DNA of 47,904 bases, from positions 1-47,904 of the IMG/VR virus record IMGVR_UViG_3300022745_000045. One strand, 5' to 3'. Both the position numbers and the translations under genes were made by a program. Below are positions 1 to 47,904 of this stretch, one piece after another. The notes beneath the pieces were generated by a model. That model was given only the letters and a program-made list of their open reading frames with translations, made no database searches and was not told the DNA's origin. This DNA comes from a virus. Numbering within the stretch: position 1 is the first letter of the stretch; every line of letters starts with the position of its first letter.

Positions 1-29
1 CGCGGCACGGCGACCGCGGGCGAGAGCGG
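1..29 (+). repeat. last copy of the 24-bp coding repeat, at the window start
   Basis: Positions 4-27 match the 24-bp unit repeated at 47708-47904, ending in the codons for Glu-Ser. Sharing this repeat at both ends is what suggests a circular or permuted molecule broken in the repeat. Confidence 0.85.
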
Positions 30-174
30 GCAGATCCTTCTGCGCTGGTACGACTACGCACGCAGCCGCTACCGAACCGTCATCGGCTACGTCGGCGAAG
101 ATGGCATCGAAGCTCGCGTCGCGTACAAGCTCGACGACGCACACAAGATCGTTCGCGCGAAGGAGGAAGCGTGA
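1..174 (+). CDS. C-terminal end of octapeptide-repeat protein (partial)
   Basis: This is the tail of a protein whose start lies at the other end of the window (GTG at 47324). Frame 1 opens with one GTATAGES repeat, then a non-repeat cap of about 47 residues (beginning QILLRWYDY, ending AKEEA) and a TGA at 172-174. The cap alternates hydrophobic and polar residues like a beta strand closing a repeat stack. The stop overlaps the GTG of the next gene by 4 bases. Joining the two window ends directly breaks the frame; overlapping them by the shared repeat restores it. The first codon (CGC, Arg) does not match any repeat variant seen at the other end, so some units are probably missing from the assembly. 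Confidence 0.8.
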   Translation, partial: RGTATAGESGQILLRWYDYARSRYRTVIGYVGEDGIEARVAYKLDDAHKIVRAKEEA

Positions 175-893
175 CCACCGGCGACCCTGAGTACGCCGCG
201 ACCCTCGCAGCATCGTACGAGCGCGACTTGCGCGCGGAGCGGCAGCGGGCGGACGCAGCCGAGGAGCGCATGCGCGTCATGCAGGCCGCGCTCGACCAGG
301 CGAGCGTCGTCGAGGCGCTGTACGAGCACGAACTGACTGCGGCGCGCTCTGAGCTTGCGGACGTCGCCGCGCGTGCTCTGATGCTGCCCTCGCCGGTTCG
401 CGATTCGCTGCAATTCGAAGCGGCGCGCCCGCGCCCGTCGCAACTCGCCACTGACGTCCGCGCGTTCATGGCGCTCGCGGGGCAGGCGATGCCGAGCGCG
501 CCGATGGTGCCGTCGCGCGAGGTCACGCTACTTCGCGTCCGTCTGCTCACGGAGGAGTTCGTCGAGCTTCTGGAGGCGGTCGGAATGCAGTCCGAAACGG
601 CATCGACGGTGCGCGCGTTCATCGAGCGGCAAGTCGAGGCCGACGCGTGCGGGTTCATGGGCAAGGTCGACCTCGTCGAGGTCGCCGACGCGCTCGCTGA
701 CCTCCGCTTCGTCGCGGTCGGCTTCGACGCGGCATGCGGCATCGACGGCGACGCCATCGATCGCGAGGTGGCTCGGTCGAACTTCACGAAGGCGCCGTTC
801 ACGATGCGGCCCGACGGGAAGGTCACAAAATCGGCATCGTATGAACCGCCACGCATCGCCGAGGTGCTGCGCGCGCAGGGGTGGCGACCGTGA
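171..893 (+). CDS. MazG/PRA-PH-like nucleotide pyrophosphohydrolase with N-terminal coiled coil
   Basis: The 240-residue product has a charged, coiled-coil-like N-terminal region (about residues 15-65) and a C-terminal all-alpha pyrophosphohydrolase domain from about residue 92. The domain shows EEFVELLEA (128-136) and an acidic helix with E170, D173 and D177, matching the E-x-x-E ... E-x-x-D metal site of the MazG/PRA-PH superfamily. It also has the 'SNFTK ... PDGKVTKS' end typical of phage members. Such enzymes cut NTPs or dNTPs to the monophosphate and pyrophosphate; in phages they may alter nucleotide pools or alarmones. The GTG start overlaps the preceding stop by 4 bases. The superfamily call is firm; the substrate is unknown. 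Confidence 0.75.
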   Translation: MTTGDPEYAATLAASYERDLRAERQRADAAEERMRVMQAALDQASVVEALYEHELTAARSELADVAARALMLPSPVRDSLQFEAARPRPSQLATDVRAFMALAGQAMPSAPMVPSREVTLLRVRLLTEEFVELLEAVGMQSETASTVRAFIERQVEADACGFMGKVDLVEVADALADLRFVAVGFDAACGIDGDAIDREVARSNFTKAPFTMRPDGKVTKSASYEPPRIAEVLRAQGWRP

Positions 894-1001
894 GCGACTT
901 CGACGAACTGCGCGCCGCGCTCGACGGGCCACGCCGTCGACGATGAGGAGCGCGCCGAGTGCATGTTGTGTGAATGCAAACAATTCGAGGTGACGCGATG
1001 A
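890..1001 (+). CDS. small Cys-rich protein, apparently frameshifted
   Basis: A GTG at 890 overlaps the MazG stop and opens a reading frame of only 18 codons, ending at 946. If the GGG at 926-928 were GG, the frame would continue through HAVDDEERAECMLCECK and stop at 999-1001. That stop overlaps the next ATG exactly as nearly all junctions here do. The C-x-x-C-x-C cluster in the recovered frame could bind a metal. I therefore read this as one 36-37-residue gene broken by a one-base insertion, either a real mutation or an assembly error. Function unknown. Confidence 0.5.
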
Positions 1002-1270
1002 ACGAACCGACCGGCGACGGAAACGATCCGATTCTCCTCGCGGGCACTTGCCCGCCGTACATTCAGCAGGGCATGCGGCTCATCGCGCCGCCGCCGGAAT
1101 CGGATGCGGTGTGGACCGTCGGGATGATTTACGAGGTCGACGCGTACGGCGAAGAGATGACCGTTGCGGACATCAAGAGTCGCGAGGAGTCGCCGATGAC
1201 GGTCGCGTGCTCCGTGCTCCGCACGTGGGCGCTCGCGCGTGACTTCGATCCGAACAAGGGGCACCGATGA
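998..1270 (+). CDS. hypothetical protein
   Basis: The product has 90 residues with no recognised domain. The ATG at 998 is preferred over the in-frame 974 because GAGGTGA lies directly upstream and because the recovered frame of the preceding small gene ends across it. The middle (PYIQQGMRLIAPP, then VWTVGMIYEVDAYGEEMTVADI) looks like a compact beta-rich fold. Its stop overlaps the next ATG (ATGA at 1267), so translation is probably coupled. Confidence 0.65.
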   Translation: MNEPTGDGNDPILLAGTCPPYIQQGMRLIAPPPESDAVWTVGMIYEVDAYGEEMTVADIKSREESPMTVACSVLRTWALARDFDPNKGHR

Positions 1271-2904
1271 CCAAGCGAACCACCGAGCAACAGGCAGACA
1301 TCGAGGCGCGCACGATCGGATGGCGCGTGCGCGACGTGGACGGGGACTACTGGCACTTGGTCGAATTCACATTCGATCCCGTGTGCGTCGGTATGAATCC
1401 GAAAAGCGCAACCTTGATGTCGCGCGGTGTCGCGAAGTACGTGCGAAGCTACCCGGGGAGCATCGAGTGCAAGATCGTCCGCGTCCTCCGCCCCGCCACA
1501 CCCAGCGCCGACGTCGCGCGGCTGACGGCGGAGCGGGATGCGGCGCGGGTCGAGTGCGATGCGCTCCGCGCGCGATGCACGTCGTGCGAGAGCCGTGTGA
1601 CCACCGAGCGCGCGTACGATGCGGCGTTGCGGGACCTTGCGAAGTTGACGGAGGAGCGCGACGAATGGCGCGCCAAGTGCGAGGCGGCGGAGAAGGCCCT
1701 CAAGGAGTTGAACGCCGACCACGCGCACGCGCTCGACAAGATCGAAGAATCCGACATCGACTGCAAGAAGGCCGAATCGGAATGCGAAGATCTTCGCGCC
1801 AAGTGGAAGGCGGCGGAGGCTCGCGCGATCCGCGCCGAGGCGCTGTTGAAGCGGGCGCCGGGCGTGGTCGAGGCGGCGCTGTCCATCGCAGATCAGGCGC
1901 TGCGCAGCTCGATCAACGGCCCGGACTGGCTCGCCAACATCGCATCGTACCGCGTCGCCCTCGCCGCCGAGCGCGCCTCGCAGGGCTGCACGACCGGCGG
2001 CGACGGGTCGGCTGGTGCGGCTAAGCATGTTCCGCCGTCGACTCCGGTCCGCACGCTCGGACCGTGGGTCGAGATTTCGGACGGCCTCTACATCCGACGC
2101 GGTGACGACGGCCGCGAGGTGTCCCGCGTCAGCCGCACGGGCCGCATGTGGCTCGGCGGTGTCGACGGAGGCTGGTCGTTTACGTCGGAGGACATGCGGC
2201 TCACCATGGAGCGGACGGACGGCACCGCGCGGAACCGCGGCTGGACGCTGGAGGGCGGCGACGGGTCGGCTGGCGTAGCCCGTCCGCCGAAGTACGCGAA
2301 CGCATGGCGGTGGTCGTCACACGCGCCGCAGGACCGATGGATCCGCGAGATGACCGGGCGCCGATGCGTCACGGCCTACGAGAGCGACGGACGATGGTTC
2401 TACGAAGTTGACTACGGCGCGTCGCTCGGGCCGTACGAGTCGGCGGACCGCGCGAAGGCTACCGCGGACGCGCACATTCAGGCCGACGGCTGGACGCTGG
2501 AGGGCGGCGCGTACGTCGAGCCCGACGACGTCCGCTCCGAGCTGGTCCACGTCGAGAAGGGCAAGCTGCCCGGCTCGGTGCCGGTCAAGATGTCGCAGCC
2601 GACCGCCGCGCCCGCGCAGCCGAGCGGGCCAAGCGACGAAGAGCTCGGACGGCTGTACTACGAGCGAAAGGGACTGCCGACGCCGTGGGAGCGCGCGTAC
2701 CTGCCGGTGCGCCAGAGCTACATCGCGACCGCGAGCGGCATCCGCGCCGTCGTCGAGGCGCTTGACGGGACGGTGAAGCCGAGCGGGCCGAGCGATGAGG
2801 CGCTCGCCGCGCTCGTCGCCCCGATTCCAACGGCCACGAACATCGGATTCGCTCGTGCGGTCCGCGCCGTCGTCGAGGCGCTTGCGGGGAAGGGGGAGAA
2901 GTGA
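1267..2904 (+). CDS. mosaic coiled-coil protein with internal duplications
   Basis: This 545-residue protein has no recognised enzyme domain. Residues 1-75 form a small globular start, residues 80-215 are a strongly heptad-like coiled coil rich in Glu, Arg and Ala, and the rest is a chain of short modules. Two modules repeat: GGDGSAG and GWTLEGG each occur twice, and SGPSDE with AVVEALDGTVKP-like text occurs at residues near 450 and near 500. The last motif also ends a neighbouring gene (3652-3915). This looks like repeated recombination among small accessory genes sharing end sequences. It overlaps the genes on both sides by 4 bases. Function unknown. Confidence 0.6.
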   Translation: MTKRTTEQQADIEARTIGWRVRDVDGDYWHLVEFTFDPVCVGMNPKSATLMSRGVAKYVRSYPGSIECKIVRVLRPATPSADVARLTAERDAARVECDALRARCTSCESRVTTERAYDAALRDLAKLTEERDEWRAKCEAAEKALKELNADHAHALDKIEESDIDCKKAESECEDLRAKWKAAEARAIRAEALLKRAPGVVEAALSIADQALRSSINGPDWLANIASYRVALAAERASQGCTTGGDGSAGAAKHVPPSTPVRTLGPWVEISDGLYIRRGDDGREVSRVSRTGRMWLGGVDGGWSFTSEDMRLTMERTDGTARNRGWTLEGGDGSAGVARPPKYANAWRWSSHAPQDRWIREMTGRRCVTAYESDGRWFYEVDYGASLGPYESADRAKATADAHIQADGWTLEGGAYVEPDDVRSELVHVEKGKLPGSVPVKMSQPTAAPAQPSGPSDEELGRLYYERKGLPTPWERAYLPVRQSYIATASGIRAVVEALDGTVKPSGPSDEALAALVAPIPTATNIGFARAVRAVVEALAGKGEK

Positions 2905-3437
2905 CCACTCCGATCGAAGTCGGCCAAGTCTGGGTGTCCACGGTCAAGACGGACCGAGGCCGTCGCGTCCGCATCGTCGACCCGCTCGTGCAAATCTACG
3001 GACTCGGCAAGGTCGCGCACCGCAACGTCGACACGGGTCGGCTCGGATACTCACAGCCGAGCGTGTTTCGCTCGACGTTCCGACTCGTCGAGCCGCCCAC
3101 GGACGGCGACAACGACGACAAGCGCGAGCCATTCGTCATCGCGGCGATGAAAGCGAAGGATGAACGCGACAAGCTCGCACATGACCTTGCCGACGCGCGT
3201 GCGGAAGTCGACGCGTGGCGCTCTGTCGCGATGGCAGAGCGCGAACGGTGCGCACAACGCCTGCTAGCGGCTCAGCGCGCTCACGAGTCGTACGCGCAAG
3301 CCGTCGCCGACGACAGCGACCGAGCCGACGGCGAAGCGCAGGACGACGAGGTCGACCTGGAAACCGACCGCGCGCAGACGTGCCTTGAATGCGCTGGGTT
3401 GTTGCGCGCCCTGCCTGCGCCGGAGGTGCCGCGATGA
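2901..3437 (+). CDS. hypothetical protein, small beta domain plus coiled coil
   Basis: The 178-residue product starts at GTG 2901 after a GGGGGAG ribosome site. Residues 1-65 (IEVGQVWVSTVKTDRGRRVRIV ... STFRLVE in outline) resemble a family of short phage proteins with a G-x-V-W ... G-R-x-x-R-V pattern and an SH3-like look. Residues 78-135 form a charged helix, and the end carries a C-x-x-C pair near residue 165. No catalytic motif is visible. The name rests on pattern only. Confidence 0.6.
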   Translation: MTTPIEVGQVWVSTVKTDRGRRVRIVDPLVQIYGLGKVAHRNVDTGRLGYSQPSVFRSTFRLVEPPTDGDNDDKREPFVIAAMKAKDERDKLAHDLADARAEVDAWRSVAMAERERCAQRLLAAQRAHESYAQAVADDSDRADGEAQDDEVDLETDRAQTCLECAGLLRALPAPEVPR

Positions 3438-3655
3438 TCCGCGACCGCCACCACGCGCGCATCGCGATGGCGATGGGCCGCGGCGACCTCGTGCATCCGC
3501 AGACGCGCGCGAGCATCGGGAGGCAGTCGAAGGCCGTGCGCGCGTGGTTGCTGTTCTGTGCGGGGGTGCCGATGCACTTGGTCGGGGAGGATGCGGTGCG
3601 GGAGGGGGTGCGAGAGGTGAAGAAGGCGATGAAGAGGAAGGCGAGGAAGCGATGA
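3434..3655 (+). CDS. small basic hypothetical protein
   Basis: The 73-residue product starts at the ATG overlapping the previous stop (ATGA). It is rich in Arg and Lys, ends in a strongly basic helix (KKAMKRKARKR), and has one hydrophobic patch (AWLLFCAGV). The basic end suggests nucleic-acid contact, but no known fold is recognisable. Confidence 0.5.
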   Translation: MIRDRHHARIAMAMGRGDLVHPQTRASIGRQSKAVRAWLLFCAGVPMHLVGEDAVREGVREVKKAMKRKARKR

Positions 3656-3915
3656 GCGAAATCAGTGGCCACGGGCGCGCGCTGGTCGACGCAGCGCTTG
3701 ACGAAGATGTGATGCGTGCGCCGCGAGCAACGCAGGCCGGCGCTGTGCAGTCGCTCCTCGCCTACGTGGCCGCGCTGGAGTCGGTCGCAGAGTCGGCGCG
3801 TTCGCTCGTCGCTTACCCAACGGAGGCGTGCCGGATCGGCGCCCACAAGTACGCATGCAACTACTGCGAGGCGACCCGCGCCCTCTCGGCGCTCGACGGG
3901 ACGGTGAAGCCGTGA
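3652..3915 (+). CDS. hypothetical protein with a Cys/His cluster
   Basis: The 87-residue product has a helical first half and a C-terminal cluster (ACRIGAHKYACNYCEA, residues about 60-75) with three Cys and one His that could bind zinc. It ends in ALDGTVKP, the same text found inside the large mosaic protein upstream, which suggests recombination between these genes. Both ends overlap neighbours by 4 bases. Confidence 0.5.
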   Translation: MSEISGHGRALVDAALDEDVMRAPRATQAGAVQSLLAYVAALESVAESARSLVAYPTEACRIGAHKYACNYCEATRALSALDGTVKP

Positions 3916-4276
3916 GCGCGCTCGACATCCCCGCCCTGCGCGCGCTGCTCGCGGAGCGGTTCGACCACAACGCCACAGGCGACGCGTATCGCGACCAAAT
4001 CGCGCGGCGTAGAACCATCATCGAGGTCATCTACGACGCCGCTCCGAGCCTCCTCGACACCATCGACCGCCTCACGGCGGAGCGTGATGAGGCGCGCGAC
4101 CGTCTCGCCTGCTCCGCCACATCGCCGAGCACCGCGCGCGCAAGGTGTCGAGCGACGCCGAGGCGAGGCTCGTGCGCGAGGAGGTGCGGAGCTACGCGGT
4201 GGACGTGGTGAATGAGATTTTCAAGGCGAATACGAGCCTCGGCGAGGGTTCTGGCGAATTGAAGGAGAGGCGATGA
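3912..4276 (+). pseudogene. helical hypothetical protein, frameshifted near 4108
   Basis: The GTG at 3912 opens a frame of 99 codons to 4211, but after RDRL (about 4106) the text becomes low-complexity Ser/Arg/Thr typical of an out-of-frame read. The neighbouring frame continues naturally from about 4109 (LLRHIAEHRARKVSS, then VVNEIFKANTS) to a TGA at 4274-4276 that overlaps the next ATG. Adding one C at the CC of 4108-4109 joins the two parts into one protein of about 121 residues. Either the gene is broken or the assembly lost a base. The product is helical and unrecognised. Confidence 0.6.
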
Positions 4277-4845
4277 GCGACGACACCCTACGAGCCGGCG
4301 GCCGCGCCCTCACTCCTGCGCAGAAGAGCGCCATCGTCGAACGCATCCTCGCGGCGTGGGCCGAAGTGCCGACGCTGCGGCTTGGGCAGCTCGTGCACAT
4401 CGCGACGGCCAAGTGGACCGATTACGGCCGCGACGCCGGATGGCGACAGGACATCTTCGACATCGAGGACGACGCGCTCGCGGCGGCCATTGAGGACGCC
4501 GCGCGCAAGACGCCGAAGGCGCCGGCCGTCGACGACGAACTGCCGCCGCTGTCGCCCGTCGAGCGAATCGCCGAGTCGTTCGCCGAGGCGCGCATCGCGT
4601 ACAACGAGGCGGTCAACGCGGTCTGCGTGAAGGCCGGCCAAGTCGCGCTTGCGGAGGCACTCCCCGTTCTGCGCGCCGAGGGGAAGGCGCGAAACGGAAG
4701 GGTCGCGGCGACGTACGAAGAGTGGGCGTTCGCGATCGAGGCGCACCTTGGGCTCGTCAGATTTCTGCGCACCGCGGACGCCGCGATGAACGCATCGGGC
4801 AACGCGTGTGTGTCGATGGAAGAGCGGCCGACGGTGCCGCGATGA
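4273..4845 (+). CDS. phage hypothetical protein with LRLGQL motif
   Basis: The 190-residue product has an N-terminal segment (TPAQKSAIVERILAAW, then VPTLRLGQLVHIA and DIFDIEDDALAAAIE) that I recognise as a widespread phage pattern in which a short helix, an LRLGQL strand and an acidic ED-D-x-L-x-x-A-I-E helix follow one another. No function is known for it. The remainder is helical with no motifs. The ATG overlaps the recovered stop of the preceding frameshifted gene, supporting the start. Confidence 0.6.
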   Translation: MSDDTLRAGGRALTPAQKSAIVERILAAWAEVPTLRLGQLVHIATAKWTDYGRDAGWRQDIFDIEDDALAAAIEDAARKTPKAPAVDDELPPLSPVERIAESFAEARIAYNEAVNAVCVKAGQVALAEALPVLRAEGKARNGRVAATYEEWAFAIEAHLGLVRFLRTADAAMNASGNACVSMEERPTVPR

Positions 4846-5041
4846 CCCCGCCGACCTGCGCACCCTCCGCGCGTTCCCGTGCGCGTTCCACGGCCTGCCG
4901 CCGCCGCGCGTGCTCCGCGCCATCGACGCCGGCCACGCCGAATGGGACGAAGCGCAGACGCTCTGCTACCCCGAGCGCGGCACGTCGTACCGGCTCACGC
5001 CGAAGGGTCGCGAGGCGATAATGCGCGCGAAAACCCAGTGA
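4842..5041 (+). pseudogene. small winged-helix-like protein, frameshifted at its start
   Basis: An ATG overlaps the preceding stop (ATGA, 4842), but its frame reads Arg/Ser/Thr-rich text. One extra C in the CCCC at 4846-4849 would put it in the frame reading PADLRTLRAFPCAFHGLPPP and ending SYRLTPKGREAIMRAKTQ at 5041. That ending resembles the wing and last helix of small winged-helix proteins. I therefore consider the real gene to start at 4842 with a one-base deletion. The alternative start, a GTG at 4808 in the good frame, lies inside the previous gene and has no ribosome site. Confidence 0.55.
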
Positions 5042-5164
5042 ATCCCCGCACGCAGCACAAATCGTCATCGGCCGTGTAGATTCCGGTTGCGCGATTCAAT
5101 GCGGGTGACATGTTCTCTCTTGTCAGCAGCGCACGGAGCGCGGCGACGAACCGGGAGAATGACC
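5042..5164 (+). other. intergenic region, possible weak promoter
   Basis: No coding region is evident here. TTGCGC (5087-5092) and CATGTT (5109-5114) are 16 bases apart and could be a weak sigma-70-type promoter for the genes that follow. The segment GGGTGACATGTTCT partly resembles the end of the stronger operator/promoter at 41578-41607. The evidence is weak. Confidence 0.25.
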
Positions 5165-5344
5165 ATGACCAACGCGATGATCTGGGCGAAGTTGAACGCA
5201 GCGAAGACGGCCGACGAGCGCAAGATTCGCGTCCGACAAATCAACGCGTTCTTCGAGTGGGCGCACGAGGTCAAGGTGCCATCGTCTCACCCCGCATGGG
5301 GGAAGGCCCACGACGCGCTCGAAGACGAGGCATACGGCTGGTGA
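5165..5344 (+). CDS. small hypothetical protein
   Basis: The 59-residue product starts at the second of two close ATGs. The ATG at 5165 sits 7-8 bases after GGGAG, whereas the one at 5159 is too close to it. The product (MTNAMIWAKLNAAKTADER and onward, ending EDEAYGW) is helical and charged with no recognised family. A 75-base gap with no visible feature follows. Confidence 0.5.
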   Translation: MTNAMIWAKLNAAKTADERKIRVRQINAFFEWAHEVKVPSSHPAWGKAHDALEDEAYGW

Positions 5345-5419
5345 GCCTCGCTTCCCCGCACCGCCCTTCGAATCTCGGATGGCGTGGCGGCGAAACGACG
5401 CCGGACCAAGGGAGAGACC

Positions 5420-5704
5420 ATGCCGACTATCGAAACAGTTTGCGCCGCCGACCGCTACGTCGGCACCCCGTACCAGTGCGACGCGATTCGGCAATTCGGC
5501 CGCGACTTCACCTGGTACATCGAGTCGCCGGACGGCCTCATCGAGGACACCTACTGCGCCGCGTCCGACGCGGTCGACGATCTCGAGCGCGAGGCGCGCG
5601 ACATCGACGGCGAGGCCGTCGCGTTCGCCGCGGACGCACGCGCCCGCCTCGTCTCCGCGCTGGTCGACAGCGCCGAGCGGCACAACGCGGCGGTGTCGCG
5701 GTGA
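5420..5704 (+). CDS. hypothetical protein
   Basis: The 94-residue product starts at the ATG after GGGAGAGACC. It reads as a small alpha/beta protein (TWYIESPDGLIEDTYCAASDAVDDLE) with an Asp/Ala-rich C-terminal helix. No family recognised. Its stop overlaps the GTG of the next gene by 4 bases. Confidence 0.55.
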   Translation: MPTIETVCAADRYVGTPYQCDAIRQFGRDFTWYIESPDGLIEDTYCAASDAVDDLEREARDIDGEAVAFAADARARLVSALVDSAERHNAAVSR

Positions 5705-5922
5705 GCGCGCGGGGTTACTCGTCGCGCGCCGACGCCGTCGCCGACATTGCGGAGCGGCTCGGGCTCGACTCGACGGATGTCGATCGAGAACTCGGCGCGC
5801 CGCGGTGCCGGTGGGAGGACATTTCGGGCGCGAGGCTCGACGACATGCTTCGCGAGGTGTGGAACGGCATCATTGTCGAGCCGTACCCGTTCGGCCCGGT
5901 CGACACCGACAAGGGGCCGTGA
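5701..5922 (+). CDS. small hypothetical protein
   Basis: The 73-residue product starts at a GTG overlapping the previous stop. Residues about 8-30 (SRADAVADIAERLGLDSTDV) look like a short helix-turn-helix-like pair, which is not enough to call DNA binding. It ends in YPFGPVDTDKGP. Coupled to genes on both sides. Confidence 0.5.
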   Translation: MSARGYSSRADAVADIAERLGLDSTDVDRELGAPRCRWEDISGARLDDMLREVWNGIIVEPYPFGPVDTDKGP

Positions 5923-6749
5923 CTCGCCCCCTAGTCCCCGTCGCCGAGCTTGTGCTCTACCTCGAGGGCAGGGCGAAGCCTGCGAGGTTCGCGCTCGACT
6001 CGGCAGCGCGCGCGAACATCATCGACAGCTGGCGCAACGGACGCCCCGTCTACGCGGCGCGCGTGACCGCCCCCGACGGCCGCGAGATCGCGCCCGCAGA
6101 CGTCCTCTGGCCCGACCGCCGCGGCGGCCGCCGACCGGGCGCGGGGCGCCCCAAGAGCGGCGCAGAGGCGCGGACTGACACGCGTCAAGTGCGCCTCTCC
6201 CCGACAGAGTCCGCGCGCTACGACGCCGCCGCAGAGCGGGCCGGCGTGGCGTTCGCGGATTGGGCGAGGAGCGCGATGGAAGCGGCGGCGAAGGGGGGGC
6301 GGATGATGGGCCTCGACATCTCAGTCCACGTCGAAGCCCGACGCGATGGCGCCTGGCAGTACCTCGGGAACGACTCCGACTCTCGCGATGCGCTCGGCAT
6401 CGTGCTCACTCGCCCGTATCCCGATGGGTCGCCGCAGTCGGTCTACCCGTTCACGGGCCACGACCGCGCGATGATGCACGCGATCGGGGACCTCGACGGG
6501 TGTCACATCACGCCGTTCGGTCACCGCGGAGTGCCTTCGGACGCATCATCGCGGACGCGCGACCAAGCGGCACGTTCGTACTCGTTCGCAGACAGTCACT
6601 CGTGGGCGACTGCCGCAGAGATGCTCGCGGTCGACTGGGAGTCGATCGGGCTCGGCGACAATGGCTTCGTGCCCGCACTTGCGGCGGTCTGCGCCCACCA
6701 CGGGCTAGACCCGGCCGACGTGCGCGCCGTCTACTGGTTCGACGCCTAG
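5919..6749 (+). CDS. two small phage proteins apparently fused by a frameshift
   Basis: The open frame encodes 276 residues in two unlike halves. Residues 1-127 carry a basic RRPGAGRPK stretch (AT-hook-like) followed by QVRLSPTESARYDAAAERAG, a pattern seen in ribbon-helix-helix-type proteins. The second half begins MMGLDISVHVEARRDG (ATG 6303 or 6306), which in other phages is the start of a separate small protein of unknown function. Between them is a run of seven G at 6293-6299. With six G the first protein would end in a TGA overlapping the second ATG, the standard junction here. I favour two genes joined by a one-base insertion, though a true fusion is possible. Confidence 0.6.
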   Translation: MTRPLVPVAELVLYLEGRAKPARFALDSAARANIIDSWRNGRPVYAARVTAPDGREIAPADVLWPDRRGGRRPGAGRPKSGAEARTDTRQVRLSPTESARYDAAAERAGVAFADWARSAMEAAAKGGRMMGLDISVHVEARRDGAWQYLGNDSDSRDALGIVLTRPYPDGSPQSVYPFTGHDRAMMHAIGDLDGCHITPFGHRGVPSDASSRTRDQAARSYSFADSHSWATAAEMLAVDWESIGLGDNGFVPALAAVCAHHGLDPADVRAVYWFDA

Positions 6750-6750
6750 C

Positions 6751-6945
6751 CTACGCCTCCGCCCGATCCACCACGACCCGCGCCATCGACCACAGCATCC
6801 GCACCTCGTCGGCGTCGGACATCGGCGCGTCGCGGCGCACCTCGCACGCGCACTCCGAGGCGGAGCAGATGCAGGCCATCACCCCGGCGTCGACCTCGAT
6901 TGCGGGCGAGTCTGGCGCGATGCGGCGGCGGCGACGGGCGGCCAT
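6751..6945 (-). CDS. small hypothetical protein at the end of the late operon
   Basis: The 64-residue product starts at an ATG overlapping the previous stop. It has an Arg-rich start and a Cys cluster (ACICSASECACE, residues about 22-34) with four Cys. It is the last gene of the leftward late operon and converges on the rightward block with a 1-base gap and no visible terminator. Function unknown. Confidence 0.45.
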   Translation of the reverse strand: MAARRRRRIAPDSPAIEVDAGVMACICSASECACEVRRDAPMSDADEVRMLWSMARVVVDRAEA

Positions 6946-7283
6946 CAGTGGCCCAGCACTGCGCGCGCGAGCGCCGCCGCGCCGCCACCGCCGGCAACCG
7001 CAGCGCCGAGCACGAGCCATCGCCATTTTTCCAGCTCGCGTACTCGGTCTTCGAGCTTCGCCACGTCGGCGGCGGCCATGCGAGTCGACTCGATCATCCG
7101 CAGTCGATTCTCGTGGTCGCGCACCGCCTCTGCCTGCGCCTCGCGGTGGATCCCGTGCTCTGCGACGAGGGGCGAGATGGCCTGAATTTTCGCGTCCATC
7201 GCGTCGATGCGAGCGAGCATCGCGGCGCCGAGCGATTGAATCGCGACGAGTACGGCACTGTGACTCCCTGATTCGTCGCTCAC
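6945..7283 (-). CDS. XhlA-like membrane protein (lysis-associated)
   Basis: The 112-residue product starts at a GTG overlapping the endolysin stop. It has a long amphipathic helix, an Asp/Glu/Arg-rich coiled coil (about residues 58-88, ending KLEDRVRELEKW), then one hydrophobic segment (WLVLGAAVAGGGGAAALAR) and a very short tail. Coiled coil followed by a C-terminal membrane helix is the layout of XhlA/hemolysin-like phage proteins that work with holins. Position next to the endolysin supports a lysis role. The name is by architecture only. Confidence 0.6.
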   Translation of the reverse strand: MSDESGSHSAVLVAIQSLGAAMLARIDAMDAKIQAISPLVAEHGIHREAQAEAVRDHENRLRMIESTRMAAADVAKLEDRVRELEKWRWLVLGAAVAGGGGAAALARAVLGH

Positions 7284-7939
7284 GTGACCTCCGAGTAGGG
7301 CGAGGGTGCGGGGTCTGTGTCGGCTCGCTCGGCGGCGAGTTCCATCGCGTGCGCGGCGTCGAGCGCTGGCTGGTAGCCCTGCTCGGGGGGCATCTGCGCG
7401 CACGTCGGCGGCCAGTCGGTGACCGGCGTCCCGCGCATGCATTCGATGGCGAGCGACGTGACCGCGCGCTCGTACTGCGTCGGGTCGGCGGTGAAGTAAC
7501 GCCCGTCGTGCAACGCCTGCACGTACGCGTGCGCCGTCGGCGTGTCGCTCGTCAGCACGGCCCAGGCCTTCGCGAAGTTGCCCTGCTTCGAGAGCACCGT
7601 GAGCATGTCGAGCGCGCCGGCTTCGAGGCTTGCGTACGCACGGAACCGCTGGTCAGCCGGGTAGACAGTCGAGCCGTCGGGCGCGCGCTCCCACGCGCCG
7701 GGGAGCACCGTGAACCCGCCGTCTGGCGCGACTCCCCTCAAATTTCCGATATTGTATCGCCAACACGACTGGCCCTCGATGGCGCCGTGTCTGCCGCACT
7801 CGAGGATGCTCTGCGCCCAGAGAATCGCGAGCGCGTCGCGCGGCGGTCGCTTGCCCGTGAGAGCGAGCATGGCCGAGGACATCGCCGCGAGGTAGTCGGC
7901 GCGAGCCCACGGCGTCGCTTTGCGTTCCATGTACGTCAC
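7280..7939 (-). CDS. endolysin, glucosaminidase/lysozyme-like
   Basis: The 219-residue product matches the pattern of phage glucosaminidase-type peptidoglycan hydrolases: ILWAQSILECGR with the probable catalytic Glu at residue 47, then CWRYNIGNLRG, FRAYASLEAGALDMLTVL, and an AHAYVQALHDGRYFTADPTQ segment. It should cut the glycan backbone of peptidoglycan. No signal peptide is seen, so a holin is needed for export. GTG 7939 overlaps the previous stop by 4 bases and is preferred; ATG 7930 is the alternative. The C-terminal 35 residues are Ala/Asp/Pro-rich with no known domain. Confidence 0.8.
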   Translation of the reverse strand: MTYMERKATPWARADYLAAMSSAMLALTGKRPPRDALAILWAQSILECGRHGAIEGQSCWRYNIGNLRGVAPDGGFTVLPGAWERAPDGSTVYPADQRFRAYASLEAGALDMLTVLSKQGNFAKAWAVLTSDTPTAHAYVQALHDGRYFTADPTQYERAVTSLAIECMRGTPVTDWPPTCAQMPPEQGYQPALDAAHAMELAAERADTDPAPSPYSEVT

Positions 7940-8160
7940 GGCGCCCTCCGCACGAACGCGTGCATGCGGATGCTGCGCTCGATCGCCTCGATCGCCTGCT
8001 CCGCGATGCACGCCGCGTCCGGCGGCAGCAGCCGCGGCGCGTTGCACTCGAACGCGATTTGCTCGCGGTCCCACGTGACGGTGACCTCGGTCCACTGCGC
8101 GGCGGTCGCCTGCGCGTAGGGCCAGTCGGGGAACGGGCAGGGCAGATGTCGAGTGATCAT
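7936..8160 (-). CDS. hypothetical protein
   Basis: The 74-residue product starts at ATG 8160 after GGAGG with 8-base spacing, and also overlaps the previous stop. It contains a beta-like first half (QWTEVTVTWDREQIAFECN) and a helical second half (AACIAEQAIEAIERSIRMHA). No family is recognised; it lies in the lysis block. Confidence 0.5.
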   Translation of the reverse strand: MITRHLPCPFPDWPYAQATAAQWTEVTVTWDREQIAFECNAPRLLPPDAACIAEQAIEAIERSIRMHAFVRRAP

Positions 8161-8453
8161 CTGAGTGGCCTCCCTGCGTACCAATGCGTGCGTGCGCGGC
8201 GTTCACGGCCGAGCGGGCGGTCATCACGGCGCGGCGCGACGAGCACAGGCAGACGCGCAAAGCACGCGCGGCCGCGGCCCTTGCGCGATTGCCGCGGACG
8301 CTCGACAGCCGTCGCGGGGCCGAACGCTCCGTGCCCGTAGTTGCTGTCGGGCGGACACGTCGAGAGGACGACGCCCGAGACGGTCTGCAAGTACGAGGGT
8401 GACGCGACTACGAAGTAGTTGCCGCCGAACGTCGGAAGCATGTTCGAGATCAC
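8157..8453 (-). CDS. hypothetical protein
   Basis: The 98-residue product starts at GTG 8453 overlapping the previous stop. The first half (MLPTFGGNYFVVASPSY ... GVVLSTCPPD) is beta-rich, the second half highly Arg-rich, an odd contrast that may mark a degenerate or frameshifted end. No family recognised. Confidence 0.4.
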   Translation of the reverse strand: MISNMLPTFGGNYFVVASPSYLQTVSGVVLSTCPPDSNYGHGAFGPATAVERPRQSRKGRGRACFARLPVLVAPRRDDRPLGRERRARTHWYAGRPLR

Positions 8454-8626
8454 GGCGCCGCCTCCAACACAATCCGCCCGCCCGTCGTCGACGCGTTGCC
8501 GCTCGGCACGAACCGCACGAGCCGGCGCGCGCGCAGCTCGGCGCGGAATCGGACCAGGTGGCGCGGCGCGGCGCCGCGCGAGCGGCGTGGCGCAACGAGC
8601 GGCGGGGACCGGTCGGCGTCGCTCAC
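8450..8626 (-). CDS. small basic hypothetical protein
   Basis: The 58-residue product starts at GTG 8626, overlapping the previous stop. It is Arg-rich with a beta-like end (RFVPSGNASTTGGRIVLEAAP). No family recognised; it is accepted mainly because start and stop fit the chain of 4-base overlaps. Confidence 0.4.
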   Translation of the reverse strand: MSDADRSPPLVAPRRSRGAAPRHLVRFRAELRARRLVRFVPSGNASTTGGRIVLEAAP

Positions 8627-8892
8627 TTCGCGCTCCCGCTCGCCGACGCACTCGGCGCCGCCGCAAGCTTGGCCTTCGCGGCATTGCGCGCGCCGACGAT
8701 GTCGTGCACGACGTCGACCGCGATGCCGCACGACTTCGATGCCGCCGACTCGTCGAGGCCGGCCGCCTCCGCAGCGACGACGCAGAGCGTGTCCGCAAGT
8801 GGGTACAGCGGCGCGCGCGCGCTCTGCGTGCAGCACACAGCGAAGCCGAGGAGCGACGTGACCAGGATGGCGAGCCCGATGCGGTCGTTCAC
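8623..8892 (-). CDS. small exported protein or lipoprotein in the lysis block
   Basis: The 89-residue product begins NDRIGLAILVTSLLGFAVCC, a good signal peptide with Cys at 20 and 21, so it may be a lipoprotein, although the lipobox is weak. The mature part (LADTLCVVAAEAAGLDESAA onward) has two more Cys and an Ala/Ser/Lys-rich end. Lying between a holin candidate and the endolysin, it could be an outer-membrane spanin, but it lacks the usual proline richness. Gram-negative host is implied if it is a lipoprotein. Confidence 0.5.
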   Translation of the reverse strand: MNDRIGLAILVTSLLGFAVCCTQSARAPLYPLADTLCVVAAEAAGLDESAASKSCGIAVDVVHDIVGARNAAKAKLAAAPSASASGSAK

Positions 8893-9107
8893 GGCGACAC
8901 CTTGCTGACTGCGGCAGCGCTTGCAGTGGTCGACTCGACGAGCTTCTTTTCGCTCACGACGGCCTGCCCGGCCATCACGCCGAGGCGTTCGAGCCTCGCG
9001 CGCCACACGGGCGAGATGAACGGCAGTTTCGACAGTAGCGCGGCGCCTGCGCCGACCCAGCCGACGAGCTCCATGATGTTGTGCAGAGTCAACCAAGCGG
9101 GAATCAT
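8889..9107 (-). CDS. putative holin (single membrane helix)
   Basis: The 72-residue product has one hydrophobic segment (about residues 12-31, MELVGWVGAGAALLSKLPFI) followed by a positively charged stretch and a polar tail. Size, layout and position two genes upstream of other lysis genes fit a class III-like holin. There is no sequence-level family evidence. ATG 9107 overlaps the previous stop. Confidence 0.5.
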   Translation of the reverse strand: MIPAWLTLHNIMELVGWVGAGAALLSKLPFISPVWRARLERLGVMAGQAVVSEKKLVESTTASAAAVSKVSP

Positions 9108-9370
9108 GCGCCCTCCATCGCCGCGTTGCTCGCGGCCTGCAAGTCACCATCGGTCACCGGCGCGGCCTCGACGTCCGCCGGCGGGATGAACACGCCGTTG
9201 GCGTACGACCATCCGATTTGAATGGGCACGCGCGTGTCATCGTGGACTACGATCCACTGCGTGTCCGGCGAGCGGAACGCGGCGAAAAGCGGCGATGAGT
9301 CGACGAATTCTTGGGACTCGACGAGAATCACGTTCACGACCGAGCCGGATTTGACCTGATATGCCTTCAT
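9104..9370 (-). CDS. tail-fibre-associated protein
   Basis: The 88-residue product contains IQIGWSYANGVFIPP (residues about 51-65), a motif typical of short proteins encoded next to phage tail fibres. Just before it is WIVVHDDTRVP. It directly follows the glycine-rich fibre gene with a 4-base overlap, suggesting a fibre accessory or chaperone role. Confidence 0.55.
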   Translation of the reverse strand: MKAYQVKSGSVVNVILVESQEFVDSSPLFAAFRSPDTQWIVVHDDTRVPIQIGWSYANGVFIPPADVEAAPVTDGDLQAASNAAMEGA

Positions 9371-10797
9371 TGGAGGATGCCAACCCCTCGAATTCGAACG
9401 TAGCCTTGCGAGCCTGCGCCGCCGTTGCCCGACGCGCCGCCGTTGCCGCCGGATGTGTTGCCGCCGCCGCCGCCGCCAGCGCCGCCTGCGCCGCCTCCGC
9501 CGCGCCCGCACGTGCCCGCGTAGCCGTTGCCGCCCGCGGTACCGTTGGCGCCCGTGGTCGTGCTCCCCGCGCCACCGTTGCCGCCGTCGCCCGGGCGGCC
9601 AGAGTTTGCGTCCGGGTACAGGCCGCAGAATCCAGCCTCTTCGCCCATCCCGCCGCATCCGCCCGGCGCACCCGCTGCACCTCCGCCGCCGGTGTTGGCC
9701 GCGCCAGGCGTGCCCACCGCGCCGAGGCTTCGGTTCCACGGAGCCGTGGGCGCTTGCAGTGAACATAGCGCTTGCGTGTACTGAGCATCGGTGGGCCCGT
9801 TTGCGACGCACGTAGGGCCAGTGAGCGAAGGCGTACCGCCAACGGTCGAAGCGCCGCCGCCGCTGGCGGCAGCCGGCGGGAGGCTGCCACTGCACGCGCT
9901 TCCGCAAAACCCGCCGATCGCAACGGGCAACCATCCGCCACCTATAACTACGTTTGTCCCCGACGTGCCGCCCGCGGCGCCGCCGGCCGCGTTGGTGCCC
10001 CCCGAAGAGCTGCGGTTCGTCTTGTTGCCGCCTTTGCCAAACGGGAAAAATACAGATCCGAACGCGCTATATCCGCCGTCCGACCCGTTCGTGCCGCCAG
10101 CCGCACCAGCCTGACCCGTTGCAGCACTCCCGTTGCCGCCCGCGACACCACCAACGCCGCCGGAGCCTCCAGCGCCGATGGTGATTGCGACCGTAGAAGC
10201 CGATAGAGTGGCAGGCGTGCCGGCGACAATCGTCGAAGGCGTGACAGATAGGACCTTGGTCGTGAAACAGCATCCGCCGCCGCCGTATCCGCCTTGGCCC
10301 GACGCCCCGCCGCCGACCTTACCGCCGCCCGCGCCTGAAGTCGTGGACGACGCGCCGCCGCCAGCGCCGCCCATGCCGTCGACGGTCAATTCGGACACGC
10401 AAGGCGGATACGTGTAGGTCGTCGACGACGAAACCAGAACTTCGAACCCGCGCTGCGCGAGCGAAATCTTCGTCGTGCCCGTCGACATGACGCTACCAGG
10501 CGCCGACGAGTAGAAGTCTCCGAGGTTGAGCAGGTCGACCGTCGTCGGCGTCTGCACGGCGAGGACCATCCAGAGGCACACGTAGCCCGTGGCGCTGTCG
10601 CGCGAGTCGAGCAACTGTCCGACGCGCATCGCGCTCGTCGAGGGGACCGTCGCGGTCGCGATTCCGCTGTAGATTGCCGGGATGGTCAGCGGCAGCGAAA
10701 TCGTCGCGATGACGCCGCCGCCGACGCCCGACGGCGTGTCCGTCGCGACGTTGCTTCCCGTGTCCGTGCCGACGTTGGGTGAGCCGAGCGCCATCAC
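9367..10797 (-). CDS. glycine-rich tail fibre / receptor-binding protein
   Basis: The 476-residue product has a beta-rich N-terminal region (about 1-135) and a long C-terminal region that is mostly Gly, Ala, Ser and Thr, with many GGAGG, GGNGG and GGGASG tracts and several Cys pairs. Gly-rich domains of this kind in other phage adhesins form lattices of polyglycine-II helices that carry variable receptor-binding loops. Here the loops would be the non-Gly inserts (for example GGWLPVAIGGFCGSACS and FCGLYPDANS). It ends in a short beta motif (GYVRIRGVG). The last large gene of the tail module before lysis, it is the best candidate host-recognition protein. GTG 10797 or ATG 10794 may start it. 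Confidence 0.7.
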   Translation of the reverse strand: MMALGSPNVGTDTGSNVATDTPSGVGGGVIATISLPLTIPAIYSGIATATVPSTSAMRVGQLLDSRDSATGYVCLWMVLAVQTPTTVDLLNLGDFYSSAPGSVMSTGTTKISLAQRGFEVLVSSSTTYTYPPCVSELTVDGMGGAGGGASSTTSGAGGGKVGGGASGQGGYGGGGCCFTTKVLSVTPSTIVAGTPATLSASTVAITIGAGGSGGVGGVAGGNGSAATGQAGAAGGTNGSDGGYSAFGSVFFPFGKGGNKTNRSSSGGTNAAGGAAGGTSGTNVVIGGGWLPVAIGGFCGSACSGSLPPAAASGGGASTVGGTPSLTGPTCVANGPTDAQYTQALCSLQAPTAPWNRSLGAVGTPGAANTGGGGAAGAPGGCGGMGEEAGFCGLYPDANSGRPGDGGNGGAGSTTTGANGTAGGNGYAGTCGRGGGGAGGAGGGGGGNTSGGNGGASGNGGAGSQGYVRIRGVGILQ

Positions 10798-11111
10798 GAC
10801 CCCCGCGCGTCGAGGCCGCCGATTTGAGCGTAGAGCGTGCCGGCGCTCATCGCGCTAGCCGTCACTCGCACGCCAATCGTCGGCGAAACCAGATCGAACA
10901 TCCCGGCCGTAGTCGACGCCGTGACAGCCGTTGACCAGTTCGTGCCGTCGAGGCTCGTCTCGATGATGTACGAGCCCGTGAAGGTACCGTAGACCTGGAG
11001 CGCGAGCTTGAACGCCCACGGCAGCTGGTCAGCGGCGGCCTGTACGCTCGCCGATGACAGCGCGCCGGGCGCGGAGAGGGAGCCGAGGGCGATGGGGCCG
11101 AAGGGTATCAT
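10794..11111 (-). CDS. small tail/virion protein
   Basis: The 105-residue product starts at ATG 11111 with GAGGA six bases upstream. It reads as a beta-sandwich-like protein (ALQVYGTFTGSYIIETSLDGTN, then GVRVTASAMSAGTLYAQIGG), a pattern found in phage proteins encoded beside tail fibres. It stands between the fibre genes. The exact role is unknown. Confidence 0.55.
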   Translation of the reverse strand: MIPFGPIALGSLSAPGALSSASVQAAADQLPWAFKLALQVYGTFTGSYIIETSLDGTNWSTAVTASTTAGMFDLVSPTIGVRVTASAMSAGTLYAQIGGLDARGS

Positions 11112-11118
11112 GATGTCC

Positions 11119-12006
11119 TCACGCGTGGGTGACGAGCTTCCAGCCGGTGTTACCCGTGCCGGTCTTCTTGATGTACAGTTCGCCGTTCGTGTAGTCGGAG
11201 CAGAGCGACCCTGGATTTGCAGCAACGTGCGATTCGGGCGAGCCACCATAGCGCTTCCACGTGCACGGTGCAGTGGCTCCGAGCGACAAGAATGCGGCCG
11301 CGTCGTCCGTCTGAACGGCCACGAACGACGTAGCGGTCAGGCTGTCGCCCGCGAGCGCGCCCGCGTTCGACGGGCTGAACGGCAGCGTCGAATTCGACGT
11401 CGAGATGACGCCCCAACTTCCGCCTCCGTAGTACTGCACGAACGCGGCGGCCGTGGTGTGCAGTCCGAGGCTGATACCCGAATTGCCATCGATATCGCCT
11501 GACACCGAGATCAATTGAACTTCCGCGGTGCTCGCGCCCGCGGCGCTCTTGATGAGGTGCCACTCGCCGACGACAGCGACGCTCGCGTCACGGAGTGTGA
11601 TCGTCGAACTCACGCCGTTCTCGACGGTGACGTCCTCGTACTGCCCAGCAATCGAATACGCCGCACCGGACACTGCGGCGACCGTGCGGTTCGATGCTAT
11701 GGTGGGGAGCGCGATGCCCGCGGATGTCGCGATTACGGACAGGATCGCGCCGCTCTGCACGGGGACCGTCGTCCCGCCGCTCTGCGCCGCGACGGTCACC
11801 GTCTGCGCGGTCGTATTCCAGATCGTCCAGTCCCATCCGGGCTGCGTCACGAGCACGATGGTGCGCGCGGCGGTCAACGTACCGGCGAGCGTGATCAGGC
11901 GCGCGCCTGCGGCCGTCGAGGCGACTTGCGTCGGCGTCGACGTGTCGGCGACGGTGATCGTCGACGCGCCGCCGAAGCGAAACTGCGTGCCCAAGAAATC
12001 GGTCAC
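11119..12006 (-). CDS. tail fibre-like protein
   Basis: The 295-residue product, GTG start overlapping the previous stop, is rich in Thr, Ser, Ala and Val with alternating beta-strand patterns and no enzymatic motif. The last 40 residues (DYTNGELYIKKTGTGNTGWKLV) match a motif common at the C termini of phage tail fibres. Placement between baseplate and glycine-rich fibre genes fits. Confidence 0.6.
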   Translation of the reverse strand: MTDFLGTQFRFGGASTITVADTSTPTQVASTAAGARLITLAGTLTAARTIVLVTQPGWDWTIWNTTAQTVTVAAQSGGTTVPVQSGAILSVIATSAGIALPTIASNRTVAAVSGAAYSIAGQYEDVTVENGVSSTITLRDASVAVVGEWHLIKSAAGASTAEVQLISVSGDIDGNSGISLGLHTTAAAFVQYYGGGSWGVISTSNSTLPFSPSNAGALAGDSLTATSFVAVQTDDAAAFLSLGATAPCTWKRYGGSPESHVAANPGSLCSDYTNGELYIKKTGTGNTGWKLVTHA

Positions 12007-12806
12007 GGCCGGACCTGCACGACCTGCAGCGTCGTGTTCTGCGACTGCGCGGCGCCGCCGACGTCGAGAGTGTTCGCGCTCGTTTTCGCCTGCAATTTCA
12101 CGACGACCGTCGGGCCCGTGGTCACGGTGTAGAGCGCCGAGAACGGCCGAATCGCGGGGTTCGCGTTCGTGGTGTTGGTGCCGCCATCGATGTATTGCGG
12201 AAGGTTCACGTCGCTCGGTGTGCCACCGTCGACGACGATGACCTTGACGTACGCGCTCGCGGCACCCGTGAGCCATGCGGACGCGAGCCCGCTGATGTTC
12301 AGGATGTCGCCCGCGGCGCACGAGAGCGAGATGGACATGCCCGTCACGTCGACGTACGTCGTGCTCGTCACCGCGACCGCGGACGCGAGAGACACGCTCG
12401 ACATCGCGAGCGTGGCGTACTGCGGAATCTGCACGAGGCGCTGACTGCTGTTGAGCGTCGCGAGCCCGTCGGCCGCGCCAGCCGCGGTGACGAGCTCCCA
12501 CTCAAAGCGCCCGGTACCGCCGCTCGCGGCGATGTAGCGCGGCGAGTCCGTGGTGTTCGCGCCCGCTTGGTTGTACCGGTAGAGCCCGTAACCGAGCACA
12601 AATATCCGCTCGTTGGGCTGCTGGCCGGTGTACGACGCGAGCGCGGCGAGGCTCGCGACGTGGAACGTTCCGAGGCGCACGGTGCCATTCAGAACCGCTT
12701 GAACGGGCGTGTTCACGTCGGAGGCATCAGCGATGGGTCCATCGCTCGGTCCAGTGGTGGTGAGCGAGAGCGGCTGCGTGCCGTCGCCGGTGATCGTCGT
12801 GCTCAT
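12003..12806 (-). CDS. tail fibre-like protein
   Basis: The 267-residue product is Thr/Ser/Ala-rich. It has an N-terminal collar-like part (DVNTPVQAVLNGTVRLGTFHVASLAALAS), a middle with RIFVLGYGLYRYN and RFEWELV as seen in tail-fibre stems, and a beta-rich C-terminal half. It follows the tail protein I-like gene, the usual place for the first fibre protein. Confidence 0.6.
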   Translation of the reverse strand: MSTTITGDGTQPLSLTTTGPSDGPIADASDVNTPVQAVLNGTVRLGTFHVASLAALASYTGQQPNERIFVLGYGLYRYNQAGANTTDSPRYIAASGGTGRFEWELVTAAGAADGLATLNSSQRLVQIPQYATLAMSSVSLASAVAVTSTTYVDVTGMSISLSCAAGDILNISGLASAWLTGAASAYVKVIVVDGGTPSDVNLPQYIDGGTNTTNANPAIRPFSALYTVTTGPTVVVKLQAKTSANTLDVGGAAQSQNTTLQVVQVRP

Positions 12807-13480
12807 GTGACTGGCCTTCCCGTATAGATGTCAGCGTAAACGCCGCCCCAAGTGAACGAACCGCCCCACGTGTATCCGGAGCCCCACGGCGTGCCGGACA
12901 CGATGCAGCGGATGCGCATCAGCCGCGCGTGGCTCGCCTTGTACGTGAGGCACACGTTGATGATGTAGTCCTCGAGCTCTTGCGAGAGCCCGGTGATTCC
13001 GAATCGGAACGACGAGCCCCATCGGCCGCCGCCGCCCCACCGCGAGCCCGCCGACCACGTGCCCGGATTCTGAATCACGACCCAGAATCGCGCCCAGTAC
13101 GGGTCGACGTTGCCCGGGTGACCGTCCGCGTTCCACTGATTGTTTCGAACAATCTGCGCCGAAAGCCCGGCGCGCGCGAGCATCGTGATGATGCCCCAAT
13201 CCGTACCCAGCAGGCCCGCGAAGTCGAACGCCTGCGCGAGCGCGGCGCGGTAGCTGTCCGCCGACTCGCCGGGGTAGCGAATCACGTGCGGGCGCGCGGC
13301 GCCGAGGTACGGCAGCGCGTCGTCCGGCGCGGTCTGGATGATGCTGCACTTCACGGCGTTCGTCGCGCCATCGACGATGCCGTCCGCCAACGTCCCGAAC
13401 GAGCCCGCCCAGACGTTGCCCGCGTCGTTCGCGAGCCACGGCGGCAAGAACGTTGGGAAGTACTGCTGATAGGTCGTCAC
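12803..13480 (-). CDS. tail protein I-like baseplate protein
   Basis: The 225-residue product begins YQQYFPTFLPPWLANDAG, and follows the J-like baseplate gene, exactly where P2 gpI or Mu gp48 homologues lie. It has a Trp/Gly-rich C-terminal half (GSRWGGGGRWGSSFRFG, WGSGYTWGGSFTWGG), likely a beta-structured fibre-attachment part. GTG start with a 4-base overlap. The call is by position and pattern. Confidence 0.6.
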   Translation of the reverse strand: MTTYQQYFPTFLPPWLANDAGNVWAGSFGTLADGIVDGATNAVKCSIIQTAPDDALPYLGAARPHVIRYPGESADSYRAALAQAFDFAGLLGTDWGIITMLARAGLSAQIVRNNQWNADGHPGNVDPYWARFWVVIQNPGTWSAGSRWGGGGRWGSSFRFGITGLSQELEDYIINVCLTYKASHARLMRIRCIVSGTPWGSGYTWGGSFTWGGVYADIYTGRPVT

Positions 13481-14925
13481 GGCGTCACCGCGAGGCCGGC
13501 GATCGAGCCGATCGAGAGGATTTCGTTGGCGCCGAGCGTGATCTGCCCGCTACCGCCGACCGCGAACGCAGGCGGCGACGTGAAGGTCACGTTGACGACG
13601 CCGGGAAGCTCCATGATTTTCTGAATCAAGAGCGCACGGTAGAGCGTGCCGCCGACTGGGATGGTCTGCGCGATCGACGCGAACAGGCCGGGCAGGCCCG
13701 ACACCACCGCCGAGTGCGTCGCCGCGCTCGCGAGGTAAACCGTTCCGACGGGCGTGAGCGGATACGCCGCGGCGGGGTACACGAAGACGTCGACGCATGT
13801 CGGCGCCTTGCCTTGCAGCGACGGGCCCGGATAGATGTACGCCTGAACGAGCCCCGTCGTCGACGCGTACAACTGCGACTGCCACACGTCGCCCGCGACG
13901 AGCGCGCCGCCGGCGAACGCGAGCGTCACGCCCTGCGCCGGAAAGTCGACCGATGCCGCAGTCGTGAAGGGGCCGAGCGTCGTCGCGCCGCCATCGAACG
14001 ACGCCGAGAACGTCGCCGCGCCGATGGCGCCGCTCGTGAGCGCGGTGACCACGAGAACGCCATTGACGTACGGCGCTGCGACCGCGTCGGCGGTGACCGT
14101 CAAGGTCGCGACGCCCGCGCCGTTGAACGACACCGGGCCGACGGTCCCGACGCTCGTGACCGGCGCGGTATCCGTCGCGAGGTAGAGCGTGACCTGCCCC
14201 GGTAGCGGTGTGTCGCCGAGCACGCGCACTCGAGTGACGGACTCGGTCACGCCCGGCGCAGTCTTGCTCCAGTAGGCATAGGCCGCGTCGTTCGCGCCAG
14301 CTCCGAGCGTGCCCCATCGTTCAACACACTTCAGCGTGAGCGAGTCGTCGCTCTCCGCGTTGGACCCGTGGCGCACAATCTGAACAGTCGACTCCGTGAT
14401 CGACACGCCGGCGATGGCCGTCTGCATCGTCCAGGGGCCCGACGCGTTGTCGCCGGTCGCGCCGGATACGACAGCGACGAAGGGCATCGGCAGCACGCCA
14501 TTCGCGGGCAGAGTGCCCGGCGATGCGTTCGTGAACTCGACGCCTTGCACCGATACGGCGGTCACGTCGCCGACGGCGAACGTGCTCGGCGCGCCGCTCG
14601 TGTCGACGAGCGTGAGCATGCGGATCGTCGACACCGCGGGGTTGCGGTACGTCTCGAAGTTGCTCGCGGCGAGCAGCGTGAGCCAGTCGCCCGTCGCAAG
14701 GCCAAGTAGGCCGCCCGCGGCAATCTGCGGCACGAACCCCGCGACATCGAGCATCCCCGCGGCGTTCGCGCTGACGAGCACGTAGGGCACATCCGTCGGT
14801 TGCCACGCCGCGGTAGGAAACGGCGAGCCGGGCAGGCCCAGCACTCCGAGCGCGTCGGCGACGAGCGATTGCTGCGTCGGAGTCGCGAGCAGGTCGGCGA
14901 GCGTGACTGTGATCGGCGTGGTCAT
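13477..14925 (-). CDS. baseplate J-like protein
   Basis: The 482-residue product matches the baseplate J-like (P2 gpJ / Mu gp47 / T4 gp6) plan: an N-terminal part with LGLATGDWLTLLAASNFET and VQGVEFTNASPGTLPANGV, a hinge with SDDSLTLKCVERWGTLGAGAND, then VTRVRVLGDTPLPGQVTLYLA and a C-terminal helical segment near YRALLIQKIMELPGVVNVTF. An extra beta domain is inserted at about residues 230-330. It forms the wedge ring around the hub. Confidence 0.8.
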   Translation of the reverse strand: MTTPITVTLADLLATPTQQSLVADALGVLGLPGSPFPTAAWQPTDVPYVLVSANAAGMLDVAGFVPQIAAGGLLGLATGDWLTLLAASNFETYRNPAVSTIRMLTLVDTSGAPSTFAVGDVTAVSVQGVEFTNASPGTLPANGVLPMPFVAVVSGATGDNASGPWTMQTAIAGVSITESTVQIVRHGSNAESDDSLTLKCVERWGTLGAGANDAAYAYWSKTAPGVTESVTRVRVLGDTPLPGQVTLYLATDTAPVTSVGTVGPVSFNGAGVATLTVTADAVAAPYVNGVLVVTALTSGAIGAATFSASFDGGATTLGPFTTAASVDFPAQGVTLAFAGGALVAGDVWQSQLYASTTGLVQAYIYPGPSLQGKAPTCVDVFVYPAAAYPLTPVGTVYLASAATHSAVVSGLPGLFASIAQTIPVGGTLYRALLIQKIMELPGVVNVTFTSPPAFAVGGSGQITLGANEILSIGSIAGLAVTP

Positions 14926-15341
14926 GCTGGCCCCGAGAGGATGATGATGCGCTCCGCACTGGCAGAGACAACGAACGAAAACGGCCCTTGCGCGAGGGTG
15001 ATTGTCGCGCCGATGGTCATCGTCCGCGACGCGAAGTCGTACGTGGGGACCACCTGCGCGTCGAGCACGCGCTCGTCCGCCATCGCCTCGCGCACCAAGA
15101 ACGGCGCGATGAGCCGGACATTGTTCTGCGTGACGCCCTGGCCGATGAACGCGCGCAGGTCGATTCCCGCGTTCGGGTCGGTGATGAGCGAGCCGCGCGG
15201 CGTGGTCCACCGACGCACGATGGCCTCGACAACGACGCGCGGGCCGCTGATGACGCGGAACGCCGGGTCGAGGCCGCCCGCGCCGCCCTGGATGCCTTGC
15301 GCGTAGGTCGTCAGGTCGTAGCCGTAGTCGGTGGCGCTCAT
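14922..15341 (-). CDS. gp25-like baseplate wedge protein
   Basis: The 139-residue product reads DPAFRVISGPRVVVEAIVRRWTTPRGSLI, then DPNAGIDLRAFIGQ, the conserved core of T4 gp25 / P2 gpW-type wedge proteins, which connect to the J-like protein and nucleate sheath contraction. It immediately precedes the J-like gene. ATG 15341 overlaps the previous stop, supporting that start over the longer frame. Confidence 0.7.
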   Translation of the reverse strand: MSATDYGYDLTTYAQGIQGGAGGLDPAFRVISGPRVVVEAIVRRWTTPRGSLITDPNAGIDLRAFIGQGVTQNNVRLIAPFLVREAMADERVLDAQVVPTYDFASRTMTIGATITLAQGPFSFVVSASAERIIILSGPA

Positions 15342-15469
15342 GCGAACCGATCCAGCATGCACACCAGGCGCACGGGCGTGAGAGAGATGGTCGGAATCGA
15401 GAACGACGGAATCGACGGCAGCGGGATGGCCGGGATCGGAAAGTGCGGGACGAAGTTGCAGAGGCTCAT
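15338..15469 (-). CDS. short Pro-rich baseplate-region protein
   Basis: This gene encodes 43 residues and is strongly supported by ATGA overlaps at both ends. Its core is a Pro-Ile-Pro/Ser-Ile-Pro repeat (FPIPAIPLPSIPSFSIP). Small Pro-rich proteins of this look occur next to spike genes in contractile phages. A structural role at the spike tip or hub is possible but unproven. Confidence 0.55.
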   Translation of the reverse strand: MSLCNFVPHFPIPAIPLPSIPSFSIPTISLTPVRLVCMLDRFA

Positions 15470-16212
15470 GGTGCCACCAGCCATGTCAGCGAAGGGGGCG
15501 GCGACGGCGACCCGCCGTGCACGATGCCGCTCGCGAGCGATGTCGGCGTGATTCCGACTCCGAGTTGCCCGCCGGTGTGCGCGAGCGAGCACTGCCCCGC
15601 GCCGACGGACGTGAACGCGCCGCCCTTCGCATCCCACGAGAATCCGCAGACGCCGCCGGCGAACGTGCCGCTGAACCCCGACGGTCCGAGTTGCACGGTG
15701 CCAACCCAGGTCGCGCGGCCGTTGGCGTCGAGGTTGTTCGGGTCGTATGTTGTGAGTTCGACGATGCCCGTGCGCGGGTCGACAGCGATGAGCGAGCCCA
15801 TCGCGGTTGTCAGCGAAATCGCGCCGTTCTCGTCGACTCCCACGAAGGACTGAGGGCCATCCTTGACGCCGCCGCGCACAGCCCACGCATCCGCCGCGAG
15901 GTAGATTTGCACGCCCGCGAGCGAGCCAGAATCCCACAGCGCCGCGTACGGCTGCGCAGGGTCGCCGCCTTCGAATCCGAGGCGAACGCGCGCGCCCTTC
16001 GGCACGACCACCTTGAGCCCCGGAATGCCGTTGCGGATGCGCACGCCGGTCAGGTCCGCGAGCACCTTGCCGGCGCGCGGGTTGTCCGGGCGCACGTCTA
16101 CCGTGCCGTCGTCGGCCTGTGAGACGACCGTCGCCGGATAGAGCGCGTGGTAGTCGAAGCGCGAGGTGAGCGCCTCGACGATCGAACGCAGGCTAGTCGC
16201 GAGGTCACGCAT
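15466..16212 (-). CDS. gpV-like baseplate spike protein
   Basis: The 248-residue product has an N-terminal helix, an OB-like domain (YPATVVSQADDGTVDVRPDNP, then VRIRNGIPGLKVVVPKGARV and RLGFEGGDPAQPYAALWDSG) typical of the gpV/gp5 spike family, and a beta-rich C-terminal region that would form the trimeric needle. It ends in a Pro-rich segment. It overlaps the upstream hub gene by 8 bases. Confidence 0.75.
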   Translation of the reverse strand: MRDLATSLRSIVEALTSRFDYHALYPATVVSQADDGTVDVRPDNPRAGKVLADLTGVRIRNGIPGLKVVVPKGARVRLGFEGGDPAQPYAALWDSGSLAGVQIYLAADAWAVRGGVKDGPQSFVGVDENGAISLTTAMGSLIAVDPRTGIVELTTYDPNNLDANGRATWVGTVQLGPSGFSGTFAGGVCGFSWDAKGGAFTSVGAGQCSLAHTGGQLGVGITPTSLASGIVHGGSPSPPPSLTWLVAP

Positions 16213-16873
16213 ACCGCACCTCGGTCCGCATACCACGAACGTCGATGCGATGCTCCACGGCCGCGATGCGGATGCCGCCGATCGTCTGGCCCGGGCGCGC
16301 CGCGAGCGAGTCGACCGCGTACGTCGCCCAGCCGATGCCGGCGTCCGAGTCCATCGAGGTGATCGGAGGGTCCGCAGCGTCGAGCGGCGAGGGTTGCCAC
16401 GCGTACGCGCCGAACCAAATCGAGCCGTCATCGAGCACGGTCCACGTCGAGATTGCCTGCTCGTCGCACAACGCATCGAACGCCGCGCCTGCGGTGCCCG
16501 CGATGCGCGCCCACGCGTCGAGCGTGCCGGCCGGGAACGTCGCCGAGGTCGAGAGCACCTCGCCCGCTGCGCGGCACGTCGCGCTCGCGATGGCGCTCGG
16601 CGTGACCTTGCGGAGCGTCGTCGGGGCGAGCGGCTTCGAGAGCCCACCACGGCCGCCCACGAGGCGCATGGACGTGCGGTTGGTCATGCCGACGCTGTAG
16701 TCTCCGCAGCGCACGACGGAGCCCGTCAGCGTGGCGCCAGGGGCGTCGAATACGACGACGCCCGCGAGCGTCGTCGGGGCTTCATCGCTCACGACGTCGG
16801 CGAACCATGCGCCTCGAGGTGTCATGCGCACGACCGCCTCGAGTACGCGGTAGCCCGCGACGGTGGCGCTCAC
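16205..16873 (-). CDS. baseplate hub-like protein
   Basis: The 222-residue product is encoded just upstream of the spike, where P2 gpD-type hub proteins normally lie. It is beta-rich, with SIWFGAYAWQPSPLDAADPP and a C-terminal PGQTIGGIRIAAVEHRIDV segment that fits hub-type sequences. No full-length family match is certain. GTG start, 4-base overlap. Confidence 0.55.
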   Translation of the reverse strand: MSATVAGYRVLEAVVRMTPRGAWFADVVSDEAPTTLAGVVVFDAPGATLTGSVVRCGDYSVGMTNRTSMRLVGGRGGLSKPLAPTTLRKVTPSAIASATCRAAGEVLSTSATFPAGTLDAWARIAGTAGAAFDALCDEQAISTWTVLDDGSIWFGAYAWQPSPLDAADPPITSMDSDAGIGWATYAVDSLAARPGQTIGGIRIAAVEHRIDVRGMRTEVRYA

Positions 16874-17553
16874 GGCGTCGACCCTCCCGAGCTCGGCTTG
16901 ACCGCGCGCCATGCCGCACTCGGCTGCGGCGAGCCGAACGCGCCGACGCCACCGGTCGCGTCGAAGCCCGACGGCAGATACGTCGGACGCGCCGCGCTGG
17001 CCGTGCCCGCGAAATTGAACCCATCGGCACCCGTGGTCGCACCGTACGCGCTGAGTGCGTTCGTGCCGTTCAGGCCGACGCCCTTCGTGATCGGCGCCGA
17101 GACGCTCTTCTTGGGCGGCGGTGCGAACTCGATCAATCGGATGGTGAGATACGAGATACCGCGCACGCCCGGAATCGTCGGCCCTTCGCAGTCGAGGTAG
17201 AGCAGCGACGTCAGCCCCCACAGGGCCAGAATCGGGTGCGAGTAGTCGTGCGGAGCCGGCGCGCCGCCCTTCGAACGCGGGCGAATCTCGGTCAGAAACG
17301 GCTCGATTCGAGCGAACTGCGTCGGCGACCAGATGCGCAGTTTGATCGCGACGCGCGAGAGCTTGCGACCGTTGAAGCCGATGGTCGCGCCCTGCACGCC
17401 CGACGCCTCGCGCTCGTCGATTTTCACAGAGTCCGTCGGCTTGAGGTCGTCGACGATGCCCGGTGCGAGCAGCGTGAGCCCGGTGGAGCTGGCGACGCGT
17501 AGCGCGTCCCACTCCATCGGCTCGTCGTTCCAGTACGGCGCGGACGTGCTCAC
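16870..17553 (-). CDS. tail protein between tape measure and hub
   Basis: The 227-residue product has a first half with alternating beta strands (LTEIRPRSKGGAPAPHDYSHPILALWG, shortened here to its outline) and a Gly/Ala/Thr-rich C-terminal part. By position it equals the LysM-type or DNA-circularisation-type proteins following tape measures, but no LysM motif is visible. Function is inferred as baseplate/tail. Confidence 0.5.
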   Translation of the reverse strand: MSTSAPYWNDEPMEWDALRVASSTGLTLLAPGIVDDLKPTDSVKIDEREASGVQGATIGFNGRKLSRVAIKLRIWSPTQFARIEPFLTEIRPRSKGGAPAPHDYSHPILALWGLTSLLYLDCEGPTIPGVRGISYLTIRLIEFAPPPKKSVSAPITKGVGLNGTNALSAYGATTGADGFNFAGTASAARPTYLPSGFDATGGVGAFGSPQPSAAWRAVKPSSGGSTP

Positions 17554-19337
17554 GTTGCACCTATCTGAATGCCGGTCCCGTCGAAGAGCGACTCGACCTC
17601 ACGCCGAATCCGCGCCGCGAGGTCGTCTGCACGCCGTTCGTCCATCCCGGTGCCGCGCGCGTCGATGTTGATCGTGAACGACGGCGCCGCACCCTCCGAG
17701 CCACCACGCGAGCCCGACGAGCCCGACGCGGACAGCGACGCAATCGAGAGCACCGGAGCCGCGTCGAAGCGCTCCGCGCCCGATTCGAGGCCGCGCCCGA
17801 AGCCCTCCGCGGTGTACATGCCCAGCTGCATCATCACGCGCGACGGCGATGCGATGCCGAGGACCTTCTTGACGCCTTCGGGCAGCTGCATCGCGAGGTC
17901 CTTGAAGCCCGCGAGCAAGCCACTCCAAGCGCCCTTGATGCCCTGCCAGAGCCCGTCGACGAGCCGTGTCCCCGTGCCCGTCATCGCGCCGTAGAGGTCG
18001 CCGAGCGACGCGAGCACGACGGTCGCGATGGTCGCCCCGAGCGTGTACAGCGTGCCGAGGAAGAGCCAGAAGGCCTCTTGGATTCGGAACATGACGCGAA
18101 TGAGCGGCGTCATGATTTCGATGAATCCTAGGACGTTCGTCGACACCGTGACGACCGCCGTCGCAATCTGAACAAGCACGCCAGCGAACGCCGCGCCCGA
18201 CGCTTGACCCGTAGTTCCGAACGTGCGCGCGAGTTGCTCTCCGAGCGCCGAGAGCGCGGGCTGCATCGTCTGCCAGCCGGCGCGGATGCTCACAACGAAG
18301 TCGCGCGCGAACACATACGCGTCGTGAAGCGCGGCGCCAAAGCGCTGGATATTTTCGGGCGTGAACGCCTGACGGATCAAGTCCGACCCGCCCGCGAGCA
18401 CGCCGCCGAAGAGCTCGTTGAACGTCGCGCGCAAGGCGTCGCCGGCGACGCTGCCTTTCGCGAGCGACGTGTTGATGAAGCCGAGCAAGTCCTTCACCGG
18501 GCCAATGTCGACGTCCTGGAACAGCTGATCGACGCGCGACTTGAAGGTCGACATCGCGCCGCCGAGGGACGATTGGCCGAACAAGAGCGTCGCTTGGCCA
18601 AGCGGCCCGCCCTTGTCGGTGTTCGCCCTGACCGTGTCCATGATGGCCGCGATGGCTTCGGTCGACTTGATCTGGCCTTCTGAGATGGCTTGCCGGACAG
18701 CGTCGACGCTCGTCCCGCGCGACGTGGCGAGCTGTTGTAGAAGTTGTTTCGACCCCGCGCCCGCAGCGCCGCCGGCGACCGAGAGCCGCTCGAGTTCTTC
18801 GCCGCCGAGCTTGCCCATCGCGTTGATCTTGGAAATGATCGCCGTGAGGTCTTTCAGCTTCTGCGCGCCCTCGTCGCCCTGCACGGCCGCGACGTCGGAG
18901 ATGGCCGCGAAGATGTTCTCAGCCTCGTTCTGCTTGAAGCCGCCGGCGAGCAGCGTCTTGAAGACGCCCATGACTTCGTTGGTCTTGAATGGGGCCTTAT
19001 CGGCGATCGCCTCGATGGCCGCGTACGTGTCCGTCGCCGCCTGCCGCGAGCCGAGCATGAGTTCGAACGATCGAAGCATGTCGTCTTTGAACGACGCGGC
19101 GTCCAACGCCATCTTGGCGCCCGCGACGATGAGGCCGGTCACCGCGACCGCCGAGATTTTCGCCGCCGTCGTGAGCACGTGCAGCGCCGACGTGAGCGCG
19201 TCGACGCCGAACGTCGCGGCGCTCCCGAGCGCCTTGCCCGTGACGCCGATCGACTCCAGCGACCGAACGATGCCCGCGGCCGGACCGCTTACGCGGTCGA
19301 CCAGCTTGAGCACCCATTCGACCGTGTCTGTCGCCAC
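17550..19337 (-). CDS. tape measure protein
   Basis: The 595-residue product has a long helical N-terminal half with the tape-measure domain features LMLGSRQAATDTYAAIEAIA, PFKTNEVMGVFKTLLAGGF and KINAMGKLGGEELERLSVAG. Hydrophobic helices follow (about residues 380-460) and a C-terminal region with ASPSRVMMQLGMYTAEGFGRG, a hallmark of tape measures. At about 0.15 nm per residue it predicts a tail near 90 nm. It lies directly after the frameshifted chaperones. GTG start. Confidence 0.85.
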   Translation of the reverse strand: MATDTVEWVLKLVDRVSGPAAGIVRSLESIGVTGKALGSAATFGVDALTSALHVLTTAAKISAVAVTGLIVAGAKMALDAASFKDDMLRSFELMLGSRQAATDTYAAIEAIADKAPFKTNEVMGVFKTLLAGGFKQNEAENIFAAISDVAAVQGDEGAQKLKDLTAIISKINAMGKLGGEELERLSVAGGAAGAGSKQLLQQLATSRGTSVDAVRQAISEGQIKSTEAIAAIMDTVRANTDKGGPLGQATLLFGQSSLGGAMSTFKSRVDQLFQDVDIGPVKDLLGFINTSLAKGSVAGDALRATFNELFGGVLAGGSDLIRQAFTPENIQRFGAALHDAYVFARDFVVSIRAGWQTMQPALSALGEQLARTFGTTGQASGAAFAGVLVQIATAVVTVSTNVLGFIEIMTPLIRVMFRIQEAFWLFLGTLYTLGATIATVVLASLGDLYGAMTGTGTRLVDGLWQGIKGAWSGLLAGFKDLAMQLPEGVKKVLGIASPSRVMMQLGMYTAEGFGRGLESGAERFDAAPVLSIASLSASGSSGSRGGSEGAAPSFTINIDARGTGMDERRADDLAARIRREVESLFDGTGIQIGAT

Positions 19338-19344
19338 CGACGCC

Positions 19345-19862
19345 TCACTTCTTGGCCAAAGCAGCGTTCACAGCACCCATGAACCGCGCGACCATCATCG
19401 CGCCGGCATTCGCCTCAATCGAGTCCTCGCGCGCGAGCCATGCCGTGAGCAGCGGCCCGCCGACTACCGGGCTGTCGAGCCCAGCGAGCGCGAGGTCTAC
19501 AGTTTTTTTGCCGTCGCGGCCCCCTCGCCCGCGGCAATCGCCATCGCCTGACCAGCGATGCGCGAGGCGAGCGCCGGGTAGAGCTTGAAGAGCGTTGCTA
19601 GTTCGTCGGTGCCGGGCGCGACGACGAGCTTGATCGCCAGCTGCGCGAGCACCGTCGAGCGGTCGGCGGCGCGGTCGAGCTTGCCGTTGATCAGAGGCCG
19701 GTACTCGACCTCCGTCGGCGCGCGGAACACCACCGCGACGCCATCGTCGGGGACGTCGAGCGCGTACAGCCGCACGCCGGGCGATGCGGCCTTGAGCGCC
19801 GCAACTTGGTCGCGCGTGAGGTACGCGCTCGGAGTGTCCTCGCTGTCGATGGGCTCGGTCAC
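19345..19862 (-). CDS. tail assembly chaperone GT-type, -1 frameshift product
   Basis: Slipping back one base on the A-run at 19503-19509 joins the first 120 codons of the short chaperone to 52 codons (TVDLALAGLDSPVVGGPLLT ... AALAKK) ending at 19345-19347. The -1 frame is open over exactly the gap before the tape measure and looks coding: it is helical, carries WLAREDSIEANAGAMM and has no Arg/Ser-rich out-of-frame texture. This is the conserved lambda gpG/gpGT arrangement, in which the minor longer product recruits tail tube protein to the tape measure. Confidence 0.8.
19497..19862 (-). CDS. tail assembly chaperone G-type
   Basis: The 121-residue zero-frame product (SAYLTRDQVAALKAASPGVR, then VVFRAPTEVEYRPLINGKLD and FKLYPALASRIAGQAMAIA) starts at GTG 19862 and stops with TAG just after the A-run. 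It lies between tube and tape-measure genes as expected. It should coat the tape measure before tube polymerisation. Confidence 0.75.
   Translation of the reverse strand: MTEPIDSEDTPSAYLTRDQVAALKAASPGVRLYALDVPDDGVAVVFRAPTEVEYRPLINGKLDRAADRSTVLAQLAIKLVVAPGTDELATLFKLYPALASRIAGQAMAIAAGEGAATAKKL
19503..19509 (-). promoter_or_regulatory. slippery heptamer for -1 ribosomal frameshifting
   Basis: On the minus strand this is A-AAA-AAA followed by C, read GCA AAA AAA CTG TAG in the zero frame. It fits the X-XXY-YYZ rule perfectly, and the zero-frame stop is two codons downstream, so slippage directly controls the ratio of the two chaperones. The region downstream is GC-rich and could fold. Confidence 0.8.
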
Positions 19863-20311
19863 GAAATCACCTTGTCGATCATGGTCAGACCATCGTACTC
19901 GATCGGCGCGATGACGATGAGGTCGACCTTCACCGAGAGCCCATCGGCGCCCGGCTTGTAGTCCTTGGCGTTACCCTTGATGCGCACGCTGGGAAGAACG
20001 TCGACGTGGCTCGTCCCGTTCTCGTCGTAGAGCACGGTGATCGGGAACGTTTTCACGCCGAATCCGTCGCCGAGCGCCGCGATCAACGCGTACCAGTCGG
20101 CGAGGTACACTTCGAGCGAGGCCTCGGGCTTGTACTGCCCGCGCGTGACGCCGACGGCCTGCGCGAAGGTGCCGTACTGAAGCTCACCTTCGAGGCTGTC
20201 CTTGTAGCTGATCGACTTGAAGCCGCCGTAGGGCGTCGCGCCGAGCATCGCCGTGATCGACGAGAAGTCGTACATCACGCCGTTGACGAGAGGGTATTGG
20301 GGAGCGGTCAC
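19859..20311 (-). CDS. tail tube protein
   Basis: The 150-residue product has FSSITAMLGATPYGGFKSIS at its start and a beta-rich body (SLEVYLADWYALIAALGDG, then LPSVRIKGNAKDYKPGADG) typical of Mu- or P2-like tube proteins. It sits between sheath and chaperones. The GTG start has GGAGG seven bases upstream. Confidence 0.7.
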   Translation of the reverse strand: MTAPQYPLVNGVMYDFSSITAMLGATPYGGFKSISYKDSLEGELQYGTFAQAVGVTRGQYKPEASLEVYLADWYALIAALGDGFGVKTFPITVLYDENGTSHVDVLPSVRIKGNAKDYKPGADGLSVKVDLIVIAPIEYDGLTMIDKVIS

Positions 20312-20326
20312 GATGTGCCTCCAGCC

Positions 20327-21805
20327 TTACGCGGCGATGACGGTCGGATTGACGAAGCTGATGTTCACGAGAATCGTCTCGACGTACCCGAGCGGCACGA
20401 TGCCGAGCTGCGCGACGAGCTGCTTCGTCGAGAGGATGTTGTTGTCCCTGGTGACCTGGAACGAAACGAAGCTCGCGCGCTGGACGCCGCCCGTCTGCGT
20501 GAGCACGCCGCGCAGTTGGAGGAGCGTGTTCTTCTCGATGCCGAGCGCGCTTTGCTGCGAAATGAATCCGGTTGTCTTGTCGACGATCACGGCGCTCCCG
20601 AGCACCGGCGCGAGCGCGGCGAAGGCCGTCGACTTCGCGAGGTTCATCACGTTGTTGTGCTCGATGGAGTTCAGGTCGCTGCCCGCCGCGGCGAGCGTCG
20701 GCGCGTTGCAGCCGTAGAAGCCCTGCAATCCCGCCATCGTCGTGAGCGTGCAGAAATTCGCGGTGTTGAGCGCGGGTCGCGTGGCGCTGTCCGTGTCGAT
20801 CGAGATGATCCCCGGATCGATCACGACGTTGCGCGCCCACGTCGTCTGCGCGAGGTCGACGAGCCGCGACTTGCCGACGAACGGCCACGCGACCGAGCGC
20901 GGGACCGAGAAGCCGTCGAGGGTGTTCGGCTGCGTCTGCATGCCCGCCGTCGCGCCCACGTCGGAGGCGACCGTACTCGCAAAGGCCGCGATGATGAGGC
21001 CGTCGCTCGTCGAGTTCGCGGCGACGCGCGGCCCGTCGATGAACGCGTCGACGAAGCGCGTGCGGGTCGCCTGTGTGCCGATGGCCGTCTCGAGCGCGGC
21101 CACGCGCGACGCGTAGGCCGTCGCCGACGCGCTGTCGCTCGTGCCCATGTCCGACCCGACGATGTGAATCATCTGGTACGGGTTGTTGGGCGTGAACGCG
21201 GCCGTGATTGCGGCGCCCATGTCGCTCGTCGAGAACGTGGGCTCGTACGCGGTGAACGAGTACGTGTCACCGGCCACGAACGTCGTGGCGGAAGTCACGA
21301 ACGTCACCGCGAGGCCCGTCTCCAGGGTGACGCTCGCGGCCGTCGTGCGCGTCGTGCTCCACGTCGTGCCGTTGTCCTTCGAGAATTGGAACGTCGCGGT
21401 GCCGACCACGCCGCCCGAGATGAATTTGACGATCCACTGCCCGTGGTCCCACGCGCTGTAGTGCGTGCCGTCCGTCGGGCCCGACGCGACGACGCCGAAC
21501 GTTCCGGTGCTCGTCCCGACGTGCGTGACGTTGCTCGGAAGCGAGAGGTACGTCGGCGTGATCGGAACGACGAACACTTGCGCGTTGGCGCGCGACAGCT
21601 GGTACTGCACGGCCTCGGAGAGCGGCCCGATGCCGAGGTCCGTCGCGGCCTGCGACGAGCTCGCCGAGCCCGCGTAGCTGTACACCGCGTTCGGAGTGCC
21701 CGCGGAACAGATGCCGAACATCACGACGAGCACGCCGATGCCGGTCTGGACCTGGCCCAACGCGCGCGTGTTGACGTTGAAGGAAATCGAGGGGGCGGTT
21801 GCCAT
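20327..21805 (-). CDS. tail sheath protein (DUF2586-like)
   Basis: The 492-residue product is the contractile sheath. It starts PSISFNVNTRALGQVQTG, has a middle with ATFQFSKDNGTTWSTTRTTA (an inserted beta domain) and a conserved C-terminal part with SVPRSVAWPFVGKSRLVDLA, NFCTLTTMAGLQGFYGCNAP, then DLNSIEHNNVMNLA. This layout is that of the DUF2586 sheath family. The ATG follows GAGG at a fitting distance. It implies a myovirus. Confidence 0.8.
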   Translation of the reverse strand: MATAPSISFNVNTRALGQVQTGIGVLVVMFGICSAGTPNAVYSYAGSASSSQAATDLGIGPLSEAVQYQLSRANAQVFVVPITPTYLSLPSNVTHVGTSTGTFGVVASGPTDGTHYSAWDHGQWIVKFISGGVVGTATFQFSKDNGTTWSTTRTTAASVTLETGLAVTFVTSATTFVAGDTYSFTAYEPTFSTSDMGAAITAAFTPNNPYQMIHIVGSDMGTSDSASATAYASRVAALETAIGTQATRTRFVDAFIDGPRVAANSTSDGLIIAAFASTVASDVGATAGMQTQPNTLDGFSVPRSVAWPFVGKSRLVDLAQTTWARNVVIDPGIISIDTDSATRPALNTANFCTLTTMAGLQGFYGCNAPTLAAAGSDLNSIEHNNVMNLAKSTAFAALAPVLGSAVIVDKTTGFISQQSALGIEKNTLLQLRGVLTQTGGVQRASFVSFQVTRDNNILSTKQLVAQLGIVPLGYVETILVNISFVNPTVIAA

Positions 21806-21817
21806 CGGTGATGCCTC

Positions 21818-22336
21818 TCAGATGAACGTGCTGTCGACCTGGTCGGTTTCGACCACGACGGTTGTTTTCGTGTCGTTTCCGACGGATGTGGACGGCGACG
21901 GATAGGGCGCCGGGGGCGTCGTGCCGGGCAGGATGGCCTTTGCGAAAGGCAGAGTGACGACGAGCATGACCGTGAGAACGAACCCGGTCTGCGCCCACGT
22001 CGGCTCGGTCCACACGGACGATTGAACCGTGTAGTTGCGCCCTTGGAGGTACTGCCGCGCCGAGGTCACGAGCGCTTGCCGCATCTTCTCGCAATCGGAT
22101 TCGACTTGGCCCCAGCAGTGAAACGCAATCTGGTGATCATCCGCCGAGAACGATCGCGGGTTGCCCTGCGTCCGAAGCGGAGCCTCGACGATGTCCACGC
22201 GCTCGACGACGTACCGCGGCCAGATGTTGTTCTGCGGCAGGTTGCGCCGATTGACGATGAAGAGCCCGACGGGCGTCAGGGCCGTTTGCATCGCCGCGAT
22301 GAAGGCCGTCGCCGGCGCGAGGTCCGGCGTGGTCAC
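21818..22336 (-). CDS. tail terminator / head-tail completion protein
   Basis: The 172-residue product begins PDLAPATAFIAAMQTALTPV, continues NIWPRYVVERVDIVEAPL and DDHQIAFHCWGQVESDCEKM, a pattern like small tail-terminator proteins, and ends in a Pro/Ser/Thr-rich tail. The gene order (virion morphogenesis, this gene, sheath, tube) supports the role. GTG start overlapping the previous stop. Confidence 0.55.
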   Translation of the reverse strand: MTTPDLAPATAFIAAMQTALTPVGLFIVNRRNLPQNNIWPRYVVERVDIVEAPLRTQGNPRSFSADDHQIAFHCWGQVESDCEKMRQALVTSARQYLQGRNYTVQSSVWTEPTWAQTGFVLTVMLVVTLPFAKAILPGTTPPAPYPSPSTSVGNDTKTTVVVETDQVDSTFI

Positions 22337-22833
22337 GCGAGCACCTGGCGGACCATGGCGCGCGCCACCGCGACGAACGCGAGCGACCACTTCGAAGGCA
22401 CGCCGCCCGCGCGCGTCGGCACCATCGGGCGCGCCGGGATGGTGACCTTCTTCGTTTGAACCCAGCCGCCGCCCGGCAACCTGAAGCGCAGAAACGCCCC
22501 GCGCTTCGGCGTGATGGTGCGCCCGCGTTGGTGCACGTCCGCCCATCGTCCGCCCGGTCCGCCCGCGCCAAGAACGACGTTGGTCCCCTCGACGCGAGAT
22601 GCGAAGCTCGCGCGCAAGAGCCCCTTGTCCTGAAGGATGCGCCCCTTACGGACTTGCAGCGGAGCCCACGGGTTGCCGTACGGGTCGGACTCTTGCCGAA
22701 AGCCCAAGAGCACGCGCGAGAGCGCCTCTTTGCCGACCTGCGCGGCGATGCGAGGCAACGCGCCCGGAATGTGGACGACCTTGCGGGCGACCGATTCCAG
22801 CGTCGCGCTGCCCATGGTGAGCTGCACGCTCAT
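22333..22833 (-). CDS. Mu gpG-like virion morphogenesis protein
   Basis: The 166-residue product carries the family pattern: IPRIAAQVGKEALSRVLLGF-like start, DPYGNPWAPLQVRKGRILQD, then LLRASFASRVEGTNVVLG, GGRWADVHQRG and a basic PARPMVP end (exact text differs slightly at the junctions). The 'W ... K ... L ... G LR SF' order is typical of phage virion morphogenesis proteins (tail completion). Mu-like neighbours on both sides agree. Confidence 0.7.
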   Translation of the reverse strand: MSVQLTMGSATLESVARKVVHIPGALPRIAAQVGKEALSRVLLGFRQESDPYGNPWAPLQVRKGRILQDKGLLRASFASRVEGTNVVLGAGGPGGRWADVHQRGRTITPKRGAFLRFRLPGGGWVQTKKVTIPARPMVPTRAGGVPSKWSLAFVAVARAMVRQVLA

Positions 22834-23258
22834 CGCGTGAACCCATCCGTGCGGTACCCGCGCGACGGAGCCGTGGTCACGAGTCCGCCCGACTCCGCAT
22901 CGTCGTCCGTCGACGAATCGACGACCAACGGTTGCGCGACTTCGCCCTTCGACACTCTTTCGAGCCACTCGATCGCGTTGCGGCGACGAGTCTCGAAAAG
23001 CGCCTCGCTCCCCTCGACGTTGTGACCACGCGTGTCCGCGAGGTCGCACCCTGCGATGATGCACACCGCGCGCGACAAGTCCGTGCCCCACTCGAGTAGT
23101 GGGAGCGTGAACTGGTCGGCGTAGTAGCCGCTCGCGAGGTCGCTCGCGCCTTGCAGCGCGATAGTGATTTGGCCGTCGTCGAATACGCCCGCAAACATGC
23201 CAGCCTGGACGCCCCAGATAGCAAACTGCGAGAGCGTTGCGTAGACGACGCCAGCCAC
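22830..23258 (-). CDS. Mu gp36-like head-tail protein (DUF1320)
   Basis: The 142-residue product reads VYATLSQFAIWGVQAGMF, then ITIALQGASDLASGYYADQF, and LSRAVCIIAGCDLADTRGHN with FETRRRNAIEWLERVSKGE. This fits the DUF1320/gp36 family in order and length. It is thought to join head to tail. GTG start, 3 bases after the previous stop. Confidence 0.7.
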   Translation of the reverse strand: MAGVVYATLSQFAIWGVQAGMFAGVFDDGQITIALQGASDLASGYYADQFTLPLLEWGTDLSRAVCIIAGCDLADTRGHNVEGSEALFETRRRNAIEWLERVSKGEVAQPLVVDSSTDDDAESGGLVTTAPSRGYRTDGFTR

Positions 23259-23261
23259 GGG

Positions 23262-23507
23262 TCAGACCTTCTTTCGCTTCGGCTTCGCGGGCTCGATGGG
23301 CGCCAGCGGGGGCGCCGGCGGCTGCGGCTCGCGCAACTGAATTGCGCCCTTCGCGGACTCGACCTGGAGCTCGGCGAGCTTGTCCTCGTCGACCTCGAAG
23401 GCCGTCCACACGTTCGGCACACGCATGCCGGCGGTCCACAGGTGCGTGACCTGCGACCCGCCGACGTGCAGCGTGCAACGCGCCTCGATTTGGCGAGTGT
23501 CGCTCAT
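23262..23507 (-). CDS. small Mu gp35-region protein
   Basis: The 81-residue product lies between the capsid and gp36-like genes, as small accessory proteins do in Mu-like heads. Its N-terminal half is beta-like (RCTLHVGGSQVTHLWTAGMR) and its C-terminal half is Pro-rich with a basic end (PAKPKRKKV). No family is recognised with confidence. Confidence 0.5.
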   Translation of the reverse strand: MSDTRQIEARCTLHVGGSQVTHLWTAGMRVPNVWTAFEVDEDKLAELQVESAKGAIQLREPQPPAPPLAPIEPAKPKRKKV

Positions 23508-23517
23508 CGTGCGCTCC

Positions 23518-24480
23518 TCACGGGGTGCACTTGGCGATGCATTGCCAGATGAGATAGCCCGGCGCGCCTCGCGCGTAGACGCCGATCTGGAGCTGGTCGT
23601 TCTCGTAGACGCTCGGGTCGGCCGGGTTGAAACGCGGGATGATCTGCGGCGCGATGCGCGTCTGCCAGACGAGGCCCTTGACCGGCTTGGAGTCGTCGGA
23701 GAGGTACCACGCGCCGGGCGTGTCGCCGGAGCCGTTGGTCAGCTCGTCGTACACCACGAGGTCCGCGGTCCCCTTGTAGATGTTGGTCTGGCCGCCGACC
23801 TGCGCGTTGGTGGAGTCCGTGAGGTACTGCGACGCGATTTGGTCGGACATCAGGATCTGACGCGCCATCGGCTCGAGCGACGGCGGGACGATGAGCTTGG
23901 TCGGCTTGATTCCGAGCGGCTGGCCGTCGGCACCCTTGAGCGAGCGCATCTGCGAGCGCACATAGCCGTAGTTGGCCGGCGTGAGCGCGCGACCCGTGTA
24001 GAGGTTGGACTGCGTCGGCGACGCGGACTGGTTCGGGTCCTGCGGGTGCGACGCCGAGAAGAAGTAGGCGCCATCGGGCGCGAGCCCGTAGGTGCTGTCG
24101 GTGCCGTGGATCAAGGCGTCCGCGACGATGATGTCCGGCCACTTCGCGGCAGCGATTCCGAGACCCTCGAACACGGGCGCGTAGACACCGAACTGGTCGT
24201 CCTCGATGAGCGTCCGGTCGAGCATGAGGCTCGACGTGTAGCGCCGATTTTGAACGATCTGGTAGCGGGTTTCTAGGTTGGACGCGGTACGCGAGCCCAG
24301 CCACTCGGCGAGCGCGGGAACCTTGTCCATCCAAGGGTAGGTCTGCGAACGCGTGGACGAGGTGACGCCCATGGCGACCTTGTCCCAGGACTTGTCCGCG
24401 ACGAGCTTCTGGTAGCCGGCGCTGAATGACGCGTTAAACGCCGTCAACAGTCCGGGAATCGTTGTTGCATTGAGTTCCAT
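23518..24480 (-). CDS. major capsid protein, Mu gpT-like
   Basis: The 320-residue product matches Mu-type gpT: NATTIPGLLTAFNASFSAGY start, TYPWMDKVPALAEWLGSRTA, then RYQIVQNRRYTSSLMLDRTL and the DDQFGVYAPVFEGLG segment, ending with GLVWQTRIAPQIIPRFNPAD. Its HK97-type fold is expected. It follows the decoration protein gene, as in Mu-like heads. Confidence 0.85.
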   Translation of the reverse strand: MELNATTIPGLLTAFNASFSAGYQKLVADKSWDKVAMGVTSSTRSQTYPWMDKVPALAEWLGSRTASNLETRYQIVQNRRYTSSLMLDRTLIEDDQFGVYAPVFEGLGIAAAKWPDIIVADALIHGTDSTYGLAPDGAYFFSASHPQDPNQSASPTQSNLYTGRALTPANYGYVRSQMRSLKGADGQPLGIKPTKLIVPPSLEPMARQILMSDQIASQYLTDSTNAQVGGQTNIYKGTADLVVYDELTNGSGDTPGAWYLSDDSKPVKGLVWQTRIAPQIIPRFNPADPSVYENDQLQIGVYARGAPGYLIWQCIAKCTP

Positions 24481-24496
24481 GGTGGTTCCCCTCGGC

Positions 24497-25234
24497 TCAG
24501 CCGATGATCTGGTAGAACACCGTGGAAGTCTCGGTGTTGCTCGACGAGTTGATGACGAACGAGCCCGTTCCCGCGCCGACGGTGTACGTCGTCGTCGGGG
24601 CGCTCAGGTTGCCCAACGTGCCCGCTGCGACGTTGCGCGACACGAACACACGGCTCGACGCCGTGATCGTGACGCTGCCGACGGTCACCGTACCGGCCGC
24701 GAGGGTCGCGGTACCGACCTGCGAGGCCGCACGGATGGTGCCCGCCGCGATGGCAGCGGCGATGCTCGCCTGACCGAAGCCGGGCGGGGGATTCCACACC
24801 GCGACCATGTTCGCGACGCTGGAATTCGGGTTGTCGCTGGCGCCGAGGCCGAGGATGACACCCGCGAACGTGCGCAGGCCGCTCGTGTTCAAACGGCTGA
24901 CCGTTTGGTTGTCCATGAAGTACGCGGCGGCGCCGATGTCCGCGATGGTGATCGCGTCCGTCGAGGTGCCGTTCGTCCAGAACGCGGGGAAGTTGAACAC
25001 GCCGCACGTGGGCTGCGGGGTGAGCGTGGCGGTGTTGTCCACGTTGTCACGGGCGAACCCGGCGAACACGCCGCCGCTCGTCGCGGTGACGGGCACGAGG
25101 TTGCCGGATACGACCGCGACGGCCGTACCCTGGAGTACCGCATAGCCAGCGGTGACGGGGTAGTTGAACAGCCCGGGGACAAGCTGCTGCGTCGCGAAAG
25201 TGTTCGTATTGCGGGCGACAGTCGTGGCGCTCAT
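24497..25234 (-). CDS. head decoration-like protein
   Basis: The 245-residue product begins TTVARNTNTFATQQLVPGLF and is rich in Ala, Thr and Val with beta-strand periodicity and no catalytic motif. The position between gpI-like protease/scaffold and gpT capsid is where Mu-like phages encode a decoration or auxiliary head protein. The ATG overlaps the previous stop. Confidence 0.55.
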   Translation of the reverse strand: MSATTVARNTNTFATQQLVPGLFNYPVTAGYAVLQGTAVAVVSGNLVPVTATSGGVFAGFARDNVDNTATLTPQPTCGVFNFPAFWTNGTSTDAITIADIGAAAYFMDNQTVSRLNTSGLRTFAGVILGLGASDNPNSSVANMVAVWNPPPGFGQASIAAAIAAGTIRAASQVGTATLAAGTVTVGSVTITASSRVFVSRNVAAGTLGNLSAPTTTYTVGAGTGSFVINSSSNTETSTVFYQIIG

Positions 25235-26448
25235 TCCGCAGCCTCCGAATCCTTGAGAGCGCCCTTGAAGCGCAGGTCCATGTCGAGTTGCGAGGCGGCG
25301 AGCTGCTCCACCGTCATGCCCATCGCGACGCCCGCTTTGATGGCGGCGGCGCTGAGCATGACGGTGTGCGTGGCGCCGTTGCGCGAGAGCACGACCGGGT
25401 GCGACCCGGCGCCGCGGACGCCCGTGGTCTGCGCGAGCGCGCCACCGGCGCCGTGCGGCGTCACGACGGGCGTCGAGCCGGCCGAACGGCTGGCGAAGAT
25501 TTTGAGCATGCGCTCGAGCGCCGGCGCGTTGTCCGTGCCGAGCGCGACGAGCTCGCTGCGCTCTGCCGGGGTGACGTGACCGGCGCGAACCGCCTCGTCG
25601 ACGGTCGCCTGCGCATCGCGCACGCGGTCACGCCGCTTCAGCTCTTCGATTTCGCGCGAGAGTGCCTGCACCTCGGCGCTTTTTGCGCCCGCGTGTGCGG
25701 CGAGCGCGGTGGTGGTCTTGCTCATCTGCTGGGCCTCCATGCCCTTCTTGTTGATCGGGGGCGGGCCTTCGGGCACGTCGCCTTCGGCCATCTTCATCTT
25801 GCCGGGCGCGTCGTACGGCGAGCCGTCGTAGCCGGGCAAACCCATCGCGCGACACGCGGCGTGCGAAGCGGCGAGCTCCTCCATCGCGGCGCGGTGGCGC
25901 TCGATTGCCTTTTTCACGACCATCGCCTCGTCGCCGTCCGGCTCTTCGTGGGGCGCGGGCGCTTCGTTGACCGGAGGGGCGGCCATCTGCTCTTCGTCCA
26001 TGGTGATTCCTTCGCGCGAAGCAGCGACGAGCTGCGGGGCGTGTTTCGTTGCAGGGGTGTTCGTCAGGGCGATGCCGTCCAAAGAAACGATCTCCCCCGT
26101 CGTCTTGTCGGCCATGAATTCGGGGCTCACGTAGAGCCACTCGCGATTGGCCACTGCATCGGCCGCCGGGTCCGTCCATCGGATGTCCGTGACCCACAAC
26201 TCGGAGCCGCGCATCTCGATGAGCGCGCTCGCGGCGTTCGGCCTGGCCTCGTAGACCTCCGACGCGTGTTTGTAGAGGATGGGCAGTCGATTCCCAATCT
26301 CCGCGAACCGCGCGACGACGAGCTCGGCGCTGGCCTCAGTGAACTGAAAAACGCCCTTGACCGTGTCGACCGGGCCGATGGTCCAGAGCAGAAACTCGCT
26401 CGGCGGCGTCTCGCGACCGAGTCGGATGCGGCGCAGTTGCGTGCTCAT
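25231..26448 (-). CDS. Mu gpI-like head protease/scaffold
   Basis: The 405-residue product has a protease-like N-terminal half (SEFLLWTIGPVDTVKGVFQF, RLPILYKHASEVYE, EWLYVSPEFMADKTTGEIVS, and ALTNTPATKHAPQLVA) that fits Mu gpI. The C-terminal half is helical and charged, as expected of a scaffold. A possible internal start for a separate scaffold (Mu gpZ-like) is the ATG of MSKTTTALAAHAG, in frame. GGAGG precedes ATG 26448 by six bases. Confidence 0.75.
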   Translation of the reverse strand: MSTQLRRIRLGRETPPSEFLLWTIGPVDTVKGVFQFTEASAELVVARFAEIGNRLPILYKHASEVYEARPNAASALIEMRGSELWVTDIRWTDPAADAVANREWLYVSPEFMADKTTGEIVSLDGIALTNTPATKHAPQLVAASREGITMDEEQMAAPPVNEAPAPHEEPDGDEAMVVKKAIERHRAAMEELAASHAACRAMGLPGYDGSPYDAPGKMKMAEGDVPEGPPPINKKGMEAQQMSKTTTALAAHAGAKSAEVQALSREIEELKRRDRVRDAQATVDEAVRAGHVTPAERSELVALGTDNAPALERMLKIFASRSAGSTPVVTPHGAGGALAQTTGVRGAGSHPVVLSRNGATHTVMLSAAAIKAGVAMGMTVEQLAASQLDMDLRFKGALKDSEAAE

Positions 26449-27248
26449 GATGGCCTCCGGTCGGCGCCGTCCGCCATCTTGGCGTGGAACTCGCGCCATG
26501 CGTCGTCCGGGTAATCCGTCGCCTTCGGTTGCCACGCAAGGTCCGGCGGACCGCCGAAGCCCTTCATGGGCGGCGCGAACCATGCCGGGGGCTTGTGGGA
26601 GACGCCGTACTCCTTGGCGAGGTCTTCGGAGAGCGTGATGAGCGTCGACCGGCAATTGTAGTGCGCGGGCGGATTGTGCGTGTGCCAGAACGCATCCGAC
26701 GCGGGGCGCACGACGCCATCGCACGCCGCGCACACCTCGGTCGTACGGTCGTCCATGACCGCCGAGTACATCCAATAGGGCCGCATCGCGAGCGTGTCCG
26801 GGTCCGTCGCCTCGGCGTAACGGCCCGCGGCGTACGCGCTCTGCACGTTCGTGCGAAAGATGGTTTCCATCCGCGCGCTCGGATTCGCGACCGTGCCCGC
26901 CCACGCGTTGCGCAGCGTGTCGCCGATGGCCTCTTGCCACTCTTCGAGCGTCTGCCCGTCGGCGACGGCCTTCTCGATTGAGCGCAGAACGTCGCTCACG
27001 ATGTCCAGGTCGACGACGCCGGCGACCGTGAACGACTGTGCGCGCTCGCGCGCCGACATCTTGGCGAACTCGCCCTTCGGCACCGCAGCGCGCCGCCGCA
27101 GCGATGCGATGGCCTCTTCGGGGGGCAGGCGCGCAATCTCCTCGAAGTAGTCGCCGGCGACATCGAGCGCGACGTGGCGCAGTTCGGGCACGCGCGTGTC
27201 AGCGCCTACGCGCTGCCCTCCGCAATCGTGCTCCGCCGACCGGTCCAT
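26445..27248 (-). CDS. Mu gpF-like head morphogenesis protein
   Basis: The 267-residue product shows the minicapsid/gpF pattern: QSFTVAGVVDLDIVSDVLRS, TIFRTNVQSAYAAGRYAEAT, MYSAVMDDRTTEVCAACDGV and HTHNPPAHYNCRSTLITL, with conserved Cys and His. It is needed for head assembly or DNA ejection. ATG 27248 follows GGAAGG; it overlaps the portal end by 50 bases, longer than other overlaps here, so the true start may be further in. Confidence 0.8.
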   Translation of the reverse strand: MDRSAEHDCGGQRVGADTRVPELRHVALDVAGDYFEEIARLPPEEAIASLRRRAAVPKGEFAKMSARERAQSFTVAGVVDLDIVSDVLRSIEKAVADGQTLEEWQEAIGDTLRNAWAGTVANPSARMETIFRTNVQSAYAAGRYAEATDPDTLAMRPYWMYSAVMDDRTTEVCAACDGVVRPASDAFWHTHNPPAHYNCRSTLITLSEDLAKEYGVSHKPPAWFAPPMKGFGGPPDLAWQPKATDYPDDAWREFHAKMADGADRRPS

Positions 27249-28878
27249 TCGATGCGCCTTCCCTTACCACCGCGAGCCCACCTAGGAGCCGCGCCCGGAG
27301 CCGTGCGGTCTGCATGGCGTCGGTCAAGCTCCGCGACACGTCGCGCTGCGCGTAGAGAGCTAGCACGGACTGGCGCACGCTGTCAAACGTTGGCCCAGAC
27401 TCGCACACTGCGACCAGCCGCTCGACGAAGGCGTTCACGACGTCCGTCGCCGGCTCCATCCCTGCGCTGTGCCACTGGTCGAGCAGCTGCTGCGCCGCGA
27501 TGGCGTGGCGCATCGATGGCGCGCGCACGTCGCCCGTCGACAGCGCCATGTGTACCGGCTCGGTCGGCGAGGGTGTGCCATCGGCGTTCGGTGGTGCAGC
27601 CGGGGGCGGCGGCTCGGCGAGCATCGGCACGTCGAGCTCTCTGAGCAACTCGCCGACGTCCGCGCCGGCCGCCTGGAGCGCGGCGAGCGACGGAGCGATG
27701 GCGGTGATCGCGCTGATGCGGTCCGCCTCGGAGCGGTCCGTCGACGCGCCGTAGTCGATGGTGACAGACGCCGCGGCCTCGGGGCCGTAGTGCTCGGCGA
27801 GCCACGGGCCGAAGAATTGGGCGTTCTCCGTTTCGGCGTCCGCCGCGAGGTCGGCGGCGACAATCTCGCCTTGAATGTCCGATTGCGCCTGCGCGGCCGC
27901 GCCGCTCGACGACTTCGCGCTGGCCTTCGTCGTGAGGTTCACGCCGAGGATTCGGATCGCGTAGTTGTTGTCGGTGCGCTCGATGTACGTGTCGTAGGCC
28001 TGCGCGTTATTCGCCACGGGTGGCGTCACGATTTCGAGGTCATATTTCGGACCGCCTGGCTCGGTGTCCTGCTCGACGACGATTGTCGTCTCCGCGCCAA
28101 GCGCGTTGACCTGGCGAAGGAATGGACCTTTTTTTCTCTGGTCAGCGTCCGGCGGCACGATCGCCTTGCGGATGCCGAGCGCGTAGAGCTCCATCAGGCG
28201 CGGCCAGTCGCGGTTCATCGCGAAATTTCGGCCGAGCCAATTCATCCCGAGTGACCGGAGCGTGCCGCTCATCCACGACCTGCGCCCGTACGGCTCGTAC
28301 ACGACGAACTGACCCGGAATGCCGTGGCCAACGTCGACGATGCCCTCGTACGTGATCAGCTGGTAGCTCTCGATGTCGAGCCGATAGTAGATGTACTGCG
28401 GGTGCCACGGCTCCAGCGACCAGCGCCAGGACTCCGTATCCGAGTCGTACACCTTGATCACTTGGGCGATGGCGAAGCCGAGCCCGACGCACCACTCGCG
28501 GAGCTGCGCGCGCGCACCCTTCGGAATCATCCGCGACGCCGCACCGTCGAGCGCGACGCGCGCCTCTTCCGCGTCGCTTCGCTCGGCGAGCTTGACCGTG
28601 CGAGGCGCGCCCGCGGCGGTCTGCACGCGCGTTTGCATGCACCCGGCGTAGCGGTCGTCGCGCATCATCGCGTCGTGCAGGATGGCCGATTGATTGAAGA
28701 GTCCGTTTTCGTGCGCGTTGATCGCAGAAAACACCGTCGGGACGTCGTATTTGAGCGCCGGCACGGTGACCGGCAACTGCCGATATCGCCGCTGCGTCGG
28801 CGCCTCGTGCGTGGCGAGCGGGTTGGTCTGCACGCCGATGTCGGCGACGGGGAGCGGGTTTGCGTAGAGGCTGGTCAT
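27199..28878 (-). CDS. portal protein, Mu gp29-like (DUF935)
   Basis: The 559-residue product has the DUF935 portal pattern: MMRDDRYAGCMQTRVQTAAG, LREWCVGLGFAIAQVIKVYD, WSLEPWHPQYIYYRLDIESY, NWLGRNFAMNRDWPRLMELY and DNNYAIRILGVNLTTKASAK. It forms the dodecameric DNA gate at the capsid vertex. ATG 28878 overlaps the terminase stop. The last 20 residues are Arg-rich and overlap the gpF gene. Confidence 0.85.
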   Translation of the reverse strand: MTSLYANPLPVADIGVQTNPLATHEAPTQRRYRQLPVTVPALKYDVPTVFSAINAHENGLFNQSAILHDAMMRDDRYAGCMQTRVQTAAGAPRTVKLAERSDAEEARVALDGAASRMIPKGARAQLREWCVGLGFAIAQVIKVYDSDTESWRWSLEPWHPQYIYYRLDIESYQLITYEGIVDVGHGIPGQFVVYEPYGRRSWMSGTLRSLGMNWLGRNFAMNRDWPRLMELYALGIRKAIVPPDADQRKKGPFLRQVNALGAETTIVVEQDTEPGGPKYDLEIVTPPVANNAQAYDTYIERTDNNYAIRILGVNLTTKASAKSSSGAAAQAQSDIQGEIVAADLAADAETENAQFFGPWLAEHYGPEAAASVTIDYGASTDRSEADRISAITAIAPSLAALQAAGADVGELLRELDVPMLAEPPPPAAPPNADGTPSPTEPVHMALSTGDVRAPSMRHAIAAQQLLDQWHSAGMEPATDVVNAFVERLVAVCESGPTFDSVRQSVLALYAQRDVSRSLTDAMQTARLRARLLGGLAVVREGASNGPVGGARLRRAARRR

Positions 28879-31655
28879 TCGTCGTCGTCGCTCCCTGGTG
28901 TCGTGAGGTCGCGCGCGAAGGTGCGCGCTGCATCGTTGTCGCGCTCGCTGAATTCGGCGGACTTGCGGCCGAAGAACAGTCTGGTCATCCCGTGCACGAG
29001 CGCGTCAATCCGGTCCGGCGACTTGCCCGCCGACGGGTCCCACTCGGTCATCTGCGATTCGAGCTTGACCAGCCCGGCGCGGTGACGGATTCGCCCCTGC
29101 TCGTACAGCGCAGACACCGGCTCGGCTCGCGCATGTTTCGACTTGCTCGCGTACACGCCGCGCACCGGCACGTCAGGATCAATCGATCGAATCGTGGTCC
29201 GCACCATCTCGCCGCCCGCGTTCATCTCGGCGACGATTTCGTCTGCGTTCCAGCGGTAGAACGCCGCAATCGCACGGCGCGCCCACACGGACGGGAGCAC
29301 CTTGCCGCTGCGGTCTTCGAGCGCGTAGCCCACGCCATCGTGGTCCATGCCGCACACCACGACGCCGGCCTCGGCGCTCGATGCGTTGGCGGACTCGCTC
29401 GGGTCGACCGCGACCACCGTGCGCCGCATCGCGGGCAGGTCGGCGAACGCATCGAGGCGGATGGCGTCGAGCTGGCGCATCGTCCACAACGCGCCCTCGA
29501 CGTCTTCAAGCAGTTCGGCGCGTAGCTCTTGCCGACCGAGCCGCGTGCCCTCGTACTTCTTGCGAATCTCGCTGAGAAACAGTGGCGCAAGGTTCGATGC
29601 GTTGTCGTACGTCGACCCGCGCGTGACACGCGTCGACGGGTCCTTGACCAACGCGCGCAGCCACGGCGTCGCGCGCGGCGTAGTGGTCGCGACCACCTGC
29701 GGGCGCGCGCCGAGGCGCAATCCGAACATGAGCTGATCCCACGCGCGCGAGTAGCGCCAGAGGGCGGCCTCGTCGCAGTTGTGAACTAGGATGCCGTTCG
29801 CGAAGTATTCCGGCTCGCCCTCGACGGACACGTTGTGAACGATGGCCACGCCCGCGGGATCCCACGATGCCGCGACGTTCACGGCGTGCGTGTGCGCGCC
29901 GCGCGATAGCGACAGCAGCGCCGATGCGAACGCCGTCTGCCCGGCTGCGAGCGCGTCGAGCGACGTCCAGCCGTCCGGAGTGAGCACGGGATGGTCGCCC
30001 GTGCCGGTCAACGTCGCACCCGTCGAGAACCGCACGCGCCCAACGTCGGCGGCATGGTGGCCCGTCGCCGTCACGCGACGCAGCCCTCGACGCGTCCACG
30101 CGAGGTCACCGGCCACGACGGACTCGATCGGGACGTCGCCGCGCGCCGTGGATATCAGCGTCCCCGCGATGAAGCACCACGCCTTCGTATGCTGCGGCCC
30201 CGCCATCTGGTCAGGCTTGTCCGCGCTGTACGTCGTCGCGATTGCGCCGTTGGGCCACCGCAACGCGCGCACGCTCGGCACGTACTCGGGCCGGAACCAC
30301 GGCGGCGAGCACGCGATGATGCCCGACTCGCCCTTGACCATCGTGTCGCGCACGTCGTCGACGGTGCGGCCGACGAGCGCGATACGCGCGTTCGGGTCGA
30401 GGCGCGCCTGCGTGTTGACCCACTCGGCGCCCGACCTTGTGTTGTGAGTCGGAATCATCGCCTCGCCCGCGAGAAACATCGAGTGCGGCGAGTCGACCGT
30501 GAGGCACCGCATCGGCCGCGACCCGATGCGCTCGAAGCGCACGATCATCCGATGATGATTCCGAAGCCCCTGCGACGTCGGGCGCTTGGTCTGCGCGAGC
30601 TTGCGCGGCAATCGGAACACGTTGACCGTCGGGCGCCAGGTGACCCTCCACTTGGGTCCCTTGTCGACGCCGTACAACGTCGAGCGTCCCTCGGCGATGA
30701 CCGGCTTCTGTCCGAGCGACCGCGCGAGCTCGACGACGGCGCGCGCGAGTCCGTGGTTCGTATTGCAGAACTCGACCTGCCCCGAGCCCTGCGACCCGCC
30801 GCCGTCGCTGTCCATGAGCCCCTGGAGCAGCGCGAGCCGCTGCGCCGCAGACGCGCGGAGGTACACCGCGGGCACGCGTTTGGCGTGTAGCAGCCCCTCG
30901 GCGCGCAACGCGGCGTGCAGCCCGCGCGTGCCGAACGCTTGCGGGTCGCGCCGCGTCGTCGTGCGGATGCCCGCGCGTTCGAATTGCGCGCGCACGTGCG
31001 GTAGGTCGTCTTCGTGCCCGAACACGTCGCCGCTCGCGCTCGCGCCGTTGCCGAGCCACGCGCCGAGCACGTAGGGGTCGATGGGGAGCGCCGCGTCGGG
31101 TAGCTCGAGCGGCCCGCACGTCGGAACGCAGTGGTTCGTATCGCCGCGCGTTCCGTGCGTGAACGTGTCGACGATGGCCTGCGTCGTGCGCACCTGCGGC
31201 CCGCGGTGGATACTGCGCCACGCCGGCCACTCCGGCGGGAACCGCGAGCGGTCGCGCATGGACCGCGAGCGAAGGAACGACTTGCGCTCGGCGTGCGTCC
31301 ACGTGACCCACTGGTGGTCACTGCACGCGTCGAGCGATGTCCCGTCGGAGAAGTGCAGGCGGTACGCGACTTCGGGCGCCGGCACCTCGTGCACGGCGGT
31401 GACGCGGCAAGGCCTGCCGGACTCGTCGAACACTGCGTCGCCGGCGGCGATGTCGCCGAGCCGCGTCCACCCGGACGGCGTCGGAATCGCCGTCGACAGG
31501 TCGAGCGCTTTCCCGAACCCGCGCCCGGCGAGAATCAACCACACCGACCACTCGCCATCGGGCGGCAGTTGCTCGCGACGCGCGTTGACTTCCCACACGT
31601 ACCGGCGTGCGAGGTCCTCCGCGTCGCTCGTGCAGTAGGGCAGATGCGACGTCAT
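28875..31655 (-). CDS. terminase large subunit interrupted by two inteins
   Basis: The 926-residue precursor contains two inteins; removing them leaves 437 residues, a normal terminase length. Extein motifs: Walker A GRGFGK|TRSG (split after K49), Walker B WCDEAA (split before Cys627), and an RNase H-like nuclease with D751 (AVDPS), E810 (VAEMNAGG) and D881/D884 (SPDRIDAL). The protein should pump DNA into the prohead and cut it. Both ATPase motifs are broken until splicing, so packaging activity depends on two splicing events. It lies between the small subunit and portal genes with 4-base overlaps. The nuclease and ATPase residues appear intact. Confidence 0.9.
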   Translation of the reverse strand: MTSHLPYCTSDAEDLARRYVWEVNARREQLPPDGEWSVWLILAGRGFGKALDLSTAIPTPSGWTRLGDIAAGDAVFDESGRPCRVTAVHEVPAPEVAYRLHFSDGTSLDACSDHQWVTWTHAERKSFLRSRSMRDRSRFPPEWPAWRSIHRGPQVRTTQAIVDTFTHGTRGDTNHCVPTCGPLELPDAALPIDPYVLGAWLGNGASASGDVFGHEDDLPHVRAQFERAGIRTTTRRDPQAFGTRGLHAALRAEGLLHAKRVPAVYLRASAAQRLALLQGLMDSDGGGSQGSGQVEFCNTNHGLARAVVELARSLGQKPVIAEGRSTLYGVDKGPKWRVTWRPTVNVFRLPRKLAQTKRPTSQGLRNHHRMIVRFERIGSRPMRCLTVDSPHSMFLAGEAMIPTHNTRSGAEWVNTQARLDPNARIALVGRTVDDVRDTMVKGESGIIACSPPWFRPEYVPSVRALRWPNGAIATTYSADKPDQMAGPQHTKAWCFIAGTLISTARGDVPIESVVAGDLAWTRRGLRRVTATGHHAADVGRVRFSTGATLTGTGDHPVLTPDGWTSLDALAAGQTAFASALLSLSRGAHTHAVNVAASWDPAGVAIVHNVSVEGEPEYFANGILVHNCDEAALWRYSRAWDQLMFGLRLGARPQVVATTTPRATPWLRALVKDPSTRVTRGSTYDNASNLAPLFLSEIRKKYEGTRLGRQELRAELLEDVEGALWTMRQLDAIRLDAFADLPAMRRTVVAVDPSESANASSAEAGVVVCGMDHDGVGYALEDRSGKVLPSVWARRAIAAFYRWNADEIVAEMNAGGEMVRTTIRSIDPDVPVRGVYASKSKHARAEPVSALYEQGRIRHRAGLVKLESQMTEWDPSAGKSPDRIDALVHGMTRLFFGRKSAEFSERDNDAARTFARDLTTPGSDDDE
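29778..30176 (-). mobile_element. class 1 mini-intein, at terminase Walker B
   Basis: Residues 494-626 form a 133-residue mini-intein with no endonuclease. Block A is CFIAGTLISTARGDVPIESV (Cys1), block B is TGTGDHPVLTPDGW, block F is VHNVSVEGEPEYFANG, and block G is VHN followed by Cys at +1. These are all the residues of a class 1 intein (Cys1, block B His, terminal Asn, Cys+1); the penultimate residue is His. Splicing yields TKAWCDEAA, the Walker B motif. Confidence 0.92.
30441..31508 (-). mobile_element. class 3 intein with LAGLIDADG endonuclease, in terminase Walker A
   Basis: Residues 50-405 of the terminase form a 356-residue intein. It begins with Ala (ALDLSTAIPTPSGW), not Cys or Ser. 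It carries the class 3 triplet: Trp in block B (SDHQW, intein position 67), Cys in block F (RCLTVDS, position 335) and Thr as the +1 extein residue after HN. It also has blocks C and E of a LAGLIDADG endonuclease (YVLGAWLGNG and LLQGLMDSDG). The block C acidic residue is Asn here. Joined exteins read GRGFGKTRSG, restoring the P-loop. Confidence 0.9.
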
Positions 31656-32254
31656 TCGTCCTCGTCCTCATCGTCCGTCGGCTCCTCGACGGGCGGCGCG
31701 CGCAGCTTGGCGGCCTCTGCCTCGCGCCGTTGCGCCTCGAGGTACCGCGCGCGCACCGCCTCGGCAGCTCGTGCGAGGTCGGCCTCGCTCGACTTCGCAG
31801 CCGGCGCGGGGGGCGGTCCGTCGAGGCCAGCGACGGCGCAGTAGGCGAGCATGGCCTTCGTGGCCGCGGTGAATTCGCGCGCGGCGAACGCTTCGGTCGC
31901 GACCTTCTGGTGGAAGGAAAGCGCCATCGTGCGCATGTCGGCCGCCGCCTCGGGTGTGAGCCCCATTCGCATCTGGCGGTGCGCCTCGGCGGCCATCCTG
32001 CCGACGTTGTTCGCCGTGCACTGCCACTCGTACGCGAGCGCGTGGCTCGTCACGCCGGGGACCCATGCACCGATCGAAATCAGTTCGCGGATCCAGAGCA
32101 CGCGAGAGCCAACGTCCGTGGCATCGGCTGCGCAAGTCGGCACACCGTATTTTGGCGGTGTTTCGCGCGCGCGCGCGCGTGAGTGACCGACGGCCGCGCC
32201 CCGCTTTCCGCCGCCCGCTTTCCCCTTCTTCGCCTTCTCAGCCACCTCCGGCAC
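31652..32254 (-). CDS. terminase small subunit-like protein
   Basis: The 200-residue product lies directly upstream of the large terminase with a 4-base overlap. It has a basic N-terminal region (KAKKGKAGGGKRG), a helical middle with a possible helix-turn-helix (SHALAYEWQCTANNVGRMAA), and an acidic C-terminal tail (EEPTDDEDEDE). DNA binding plus an acidic end fits a packaging-site recognition subunit. The start is GTG 32254; GTG 32245 is possible. Confidence 0.6.
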   Translation of the reverse strand: MPEVAEKAKKGKAGGGKRGAAVGHSRARARETPPKYGVPTCAADATDVGSRVLWIRELISIGAWVPGVTSHALAYEWQCTANNVGRMAAEAHRQMRMGLTPEAAADMRTMALSFHQKVATEAFAAREFTAATKAMLAYCAVAGLDGPPPAPAAKSSEADLARAAEAVRARYLEAQRREAEAAKLRAPPVEEPTDDEDEDE

Positions 32255-32403
32255 CCTAGCGCAAGTGGCTCAATCTGCCCAACGTGTGCCACACCGGCGC
32301 ACCGTACATAGAGCCACTATATCGCGTCCGGTGGCCTGCCCGTCGCGCCGCGTGTCCCTATTTTTCGCGCTTGCCGGCCAGCGGATTCGCTACGATGCAC
32401 CGC
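32255..32403. promoter_or_regulatory. divergent control region with inverted repeats
   Basis: This 149-base region separates the leftward late operon from rightward genes. It contains GTGGCTC (32265-32271) and its inverse GAGCCAC (32311-32317), and the palindrome GTGTG-C-CACAC at 32284-32294. Minus strand TATAGT (32316-32321) could be a -10 for the late operon, but no -35 is clear. Plus-strand TACGAT (32391-32396) lies 7 bases before ATG 32404. These are candidate regulator sites and promoters only. Confidence 0.4.
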
Positions 32404-32796
32404 ATGAGCCAACGCAGCTTCGACCGCGGTTCGGCACGGTGGGCAGGCGGCAGCGCAACGCAGTGGAGCGCGCGGGACGCCCGGCCGATGGACGCGGCGA
32501 CGCAGCGCGACTTGTCGCTGGCGAGCGAGTGCGCGGCGCGGTTGGCCGCCGAGGTGACCGCGAAGTGCGCGAGTGGCGCGCCGTACCACGCGGCCGAAGG
32601 CGTGCGCCGATTCGTCGACGCCATCGCGGGCGACCTTCGGCGCAGTCAGCGACCGCTGTCGCCGAACCAACGCGCCGCGCTCGAACGCACGTGCGTGCGG
32701 CTCGGAATCCACGTCCCGCCGATTCCCGCGAGCCCAGCCGCGCGGTTCGAAATCGACGACGGATACGCGAAACCGCTGCGCCCGCCGGGCAGGTGA
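32404..32796 (+). CDS. hypothetical protein, possibly leaderless
   Basis: The 130-residue product is helical (SECAARLAAEVTAKCASG, then FVDAIAGDLRRSQRPLSPNQ) with no recognised family. No ribosome site precedes ATG 32404, and a -10-like TACGAT ends 7 bases before it, so the message may be leaderless. It is the first gene of a short rightward operon with the glycosyltransferase. Confidence 0.5.
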   Translation: MSQRSFDRGSARWAGGSATQWSARDARPMDAATQRDLSLASECAARLAAEVTAKCASGAPYHAAEGVRRFVDAIAGDLRRSQRPLSPNQRAALERTCVRLGIHVPPIPASPAARFEIDDGYAKPLRPPGR

Positions 32797-32800
32797 AGTT

Positions 32801-32842
32801 TCCCCCGTAGAGGCGCAATGTGTCCCCCGTAGAGGCGCAATG
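32801..32842 (+). repeat. 22-bp tandem direct repeat over the ribosome site
   Basis: TCCCCCGTAGAGGCGCAATG occurs at 32801-32820 and again at 32823-32842. Each copy has its own GAGG and ATG. Only the second ATG opens the glycosyltransferase frame. Confidence 0.9.
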
Positions 32843-34024
32843 GCGGTCCCGCGACCCGTCCGCTACACCTACAGCATGCCGCGCCCCATCCGCTTCGCTC
32901 GCCCCGTCCTGGTCATGAACGCGCGCGAGCGCATCGACATCGTCGAGCGCGCCCTCGTGTCGGTCCGCGGCCACGTAGACGGCGCGTTCATCAGCGTGAC
33001 GCCTGGCGACCCGCTCGGCGGCGAGCTCGTGCGGCTGCTGAAACGGCTCGACATCCCGGGCCACGTCTTCGCGTTCAAGCGCGGCGACGGTGGGCAGATG
33101 CGCTCGGACCTGTTCCACTACGCGGAGCTGCACGCGGCTCAATTCGGCACTACTCACTGGCTCAACGTCGACGCGGACGACGAGATACAGGCGACTGGCG
33201 GCACGCTCGCCGAGTCCATCGACGCGGCCGGCGACGAGCCCGTGTGGGAGTTCCGCGAGGTCGAAGTCGCGAGCGGGCACGAGTGGCGCTTCCCGCGAGT
33301 GTTCCGCGCTGGGCTCGGCTGGCGCTGGCGCTACCCGCTGCACGAAATCCCGTTCTGCCGCGCCGCACCGCTCGACCCGTACACGCCGCCGCCGCTGCTC
33401 GAGGGGTTCACGTACATCCGCCACACGGACACGCACTCAGGCCCCGAGCGGTTCGCCGAGCACGCGCGGCGCATCGAGGCCTGGCAGGCGCTGCCGGGCA
33501 ACGCGTACGACGCGCGGATGCGGTTCTACAAGGGCGTCTCGTGGCACGCTGCGGGCGAGTACGCCCGTGCGATCGACGCGTTCGGCGAACACATCGCGCT
33601 TGGCCTCACGTGCGAGTCGTCGTGGTACTCGCGCTACTCGATCGGGCGATGCCTCGAATCGCTCGACGACACCGTCGCGGCCATCGGCGCGCACATCGAC
33701 GCCGCTACGATGCGCCCGACACGCGCCGAGCCGATGGTCGCGCTCGTGCGGCTGTACCGCGCCCGCGGCGACCACCACGCTGCGCTCGAGTGGTCCAAGC
33801 TCGCGGCGTCGCTGCGTCTGCCCGTCGGCGACGCGTGCTTCATCGAGCGCGACGTGTACGCCTGGGTCGCGCGCGACGAGTTGGCGATGTGCCTTGCCGC
33901 AGTCGACCTCGGCGACGCCGCGGCGGACGTGTGGCGTAGCGTGCTCGCGTGTCCGTCGTTGCCCGCCGAGCAACGCCAGCGCGTCGTCGAGTGCCTTGCG
34001 GCGCTCGCGATTGCGGCGGGGTGA
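32840..34024 (+). CDS. GT-A-like glycosyltransferase with helical repeats
   Basis: The 394-residue product has an N-terminal glycosyltransferase-like domain: LVSVRGHVDGAFISVTPGDP, then HVFAFKRGDGGQMRSDLFHY and THWLNVDADDEIQ, the last carrying the D-x-D metal/sugar-nucleotide motif. Residues about 200-394 are TPR-like helical repeats (WHAAGEYARAIDAFGEHIAL is a clear unit). The acceptor is unknown; it may decorate the virion, the host surface or another phage protein. ATG 32840 has GAGG five bases upstream; ATG 32877 is possible. Confidence 0.65.
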   Translation: MAVPRPVRYTYSMPRPIRFARPVLVMNARERIDIVERALVSVRGHVDGAFISVTPGDPLGGELVRLLKRLDIPGHVFAFKRGDGGQMRSDLFHYAELHAAQFGTTHWLNVDADDEIQATGGTLAESIDAAGDEPVWEFREVEVASGHEWRFPRVFRAGLGWRWRYPLHEIPFCRAAPLDPYTPPPLLEGFTYIRHTDTHSGPERFAEHARRIEAWQALPGNAYDARMRFYKGVSWHAAGEYARAIDAFGEHIALGLTCESSWYSRYSIGRCLESLDDTVAAIGAHIDAATMRPTRAEPMVALVRLYRARGDHHAALEWSKLAASLRLPVGDACFIERDVYAWVARDELAMCLAAVDLGDAAADVWRSVLACPSLPAEQRQRVVECLAALAIAAG

Positions 34025-34025
34025 G

Positions 34026-34208
34026 CTACTCGGCGCGCGGGACCTCGACCATCGTCGACTCGACCAGCCTCGCCGCCGCATCGAGTTCGTTCATGCGCTC
34101 GATGAACTTCGCGCGGTCTACGACGCCGTCGAGCGGATCACCGGACATCTCGCCGGCGCAGATGGCTCGGCGGATTTCGTCGAAGGTGCGGAAGGGTAGC
34201 GAGTCCAT
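34026..34208 (-). CDS. small hypothetical protein
   Basis: The 60-residue product is helical and acidic (FRTFDEIRRAICAGEMSGDP, then FIERMNELDAAARLVEST). It ends the leftward replication operon, converging on the glycosyltransferase gene with a 1-base gap. No terminator is evident. Function unknown. Confidence 0.45.
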   Translation of the reverse strand: MDSLPFRTFDEIRRAICAGEMSGDPLDGVVDRAKFIERMNELDAAARLVESTMVEVPRAE

Positions 34209-34211
34209 GTC

Positions 34212-34646
34212 CTACGCTACCACCTGCCCGCATGCCTCGCACTCGCGCCGCTCGACCACCTCAACGACTACGCCCCACGGTCCGCGCTCGGCGGCGTATC
34301 GCCACGCCACGCGCGGGTCGCGGTCGCTCGCGAGGCCCAACGCGTCGGCGACCGCATCGGTGACCTGCTTCGCTGACGCCGCGAGCGCGTCGTGCTCGTC
34401 GAGGCCAGCGGACGGCGCGACGCGCGTGATGACCACCGTCAGGCCCGCGGCGAGCCGCGCCTTGACCGCCTGACCGATGTGCGCAGATGCGGCCGTGTAC
34501 GCCTGTCCGCGGAGCTTGGCCTTCTCGCGCGACGCCGCGAACATGGCCGCCTTCGTCGTGCCGAGCGACAGATTCGAGCGGTTTTTCAGCCGCACACCGG
34601 GCAGTTCGAACATGCACAGCGAGTGCGGGCGGCGTTCGCGTTTCAC
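34212..34646 (-). CDS. RusA-like Holliday-junction resolvase candidate
   Basis: The 144-residue product has VVITRVAPSAGLDEHDALAA followed by QVTDAVADALGLASDRDPRV and WRYAAERG, the spacing of acidic residues seen in small RusA-like phage proteins (D-x-x-D, then D and D-x-D). The end has a C-x-x-C (CEACG). RusA would resolve recombination junctions made by the RecT/exonuclease pair encoded elsewhere here. GTG start with GAGG six bases upstream. The assignment is by pattern and moderately sure. Confidence 0.5.
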   Translation of the reverse strand: MKRERRPHSLCMFELPGVRLKNRSNLSLGTTKAAMFAASREKAKLRGQAYTAASAHIGQAVKARLAAGLTVVITRVAPSAGLDEHDALAASAKQVTDAVADALGLASDRDPRVAWRYAAERGPWGVVVEVVERRECEACGQVVA

Positions 34647-35272
34647 GTTGCGCCTCGCGCACGCGCGCCGCGTACGATGTTGATCAGCGCGTCTCGGAAC
34701 GCGAGCGGAGTCGCGGTGCGTTCATTTTCAGATATGCGCGGCACCTTTCGCTGCGCTTCTGTAGCTGCCGCGCGCTCGGCTTTCGAGTGGAATCCCGCGT
34801 CAATCTTGCGCCCCGCGGATGGTCCCCACACTAATGGCGGCGGCGGCCATTCGCCCACGTAGTACAGCCACGTCGCCTTGCGAGCCTGGTGACCGTAGTG
34901 GCCTTGCTCGACGCAACACGTCCACCCGATACGGTCGCCAGTCACCCATTCGCCGCTTTTCGGAGGCGCGATAACGCCAAACGCACGCCACGCATGCGAC
35001 GCCTCAGGGTGCTCAAGTACACCGCCGAAGCGGCGCACGGACGCGATGGCAGATGCAAAGCATCCGTCATCGTCGCCTTTCTTCTTCGCGTTTGGACCGC
35101 GCGCCAACATCGGGCCGCCCGACCAGTATCGCCCCCATCGCTGGCACGGCGGATGCGCCACGACAGGATGCGGCCCATCGTACAGCCGAGCATCGCGCCG
35201 GATGTCCCACGGGTCAACGTCGGGGAGCCCAAAGTATACGCCGTTCGTTTCGACGAAAAGTGCGGCAATCAT
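34643..35272 (-). CDS. PPC-motif phage protein, methyltransferase-like remnant
   Basis: The 209-residue product has VVAHPPCQRWGRYW, a segment like the PPC(Q) catalytic loop of cytosine-C5 methyltransferases. GGVLEHPEASHAW matches the second conserved region of that group. It lacks the SAM-binding F-x-G-x-G at its N terminus, which instead reads ALFVETNGVYFGLPDVDPWD. The family is common in phages with no assigned role. It may be a degenerate or novel methyltransferase-like fold. Confidence 0.55.
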   Translation of the reverse strand: MIAALFVETNGVYFGLPDVDPWDIRRDARLYDGPHPVVAHPPCQRWGRYWSGGPMLARGPNAKKKGDDDGCFASAIASVRRFGGVLEHPEASHAWRAFGVIAPPKSGEWVTGDRIGWTCCVEQGHYGHQARKATWLYYVGEWPPPPLVWGPSAGRKIDAGFHSKAERAAATEAQRKVPRISENERTATPLAFRDALINIVRGARARGAT

Positions 35273-35829
35273 CGCGCCCTCGCGTACACAGTCCACCCGC
35301 ACCGCTTCCCCCGCCGCACGATGCGCCCCTCGTCGGCCAGCCGTTGCAGCCGCCGAGACAGCGTCGCGTGCGCCGTGTCGTCCTCGACGTCCACGCCGAC
35401 GGCCTCGGCTATCTCGTCGCCCGCGAGCGGTCCGTCGGCGAGCGCCGCCATGACCCGCGCATCGGCGCGCCTCATCTCGTCGCGCTTGGCCGCCGAGCCT
35501 CGCCCGCGCGCGTGGAAGTCGTCCGGCGGCTTGGGCTCCTCCGCCGACGCGTACAGGGCGAACGCCAGCGACCGCAGCGCGATGCGCTCGATTTGCTCGA
35601 TGCGCTGGCGTGACAAGCCAAGCGCTTTGCCGACTTGGTCGTGCGTGCCGCCGTCGGGGTACGCCGACACGAAACGATCGAGCCGCAGCCATGCGCGCGC
35701 GTCACGCGACAGGGGCGCGAGCTCCGCGGCGTGTTCGGCGAGGAGCCGCTCGAGGTCCGGGTCGGGCGGCGGCGCATCGTCCGTGTCCGGCTCGTCGAGC
35801 GAGGGCGGCGGGGTGCTTTGGAAGGTCAT
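35269..35829 (-). CDS. sigma-4-like HTH plus winged-helix regulator
   Basis: The 186-residue product joins a sigma-70 region-4-like helix-turn-helix (THDQVGKALGLSRQRIEQIE, residues about 68-87) to a C-terminal winged-helix segment (AGDEIAEAVGVDVEDDTAHA, then LQRLADEGRIVRRGKRCG). An acidic Pro-rich N terminus precedes. Such a protein could direct transcription of late genes. It has no sigma region 2, so a full sigma factor is unlikely. GGAGG precedes the ATG. Confidence 0.6.
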   Translation of the reverse strand: MTFQSTPPPSLDEPDTDDAPPPDPDLERLLAEHAAELAPLSRDARAWLRLDRFVSAYPDGGTHDQVGKALGLSRQRIEQIERIALRSLAFALYASAEEPKPPDDFHARGRGSAAKRDEMRRADARVMAALADGPLAGDEIAEAVGVDVEDDTAHATLSRRLQRLADEGRIVRRGKRCGWTVYARAR

Positions 35830-36269
35830 CGCGTGCCTCCGAATAGCGACGCCTGCGCATCGACGGGTGCGGTCTTGGCCGGATCTTCGACGCGCTCGAC
35901 GCCTTCGACGCCACCGGTGCCGTTGCAGCGCTTGCACGTCTGCCATTGCTTCGCGTTGGCCTTCGTGGACCAGACTTCGCGCCCCTTGTCGCCGAAGCAG
36001 TCCGAGCACACGCCGCTCGACTGCTCCCATCGCGCAAAAAACTCGTCACGCTGCGCCCGCGTGACGACGATCTTTCGCTCCGTCCCCGGCGTCGGCTTGC
36101 CGTAGTTCGTCCGCCCCTTGCGCGGGCCGCTCTTGTACGTCACGGGGTAGACAGCGCCGGTCATCAGCAGCGTCCCCGGCGGGTCGATGGCCTCGGATGA
36201 CGACCACTGCCAGCCGGGGATGCCTGCGACCTCGGCGGCGAGGAGTTGGGACAGGTCGTAGGCGTTCAT
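35826..36269 (-). CDS. zinc-finger phage protein, paralogue A
   Basis: The 147-residue product shares a long pattern with the gene at 39643-40102: DPPGTLLMTGAVYPVTYKSGP, then GKPTPGTERKIVVTRAQRDE and a DnaJ-like C-x-x-C-x-G ... C-x-x-C-x-G finger (CSDCFG, CKRCNGTG). The two are evident duplicates. The beta N-terminal part may be a small binding domain. Function unknown. Confidence 0.6.
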   Translation of the reverse strand: MNAYDLSQLLAAEVAGIPGWQWSSSEAIDPPGTLLMTGAVYPVTYKSGPRKGRTNYGKPTPGTERKIVVTRAQRDEFFARWEQSSGVCSDCFGDKGREVWSTKANAKQWQTCKRCNGTGGVEGVERVEDPAKTAPVDAQASLFGGTR

Positions 36270-36490
36270 CGCGCCCTCAATCGCCGCACCTCGGCGAGCA
36301 GGCGGGGCACGACGTCTTCGCCGTAGGCCATCTCGAAGATGGCCATGAAGCGGCGCATCTGCTCGCTCTCGTGCTCCATCTGGCGACGCCGGTCGCTCGC
36401 CTCTTGCCACTGCGCGAGTTCGGCGTCGGTCACGGGCGCGAGGTCTGCGCGGTCGGGCTCTTCACAGAAGCGCACGATGGGGTCGCTCAT
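36266..36490 (-). CDS. small hypothetical protein
   Basis: The 74-residue product is a charged helix (QWQEASDRRRQMEHESEQMR) with a conserved-looking end (AYGEDVVPRLLAEVRRLRAR). ATGA overlaps on both sides support it. Function unknown. Confidence 0.5.
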   Translation of the reverse strand: MSDPIVRFCEEPDRADLAPVTDAELAQWQEASDRRRQMEHESEQMRRFMAIFEMAYGEDVVPRLLAEVRRLRAR

Positions 36491-36759
36491 TGTCCCCCCA
36501 TCGCCTTCCAAGCCGCCATAGCCATCTTGTCCGCCGTGGCCCGGTCCATCGGCCCGCTCGCCGCGGCCTCGATTGCCTCGGCGACGTCGTTGAGGCAGAA
36601 CGTCAGTCCGCCGTGATCGCGCAAGTCCGACGAGCGGGAGCGCATGCAGTGGAGCAGCGTGTCCGCATCGGTCAACGCGTCCGCCGGTCCTCGCGTGGCG
36701 ATGAGCGCCAGCACGACATGAGACCAGAATTCTCGCTCGACGTCGCTTTCGAATTTCAT
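36487..36759 (-). CDS. small hypothetical protein
   Basis: The 90-residue product is helical (ESDVEREFWSHVVLALIATR, then DVAEAIEAAASGPMDRATAD). The ATG follows GGAG. It lies between the helicase end and the zinc-finger gene in the replication operon. Function unknown. Confidence 0.5.
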   Translation of the reverse strand: MKFESDVEREFWSHVVLALIATRGPADALTDADTLLHCMRSRSSDLRDHGGLTFCLNDVAEAIEAAASGPMDRATADKMAMAAWKAMGGQ

Positions 36760-36926
36760 CGCTTCGCTCCGTGTTGCTCATTTGAACTTTGCCGCATCAT
36801 CGCCTCCAACGCTTCGACGATGGCGTGCGAAACGTGTCGCTTGTCGCTGGCCGTCCCGTCGAAAAGTTGTCGCTTGCGGATGGCTGCGACCGTCGCCGTT
36901 AGTTTCTTGTCGCGTTTATTTTGCAT
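36756..36926 (-). CDS. very small basic protein after the helicase
   Basis: This 56-codon gene starts at ATG 36926 with GGAGG six bases upstream and ends in a TGA overlapping the next ATG. The product (QNKRDKKLTATVAAIRKRQL onward) is basic and helical, and Asn/Lys codons (AAT, AAA, CTA) make it less GC-rich than its neighbours, possibly a recent gain. Function unknown. Confidence 0.6.
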   Translation of the reverse strand: MQNKRDKKLTATVAAIRKRQLFDGTASDKRHVSHAIVEALEAMMRQSSNEQHGAKR

Positions 36927-38390
36927 CTAGAACCTCCGCTTCTTCGTTGACTGATACGGGTCATCCGACTGGTCTCGCGACCACGAGTCACGCTCCGAGT
37001 GAGTCTGCTCACGAAACGTCGTGGTGCGCCCGACGAACGCCACGCGCGCAGTGTCGAGTCGACCGTTTCGCTGCTTCGCAACGATGATTTCTGCGGGCTC
37101 TACCTCCGGAATCCGGTGGTCTGGGTCTCGCTTGTGTTCAACCCATTCGGGTCGATGGGCGAAGACAATCACGTCAGAGTCGTTCTCGATTGCGCCGGAT
37201 TCGCGCAGCTGGCTCAATTGCGGCCGCTTGAATTCCGCCCCCTCGCCCGGCTTGCGGAGCTGCGAGAGTGCGACGACTGGCAGCCGCAAACGCTTAGCCA
37301 TGCCCTTCAAGCCACGCGAGATTGATGCGATCTCACCCTCTCGGTTGTCGCCGATGCCGCGCACCAATTGCAAGTAATCGACGACGACGAGGCCGATGCG
37401 GCGGCGGCCTGGTATGTCGAACGTTCGCTGCAAGGCCATGACTCCGCTCGTCATCTCTGCAACGGTGTTCGCTGGGCTGTCGTCAACCCATAGCGGCATC
37501 TGCCCGATTCGATTCATTGAGGCAACGTAGTTGCCCCATTGGTTGCCGAAGTTGTTTCGGCGCACCGCCTCCATGCTCGTGTTCGAGTCCGATGCGGCGA
37601 ACCTTTGCCAGAGCTGCTCTTTCGGCATCTCAAGCGAGAAGATGGCCGCGCCAACAATTGCGCCGCCTTCGCGCTCTGCGGACGCGATGTGCTTCGCGAC
37701 GCCCATCGCGAAACTCGTCTTGCCGACGCCAGAATACGCAGCAACGACAATCAGTTCGCCGTCGAATAGCCCGCCGCCAAGTACTTCGTCGAGCGATTCG
37801 ATCCCCGTCCCGACCGCGGGCTTGACGTTGAATGCAAGCGCCGACGCCGCCGCGTCGTAGCTCTGCACGAGTCCGCTCGATTGCGAGCGTACGTTGATCG
37901 CCTCGACTTTCGAGGAGTGCGCGTTGAAGAATTCGACCGGATCGCCGTAGTCGCCATACGCCTGCGCTGCCGTTTGCTGGCACGCGTCGATGAGCGCCCG
38001 TATCTTGGCCTTCTCCGCGACGATGCGCCCATGCGCCTCAAGGTGTGCGATTGCAGGGGTCGCGTCGACGATGCGATTGAGCATCGTCACTCCGCCGATT
38101 GCGTGAAGCCAGTCTCGGTCTTTCAACCACGAAGCCACTGTCGCGACGTCGATGGGCGTACACTTTGCCGCAAGCTCGCGAGCAGCTTCAAAGATACGAC
38201 GATGCGCCTCGGCGTAGAAGTGCTCCGGAGACAAGAACGCCACGACGTCGAGCTGAGACCCGTCGAGCAAGATGGCCGAAAGGACGGCCGCCTCCGCGCC
38301 GAGGTCATGCGGCGGCACGCGTCCGGAGACATCGATCGCCTGTACGATCGGCTTGAACCGTTCGCGCGCCAACCGGAGAGGGCGCGTCAC
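36927..38390 (-). CDS. dnaB: replicative DNA helicase, DnaB-like
   Basis: The 487-residue product has a DnaB N-terminal domain (PPHDLGAEAAVLSAILLDG) and a RecA-like C-terminal domain with Walker A at about 218-226 (AYSGVGKTS). Walker B is RIGLVVVDYLQLVRG. ALSQLRKPGEG is the H3/arginine-finger region. It unwinds DNA at the phage fork. No intein is present. It follows the initiator gene, so the phage controls its own helicase loading. GTG start, 4-base overlap. Confidence 0.9.
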   Translation of the reverse strand: MTRPLRLARERFKPIVQAIDVSGRVPPHDLGAEAAVLSAILLDGSQLDVVAFLSPEHFYAEAHRRIFEAARELAAKCTPIDVATVASWLKDRDWLHAIGGVTMLNRIVDATPAIAHLEAHGRIVAEKAKIRALIDACQQTAAQAYGDYGDPVEFFNAHSSKVEAINVRSQSSGLVQSYDAAASALAFNVKPAVGTGIESLDEVLGGGLFDGELIVVAAYSGVGKTSFAMGVAKHIASAEREGGAIVGAAIFSLEMPKEQLWQRFAASDSNTSMEAVRRNNFGNQWGNYVASMNRIGQMPLWVDDSPANTVAEMTSGVMALQRTFDIPGRRRIGLVVVDYLQLVRGIGDNREGEIASISRGLKGMAKRLRLPVVALSQLRKPGEGAEFKRPQLSQLRESGAIENDSDVIVFAHRPEWVEHKRDPDHRIPEVEPAEIIVAKQRNGRLDTARVAFVGRTTTFREQTHSERDSWSRDQSDDPYQSTKKRRF

Positions 38391-39454
38391 GCGTTCGCTG
38401 CCTTGCGCATGACGCCGCGCACAATTCCTCGCCGCACGTCAGCGGCGAAGTTGTTGATCTCGTAACCGGCGAACCGTCCGAGCCGAGCCAGAATCTCGTC
38501 ATCGGGCGCGCTAGGGTACTTCGCGCGCTCCTCGATGAGCCGATTCACGATGGTGCGAACGAGACTCATCCCCGGCTTCTCGCGCTGCACCTCCGGCGAC
38601 GCGAGCAGAACGGCCAGGAGTCGCCTGGATCCGTCCAGCGCGTCGTCGAGTTTCGCCGTCGGGTAGCACCGGACGCCCTGACGCAGCTCCGCCAGGATGT
38701 CCGCAATCGCTTCTGCGTCGTCTTGGTCGTGTGCATGGGCCGATGCGGCTTGGAGGTCGCTATCGCGCGTCCACGGGGCGCTGAGGGTAGCTGGCGTCGA
38801 TTTTTTGGTCGCTGCCTTCGCCGTCTTCACGGCTGCGTCCTCAAGCTCGATTCGTCGACGCTCCTCCGCCGTCTCCGTGCCCTCAACCGGGAGCGGAGTC
38901 TCGGGCGCGCCCGCGCCCGCCCGCGGTGATCTCTGCTCCGTGATCGGTGATCCGCGATCAGTGATCGGTGATCCAGCGGCGGCAATTTCGGCAGCTTCCG
39001 CCGGTGTGGTGCCTGCCACCGTGACAGGCCCACCCACTTGGGTCCTTGCCACCGTGACAAGTTCGATCGCCCACCAGTACCTTGCGCGCTTGCCGTCATG
39101 CCTTTCGCGACGGCGACTGACGAACCCCGGCGGGAGCGGAAGGCGAGGCTCCGCGGCGTTGTCGACGCGCTGGTGTCTCTGCCAGCCACGGAGGTGCGCG
39201 TAGCGCTCGTCGCTGGCTTCGTAGAACGTCACGAGCTTGCGCGCGAGCTCGCTGCGGATGTGGGCGATCGGGCGTTCCGACTCGACCTCGAGAAACGCGA
39301 CTCTCTCGAGGTATCGGTCCGTGGCGCGCAGGATGCCGTGGTCGTCGGCGACGGTGATCATCCCGATGAACACGCGAAAAGCCTCGTGCGAGAGACCCGC
39401 GGTCGCGGCGTCCTCCATCAGCTCCGGCTTGATCGTTCGGATTCGGCCAGCCAC
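38387..39454 (-). CDS. replication initiator / replisome organiser-like protein
   Basis: The 355-residue product starts GRIRTIKPELMEDAATAGLS and continues FRVFIGMITVADDHGILRA, the well-known start of phage replication initiators that carry a winged helix. The middle is low complexity with GSPIT repeats; the C-terminal part (LRQGVRCYPTAKLDDALDGS onward) is helical and probably contacts DnaB. It directly precedes the helicase. GTG 39454 start after a G-rich ribosome site. Confidence 0.75.
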   Translation of the reverse strand: MAGRIRTIKPELMEDAATAGLSHEAFRVFIGMITVADDHGILRATDRYLERVAFLEVESERPIAHIRSELARKLVTFYEASDERYAHLRGWQRHQRVDNAAEPRLPLPPGFVSRRRERHDGKRARYWWAIELVTVARTQVGGPVTVAGTTPAEAAEIAAAGSPITDRGSPITEQRSPRAGAGAPETPLPVEGTETAEERRRIELEDAAVKTAKAATKKSTPATLSAPWTRDSDLQAASAHAHDQDDAEAIADILAELRQGVRCYPTAKLDDALDGSRRLLAVLLASPEVQREKPGMSLVRTIVNRLIEERAKYPSAPDDEILARLGRFAGYEINNFAADVRRGIVRGVMRKAANA

Positions 39455-40102
39455 CTACGCCCCCCGCTTCTTCCGCGCCTGCGGCACGCACGCCGTGCAG
39501 AACGCTTCGGTGTCGACGCGCCCAGCCTGGTACGCGAGCAGCCGCGCGAACACGTCGCCGGGCCGCGTCGTCGCGCCGCACCAGGCGCAGCGGTGCGTGC
39601 GGCGGGCGATGGGGTGAGTGAGGACGGCGAAGTCGCCGGCGGTCATGCGTCCTCCGGGTTGTAGCCCAGGGCATCGTCGCAGAACTGCCCGATCGCCTCC
39701 CACAAGCGGGTGCGTCGTGGTCGTGAAGTCCCCGGACGCCATCACGCCACCGACGCCCTCTACGCCGCCGGTCCCCTTACAGCGCTTGCATGACGGCTGC
39801 CCATGATAGATCGATTCGCCGCTGCCGAAGCATTCGGAGCAGACGCCGGTGCGCTGCTCAAGTCGGGCCGCCGTCGCATCCCGCTGTGCCCGCGTGAGCA
39901 CGACGGTTCGCTCCGTGCCGGCGGTCGGCTTTCCAAAGTTCAGCTTCCCCTTCTTCGGGCCGGACTTGTAGAGCTCGCAGAACACGGCGCCGGTGAGGAC
40001 GAGCGTGCCGGGCGGGTCGACCGCCTCCGACCGACGCCATCGCCAATCGGGCATGCCGAGCACGTCCTGCGCGCAGAGGTTCAGGAAATCGATGGAGTTC
40101 AT
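39455..40102 (-). CDS. zinc-finger paralogue B fused to a zinc-ribbon protein
   Basis: The 215-residue open frame seems to be two genes. Residues 1-130 are the paralogue of the protein at 35826-36269 (DPPGTLVLTGAVFCELYKSG, then CSECFG and CKRCKGTG). Residues 153-215 start MTAGDFAVLTHPIARRTHRC and hold two C-x-x-C pairs (CAWC, CTAC), a separate zinc ribbon, with its own GGAGG and ATG at 39646. Adding one C to the run at 39708-39710 (minus strand) would continue protein one as RLWEAIGQFCDDALGYNPED and stop it across the second ATG. I favour two genes merged by a one-base deletion. Confidence 0.6.
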   Translation of the reverse strand: MNSIDFLNLCAQDVLGMPDWRWRRSEAVDPPGTLVLTGAVFCELYKSGPKKGKLNFGKPTAGTERTVVLTRAQRDATAARLEQRTGVCSECFGSGESIYHGQPSCKRCKGTGGVEGVGGVMASGDFTTTTHPLVGGDRAVLRRCPGLQPGGRMTAGDFAVLTHPIARRTHRCAWCGATTRPGDVFARLLAYQAGRVDTEAFCTACVPQARKKRGA

Positions 40103-40656
40103 CGCGGTTCTCCGAAAGACATGGGGACGCCCAACGCATCAACGAGCCCGCACGTCGCCGCCGGTTCGGGGAGCGGCACGCACGCGGGCAGCTTCCGCAG
40201 CCACCGCGCAAACGATTGATTCGACAGCCCCTTCGGCCGACGCCGCTGCACAAGGTCGACGCAGCGTTCTCCGGTCCAGCCAGTGAGGTGGCGTACGGCG
40301 AGCGCCGTGACGAACCCGCTGCGATTCCAGCCCATCGCACATGTGATCAGTACGTTTTTTCCTGCGATCGCGCGATGCGCCGCCCACTGCGCGGCGGCAT
40401 CCCATACGGCGATCGTGGCAGGATCGATCCAGTTGACGTCGGTGTCGTCGCCGGGCGCGTGGTGCACCTCGACGCCGGGGTAGTCCTCGGCGGGGCCTTG
40501 GAGCTCCATCGCGGCGAGCACGAGGCAGTCGACGCCCGCCGCGCGCATGTGCGGGCCGATCGTCGGCGCGCCGCCCTGGTAGATGTTCCCGACGATGTGC
40601 GAAGGCTTGTAGAACGCCTCGGCCACGAGGCGGTCGATGTCGATGCGGCGGGTCAT
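40099..40656 (-). CDS. dual-specificity / tyrosine phosphatase-like protein
   Basis: The 185-residue product contains the C-x5-R phosphatase signature at residues 106-112 (ITCAMGWNRSGFVTALAVRH), followed by a helix typical of DSP enzymes. A likely general acid lies in HHAPGDDTDV (D70, D71). The usual His before the Cys is Thr. It is expected to remove phosphate from proteins, RNA ends or small molecules; the substrate is unknown. It is the third gene of the operon headed by the XRE regulator. GGAGG precedes the ATG. Confidence 0.7.
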   Translation of the reverse strand: MTRRIDIDRLVAEAFYKPSHIVGNIYQGGAPTIGPHMRAAGVDCLVLAAMELQGPAEDYPGVEVHHAPGDDTDVNWIDPATIAVWDAAAQWAAHRAIAGKNVLITCAMGWNRSGFVTALAVRHLTGWTGERCVDLVQRRRPKGLSNQSFARWLRKLPACVPLPEPAATCGLVDALGVPMSFGEPR

Positions 40657-40847
40657 GCGACCTCCGTCGGCGCATCGAACGCATCCCGCGCCTTCTGAAA
40701 CGCGTGCCACGCGGCGGCGTACGCCTCGCGGTCGCCGGCGAGGTGCAACAGCGCGGCCTCGCGCATCCCGTTCGCGCGCCAGTACGCTTCGAGCGCCGCG
40801 CGCGTCGGCGCCGTGGCGAGCTCTTCGAGCAGGTCGTCGAGCGTCAT
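40653..40847 (-). CDS. small hypothetical protein
   Basis: The 64-residue product is helical (LDDLLEELATAPTRAALEAY, then AAWHAFQKARDAF). ATG 40847 has GGAGGG upstream and overlaps the previous stop. Cotranscribed with the XRE regulator; function unknown. Confidence 0.5.
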   Translation of the reverse strand: MTLDDLLEELATAPTRAALEAYWRANGMREAALLHLAGDREAYAAAWHAFQKARDAFDAPTEVA

Positions 40848-41071
40848 GCCGCCCTCCTCGCGAACCACGCCGTCGCGGGCACTCCGACGAGGGCCTCCAA
40901 CGCGAGCGCATTACGCAGGTTCGGGACGCGAGCCCCCGAACACCATCGGCACACGAGCCCGTCGGCGACGCCGAGCTTGCGCTCGATGTCACCCTGAGTA
41001 AGCCCACGAGCCGCGATGGCTTTCGTGAGCAGTGCGGCACCCGTCGGAGCGGGCGGTTTCTTCTTTCGCAT
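40844..41071 (-). CDS. XRE-family DNA-binding regulator (Cro/CI-like)
   Basis: The 75-residue product has a helix-turn-helix of the Cro/CI type: AIAARGLTQGDIERKLGVAD followed by LVCRWCSGARVPN. It is a single domain with a basic start. It is the first gene of the leftward replication operon and lies beside a palindromic operator also found at the rightward promoter, so it probably represses both. The start is taken as ATG 41071, because GTG 41080 falls inside the -10 element; the message would then be almost leaderless. Confidence 0.75.
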   Translation of the reverse strand: MRKKKPPAPTGAALLTKAIAARGLTQGDIERKLGVADGLVCRWCSGARVPNLRNALALEALVGVPATAWFARRAA

Positions 41072-41078
41072 GTCCGTC

Positions 41079-41108
41079 ACACTAGGTGACAGCGGGCACC
41101 GGTGTCAA
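41079..41108 (-). promoter_or_regulatory. leftward early promoter with operator
   Basis: On the minus strand: -35 TTGACA (41103-41108), 18-base spacer, -10 TAGTGT (41079-41084). The spacer holds the 16-bp imperfect palindrome 41085-41100, with arms GGTG(N)C and G(N)CACC. Predicted transcription starts about 41072, at the regulator ATG. Confidence 0.75.
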
Positions 41109-41150
41109 GCGGACGTTGCGCGAGTCGCGTCCGCGTGCTTCGATGGGCGC

Positions 41151-41543
41151 ATGAAACACATCGCCATCGCTCTGATACTCACCTCGTGCGCCTCGAACGC
41201 GCCGGACGCCGCACCGATCGAGGTCGACGACGCGCCGGCCGAATCGGCACCGGAGGCGAGCGCGCCGACGACGCAAGTCGTCTCGGTCACGTGCGCGAGA
41301 ACGAACTCCGTCGGGCAGAAGTTCGCCGCGGCGCTCGTGCCGGGACGTTCGCGCGCGTCGCTCGCGGGCGTTCACGCGGTGACGTGCGTCGACCACGATT
41401 TCGCCGTGTACATGGGCATGATCGACGGCACAGAGTGCATCGCGTCGTCTCCGTACGTGCGCGACGGAGAGGTCGTGACCTCGTGCGAGTGGGCGCGGAA
41501 CGCGAAGACGGTCGTCGTCGAATTCGTCATCCCGCCGCCGTGA
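41151..41543 (+). CDS. lipoprotein encoded in the control region
   Basis: The 130-residue product begins KHIAIALILTSC with a lipobox Leu-Thr-Ser-Cys (Cys13), so it should be lipidated and anchored in the membrane. The mature part has an Ala/Pro/Asp-rich linker and a small beta domain with four Cys (VSVTCARTN, VTCVDHDFAVYMGM, TECIASS, TSCEWARNA). It lies between the two operator-bearing promoters and is transcribed divergently from the regulator, as are genes expressed from a silent phage. Superinfection exclusion is a plausible role but not shown. No ribosome site is visible; TTGCGC and TTCGAT spaced 17 could be a weak leaderless promoter. Confidence 0.7.
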   Translation: MKHIAIALILTSCASNAPDAAPIEVDDAPAESAPEASAPTTQVVSVTCARTNSVGQKFAAALVPGRSRASLAGVHAVTCVDHDFAVYMGMIDGTECIASSPYVRDGEVVTSCEWARNAKTVVVEFVIPPP

Positions 41544-41577
41544 ATTCTCGCGCGGCGTCGATTCCGACGATGCGCAC

Positions 41578-41607
41578 TTGACACCGGTGCCGGGAGTCAC
41601 CTATGTT
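41578..41607 (+). promoter_or_regulatory. rightward early promoter with operator
   Basis: TTGACA (41578-41583), 18-base spacer, TATGTT (41602-41607). The spacer carries a 16-bp imperfect palindrome (41586-41601) of the same form as the leftward operator; the two regions are near reverse complements over about 26 bases. Confidence 0.8.
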
Positions 41608-41796
41608 CTGCCTCACGACGGCCGCGAGGGCCGCCGACCACGAACCGAGCGCGTACGCGAGTGTTCTCGCCAGCTCCGGGACAGCCGACCGCCCTACGGG
41701 GCCACTGAGCCAACGGACGCGACAACGCGAGGGGACGGGAGAATCGGAGTGCACGGGACGATTCGACGAGCGGCTGAGGGGCCGCGAGGAGAGCAG
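41608..41796 (+). other. untranslated leader of the rightward operon
   Basis: About 180 bases separate the predicted start of transcription from the first ribosome site (GAGGAGAG before ATG 41797). No credible gene is seen. A short hairpin, CGGCC-GCGAG-GGCCG type, lies near 41621-41635. A long leader could hold an antitermination or attenuation site; nothing is proven. Confidence 0.4.
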
Positions 41797-41997
41797 ATGA
41801 CTAAGAAGTCGCAGATCCATGTGACCGTTTCCATGCGCATTGCGCCGTTTCAGTGGTGCACCACTCAGGTGCGTTTTTTCCGCCGGGAGTCGACGGCGCG
41901 CCAGTTCGCGGCGCGACACGTCGACGGAACGCACGCCGCGACCGTCCACGGGAAGGATGGACAACCCGTGGCCGACTTCATGGCGGTTGCGCGATGA
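41797..41997 (+). CDS. small hypothetical protein, first of rightward operon
   Basis: The 66-residue product (TKKSQIHVTVSMRIAPFQWC onward) is beta-like at first and has a helical end. GAGGAGAG gives a good ribosome site. It is the first gene from the operator-controlled promoter; function unknown. Confidence 0.55.
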   Translation: MTKKSQIHVTVSMRIAPFQWCTTQVRFFRRESTARQFAARHVDGTHAATVHGKDGQPVADFMAVAR

Positions 41998-42164
41998 TGG
42001 ACCGCAACGAGCACATCCGCGCGCTGTGGCGCGCGCGGTTGGACGGTCGCGCTCGACGCGACCAGATTGCGATGGCGCTCGACGTCGTCGGCGCGGCGTT
42101 CGCGGCGGTCTGCGCGTGCTGGTGCTGGCAGAGCGCGTGGGACGCGCTGGAGGGGCGGCAGTGA
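41994..42164 (+). CDS. small putative membrane protein
   Basis: The 56-residue product has a charged N-terminal helix and one hydrophobic segment (ALDVVGAAFAAVCACWCWQS) near its end. It starts at the first of two adjacent ATGs overlapping the previous stop. It may be a small inner-membrane protein; function unknown. Confidence 0.5.
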   Translation: MMDRNEHIRALWRARLDGRARRDQIAMALDVVGAAFAAVCACWCWQSAWDALEGRQ

Positions 42165-42457
42165 GCGCCGACAATCTCGCGGCCGCCGTGCGTTGGGTTC
42201 GCTCGACGGACCTGCTCACGCCGCTCCGGTTCCTCCACGTCGTCGAGGACGGCAAGGCGCGGCGCGCGACCCTTCTGGTCATTCAGGCGATCCAACACGG
42301 ACGCGCGCACACGGTCTGCACCGACGCGCGCGACGGACTGGTCGCGATGCACACGCGCGCCATGCGCGCCGCCGAGGAGCACGTCGCTGCGCAGTGGGAC
42401 GGACTGCGCGCGGCGCCTGCGAACAATCAACGTCACGAACAGGGAGCACGAACATGA
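42161..42457 (+). CDS. hypothetical protein
   Basis: The 98-residue product, GTG start with 4-base overlap, is helical (NLAAAVRWVRSTDLLTPLRF, then AHTVCTDARDGLVAMHTRAM). No family recognised. It precedes the RecT-like gene. Confidence 0.5.
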   Translation: MSADNLAAAVRWVRSTDLLTPLRFLHVVEDGKARRATLLVIQAIQHGRAHTVCTDARDGLVAMHTRAMRAAEEHVAAQWDGLRAAPANNQRHEQGART

Positions 42458-43266
42458 ACGAGAAGACGACCGCGATCGCAGTAATCGAACCGACGAACAT
42501 GGCGGAGCTGCGCGACCTCGCGGCGGACGCCGCGGACTCGCGGCTTTACGGCTACACCGCTCCGCAGGCGCTCATGCTCGCCATGCGCGGGCGCGACCTC
42601 GGGTTCAGCTACACGCAGGCGTTGAGCGCGTTTCACCTACTCGACGGCAAGCCCACGCTGACCGCCGACGGAATGATCGCCGCGTGCATCGCCAGCGGCC
42701 ACTGCGAGTATTTCCGCGTCGTCGAGCAGACCGCCACGACGGCGACGTGGGAGACGAAGCGCAAGGGCAGCGAGCCGCAGCGCTACACGTTCACGATGGC
42801 CGACGCGGAAGCGGCCGAGCTCACGATGAGCAAGTCGCGGATGTACAAGAAGCACCCGGTGCGGATGCTCTCGGCGCGCGCGAAGGCGTACCTCGCGCGC
42901 GACGTCTATCCGGACGTCTTGCTCGGACTGATCACCGAGGACGAGGCGGCGGAGATTGCCGAGAGCAAGCCCGTGCGCGTCGAGTCGGTTCAGCGTGTCA
43001 CCGTCGAACGCATCGCCGACGCCCCGAAGCCGGCGCCCGCGCCCAAGCCCGTCGCCACGAAGCCCTACGATGGCGCCGACACCCTCGCGCGATTGCGCCG
43101 CGCGCTCGACGCGGCGAAGGACCTCGCGCGCGTCGACTCCGTTTTCGAGCACTCGACGAAGGCGCGTGACGCGCTCAACGAAGAGGATGCGGGCACCGCG
43201 CTTGGGTTGTTCGCCGATGCGCGCGCGCGCATCGAAGCGGCGCTCGACGCGCAGGCGGCGCAGTAA
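42454..43266 (+). CDS. RecT-like single-strand annealing recombinase
   Basis: The 270-residue product has AMRGRDLGFSYTQALSAFHL, LTADGMIAACIASGHCEYFR, ETKRKGSEPQRYTFTMADAE and RMLSARAKAYLARDVYPDVL, the conserved order of a phage RecT/annealing-protein group. The C-terminal third is a Pro/Ala linker followed by a helical tail that probably contacts SSB or the nuclease. Paired with the Cas4/RecB-like nuclease next door. GGGAG precedes the ATG. Confidence 0.75.
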   Translation: MNEKTTAIAVIEPTNMAELRDLAADAADSRLYGYTAPQALMLAMRGRDLGFSYTQALSAFHLLDGKPTLTADGMIAACIASGHCEYFRVVEQTATTATWETKRKGSEPQRYTFTMADAEAAELTMSKSRMYKKHPVRMLSARAKAYLARDVYPDVLLGLITEDEAAEIAESKPVRVESVQRVTVERIADAPKPAPAPKPVATKPYDGADTLARLRRALDAAKDLARVDSVFEHSTKARDALNEEDAGTALGLFADARARIEAALDAQAAQ

Positions 43267-44309
43267 TGGCCCAGGAATTCCCGTTGCGGCAGTCGTCTGT
43301 CGCGACGTTCCTCGAATGTCCGCGCAAGGCTCGCCTTGAGTACATCGAGGGCCAGCGCGGTCCGACGTACCCTCGCATGGCGACGGGCACCGCGGCGCAC
43401 GCGGGCGCGGACTTGTACAACCGCGCGATCATCGCCGGACGTCCGGCGCCGTCACTCGACGAGGTCGTCGCGGCGACGCGCGACAAGGCCGATCGTCTGA
43501 TCGAAGATGTCGACTTCTCGCAGGAGGAGGACGCCGCAAGCGAGCGCGTCGCGATGGTCGAACGCGCCGTCGCGTTCGCGGCCGGATACGTCGAGCACGT
43601 GGTGCCGACGCTCGGCACGGTGACCGCGAGCGAGCGTCCGTTCTCCGTCTCGATCGCCGTGCCGAAGTTGAACGCGCCCGACGCGCTCTACGAGCTCACG
43701 GGGACGATCGACTGCGAGACGACGAGCGCGGTGCGCGACCTGAAAACAACCACGCGCGCGATGTCGCCGCCGCCGCGATACCTCGTGCAGCTCGGGACAT
43801 ACGCGCTCGCGAGCACGCATCGAGAGGACTACTTCGCAGAGCCCGACGGGGTGATCGATTCGCTCGTCATGAGCGAGACGAAACGCGACGGGCGCCGCGT
43901 GCGCTACCTGCCGACCGTCATCCCGGCGGCGGCGCTCGCGGAGGAGTCGGCGCTCGCACGCGAGACGATTGTGCGCGTTGCGCAGGCTGCGGAGCGCGGG
44001 GACTATCCACGGAATCCGACCGCGTGTGAGCAGTACAACCGGCCGTGCGCGCACCTCGCTTCGTGCATGCCGTGGCGCACGAGCGTCGTCGAAGCACGCG
44101 AGGCTGTCATCGTCACGGCGCCGAAGGCCGCGAAACCGCGCGCCGCGAAGGCCGCCGTCCATGCGGCAGCACCGAAAGCGAACGCGCGACCGAGCGACGA
44201 GGAAGGGCTCGCGCTGCTCGCGCAGATGCAAGCGTCCGAGCTCGCCGACGCAGAGCGCGCGAGCCGCGCACACGATGAATGGATCAACCCCGAGAACGAC
44301 GGCCGATAG
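43266..44309 (+). CDS. Cas4/RecB-like PD-(D/E)XK exonuclease with Fe-S cysteines
   Basis: The 347-residue product has SVATFLECPRKARLEYIEG and GTAAHAGADLY at the start, then the nuclease core GTIDCETTSAVRDLKTTTR (D149, D158, K160) and YLVQLGTYAL. Cys18 plus C254, C261 and C267 give the one-plus-three arrangement of the 4Fe-4S cluster in Cas4 and AddB. It should make single-stranded ends for the annealing protein. The start codon overlaps the previous stop by one base (TAATG). Confidence 0.8.
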   Translation: MAQEFPLRQSSVATFLECPRKARLEYIEGQRGPTYPRMATGTAAHAGADLYNRAIIAGRPAPSLDEVVAATRDKADRLIEDVDFSQEEDAASERVAMVERAVAFAAGYVEHVVPTLGTVTASERPFSVSIAVPKLNAPDALYELTGTIDCETTSAVRDLKTTTRAMSPPPRYLVQLGTYALASTHREDYFAEPDGVIDSLVMSETKRDGRRVRYLPTVIPAAALAEESALARETIVRVAQAAERGDYPRNPTACEQYNRPCAHLASCMPWRTSVVEAREAVIVTAPKAAKPRAAKAAVHAAAPKANARPSDEEGLALLAQMQASELADAERASRAHDEWINPENDGR

Positions 44310-44328
44310 GCCAGAGAGAGACACGACC

Positions 44329-44868
44329 ATGAGCGAACACACACCCGAAGGCGGCTACCAAGCGACCGTGAACGCGTACGCGTTGACCGAGTCGAAGAAC
44401 GGCGACGAGCAGTACGTCGTCGAATTCCGACTTCCGAGCGGCGACCTCGTCACCGCGCGATACGGTTTCAAGACCGACAAGCAAACCGACTTCACGTTCG
44501 CGCAGCTCCGCGCGCTCGGCTGGAAAGGTGACGACCTCGCGGCCGTCGCGCTCGACACCGAGACGAAACACTCGATCGCCGTGAAGCACGAGCAGGGGAA
44601 CGACGGCAAGACGTACGTCTCCGCATCCGTCAACACCGGCGGCGTCGGCCGCTTCGCCCTCGCACCGGAGAAGGCCAAGAGCTTCGCCGACCGCATGCGC
44701 GAGCGTGTGCGCGCGTTCGACGCGACGGGCAAGAGCGAGGTCGTCGGCGCCGCTCGCACGCGCTCGACGACGGCGCGGACGCCGGCCGCGAGCGCGCCGC
44801 GCACGGCCGCTCGCCCGGCCTACGGCGCGCCGCCGCCCGACGACGATTTCGGACCCATGGACTACTAG
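44329..44868 (+). CDS. SSB-like protein
   Basis: The 179-residue product has an OB-like beta-rich first part (GGYQATVNAYALTESKNGDE, then YVVEFRLPSGDLVTARYGFK), a flexible Thr/Ala/Arg/Pro linker and an acidic end (DDDFGPMDY), which is the layout of single-stranded DNA-binding proteins. It follows the RecT-like and nuclease genes. The fold is inferred, not a clear family match. Confidence 0.55.
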   Translation: MSEHTPEGGYQATVNAYALTESKNGDEQYVVEFRLPSGDLVTARYGFKTDKQTDFTFAQLRALGWKGDDLAAVALDTETKHSIAVKHEQGNDGKTYVSASVNTGGVGRFALAPEKAKSFADRMRERVRAFDATGKSEVVGAARTRSTTARTPAASAPRTAARPAYGAPPPDDDFGPMDY

Positions 44869-44875
44869 CCCCCTC

Positions 44876-44942
44876 GAGTAGGCGCCCCCCTCACGGAGGG
44901 CGCCTCTCACAGAACCGTACGAGTGCTGTTCACATACGGCTC
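44876..44942 (-). ncRNA. group II intron domains V and VI
   Basis: Domain V (44912-44942, minus strand) starts GAGCCGUA and ends UACGGUUC, pairing over 8 positions around a bulged centre. Domain VI (44876-44906) is a long GC stem with a CCUACUC side carrying the likely branch A. These are the catalytic core and branch domains. Confidence 0.85.
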
Positions 44943-44992
44943 TTCGGGACGACGGGTTGCGACCCCCGCCGCCGGCCGGTTCACGACCTCGC

Positions 44993-46564
44993 TTACGCCA
45001 GCCCCAGCAAGAGCTGGACCGGCGCGGCGATGGCGCGCTGTCTCGCCATCCACTGTGCGTGCAGCGTCACGAGCCCCGACTTGGCGAAATACGCCTTGCC
45101 GAGTGCTTGATCGATCGCATGCGCGTGACTGAGCGCCCACGGGCCTTTGCGCGCCCCGTAGATGCTCCGCCACGCAGTGCTCGGCTTGACCCCGCGTCGG
45201 ATGCAGTTCCGGACGATCGTCGTGCGTTGCTTCCACTGCTTCACCAAGATCGCGCGCATCCGTCGCCGGATGTGCGCGTCGAGGGTGTGCAGCGTTCGTT
45301 CGACCTGCTGCGTGCAGATGCCGAAGAAGCCGATCCAGCCGGCGAGCACCGCGTTCACCGTAGCGATGCACGTCGACAGCCTGCCGCCGTAGTTGCGCGG
45401 CGTCAGGCTTCGAATCTTCTCGTCGATGCGCTCCTTCGAGCGCTTCGACAGCAGCGTTTCCACCCTTCCATCCGTCGGCTCGCGCCGCAGACTGAAGCCC
45501 AGAAAGTGCCGCTCTTCCGGCCGCGCGACGGCGCTCTTCGCGACGTTCACCTTGAGGCGCATCCGCCGCTCGATGAAGTCCTTCACGCTCGCCATCACGC
45601 GCTCCCCTGCCCGCTCGCTGCGCACGTAGATGTTGCAATCATCCGCGTAGCGCACGAAGCGATGACCACGCCGTTCGAGCTCGCGATCGAGCTCGTCCAG
45701 CACGACGTTGCTGAGCAACGGAGAGAGCGGACCACCCTGCGGCACCCCCTCTTCCGTGCTCGTTTTCACGCCGTCCGGCATCACCACCTTGGCCTTCAGC
45801 ATCTGGCCGATGAGTCGAAGCAGGCGGACATCCGACACTCGCTGCGCGAGCCTCGCCATCAGCCGCTGGTGATGGACTCGATCGAAGAACTTCTCCAGAT
45901 CGAGATCCACCACCACTTCGTGCCCTTCGTCCAGGTAGCCGCGCGCCTCGGCGATAGCCGTGTGGCAGCTTCGCTTCGGTCGGAACCCGTGGCTGCTCGC
46001 GTGGAACGTCGGTTCGTACACAGGCTCGAGGACCATGCGCACCGCCTCTTGCACCACGCGATCGATCACGTTCGGAATACCCAAGCCCCGCTCGCCGCCG
46101 CCGCCCTTCGGGATCCAGACGCGTCGGATGTCGCCGACTCGGTAGCTCCCGTCGATGAGCGAGCGTTCGAGCATCGTCAGCGCTTCGTCGAGGTGCCGAG
46201 ACACCGCGTCGATCGTCTGCCGATCCGGGCCCGGAGCGCCCTTGTTCGACGCCACGTTCGCAAACGCCTCGCGAAGTCGCGAGACCACTTCCTCCATCGT
46301 CGCCAGCGTGACCTTTCTCGTCGTGCGCTTCGGCTTCGGCGTCGCGCGCCGCGCAGAAGCTCGTTCGCGAGCCTCCGCACGACCGTCGACCCGCTCTGCC
46401 TTTGCAGAGCGGACTTCGGCTGTCCCGAATCGCAGTCCAAGTTGACACGCTCGTTGTTCGACCGTGGACGCTGTCCCTCCCGCGCGGCTCTCGACGCCAC
46501 GCGTTTGGAGCGACTTTCGCCGCCCTTTCGGTACCGTTCGTCCATCGGACTTCTGCTGGGCCAT
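44993..46564 (-). CDS. ltrA: group II intron reverse transcriptase/maturase
   Basis: The 523-residue product has a basic, low-complexity N-terminal extension (1-85), then reverse-transcriptase motifs: ASNKGAPGPD (106-114), GLGIPNVIDRVVQEAVRMVL, FRPKRSCHTAIAEARGY, VVVDLDLEKFFDRVHH, QGGPLSPLLSN (276-286) and RYADDCNIYV with catalytic YADD (306-309). The maturase domain X follows (WKQRTTIVRNCIRRGVK) and the end reads KGPWALSHAHAIDQALGKAY. There is no HNH endonuclease domain. This fits class C intron proteins. ATG 46564 is preferred; the frame is open further upstream. Confidence 0.9.
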   Translation of the reverse strand: MAQQKSDGRTVPKGRRKSLQTRGVESRAGGTASTVEQRACQLGLRFGTAEVRSAKAERVDGRAEARERASARRATPKPKRTTRKVTLATMEEVVSRLREAFANVASNKGAPGPDRQTIDAVSRHLDEALTMLERSLIDGSYRVGDIRRVWIPKGGGGERGLGIPNVIDRVVQEAVRMVLEPVYEPTFHASSHGFRPKRSCHTAIAEARGYLDEGHEVVVDLDLEKFFDRVHHQRLMARLAQRVSDVRLLRLIGQMLKAKVVMPDGVKTSTEEGVPQGGPLSPLLSNVVLDELDRELERRGHRFVRYADDCNIYVRSERAGERVMASVKDFIERRMRLKVNVAKSAVARPEERHFLGFSLRREPTDGRVETLLSKRSKERIDEKIRSLTPRNYGGRLSTCIATVNAVLAGWIGFFGICTQQVERTLHTLDAHIRRRMRAILVKQWKQRTTIVRNCIRRGVKPSTAWRSIYGARKGPWALSHAHAIDQALGKAYFAKSGLVTLHAQWMARQRAIAAPVQLLLGLA

Positions 46565-46961
46565 CGACTTTCGTTCTCTCGTTCTACGGCCTACCGCTCG
46601 CGCGGAGCCCAACAGATCTCGCCAGGTAAGACACGACAGACTTCGCACCCATCCCGTCGCCCATACATGCAGCAGTTCTCACGGAAATCGGGCTTCGCCG
46701 CCGGCAGCCGGCTCACCCACTGCGCACGCCTCACGGCACTTCGCTTTCGCTCGAAACGGTTGCGCACCTACGACTTCCACCAGACGCGCCCTCGCAGCGA
46801 ACGCCGTCTTCGAGGTGCATTCGTACATCCTCGGTACTCGGCGAAACGCGCCCTTGTCTCATCGGTGTCGGGTTCCCTCCGCAGGGCCCCGGGTCTGGAC
46901 TTTCACCTTCCTGTCTGTCGGCCGTGCTGGCCGCACTGCGCCCCCGCGGCGCAGAGCGCAC

Positions 46962-47048
46962 GCGAGTGCTCGCCTGCCTCCCACAGCGCGACCCCTCGCT
47001 CGCGTGCGCCCTACGCCGCGTGGCCGCCACCCGAATCCGGAGAACATC
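46962..47048 (+). other. intergenic region next to the intron
   Basis: These 87 bases hold the hairpin GCGAG-TG-CTCGC at 46962-46973, at the intron junction, and the ribosome site CGGAG before ATG 47049. No gene is seen. Confidence 0.6.
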
Positions 47049-47327
47049 ATGCTCGACCCTCACGCCGTACTCACCGCGCTCGCCGGCAAGCGCCTTCCGA
47101 GCGACGAGAAGACACTCGTCCGCAACATGCTGATGACGCTCGACGAGCGGCGCCCGCTCAACGAAACACAATCGCTCCGCATCGTCGCCCTCGCGCGCGC
47201 GCACGGCGTAGAGTTGAACGGCCCGCGGCGCGACTTCCTCGACCGCATGGGGCCGCTCGTGAAGTCGCCGCCGAGCCCGCCGCTGTACCTGCGGAGGATG
47301 GCGGCGAGAGAGGCGGCCGGGCTGTGA
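47049..47327 (+). CDS. hypothetical protein
   Basis: The 92-residue product is helical (PHAVLTALAGKRLPSDEKTL, then NETQSLRIVALARAHGVELN) with a Pro-rich segment near its end. GGAG lies 7 bases before the ATG. It may continue the early operon interrupted by the intron. Function unknown. Confidence 0.6.
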   Translation: MLDPHAVLTALAGKRLPSDEKTLVRNMLMTLDERRPLNETQSLRIVALARAHGVELNGPRRDFLDRMGPLVKSPPSPPLYLRRMAAREAAGL

Positions 47328-47904
47328 GCGCCGCTGAGTACTCCGTTCCGCCCGGTCGGGCACTGATGCTCCGCACGTGCGCGCCGGGCATGCGCGGGAT
47401 CGTGTTGCCGTCGCGAAACTTCATTTGGCCTATCTCGGGCCCGGTCGAGGCGCAGGACTGGGACCCGCGCCCTGTGTGTGGCTACGGCCTGCACGGCCTG
47501 TTGTGGGGCGAGGGGCGCGCGTGCGAGTTGCGGCTACAAGACGACTCGGTATGGGTTGTTTTCGAGGTCGATGAGGCCAGCGTGGTCAAGCTCGATGGCG
47601 GCGCAAAACACAAGGCGCCGCGCGGGATCGTGCGGTTCGTCGGCAAGCGAGACGATGCAGTCGCTTTCATGCAGGCGCACTCGCCCGCCGGGAAGCTGTG
47701 CGTTTTTGGCACGGCGACCGCGGGCGACGGCGGCACGGCGACCGCGGGCGAGAGCGGCACGGCGACCGCGGGCGAGAGCGGCACGGCGACCGCGGGCGAG
47801 AGCGGCACGGCGACCGCGGGCCACGGCGGCACGGCGACCGCGGGCTACGGCGGCACGGCGACCGCGGGCCACGGCGGCACGGCGACCGCGGGCGAGAGCG
47901 GCAC
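47324..47904 (+). CDS. DUF7666-like protein with octapeptide repeats (partial, N-terminal part)
   Basis: The N-terminal domain (about 127 residues) contains VCGYGLHGLLWGEGRACE, a pattern of phage proteins I place, with some doubt, in the DUF7666 group. From 47708 it becomes octapeptide repeats GTATAGxx, with xx = DG, ES, ES, ES, HG, YG, HG, ES. It continues at 1-174. Repeats of 8 residues with regular Gly, Thr and Ala suggest a narrow beta-solenoid or other stacked fold. GTG start overlapping the previous stop. Confidence 0.75.
   Translation, partial: MSAAEYSVPPGRALMLRTCAPGMRGIVLPSRNFIWPISGPVEAQDWDPRPVCGYGLHGLLWGEGRACELRLQDDSVWVVFEVDEASVVKLDGGAKHKAPRGIVRFVGKRDDAVAFMQAHSPAGKLCVFGTATAGDGGTATAGESGTATAGESGTATAGESGTATAGHGGTATAGYGGTATAGHGGTATAGESG
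47708..47904 (+). repeat. 24-bp in-frame tandem repeats
   Basis: Eight full units of 24 bases plus a partial one. Only the last two codons of each unit vary (GAC GGC, GAG AGC, CAC GGC, TAC GGC). The unit also occurs at 4-27. Array length could change by slippage without breaking the frame. Confidence 0.95.

Follow-up and report, generated by a model that had tools for sequence, protein, structure and literature searches.

Two predicted inteins of different class interrupt the Walker A and Walker B motifs of a phage large terminase

The large terminase (TerL) gene described here very probably encodes a phage precursor protein that carries two independently acquired and probably splicing-competent inteins, one of class 3 within the Walker A motif and one of class 1 directly ahead of Walker B. 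The arrangement is an uncommon case of a known phenomenon. A second feature, found in relatives of the Walker B intein, is more novel than the double intein itself, whose novelty is modest; in these relatives an HNH homing endonuclease appears to be encoded as a separate gene, nested within the intein DNA in another reading frame.

The terminase locus and its interrupted large subunit

The window, meaning the whole stretch of DNA that was analysed, is IMG/VR virus record IMGVR_UViG_3300022745_000045 (47,904 nt, 47.9 kb). In addition to a portal protein of the Portal_Mu type, it encodes tail-sheath and head genes and an uninterrupted DnaB; among the phage matches listed for this DnaB, the best are ~35% identical. 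A search of phage records gave no near DNA match to the window, and no plasmid match was found that covers most of the TerL precursor. The TerL gene lies between the portal gene and a probable small terminase gene, overlapping both (Table 1); the product of the latter has no Pfam or PHROG match.

Table 1. Predicted features of the terminase locus, in coordinates of the window
Feature	Coordinates	Strand	Residues	Content or basis
TerL precursor ORF	28875..31655	-	926 aa	Two inteins; ATG start, open and complete
N-extein	31509..31655	-	1-49	C-terminal end is Walker A AGRGFGK
Intein 1	30441..31508	-	50-405 (356 aa)	Class 3 splicing domain and LAGLIDADG endonuclease domain
Middle extein	30177..30440	-	406-493	From the Walker A Thr to HTKAW, after which comes Walker B CDE
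Intein 2	29778..30176	-	494-626 (133 aa)	Class 1 mini-intein
C-extein	28878..29777	-	627-926	Walker B CDE, coupling motif TTTP, RNase H-like nuclease (Terminase_6C)
Portal protein (Portal_Mu)	27199..28878	-		Pfam match; start overlaps TerL stop (ATGA)
Probable small terminase	31652..32254	-		Position only; stop overlaps TerL start (ATGA)

When the unspliced ORF is searched with hmmscan, only the C-terminal half of Terminase_6N is found (E 7e-10), along with Terminase_6C. Once both inserts are removed, the exteins total 437 aa and both profiles are continuous, Terminase_6N with E 2.2e-21 (profile 1-210 of 215) and Terminase_6C with E 1.1e-17 (profile 2-152 of 155). The ATPase and nuclease motifs are legible in the exteins as AGRGFGK|T, KAW|CDE, TTTP, AVDPS, EMN and DALVHG, and judged by these the predicted spliced product is a TerL of the Terminase_6 type, with Walker A, Walker B, the coupling motif and an RNase H-like nuclease all present. 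The earlier note on this DNA had described a 356-residue class 3 intein between Lys and Thr of the P-loop, a 133-residue class 1 mini-intein before the Walker B Cys-Asp-Glu, and a 437-residue terminase with complete ATPase and nuclease motifs after their removal; since Terminase_6N becomes continuous only when the inserts are taken out, that description was confirmed to the residue.

In the nearest intein-free terminases (56-58% identity), both sites are empty and the residues run continuously across both junctions. At the Walker B site, Cys occupies the +1 position in 20/20 occupied alleles as against 16/61 empty ones (Fisher p 1.6e-9, with L164 left out of the count as its intein sits at a neighbouring position), and the empty alleles mostly have Ala there, as do the nearest empty relatives of the window. 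At the Walker A site, the +1 residue is Thr or Ser in all rows. By residue identity, the +1 pattern at both sites is what splicing chemistry would demand.

The Walker A intein

Intein 1 splits the Walker A motif between Lys and Thr. Its position 1 is Ala, which offers no nucleophile, as is expected of class 3, and Ala is likewise found there in 47/75 relatives. The WCT triplet comprises W67 (block B), C335 (block F) and T354 (block G), and among 75 Walker A intein relatives Trp, Cys and Thr are kept in 74, 75 and 74, respectively, and His and Asn likewise in 74-75. With H65 of block B, the penultimate H355, the terminal N356 and Thr+1 also in place, every signature residue is present, and by these residues the element is assigned to class 3. 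Searched alone with tblastn, intein 1 matched 561 phage records, 418 of them across at least 80% of its length; together with the end-to-end match of intein 2 to a TerL intein, this indicates that the inserts are not chance sequence. It groups with the Walker A inteins of other Terminase_6 TerL proteins (support 98/75, 15 rows). Among solved structures, it is closest in sequence to the class 3 DnaB1 inteins 6rix, 6riy and 6bs8 (E 1.6e-22 for 6rix and 3.1e-21 for 6bs8), and an AlphaFold model built on a 50-row alignment (pLDDT 96.2) matches PI-SceI over its full length and 6bs8/6rix across the splicing domain, which predicts a Hint domain into which a LAGLIDADG endonuclease is inserted.

Of the two LAGLIDADG motifs, only one has its acidic catalytic residue, as block E (LMDSDG) retains Asp (D235) and block C reads LGNG rather than LGDG, the catalytic Asp being replaced by Asn (N154). 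In LAGLIDADG enzymes generally, such an Asp-to-Asn change is likely to abolish cutting. The Asn occurs in 11 of 75 rows, scattered over the intein tree, and the idea of a dead endonuclease specific to the window was dropped on account of its recurrence in 10 relatives across that tree. In view of this recurrence, loss of endonuclease activity is judged no more than likely. A separate observation on block B is that position 62 of intein 1 is Cys, in place of the Asp that predominates among class 3 relatives (Cys in 15/75).

The Walker B intein and a hidden HNH gene in its relatives

Intein 2 lies directly ahead of the Walker B Cys-Asp-Glu. It has Cys1, T59xxH62 and H132-N133, followed by Cys+1, and C1, T59, H62, H132 and N133 are invariant in 14 aligned rows; with every signature residue present, it is assigned to class 1. 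It matches a TerL intein end to end (37% identity, E 7e-15), and its model (pLDDT 96.0) finds the Ssp and Npu DnaB and Mtu RecA mini-inteins in Foldseek with TM about 0.8-0.9, so that a Hint fold is predicted. There is no endonuclease within its 133 aa.

The Walker B relatives of intein 2 are mostly ~270 aa and thus have ~140 residues extra, in which Pfam, run on L075, found no endonuclease match in the intein frame. The possibility that the middle of the ~270-aa inteins is an in-frame endonuclease domain was dropped, as the intein frame is empty by Pfam and HNH_3 lies in frame +2. That frame of the same intein DNA encodes an HNH protein of 163-181 residues that matches HNH_3 with E 8e-14 to 2e-12 in the three cases tested. 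Its conserved ATG start lies near intein nucleotide 245, and its stop falls within the C-terminal splicing part. Conservation is higher in frame +2 than in the intein frame in 55/55 pairs, mean identity being 51% in frame +2, 34% in the intein frame and 31% in the third. The intein frame is nonetheless open in 11/11 inteins, whereas the third frame carries 4-11 stops, and synonymous reshuffling of the HNH codons would be expected to leave ~1-3 stops in the intein frame on average (combined p about 2e-5, for rows that are not independent). Examples of the nested gene lie at L075:4188-5000, L177:3349-4158 and L217:3996-4814, and others in L162, L188-L190, L192, L195, L204, L205, L306 and L307. 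Further cases found later, always in frame +2, are L275 at the Walker B site and L176 and L169 at other sites, and the arrangement is also present in Tetrasphaera phage TJE1 (L219), Acinetobacter phage Highwayman and Rhodobacteraceae phage MD07. The evidence for a nested +2 HNH gene in these relatives is strong.

Shortened pieces of the HNH frame are kept in L196 (176 aa), L198 (149 aa) and L207 (134 aa), and L161 (130 aa) keeps only its tail. The window's own intein 2 has no HNH open frame at +2, nor was any recognisable HNH peptide found in that frame. In the intein frame, it aligns with the stretch that overlaps the HNH tail in full-length relatives (AVNVAASW vs AASVVSTW), which suggests that it probably passed through the same HNH-bearing state. 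It is a reasonably probable account, if well short of assured, that intein 2 belongs to a dual-frame lineage in which the HNH homing endonuclease is a separate +2 gene nested in the intein, both frames are kept open, and the mini-intein survives when the hidden gene is lost by deletion. There is a partial precedent in the ShiLan insertion, which likewise hides an out-of-frame HNH endonuclease within an insert that is open in the host frame (PMC11855218); the ShiLan insertion, however, has no splicing domain, whereas in the relatives of intein 2 the HNH gene sits inside a bona fide intein. An actinobacteriophage intein preprint cited in PMC11855218 (doi 10.1101/2025.01.02.630785) refers in its title to a 'non-canonical architecture'.

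Independent acquisition at the two sites

Across a TerL tree of 82 spliced sequences, built by a short tree search, the Walker A state changes at least 11 times and the Walker B state at least 9 times, counts that are rough given the weak resolution of deep forks, several long branches and the recruitment of many rows via their own inteins. The four multi-intein cases that were placed (the window, L209, L124 and L094) fall in four separate parts of the tree. Within one clade, both inteins occur in L209 but only the Walker B intein in its sisters L192 and L200; elsewhere, the Walker B site is filled in L075 and empty in the closely related L032, L034, L036 and L040, which marks either a recent gain or an exact loss of an intein with a hidden HNH gene. 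Both sites thus appear to have been filled many times independently, in keeping with the independent invasions proposed in the earlier note. A sample picked by the nuclease half of the protein (80 loci, ~70 of them readable) contained two Walker B inteins, no Walker A intein and no protein with both.

Other terminases and ATPases with more than one intein

Two inteins in one TerL are rarer than single inteins, and they are not unique to the window, there being both double cases elsewhere and published precedents. Like the window, the IMG/VR viral contigs L209 and L207 have a class 3 LAGLIDADG intein at the Walker A Lys|Thr junction (its start lying off the contig in L207) and a class 1 mini-intein of 133-134 residues ahead of the Walker B CDE; in contrast, their TerL belongs to a distant clade and their inteins are 44-50% identical to those of the window. 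As a side observation, the L207 and L209 mini-inteins (L207:894-1295 and L209:2509-2907) have identical ends and strongly different middles, despite a TerL and a Walker A intein that are nearly identical, a pattern that looks as if the Walker B element had been replaced or partly converted. A TerL ORF of 1578 aa at L124:3695-8428 contains three inteins: two of class 3, of which one is at Walker A and the other lies between the motifs (about aa 595-925), and one of class 1 at Walker B. L094 combines a Walker A intein with a class 1 intein four residues beyond the Walker B site, and L163, a different terminase, has a class 3 intein at Walker A and a class 1 intein in its C-terminal part.

Among published systems, DnaB of Mycobacterium smegmatis likewise unites the two classes in one ATPase (PMC6195587). 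Its class 3 intein, DnaBi1, lies in the P-loop and is closely related to intein 1, with a solved structure; its class 1 intein, DnaBi2, lies at another site. It differs from the window in being a helicase rather than a terminase, in having its class 1 intein in a DNA-binding loop, and in the reverse distribution of endonucleases, its class 1 intein having one and its class 3 element being the mini-intein (PMC6195587). Mycobacteriophage TerL1-a (Walker A Lys|Thr) and TerL1-e (Walker B) inteins, as reported in PMC5050341, occupy the same two regions of TerL as do those of the window. According to the same source, splicing was demonstrated for representatives of several TerL sites, including TerL1-e, and TerL1-b and TerL1-c cut intein-free alleles; its available text groups TerL1-e with class 3, unlike the class 1 intein at Walker B here, and mentions no single protein with both TerL1-a and TerL1-e. 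The TerL of cyanophage Mic1 has two inteins in one protein (PMC7156551), but the second is in the nuclease domain, and both start with Cys and so include no class 3 element. Two Hint-Hop inteins are also reported for the TerL of the crAss-like Delta phage OBYQ01000140 (PMC7886860), their classes and sites not being given in the available text of that source.

Proposed splicing mechanism and alternative readings

Initiation by the block F Cys and passage through two branched intermediates are the hallmarks of class 3 splicing. In intein 1, Cys335 would attack the N-terminal junction, the chain would pass to Thr+1, which is the Walker A Thr, and cyclization of Asn356 would allow the exteins to join. 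In intein 2, Cys1 would form the thioester, Cys+1 would take over the N-extein and Asn133 would cyclise. The Walker A Lys and Thr, as well as Walker B and the segment that leads into it, would be brought together only by splicing, and a homopentameric TerL could hardly assemble with inteins in place, an argument made in PMC5050341; the precursor should consequently be inactive, with the ATP site whole, and the motor active, only after both excisions. From known chemistry and the positions of the inserts, we infer that both inteins splice, in one order or another, and that packaging depends on the two events.

A stronger role can be imagined, in which the inteins form a two-key post-translational switch on packaging, for instance a redox switch. 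C62 of intein 1 could form a disulfide with the nearby catalytic C335, M. smegmatis DnaBi1 is a redox sensor that acts via its catalytic Cys118 (PMC6195587), and a biosensor role for TerL inteins was proposed by the authors of the Mic1 study (PMC7156551). Against this, most related TerL proteins are intein-free, as the ~70 readable nearest loci illustrate, so that such a switch would be dispensable, and this reading is unlikely. More improbable still is that one or both inteins are splicing-dead, the gene being a pseudogene or its precursor only cleaved. Both elements have probably entered the decay phase of the homing cycle, given the Asn at one catalytic position of intein 1 and the lack of an endonuclease in intein 2, and the class 3 intein of Arthrobacter Arth_1007 is described as a pseudogene in PMC3196547. 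However, neither intein has lost any splicing residue or junction nucleophile, the frame is open, GC3 is alike across inteins and exteins (0.86-0.91), both models are confident and no second terminase gene was seen in the window. The earlier note had allowed that homologues might reveal the inserts to be ordinary terminase domains, a reading that is now scarcely credible and was rejected, as close relatives lack the inserts at exact residue boundaries, relatives of intein 1 occur also in DnaB and in unrelated terminases, and both inserts match solved inteins in fold.

The preferred reading, that of two splicing-competent inteins acquired independently, carries with it a view of their history. 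Intein 1 would stem from class 3 inteins with a LAGLIDADG endonuclease, a family that has spread over phage terminase P-loops, and intein 2 would be an immobile mini-intein that has lost the out-of-frame endonuclease of its relatives. Since both thus look to be past the mobile stage, their persistence may reflect the difficulty of exact deletion or an adopted role.

Significance

In this terminase, one enzyme would have to undergo two splicing reactions of different chemistry before its ATP site is complete. Nature thus offers a clean case in which the order of class 3 and class 1 splicing, and any interference between them, should be measurable within one chain. The terminases gathered here also form a dataset with empty, single, double and triple intein occupancy in one family, in which the endonuclease may be encoded in a second frame, be shortened or be deleted, and with which the intein homing cycle may be tested step by step. 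If the out-of-frame HNH arrangement is borne out, the search for intein endonucleases would change, as annotation confined to the intein frame misses them.
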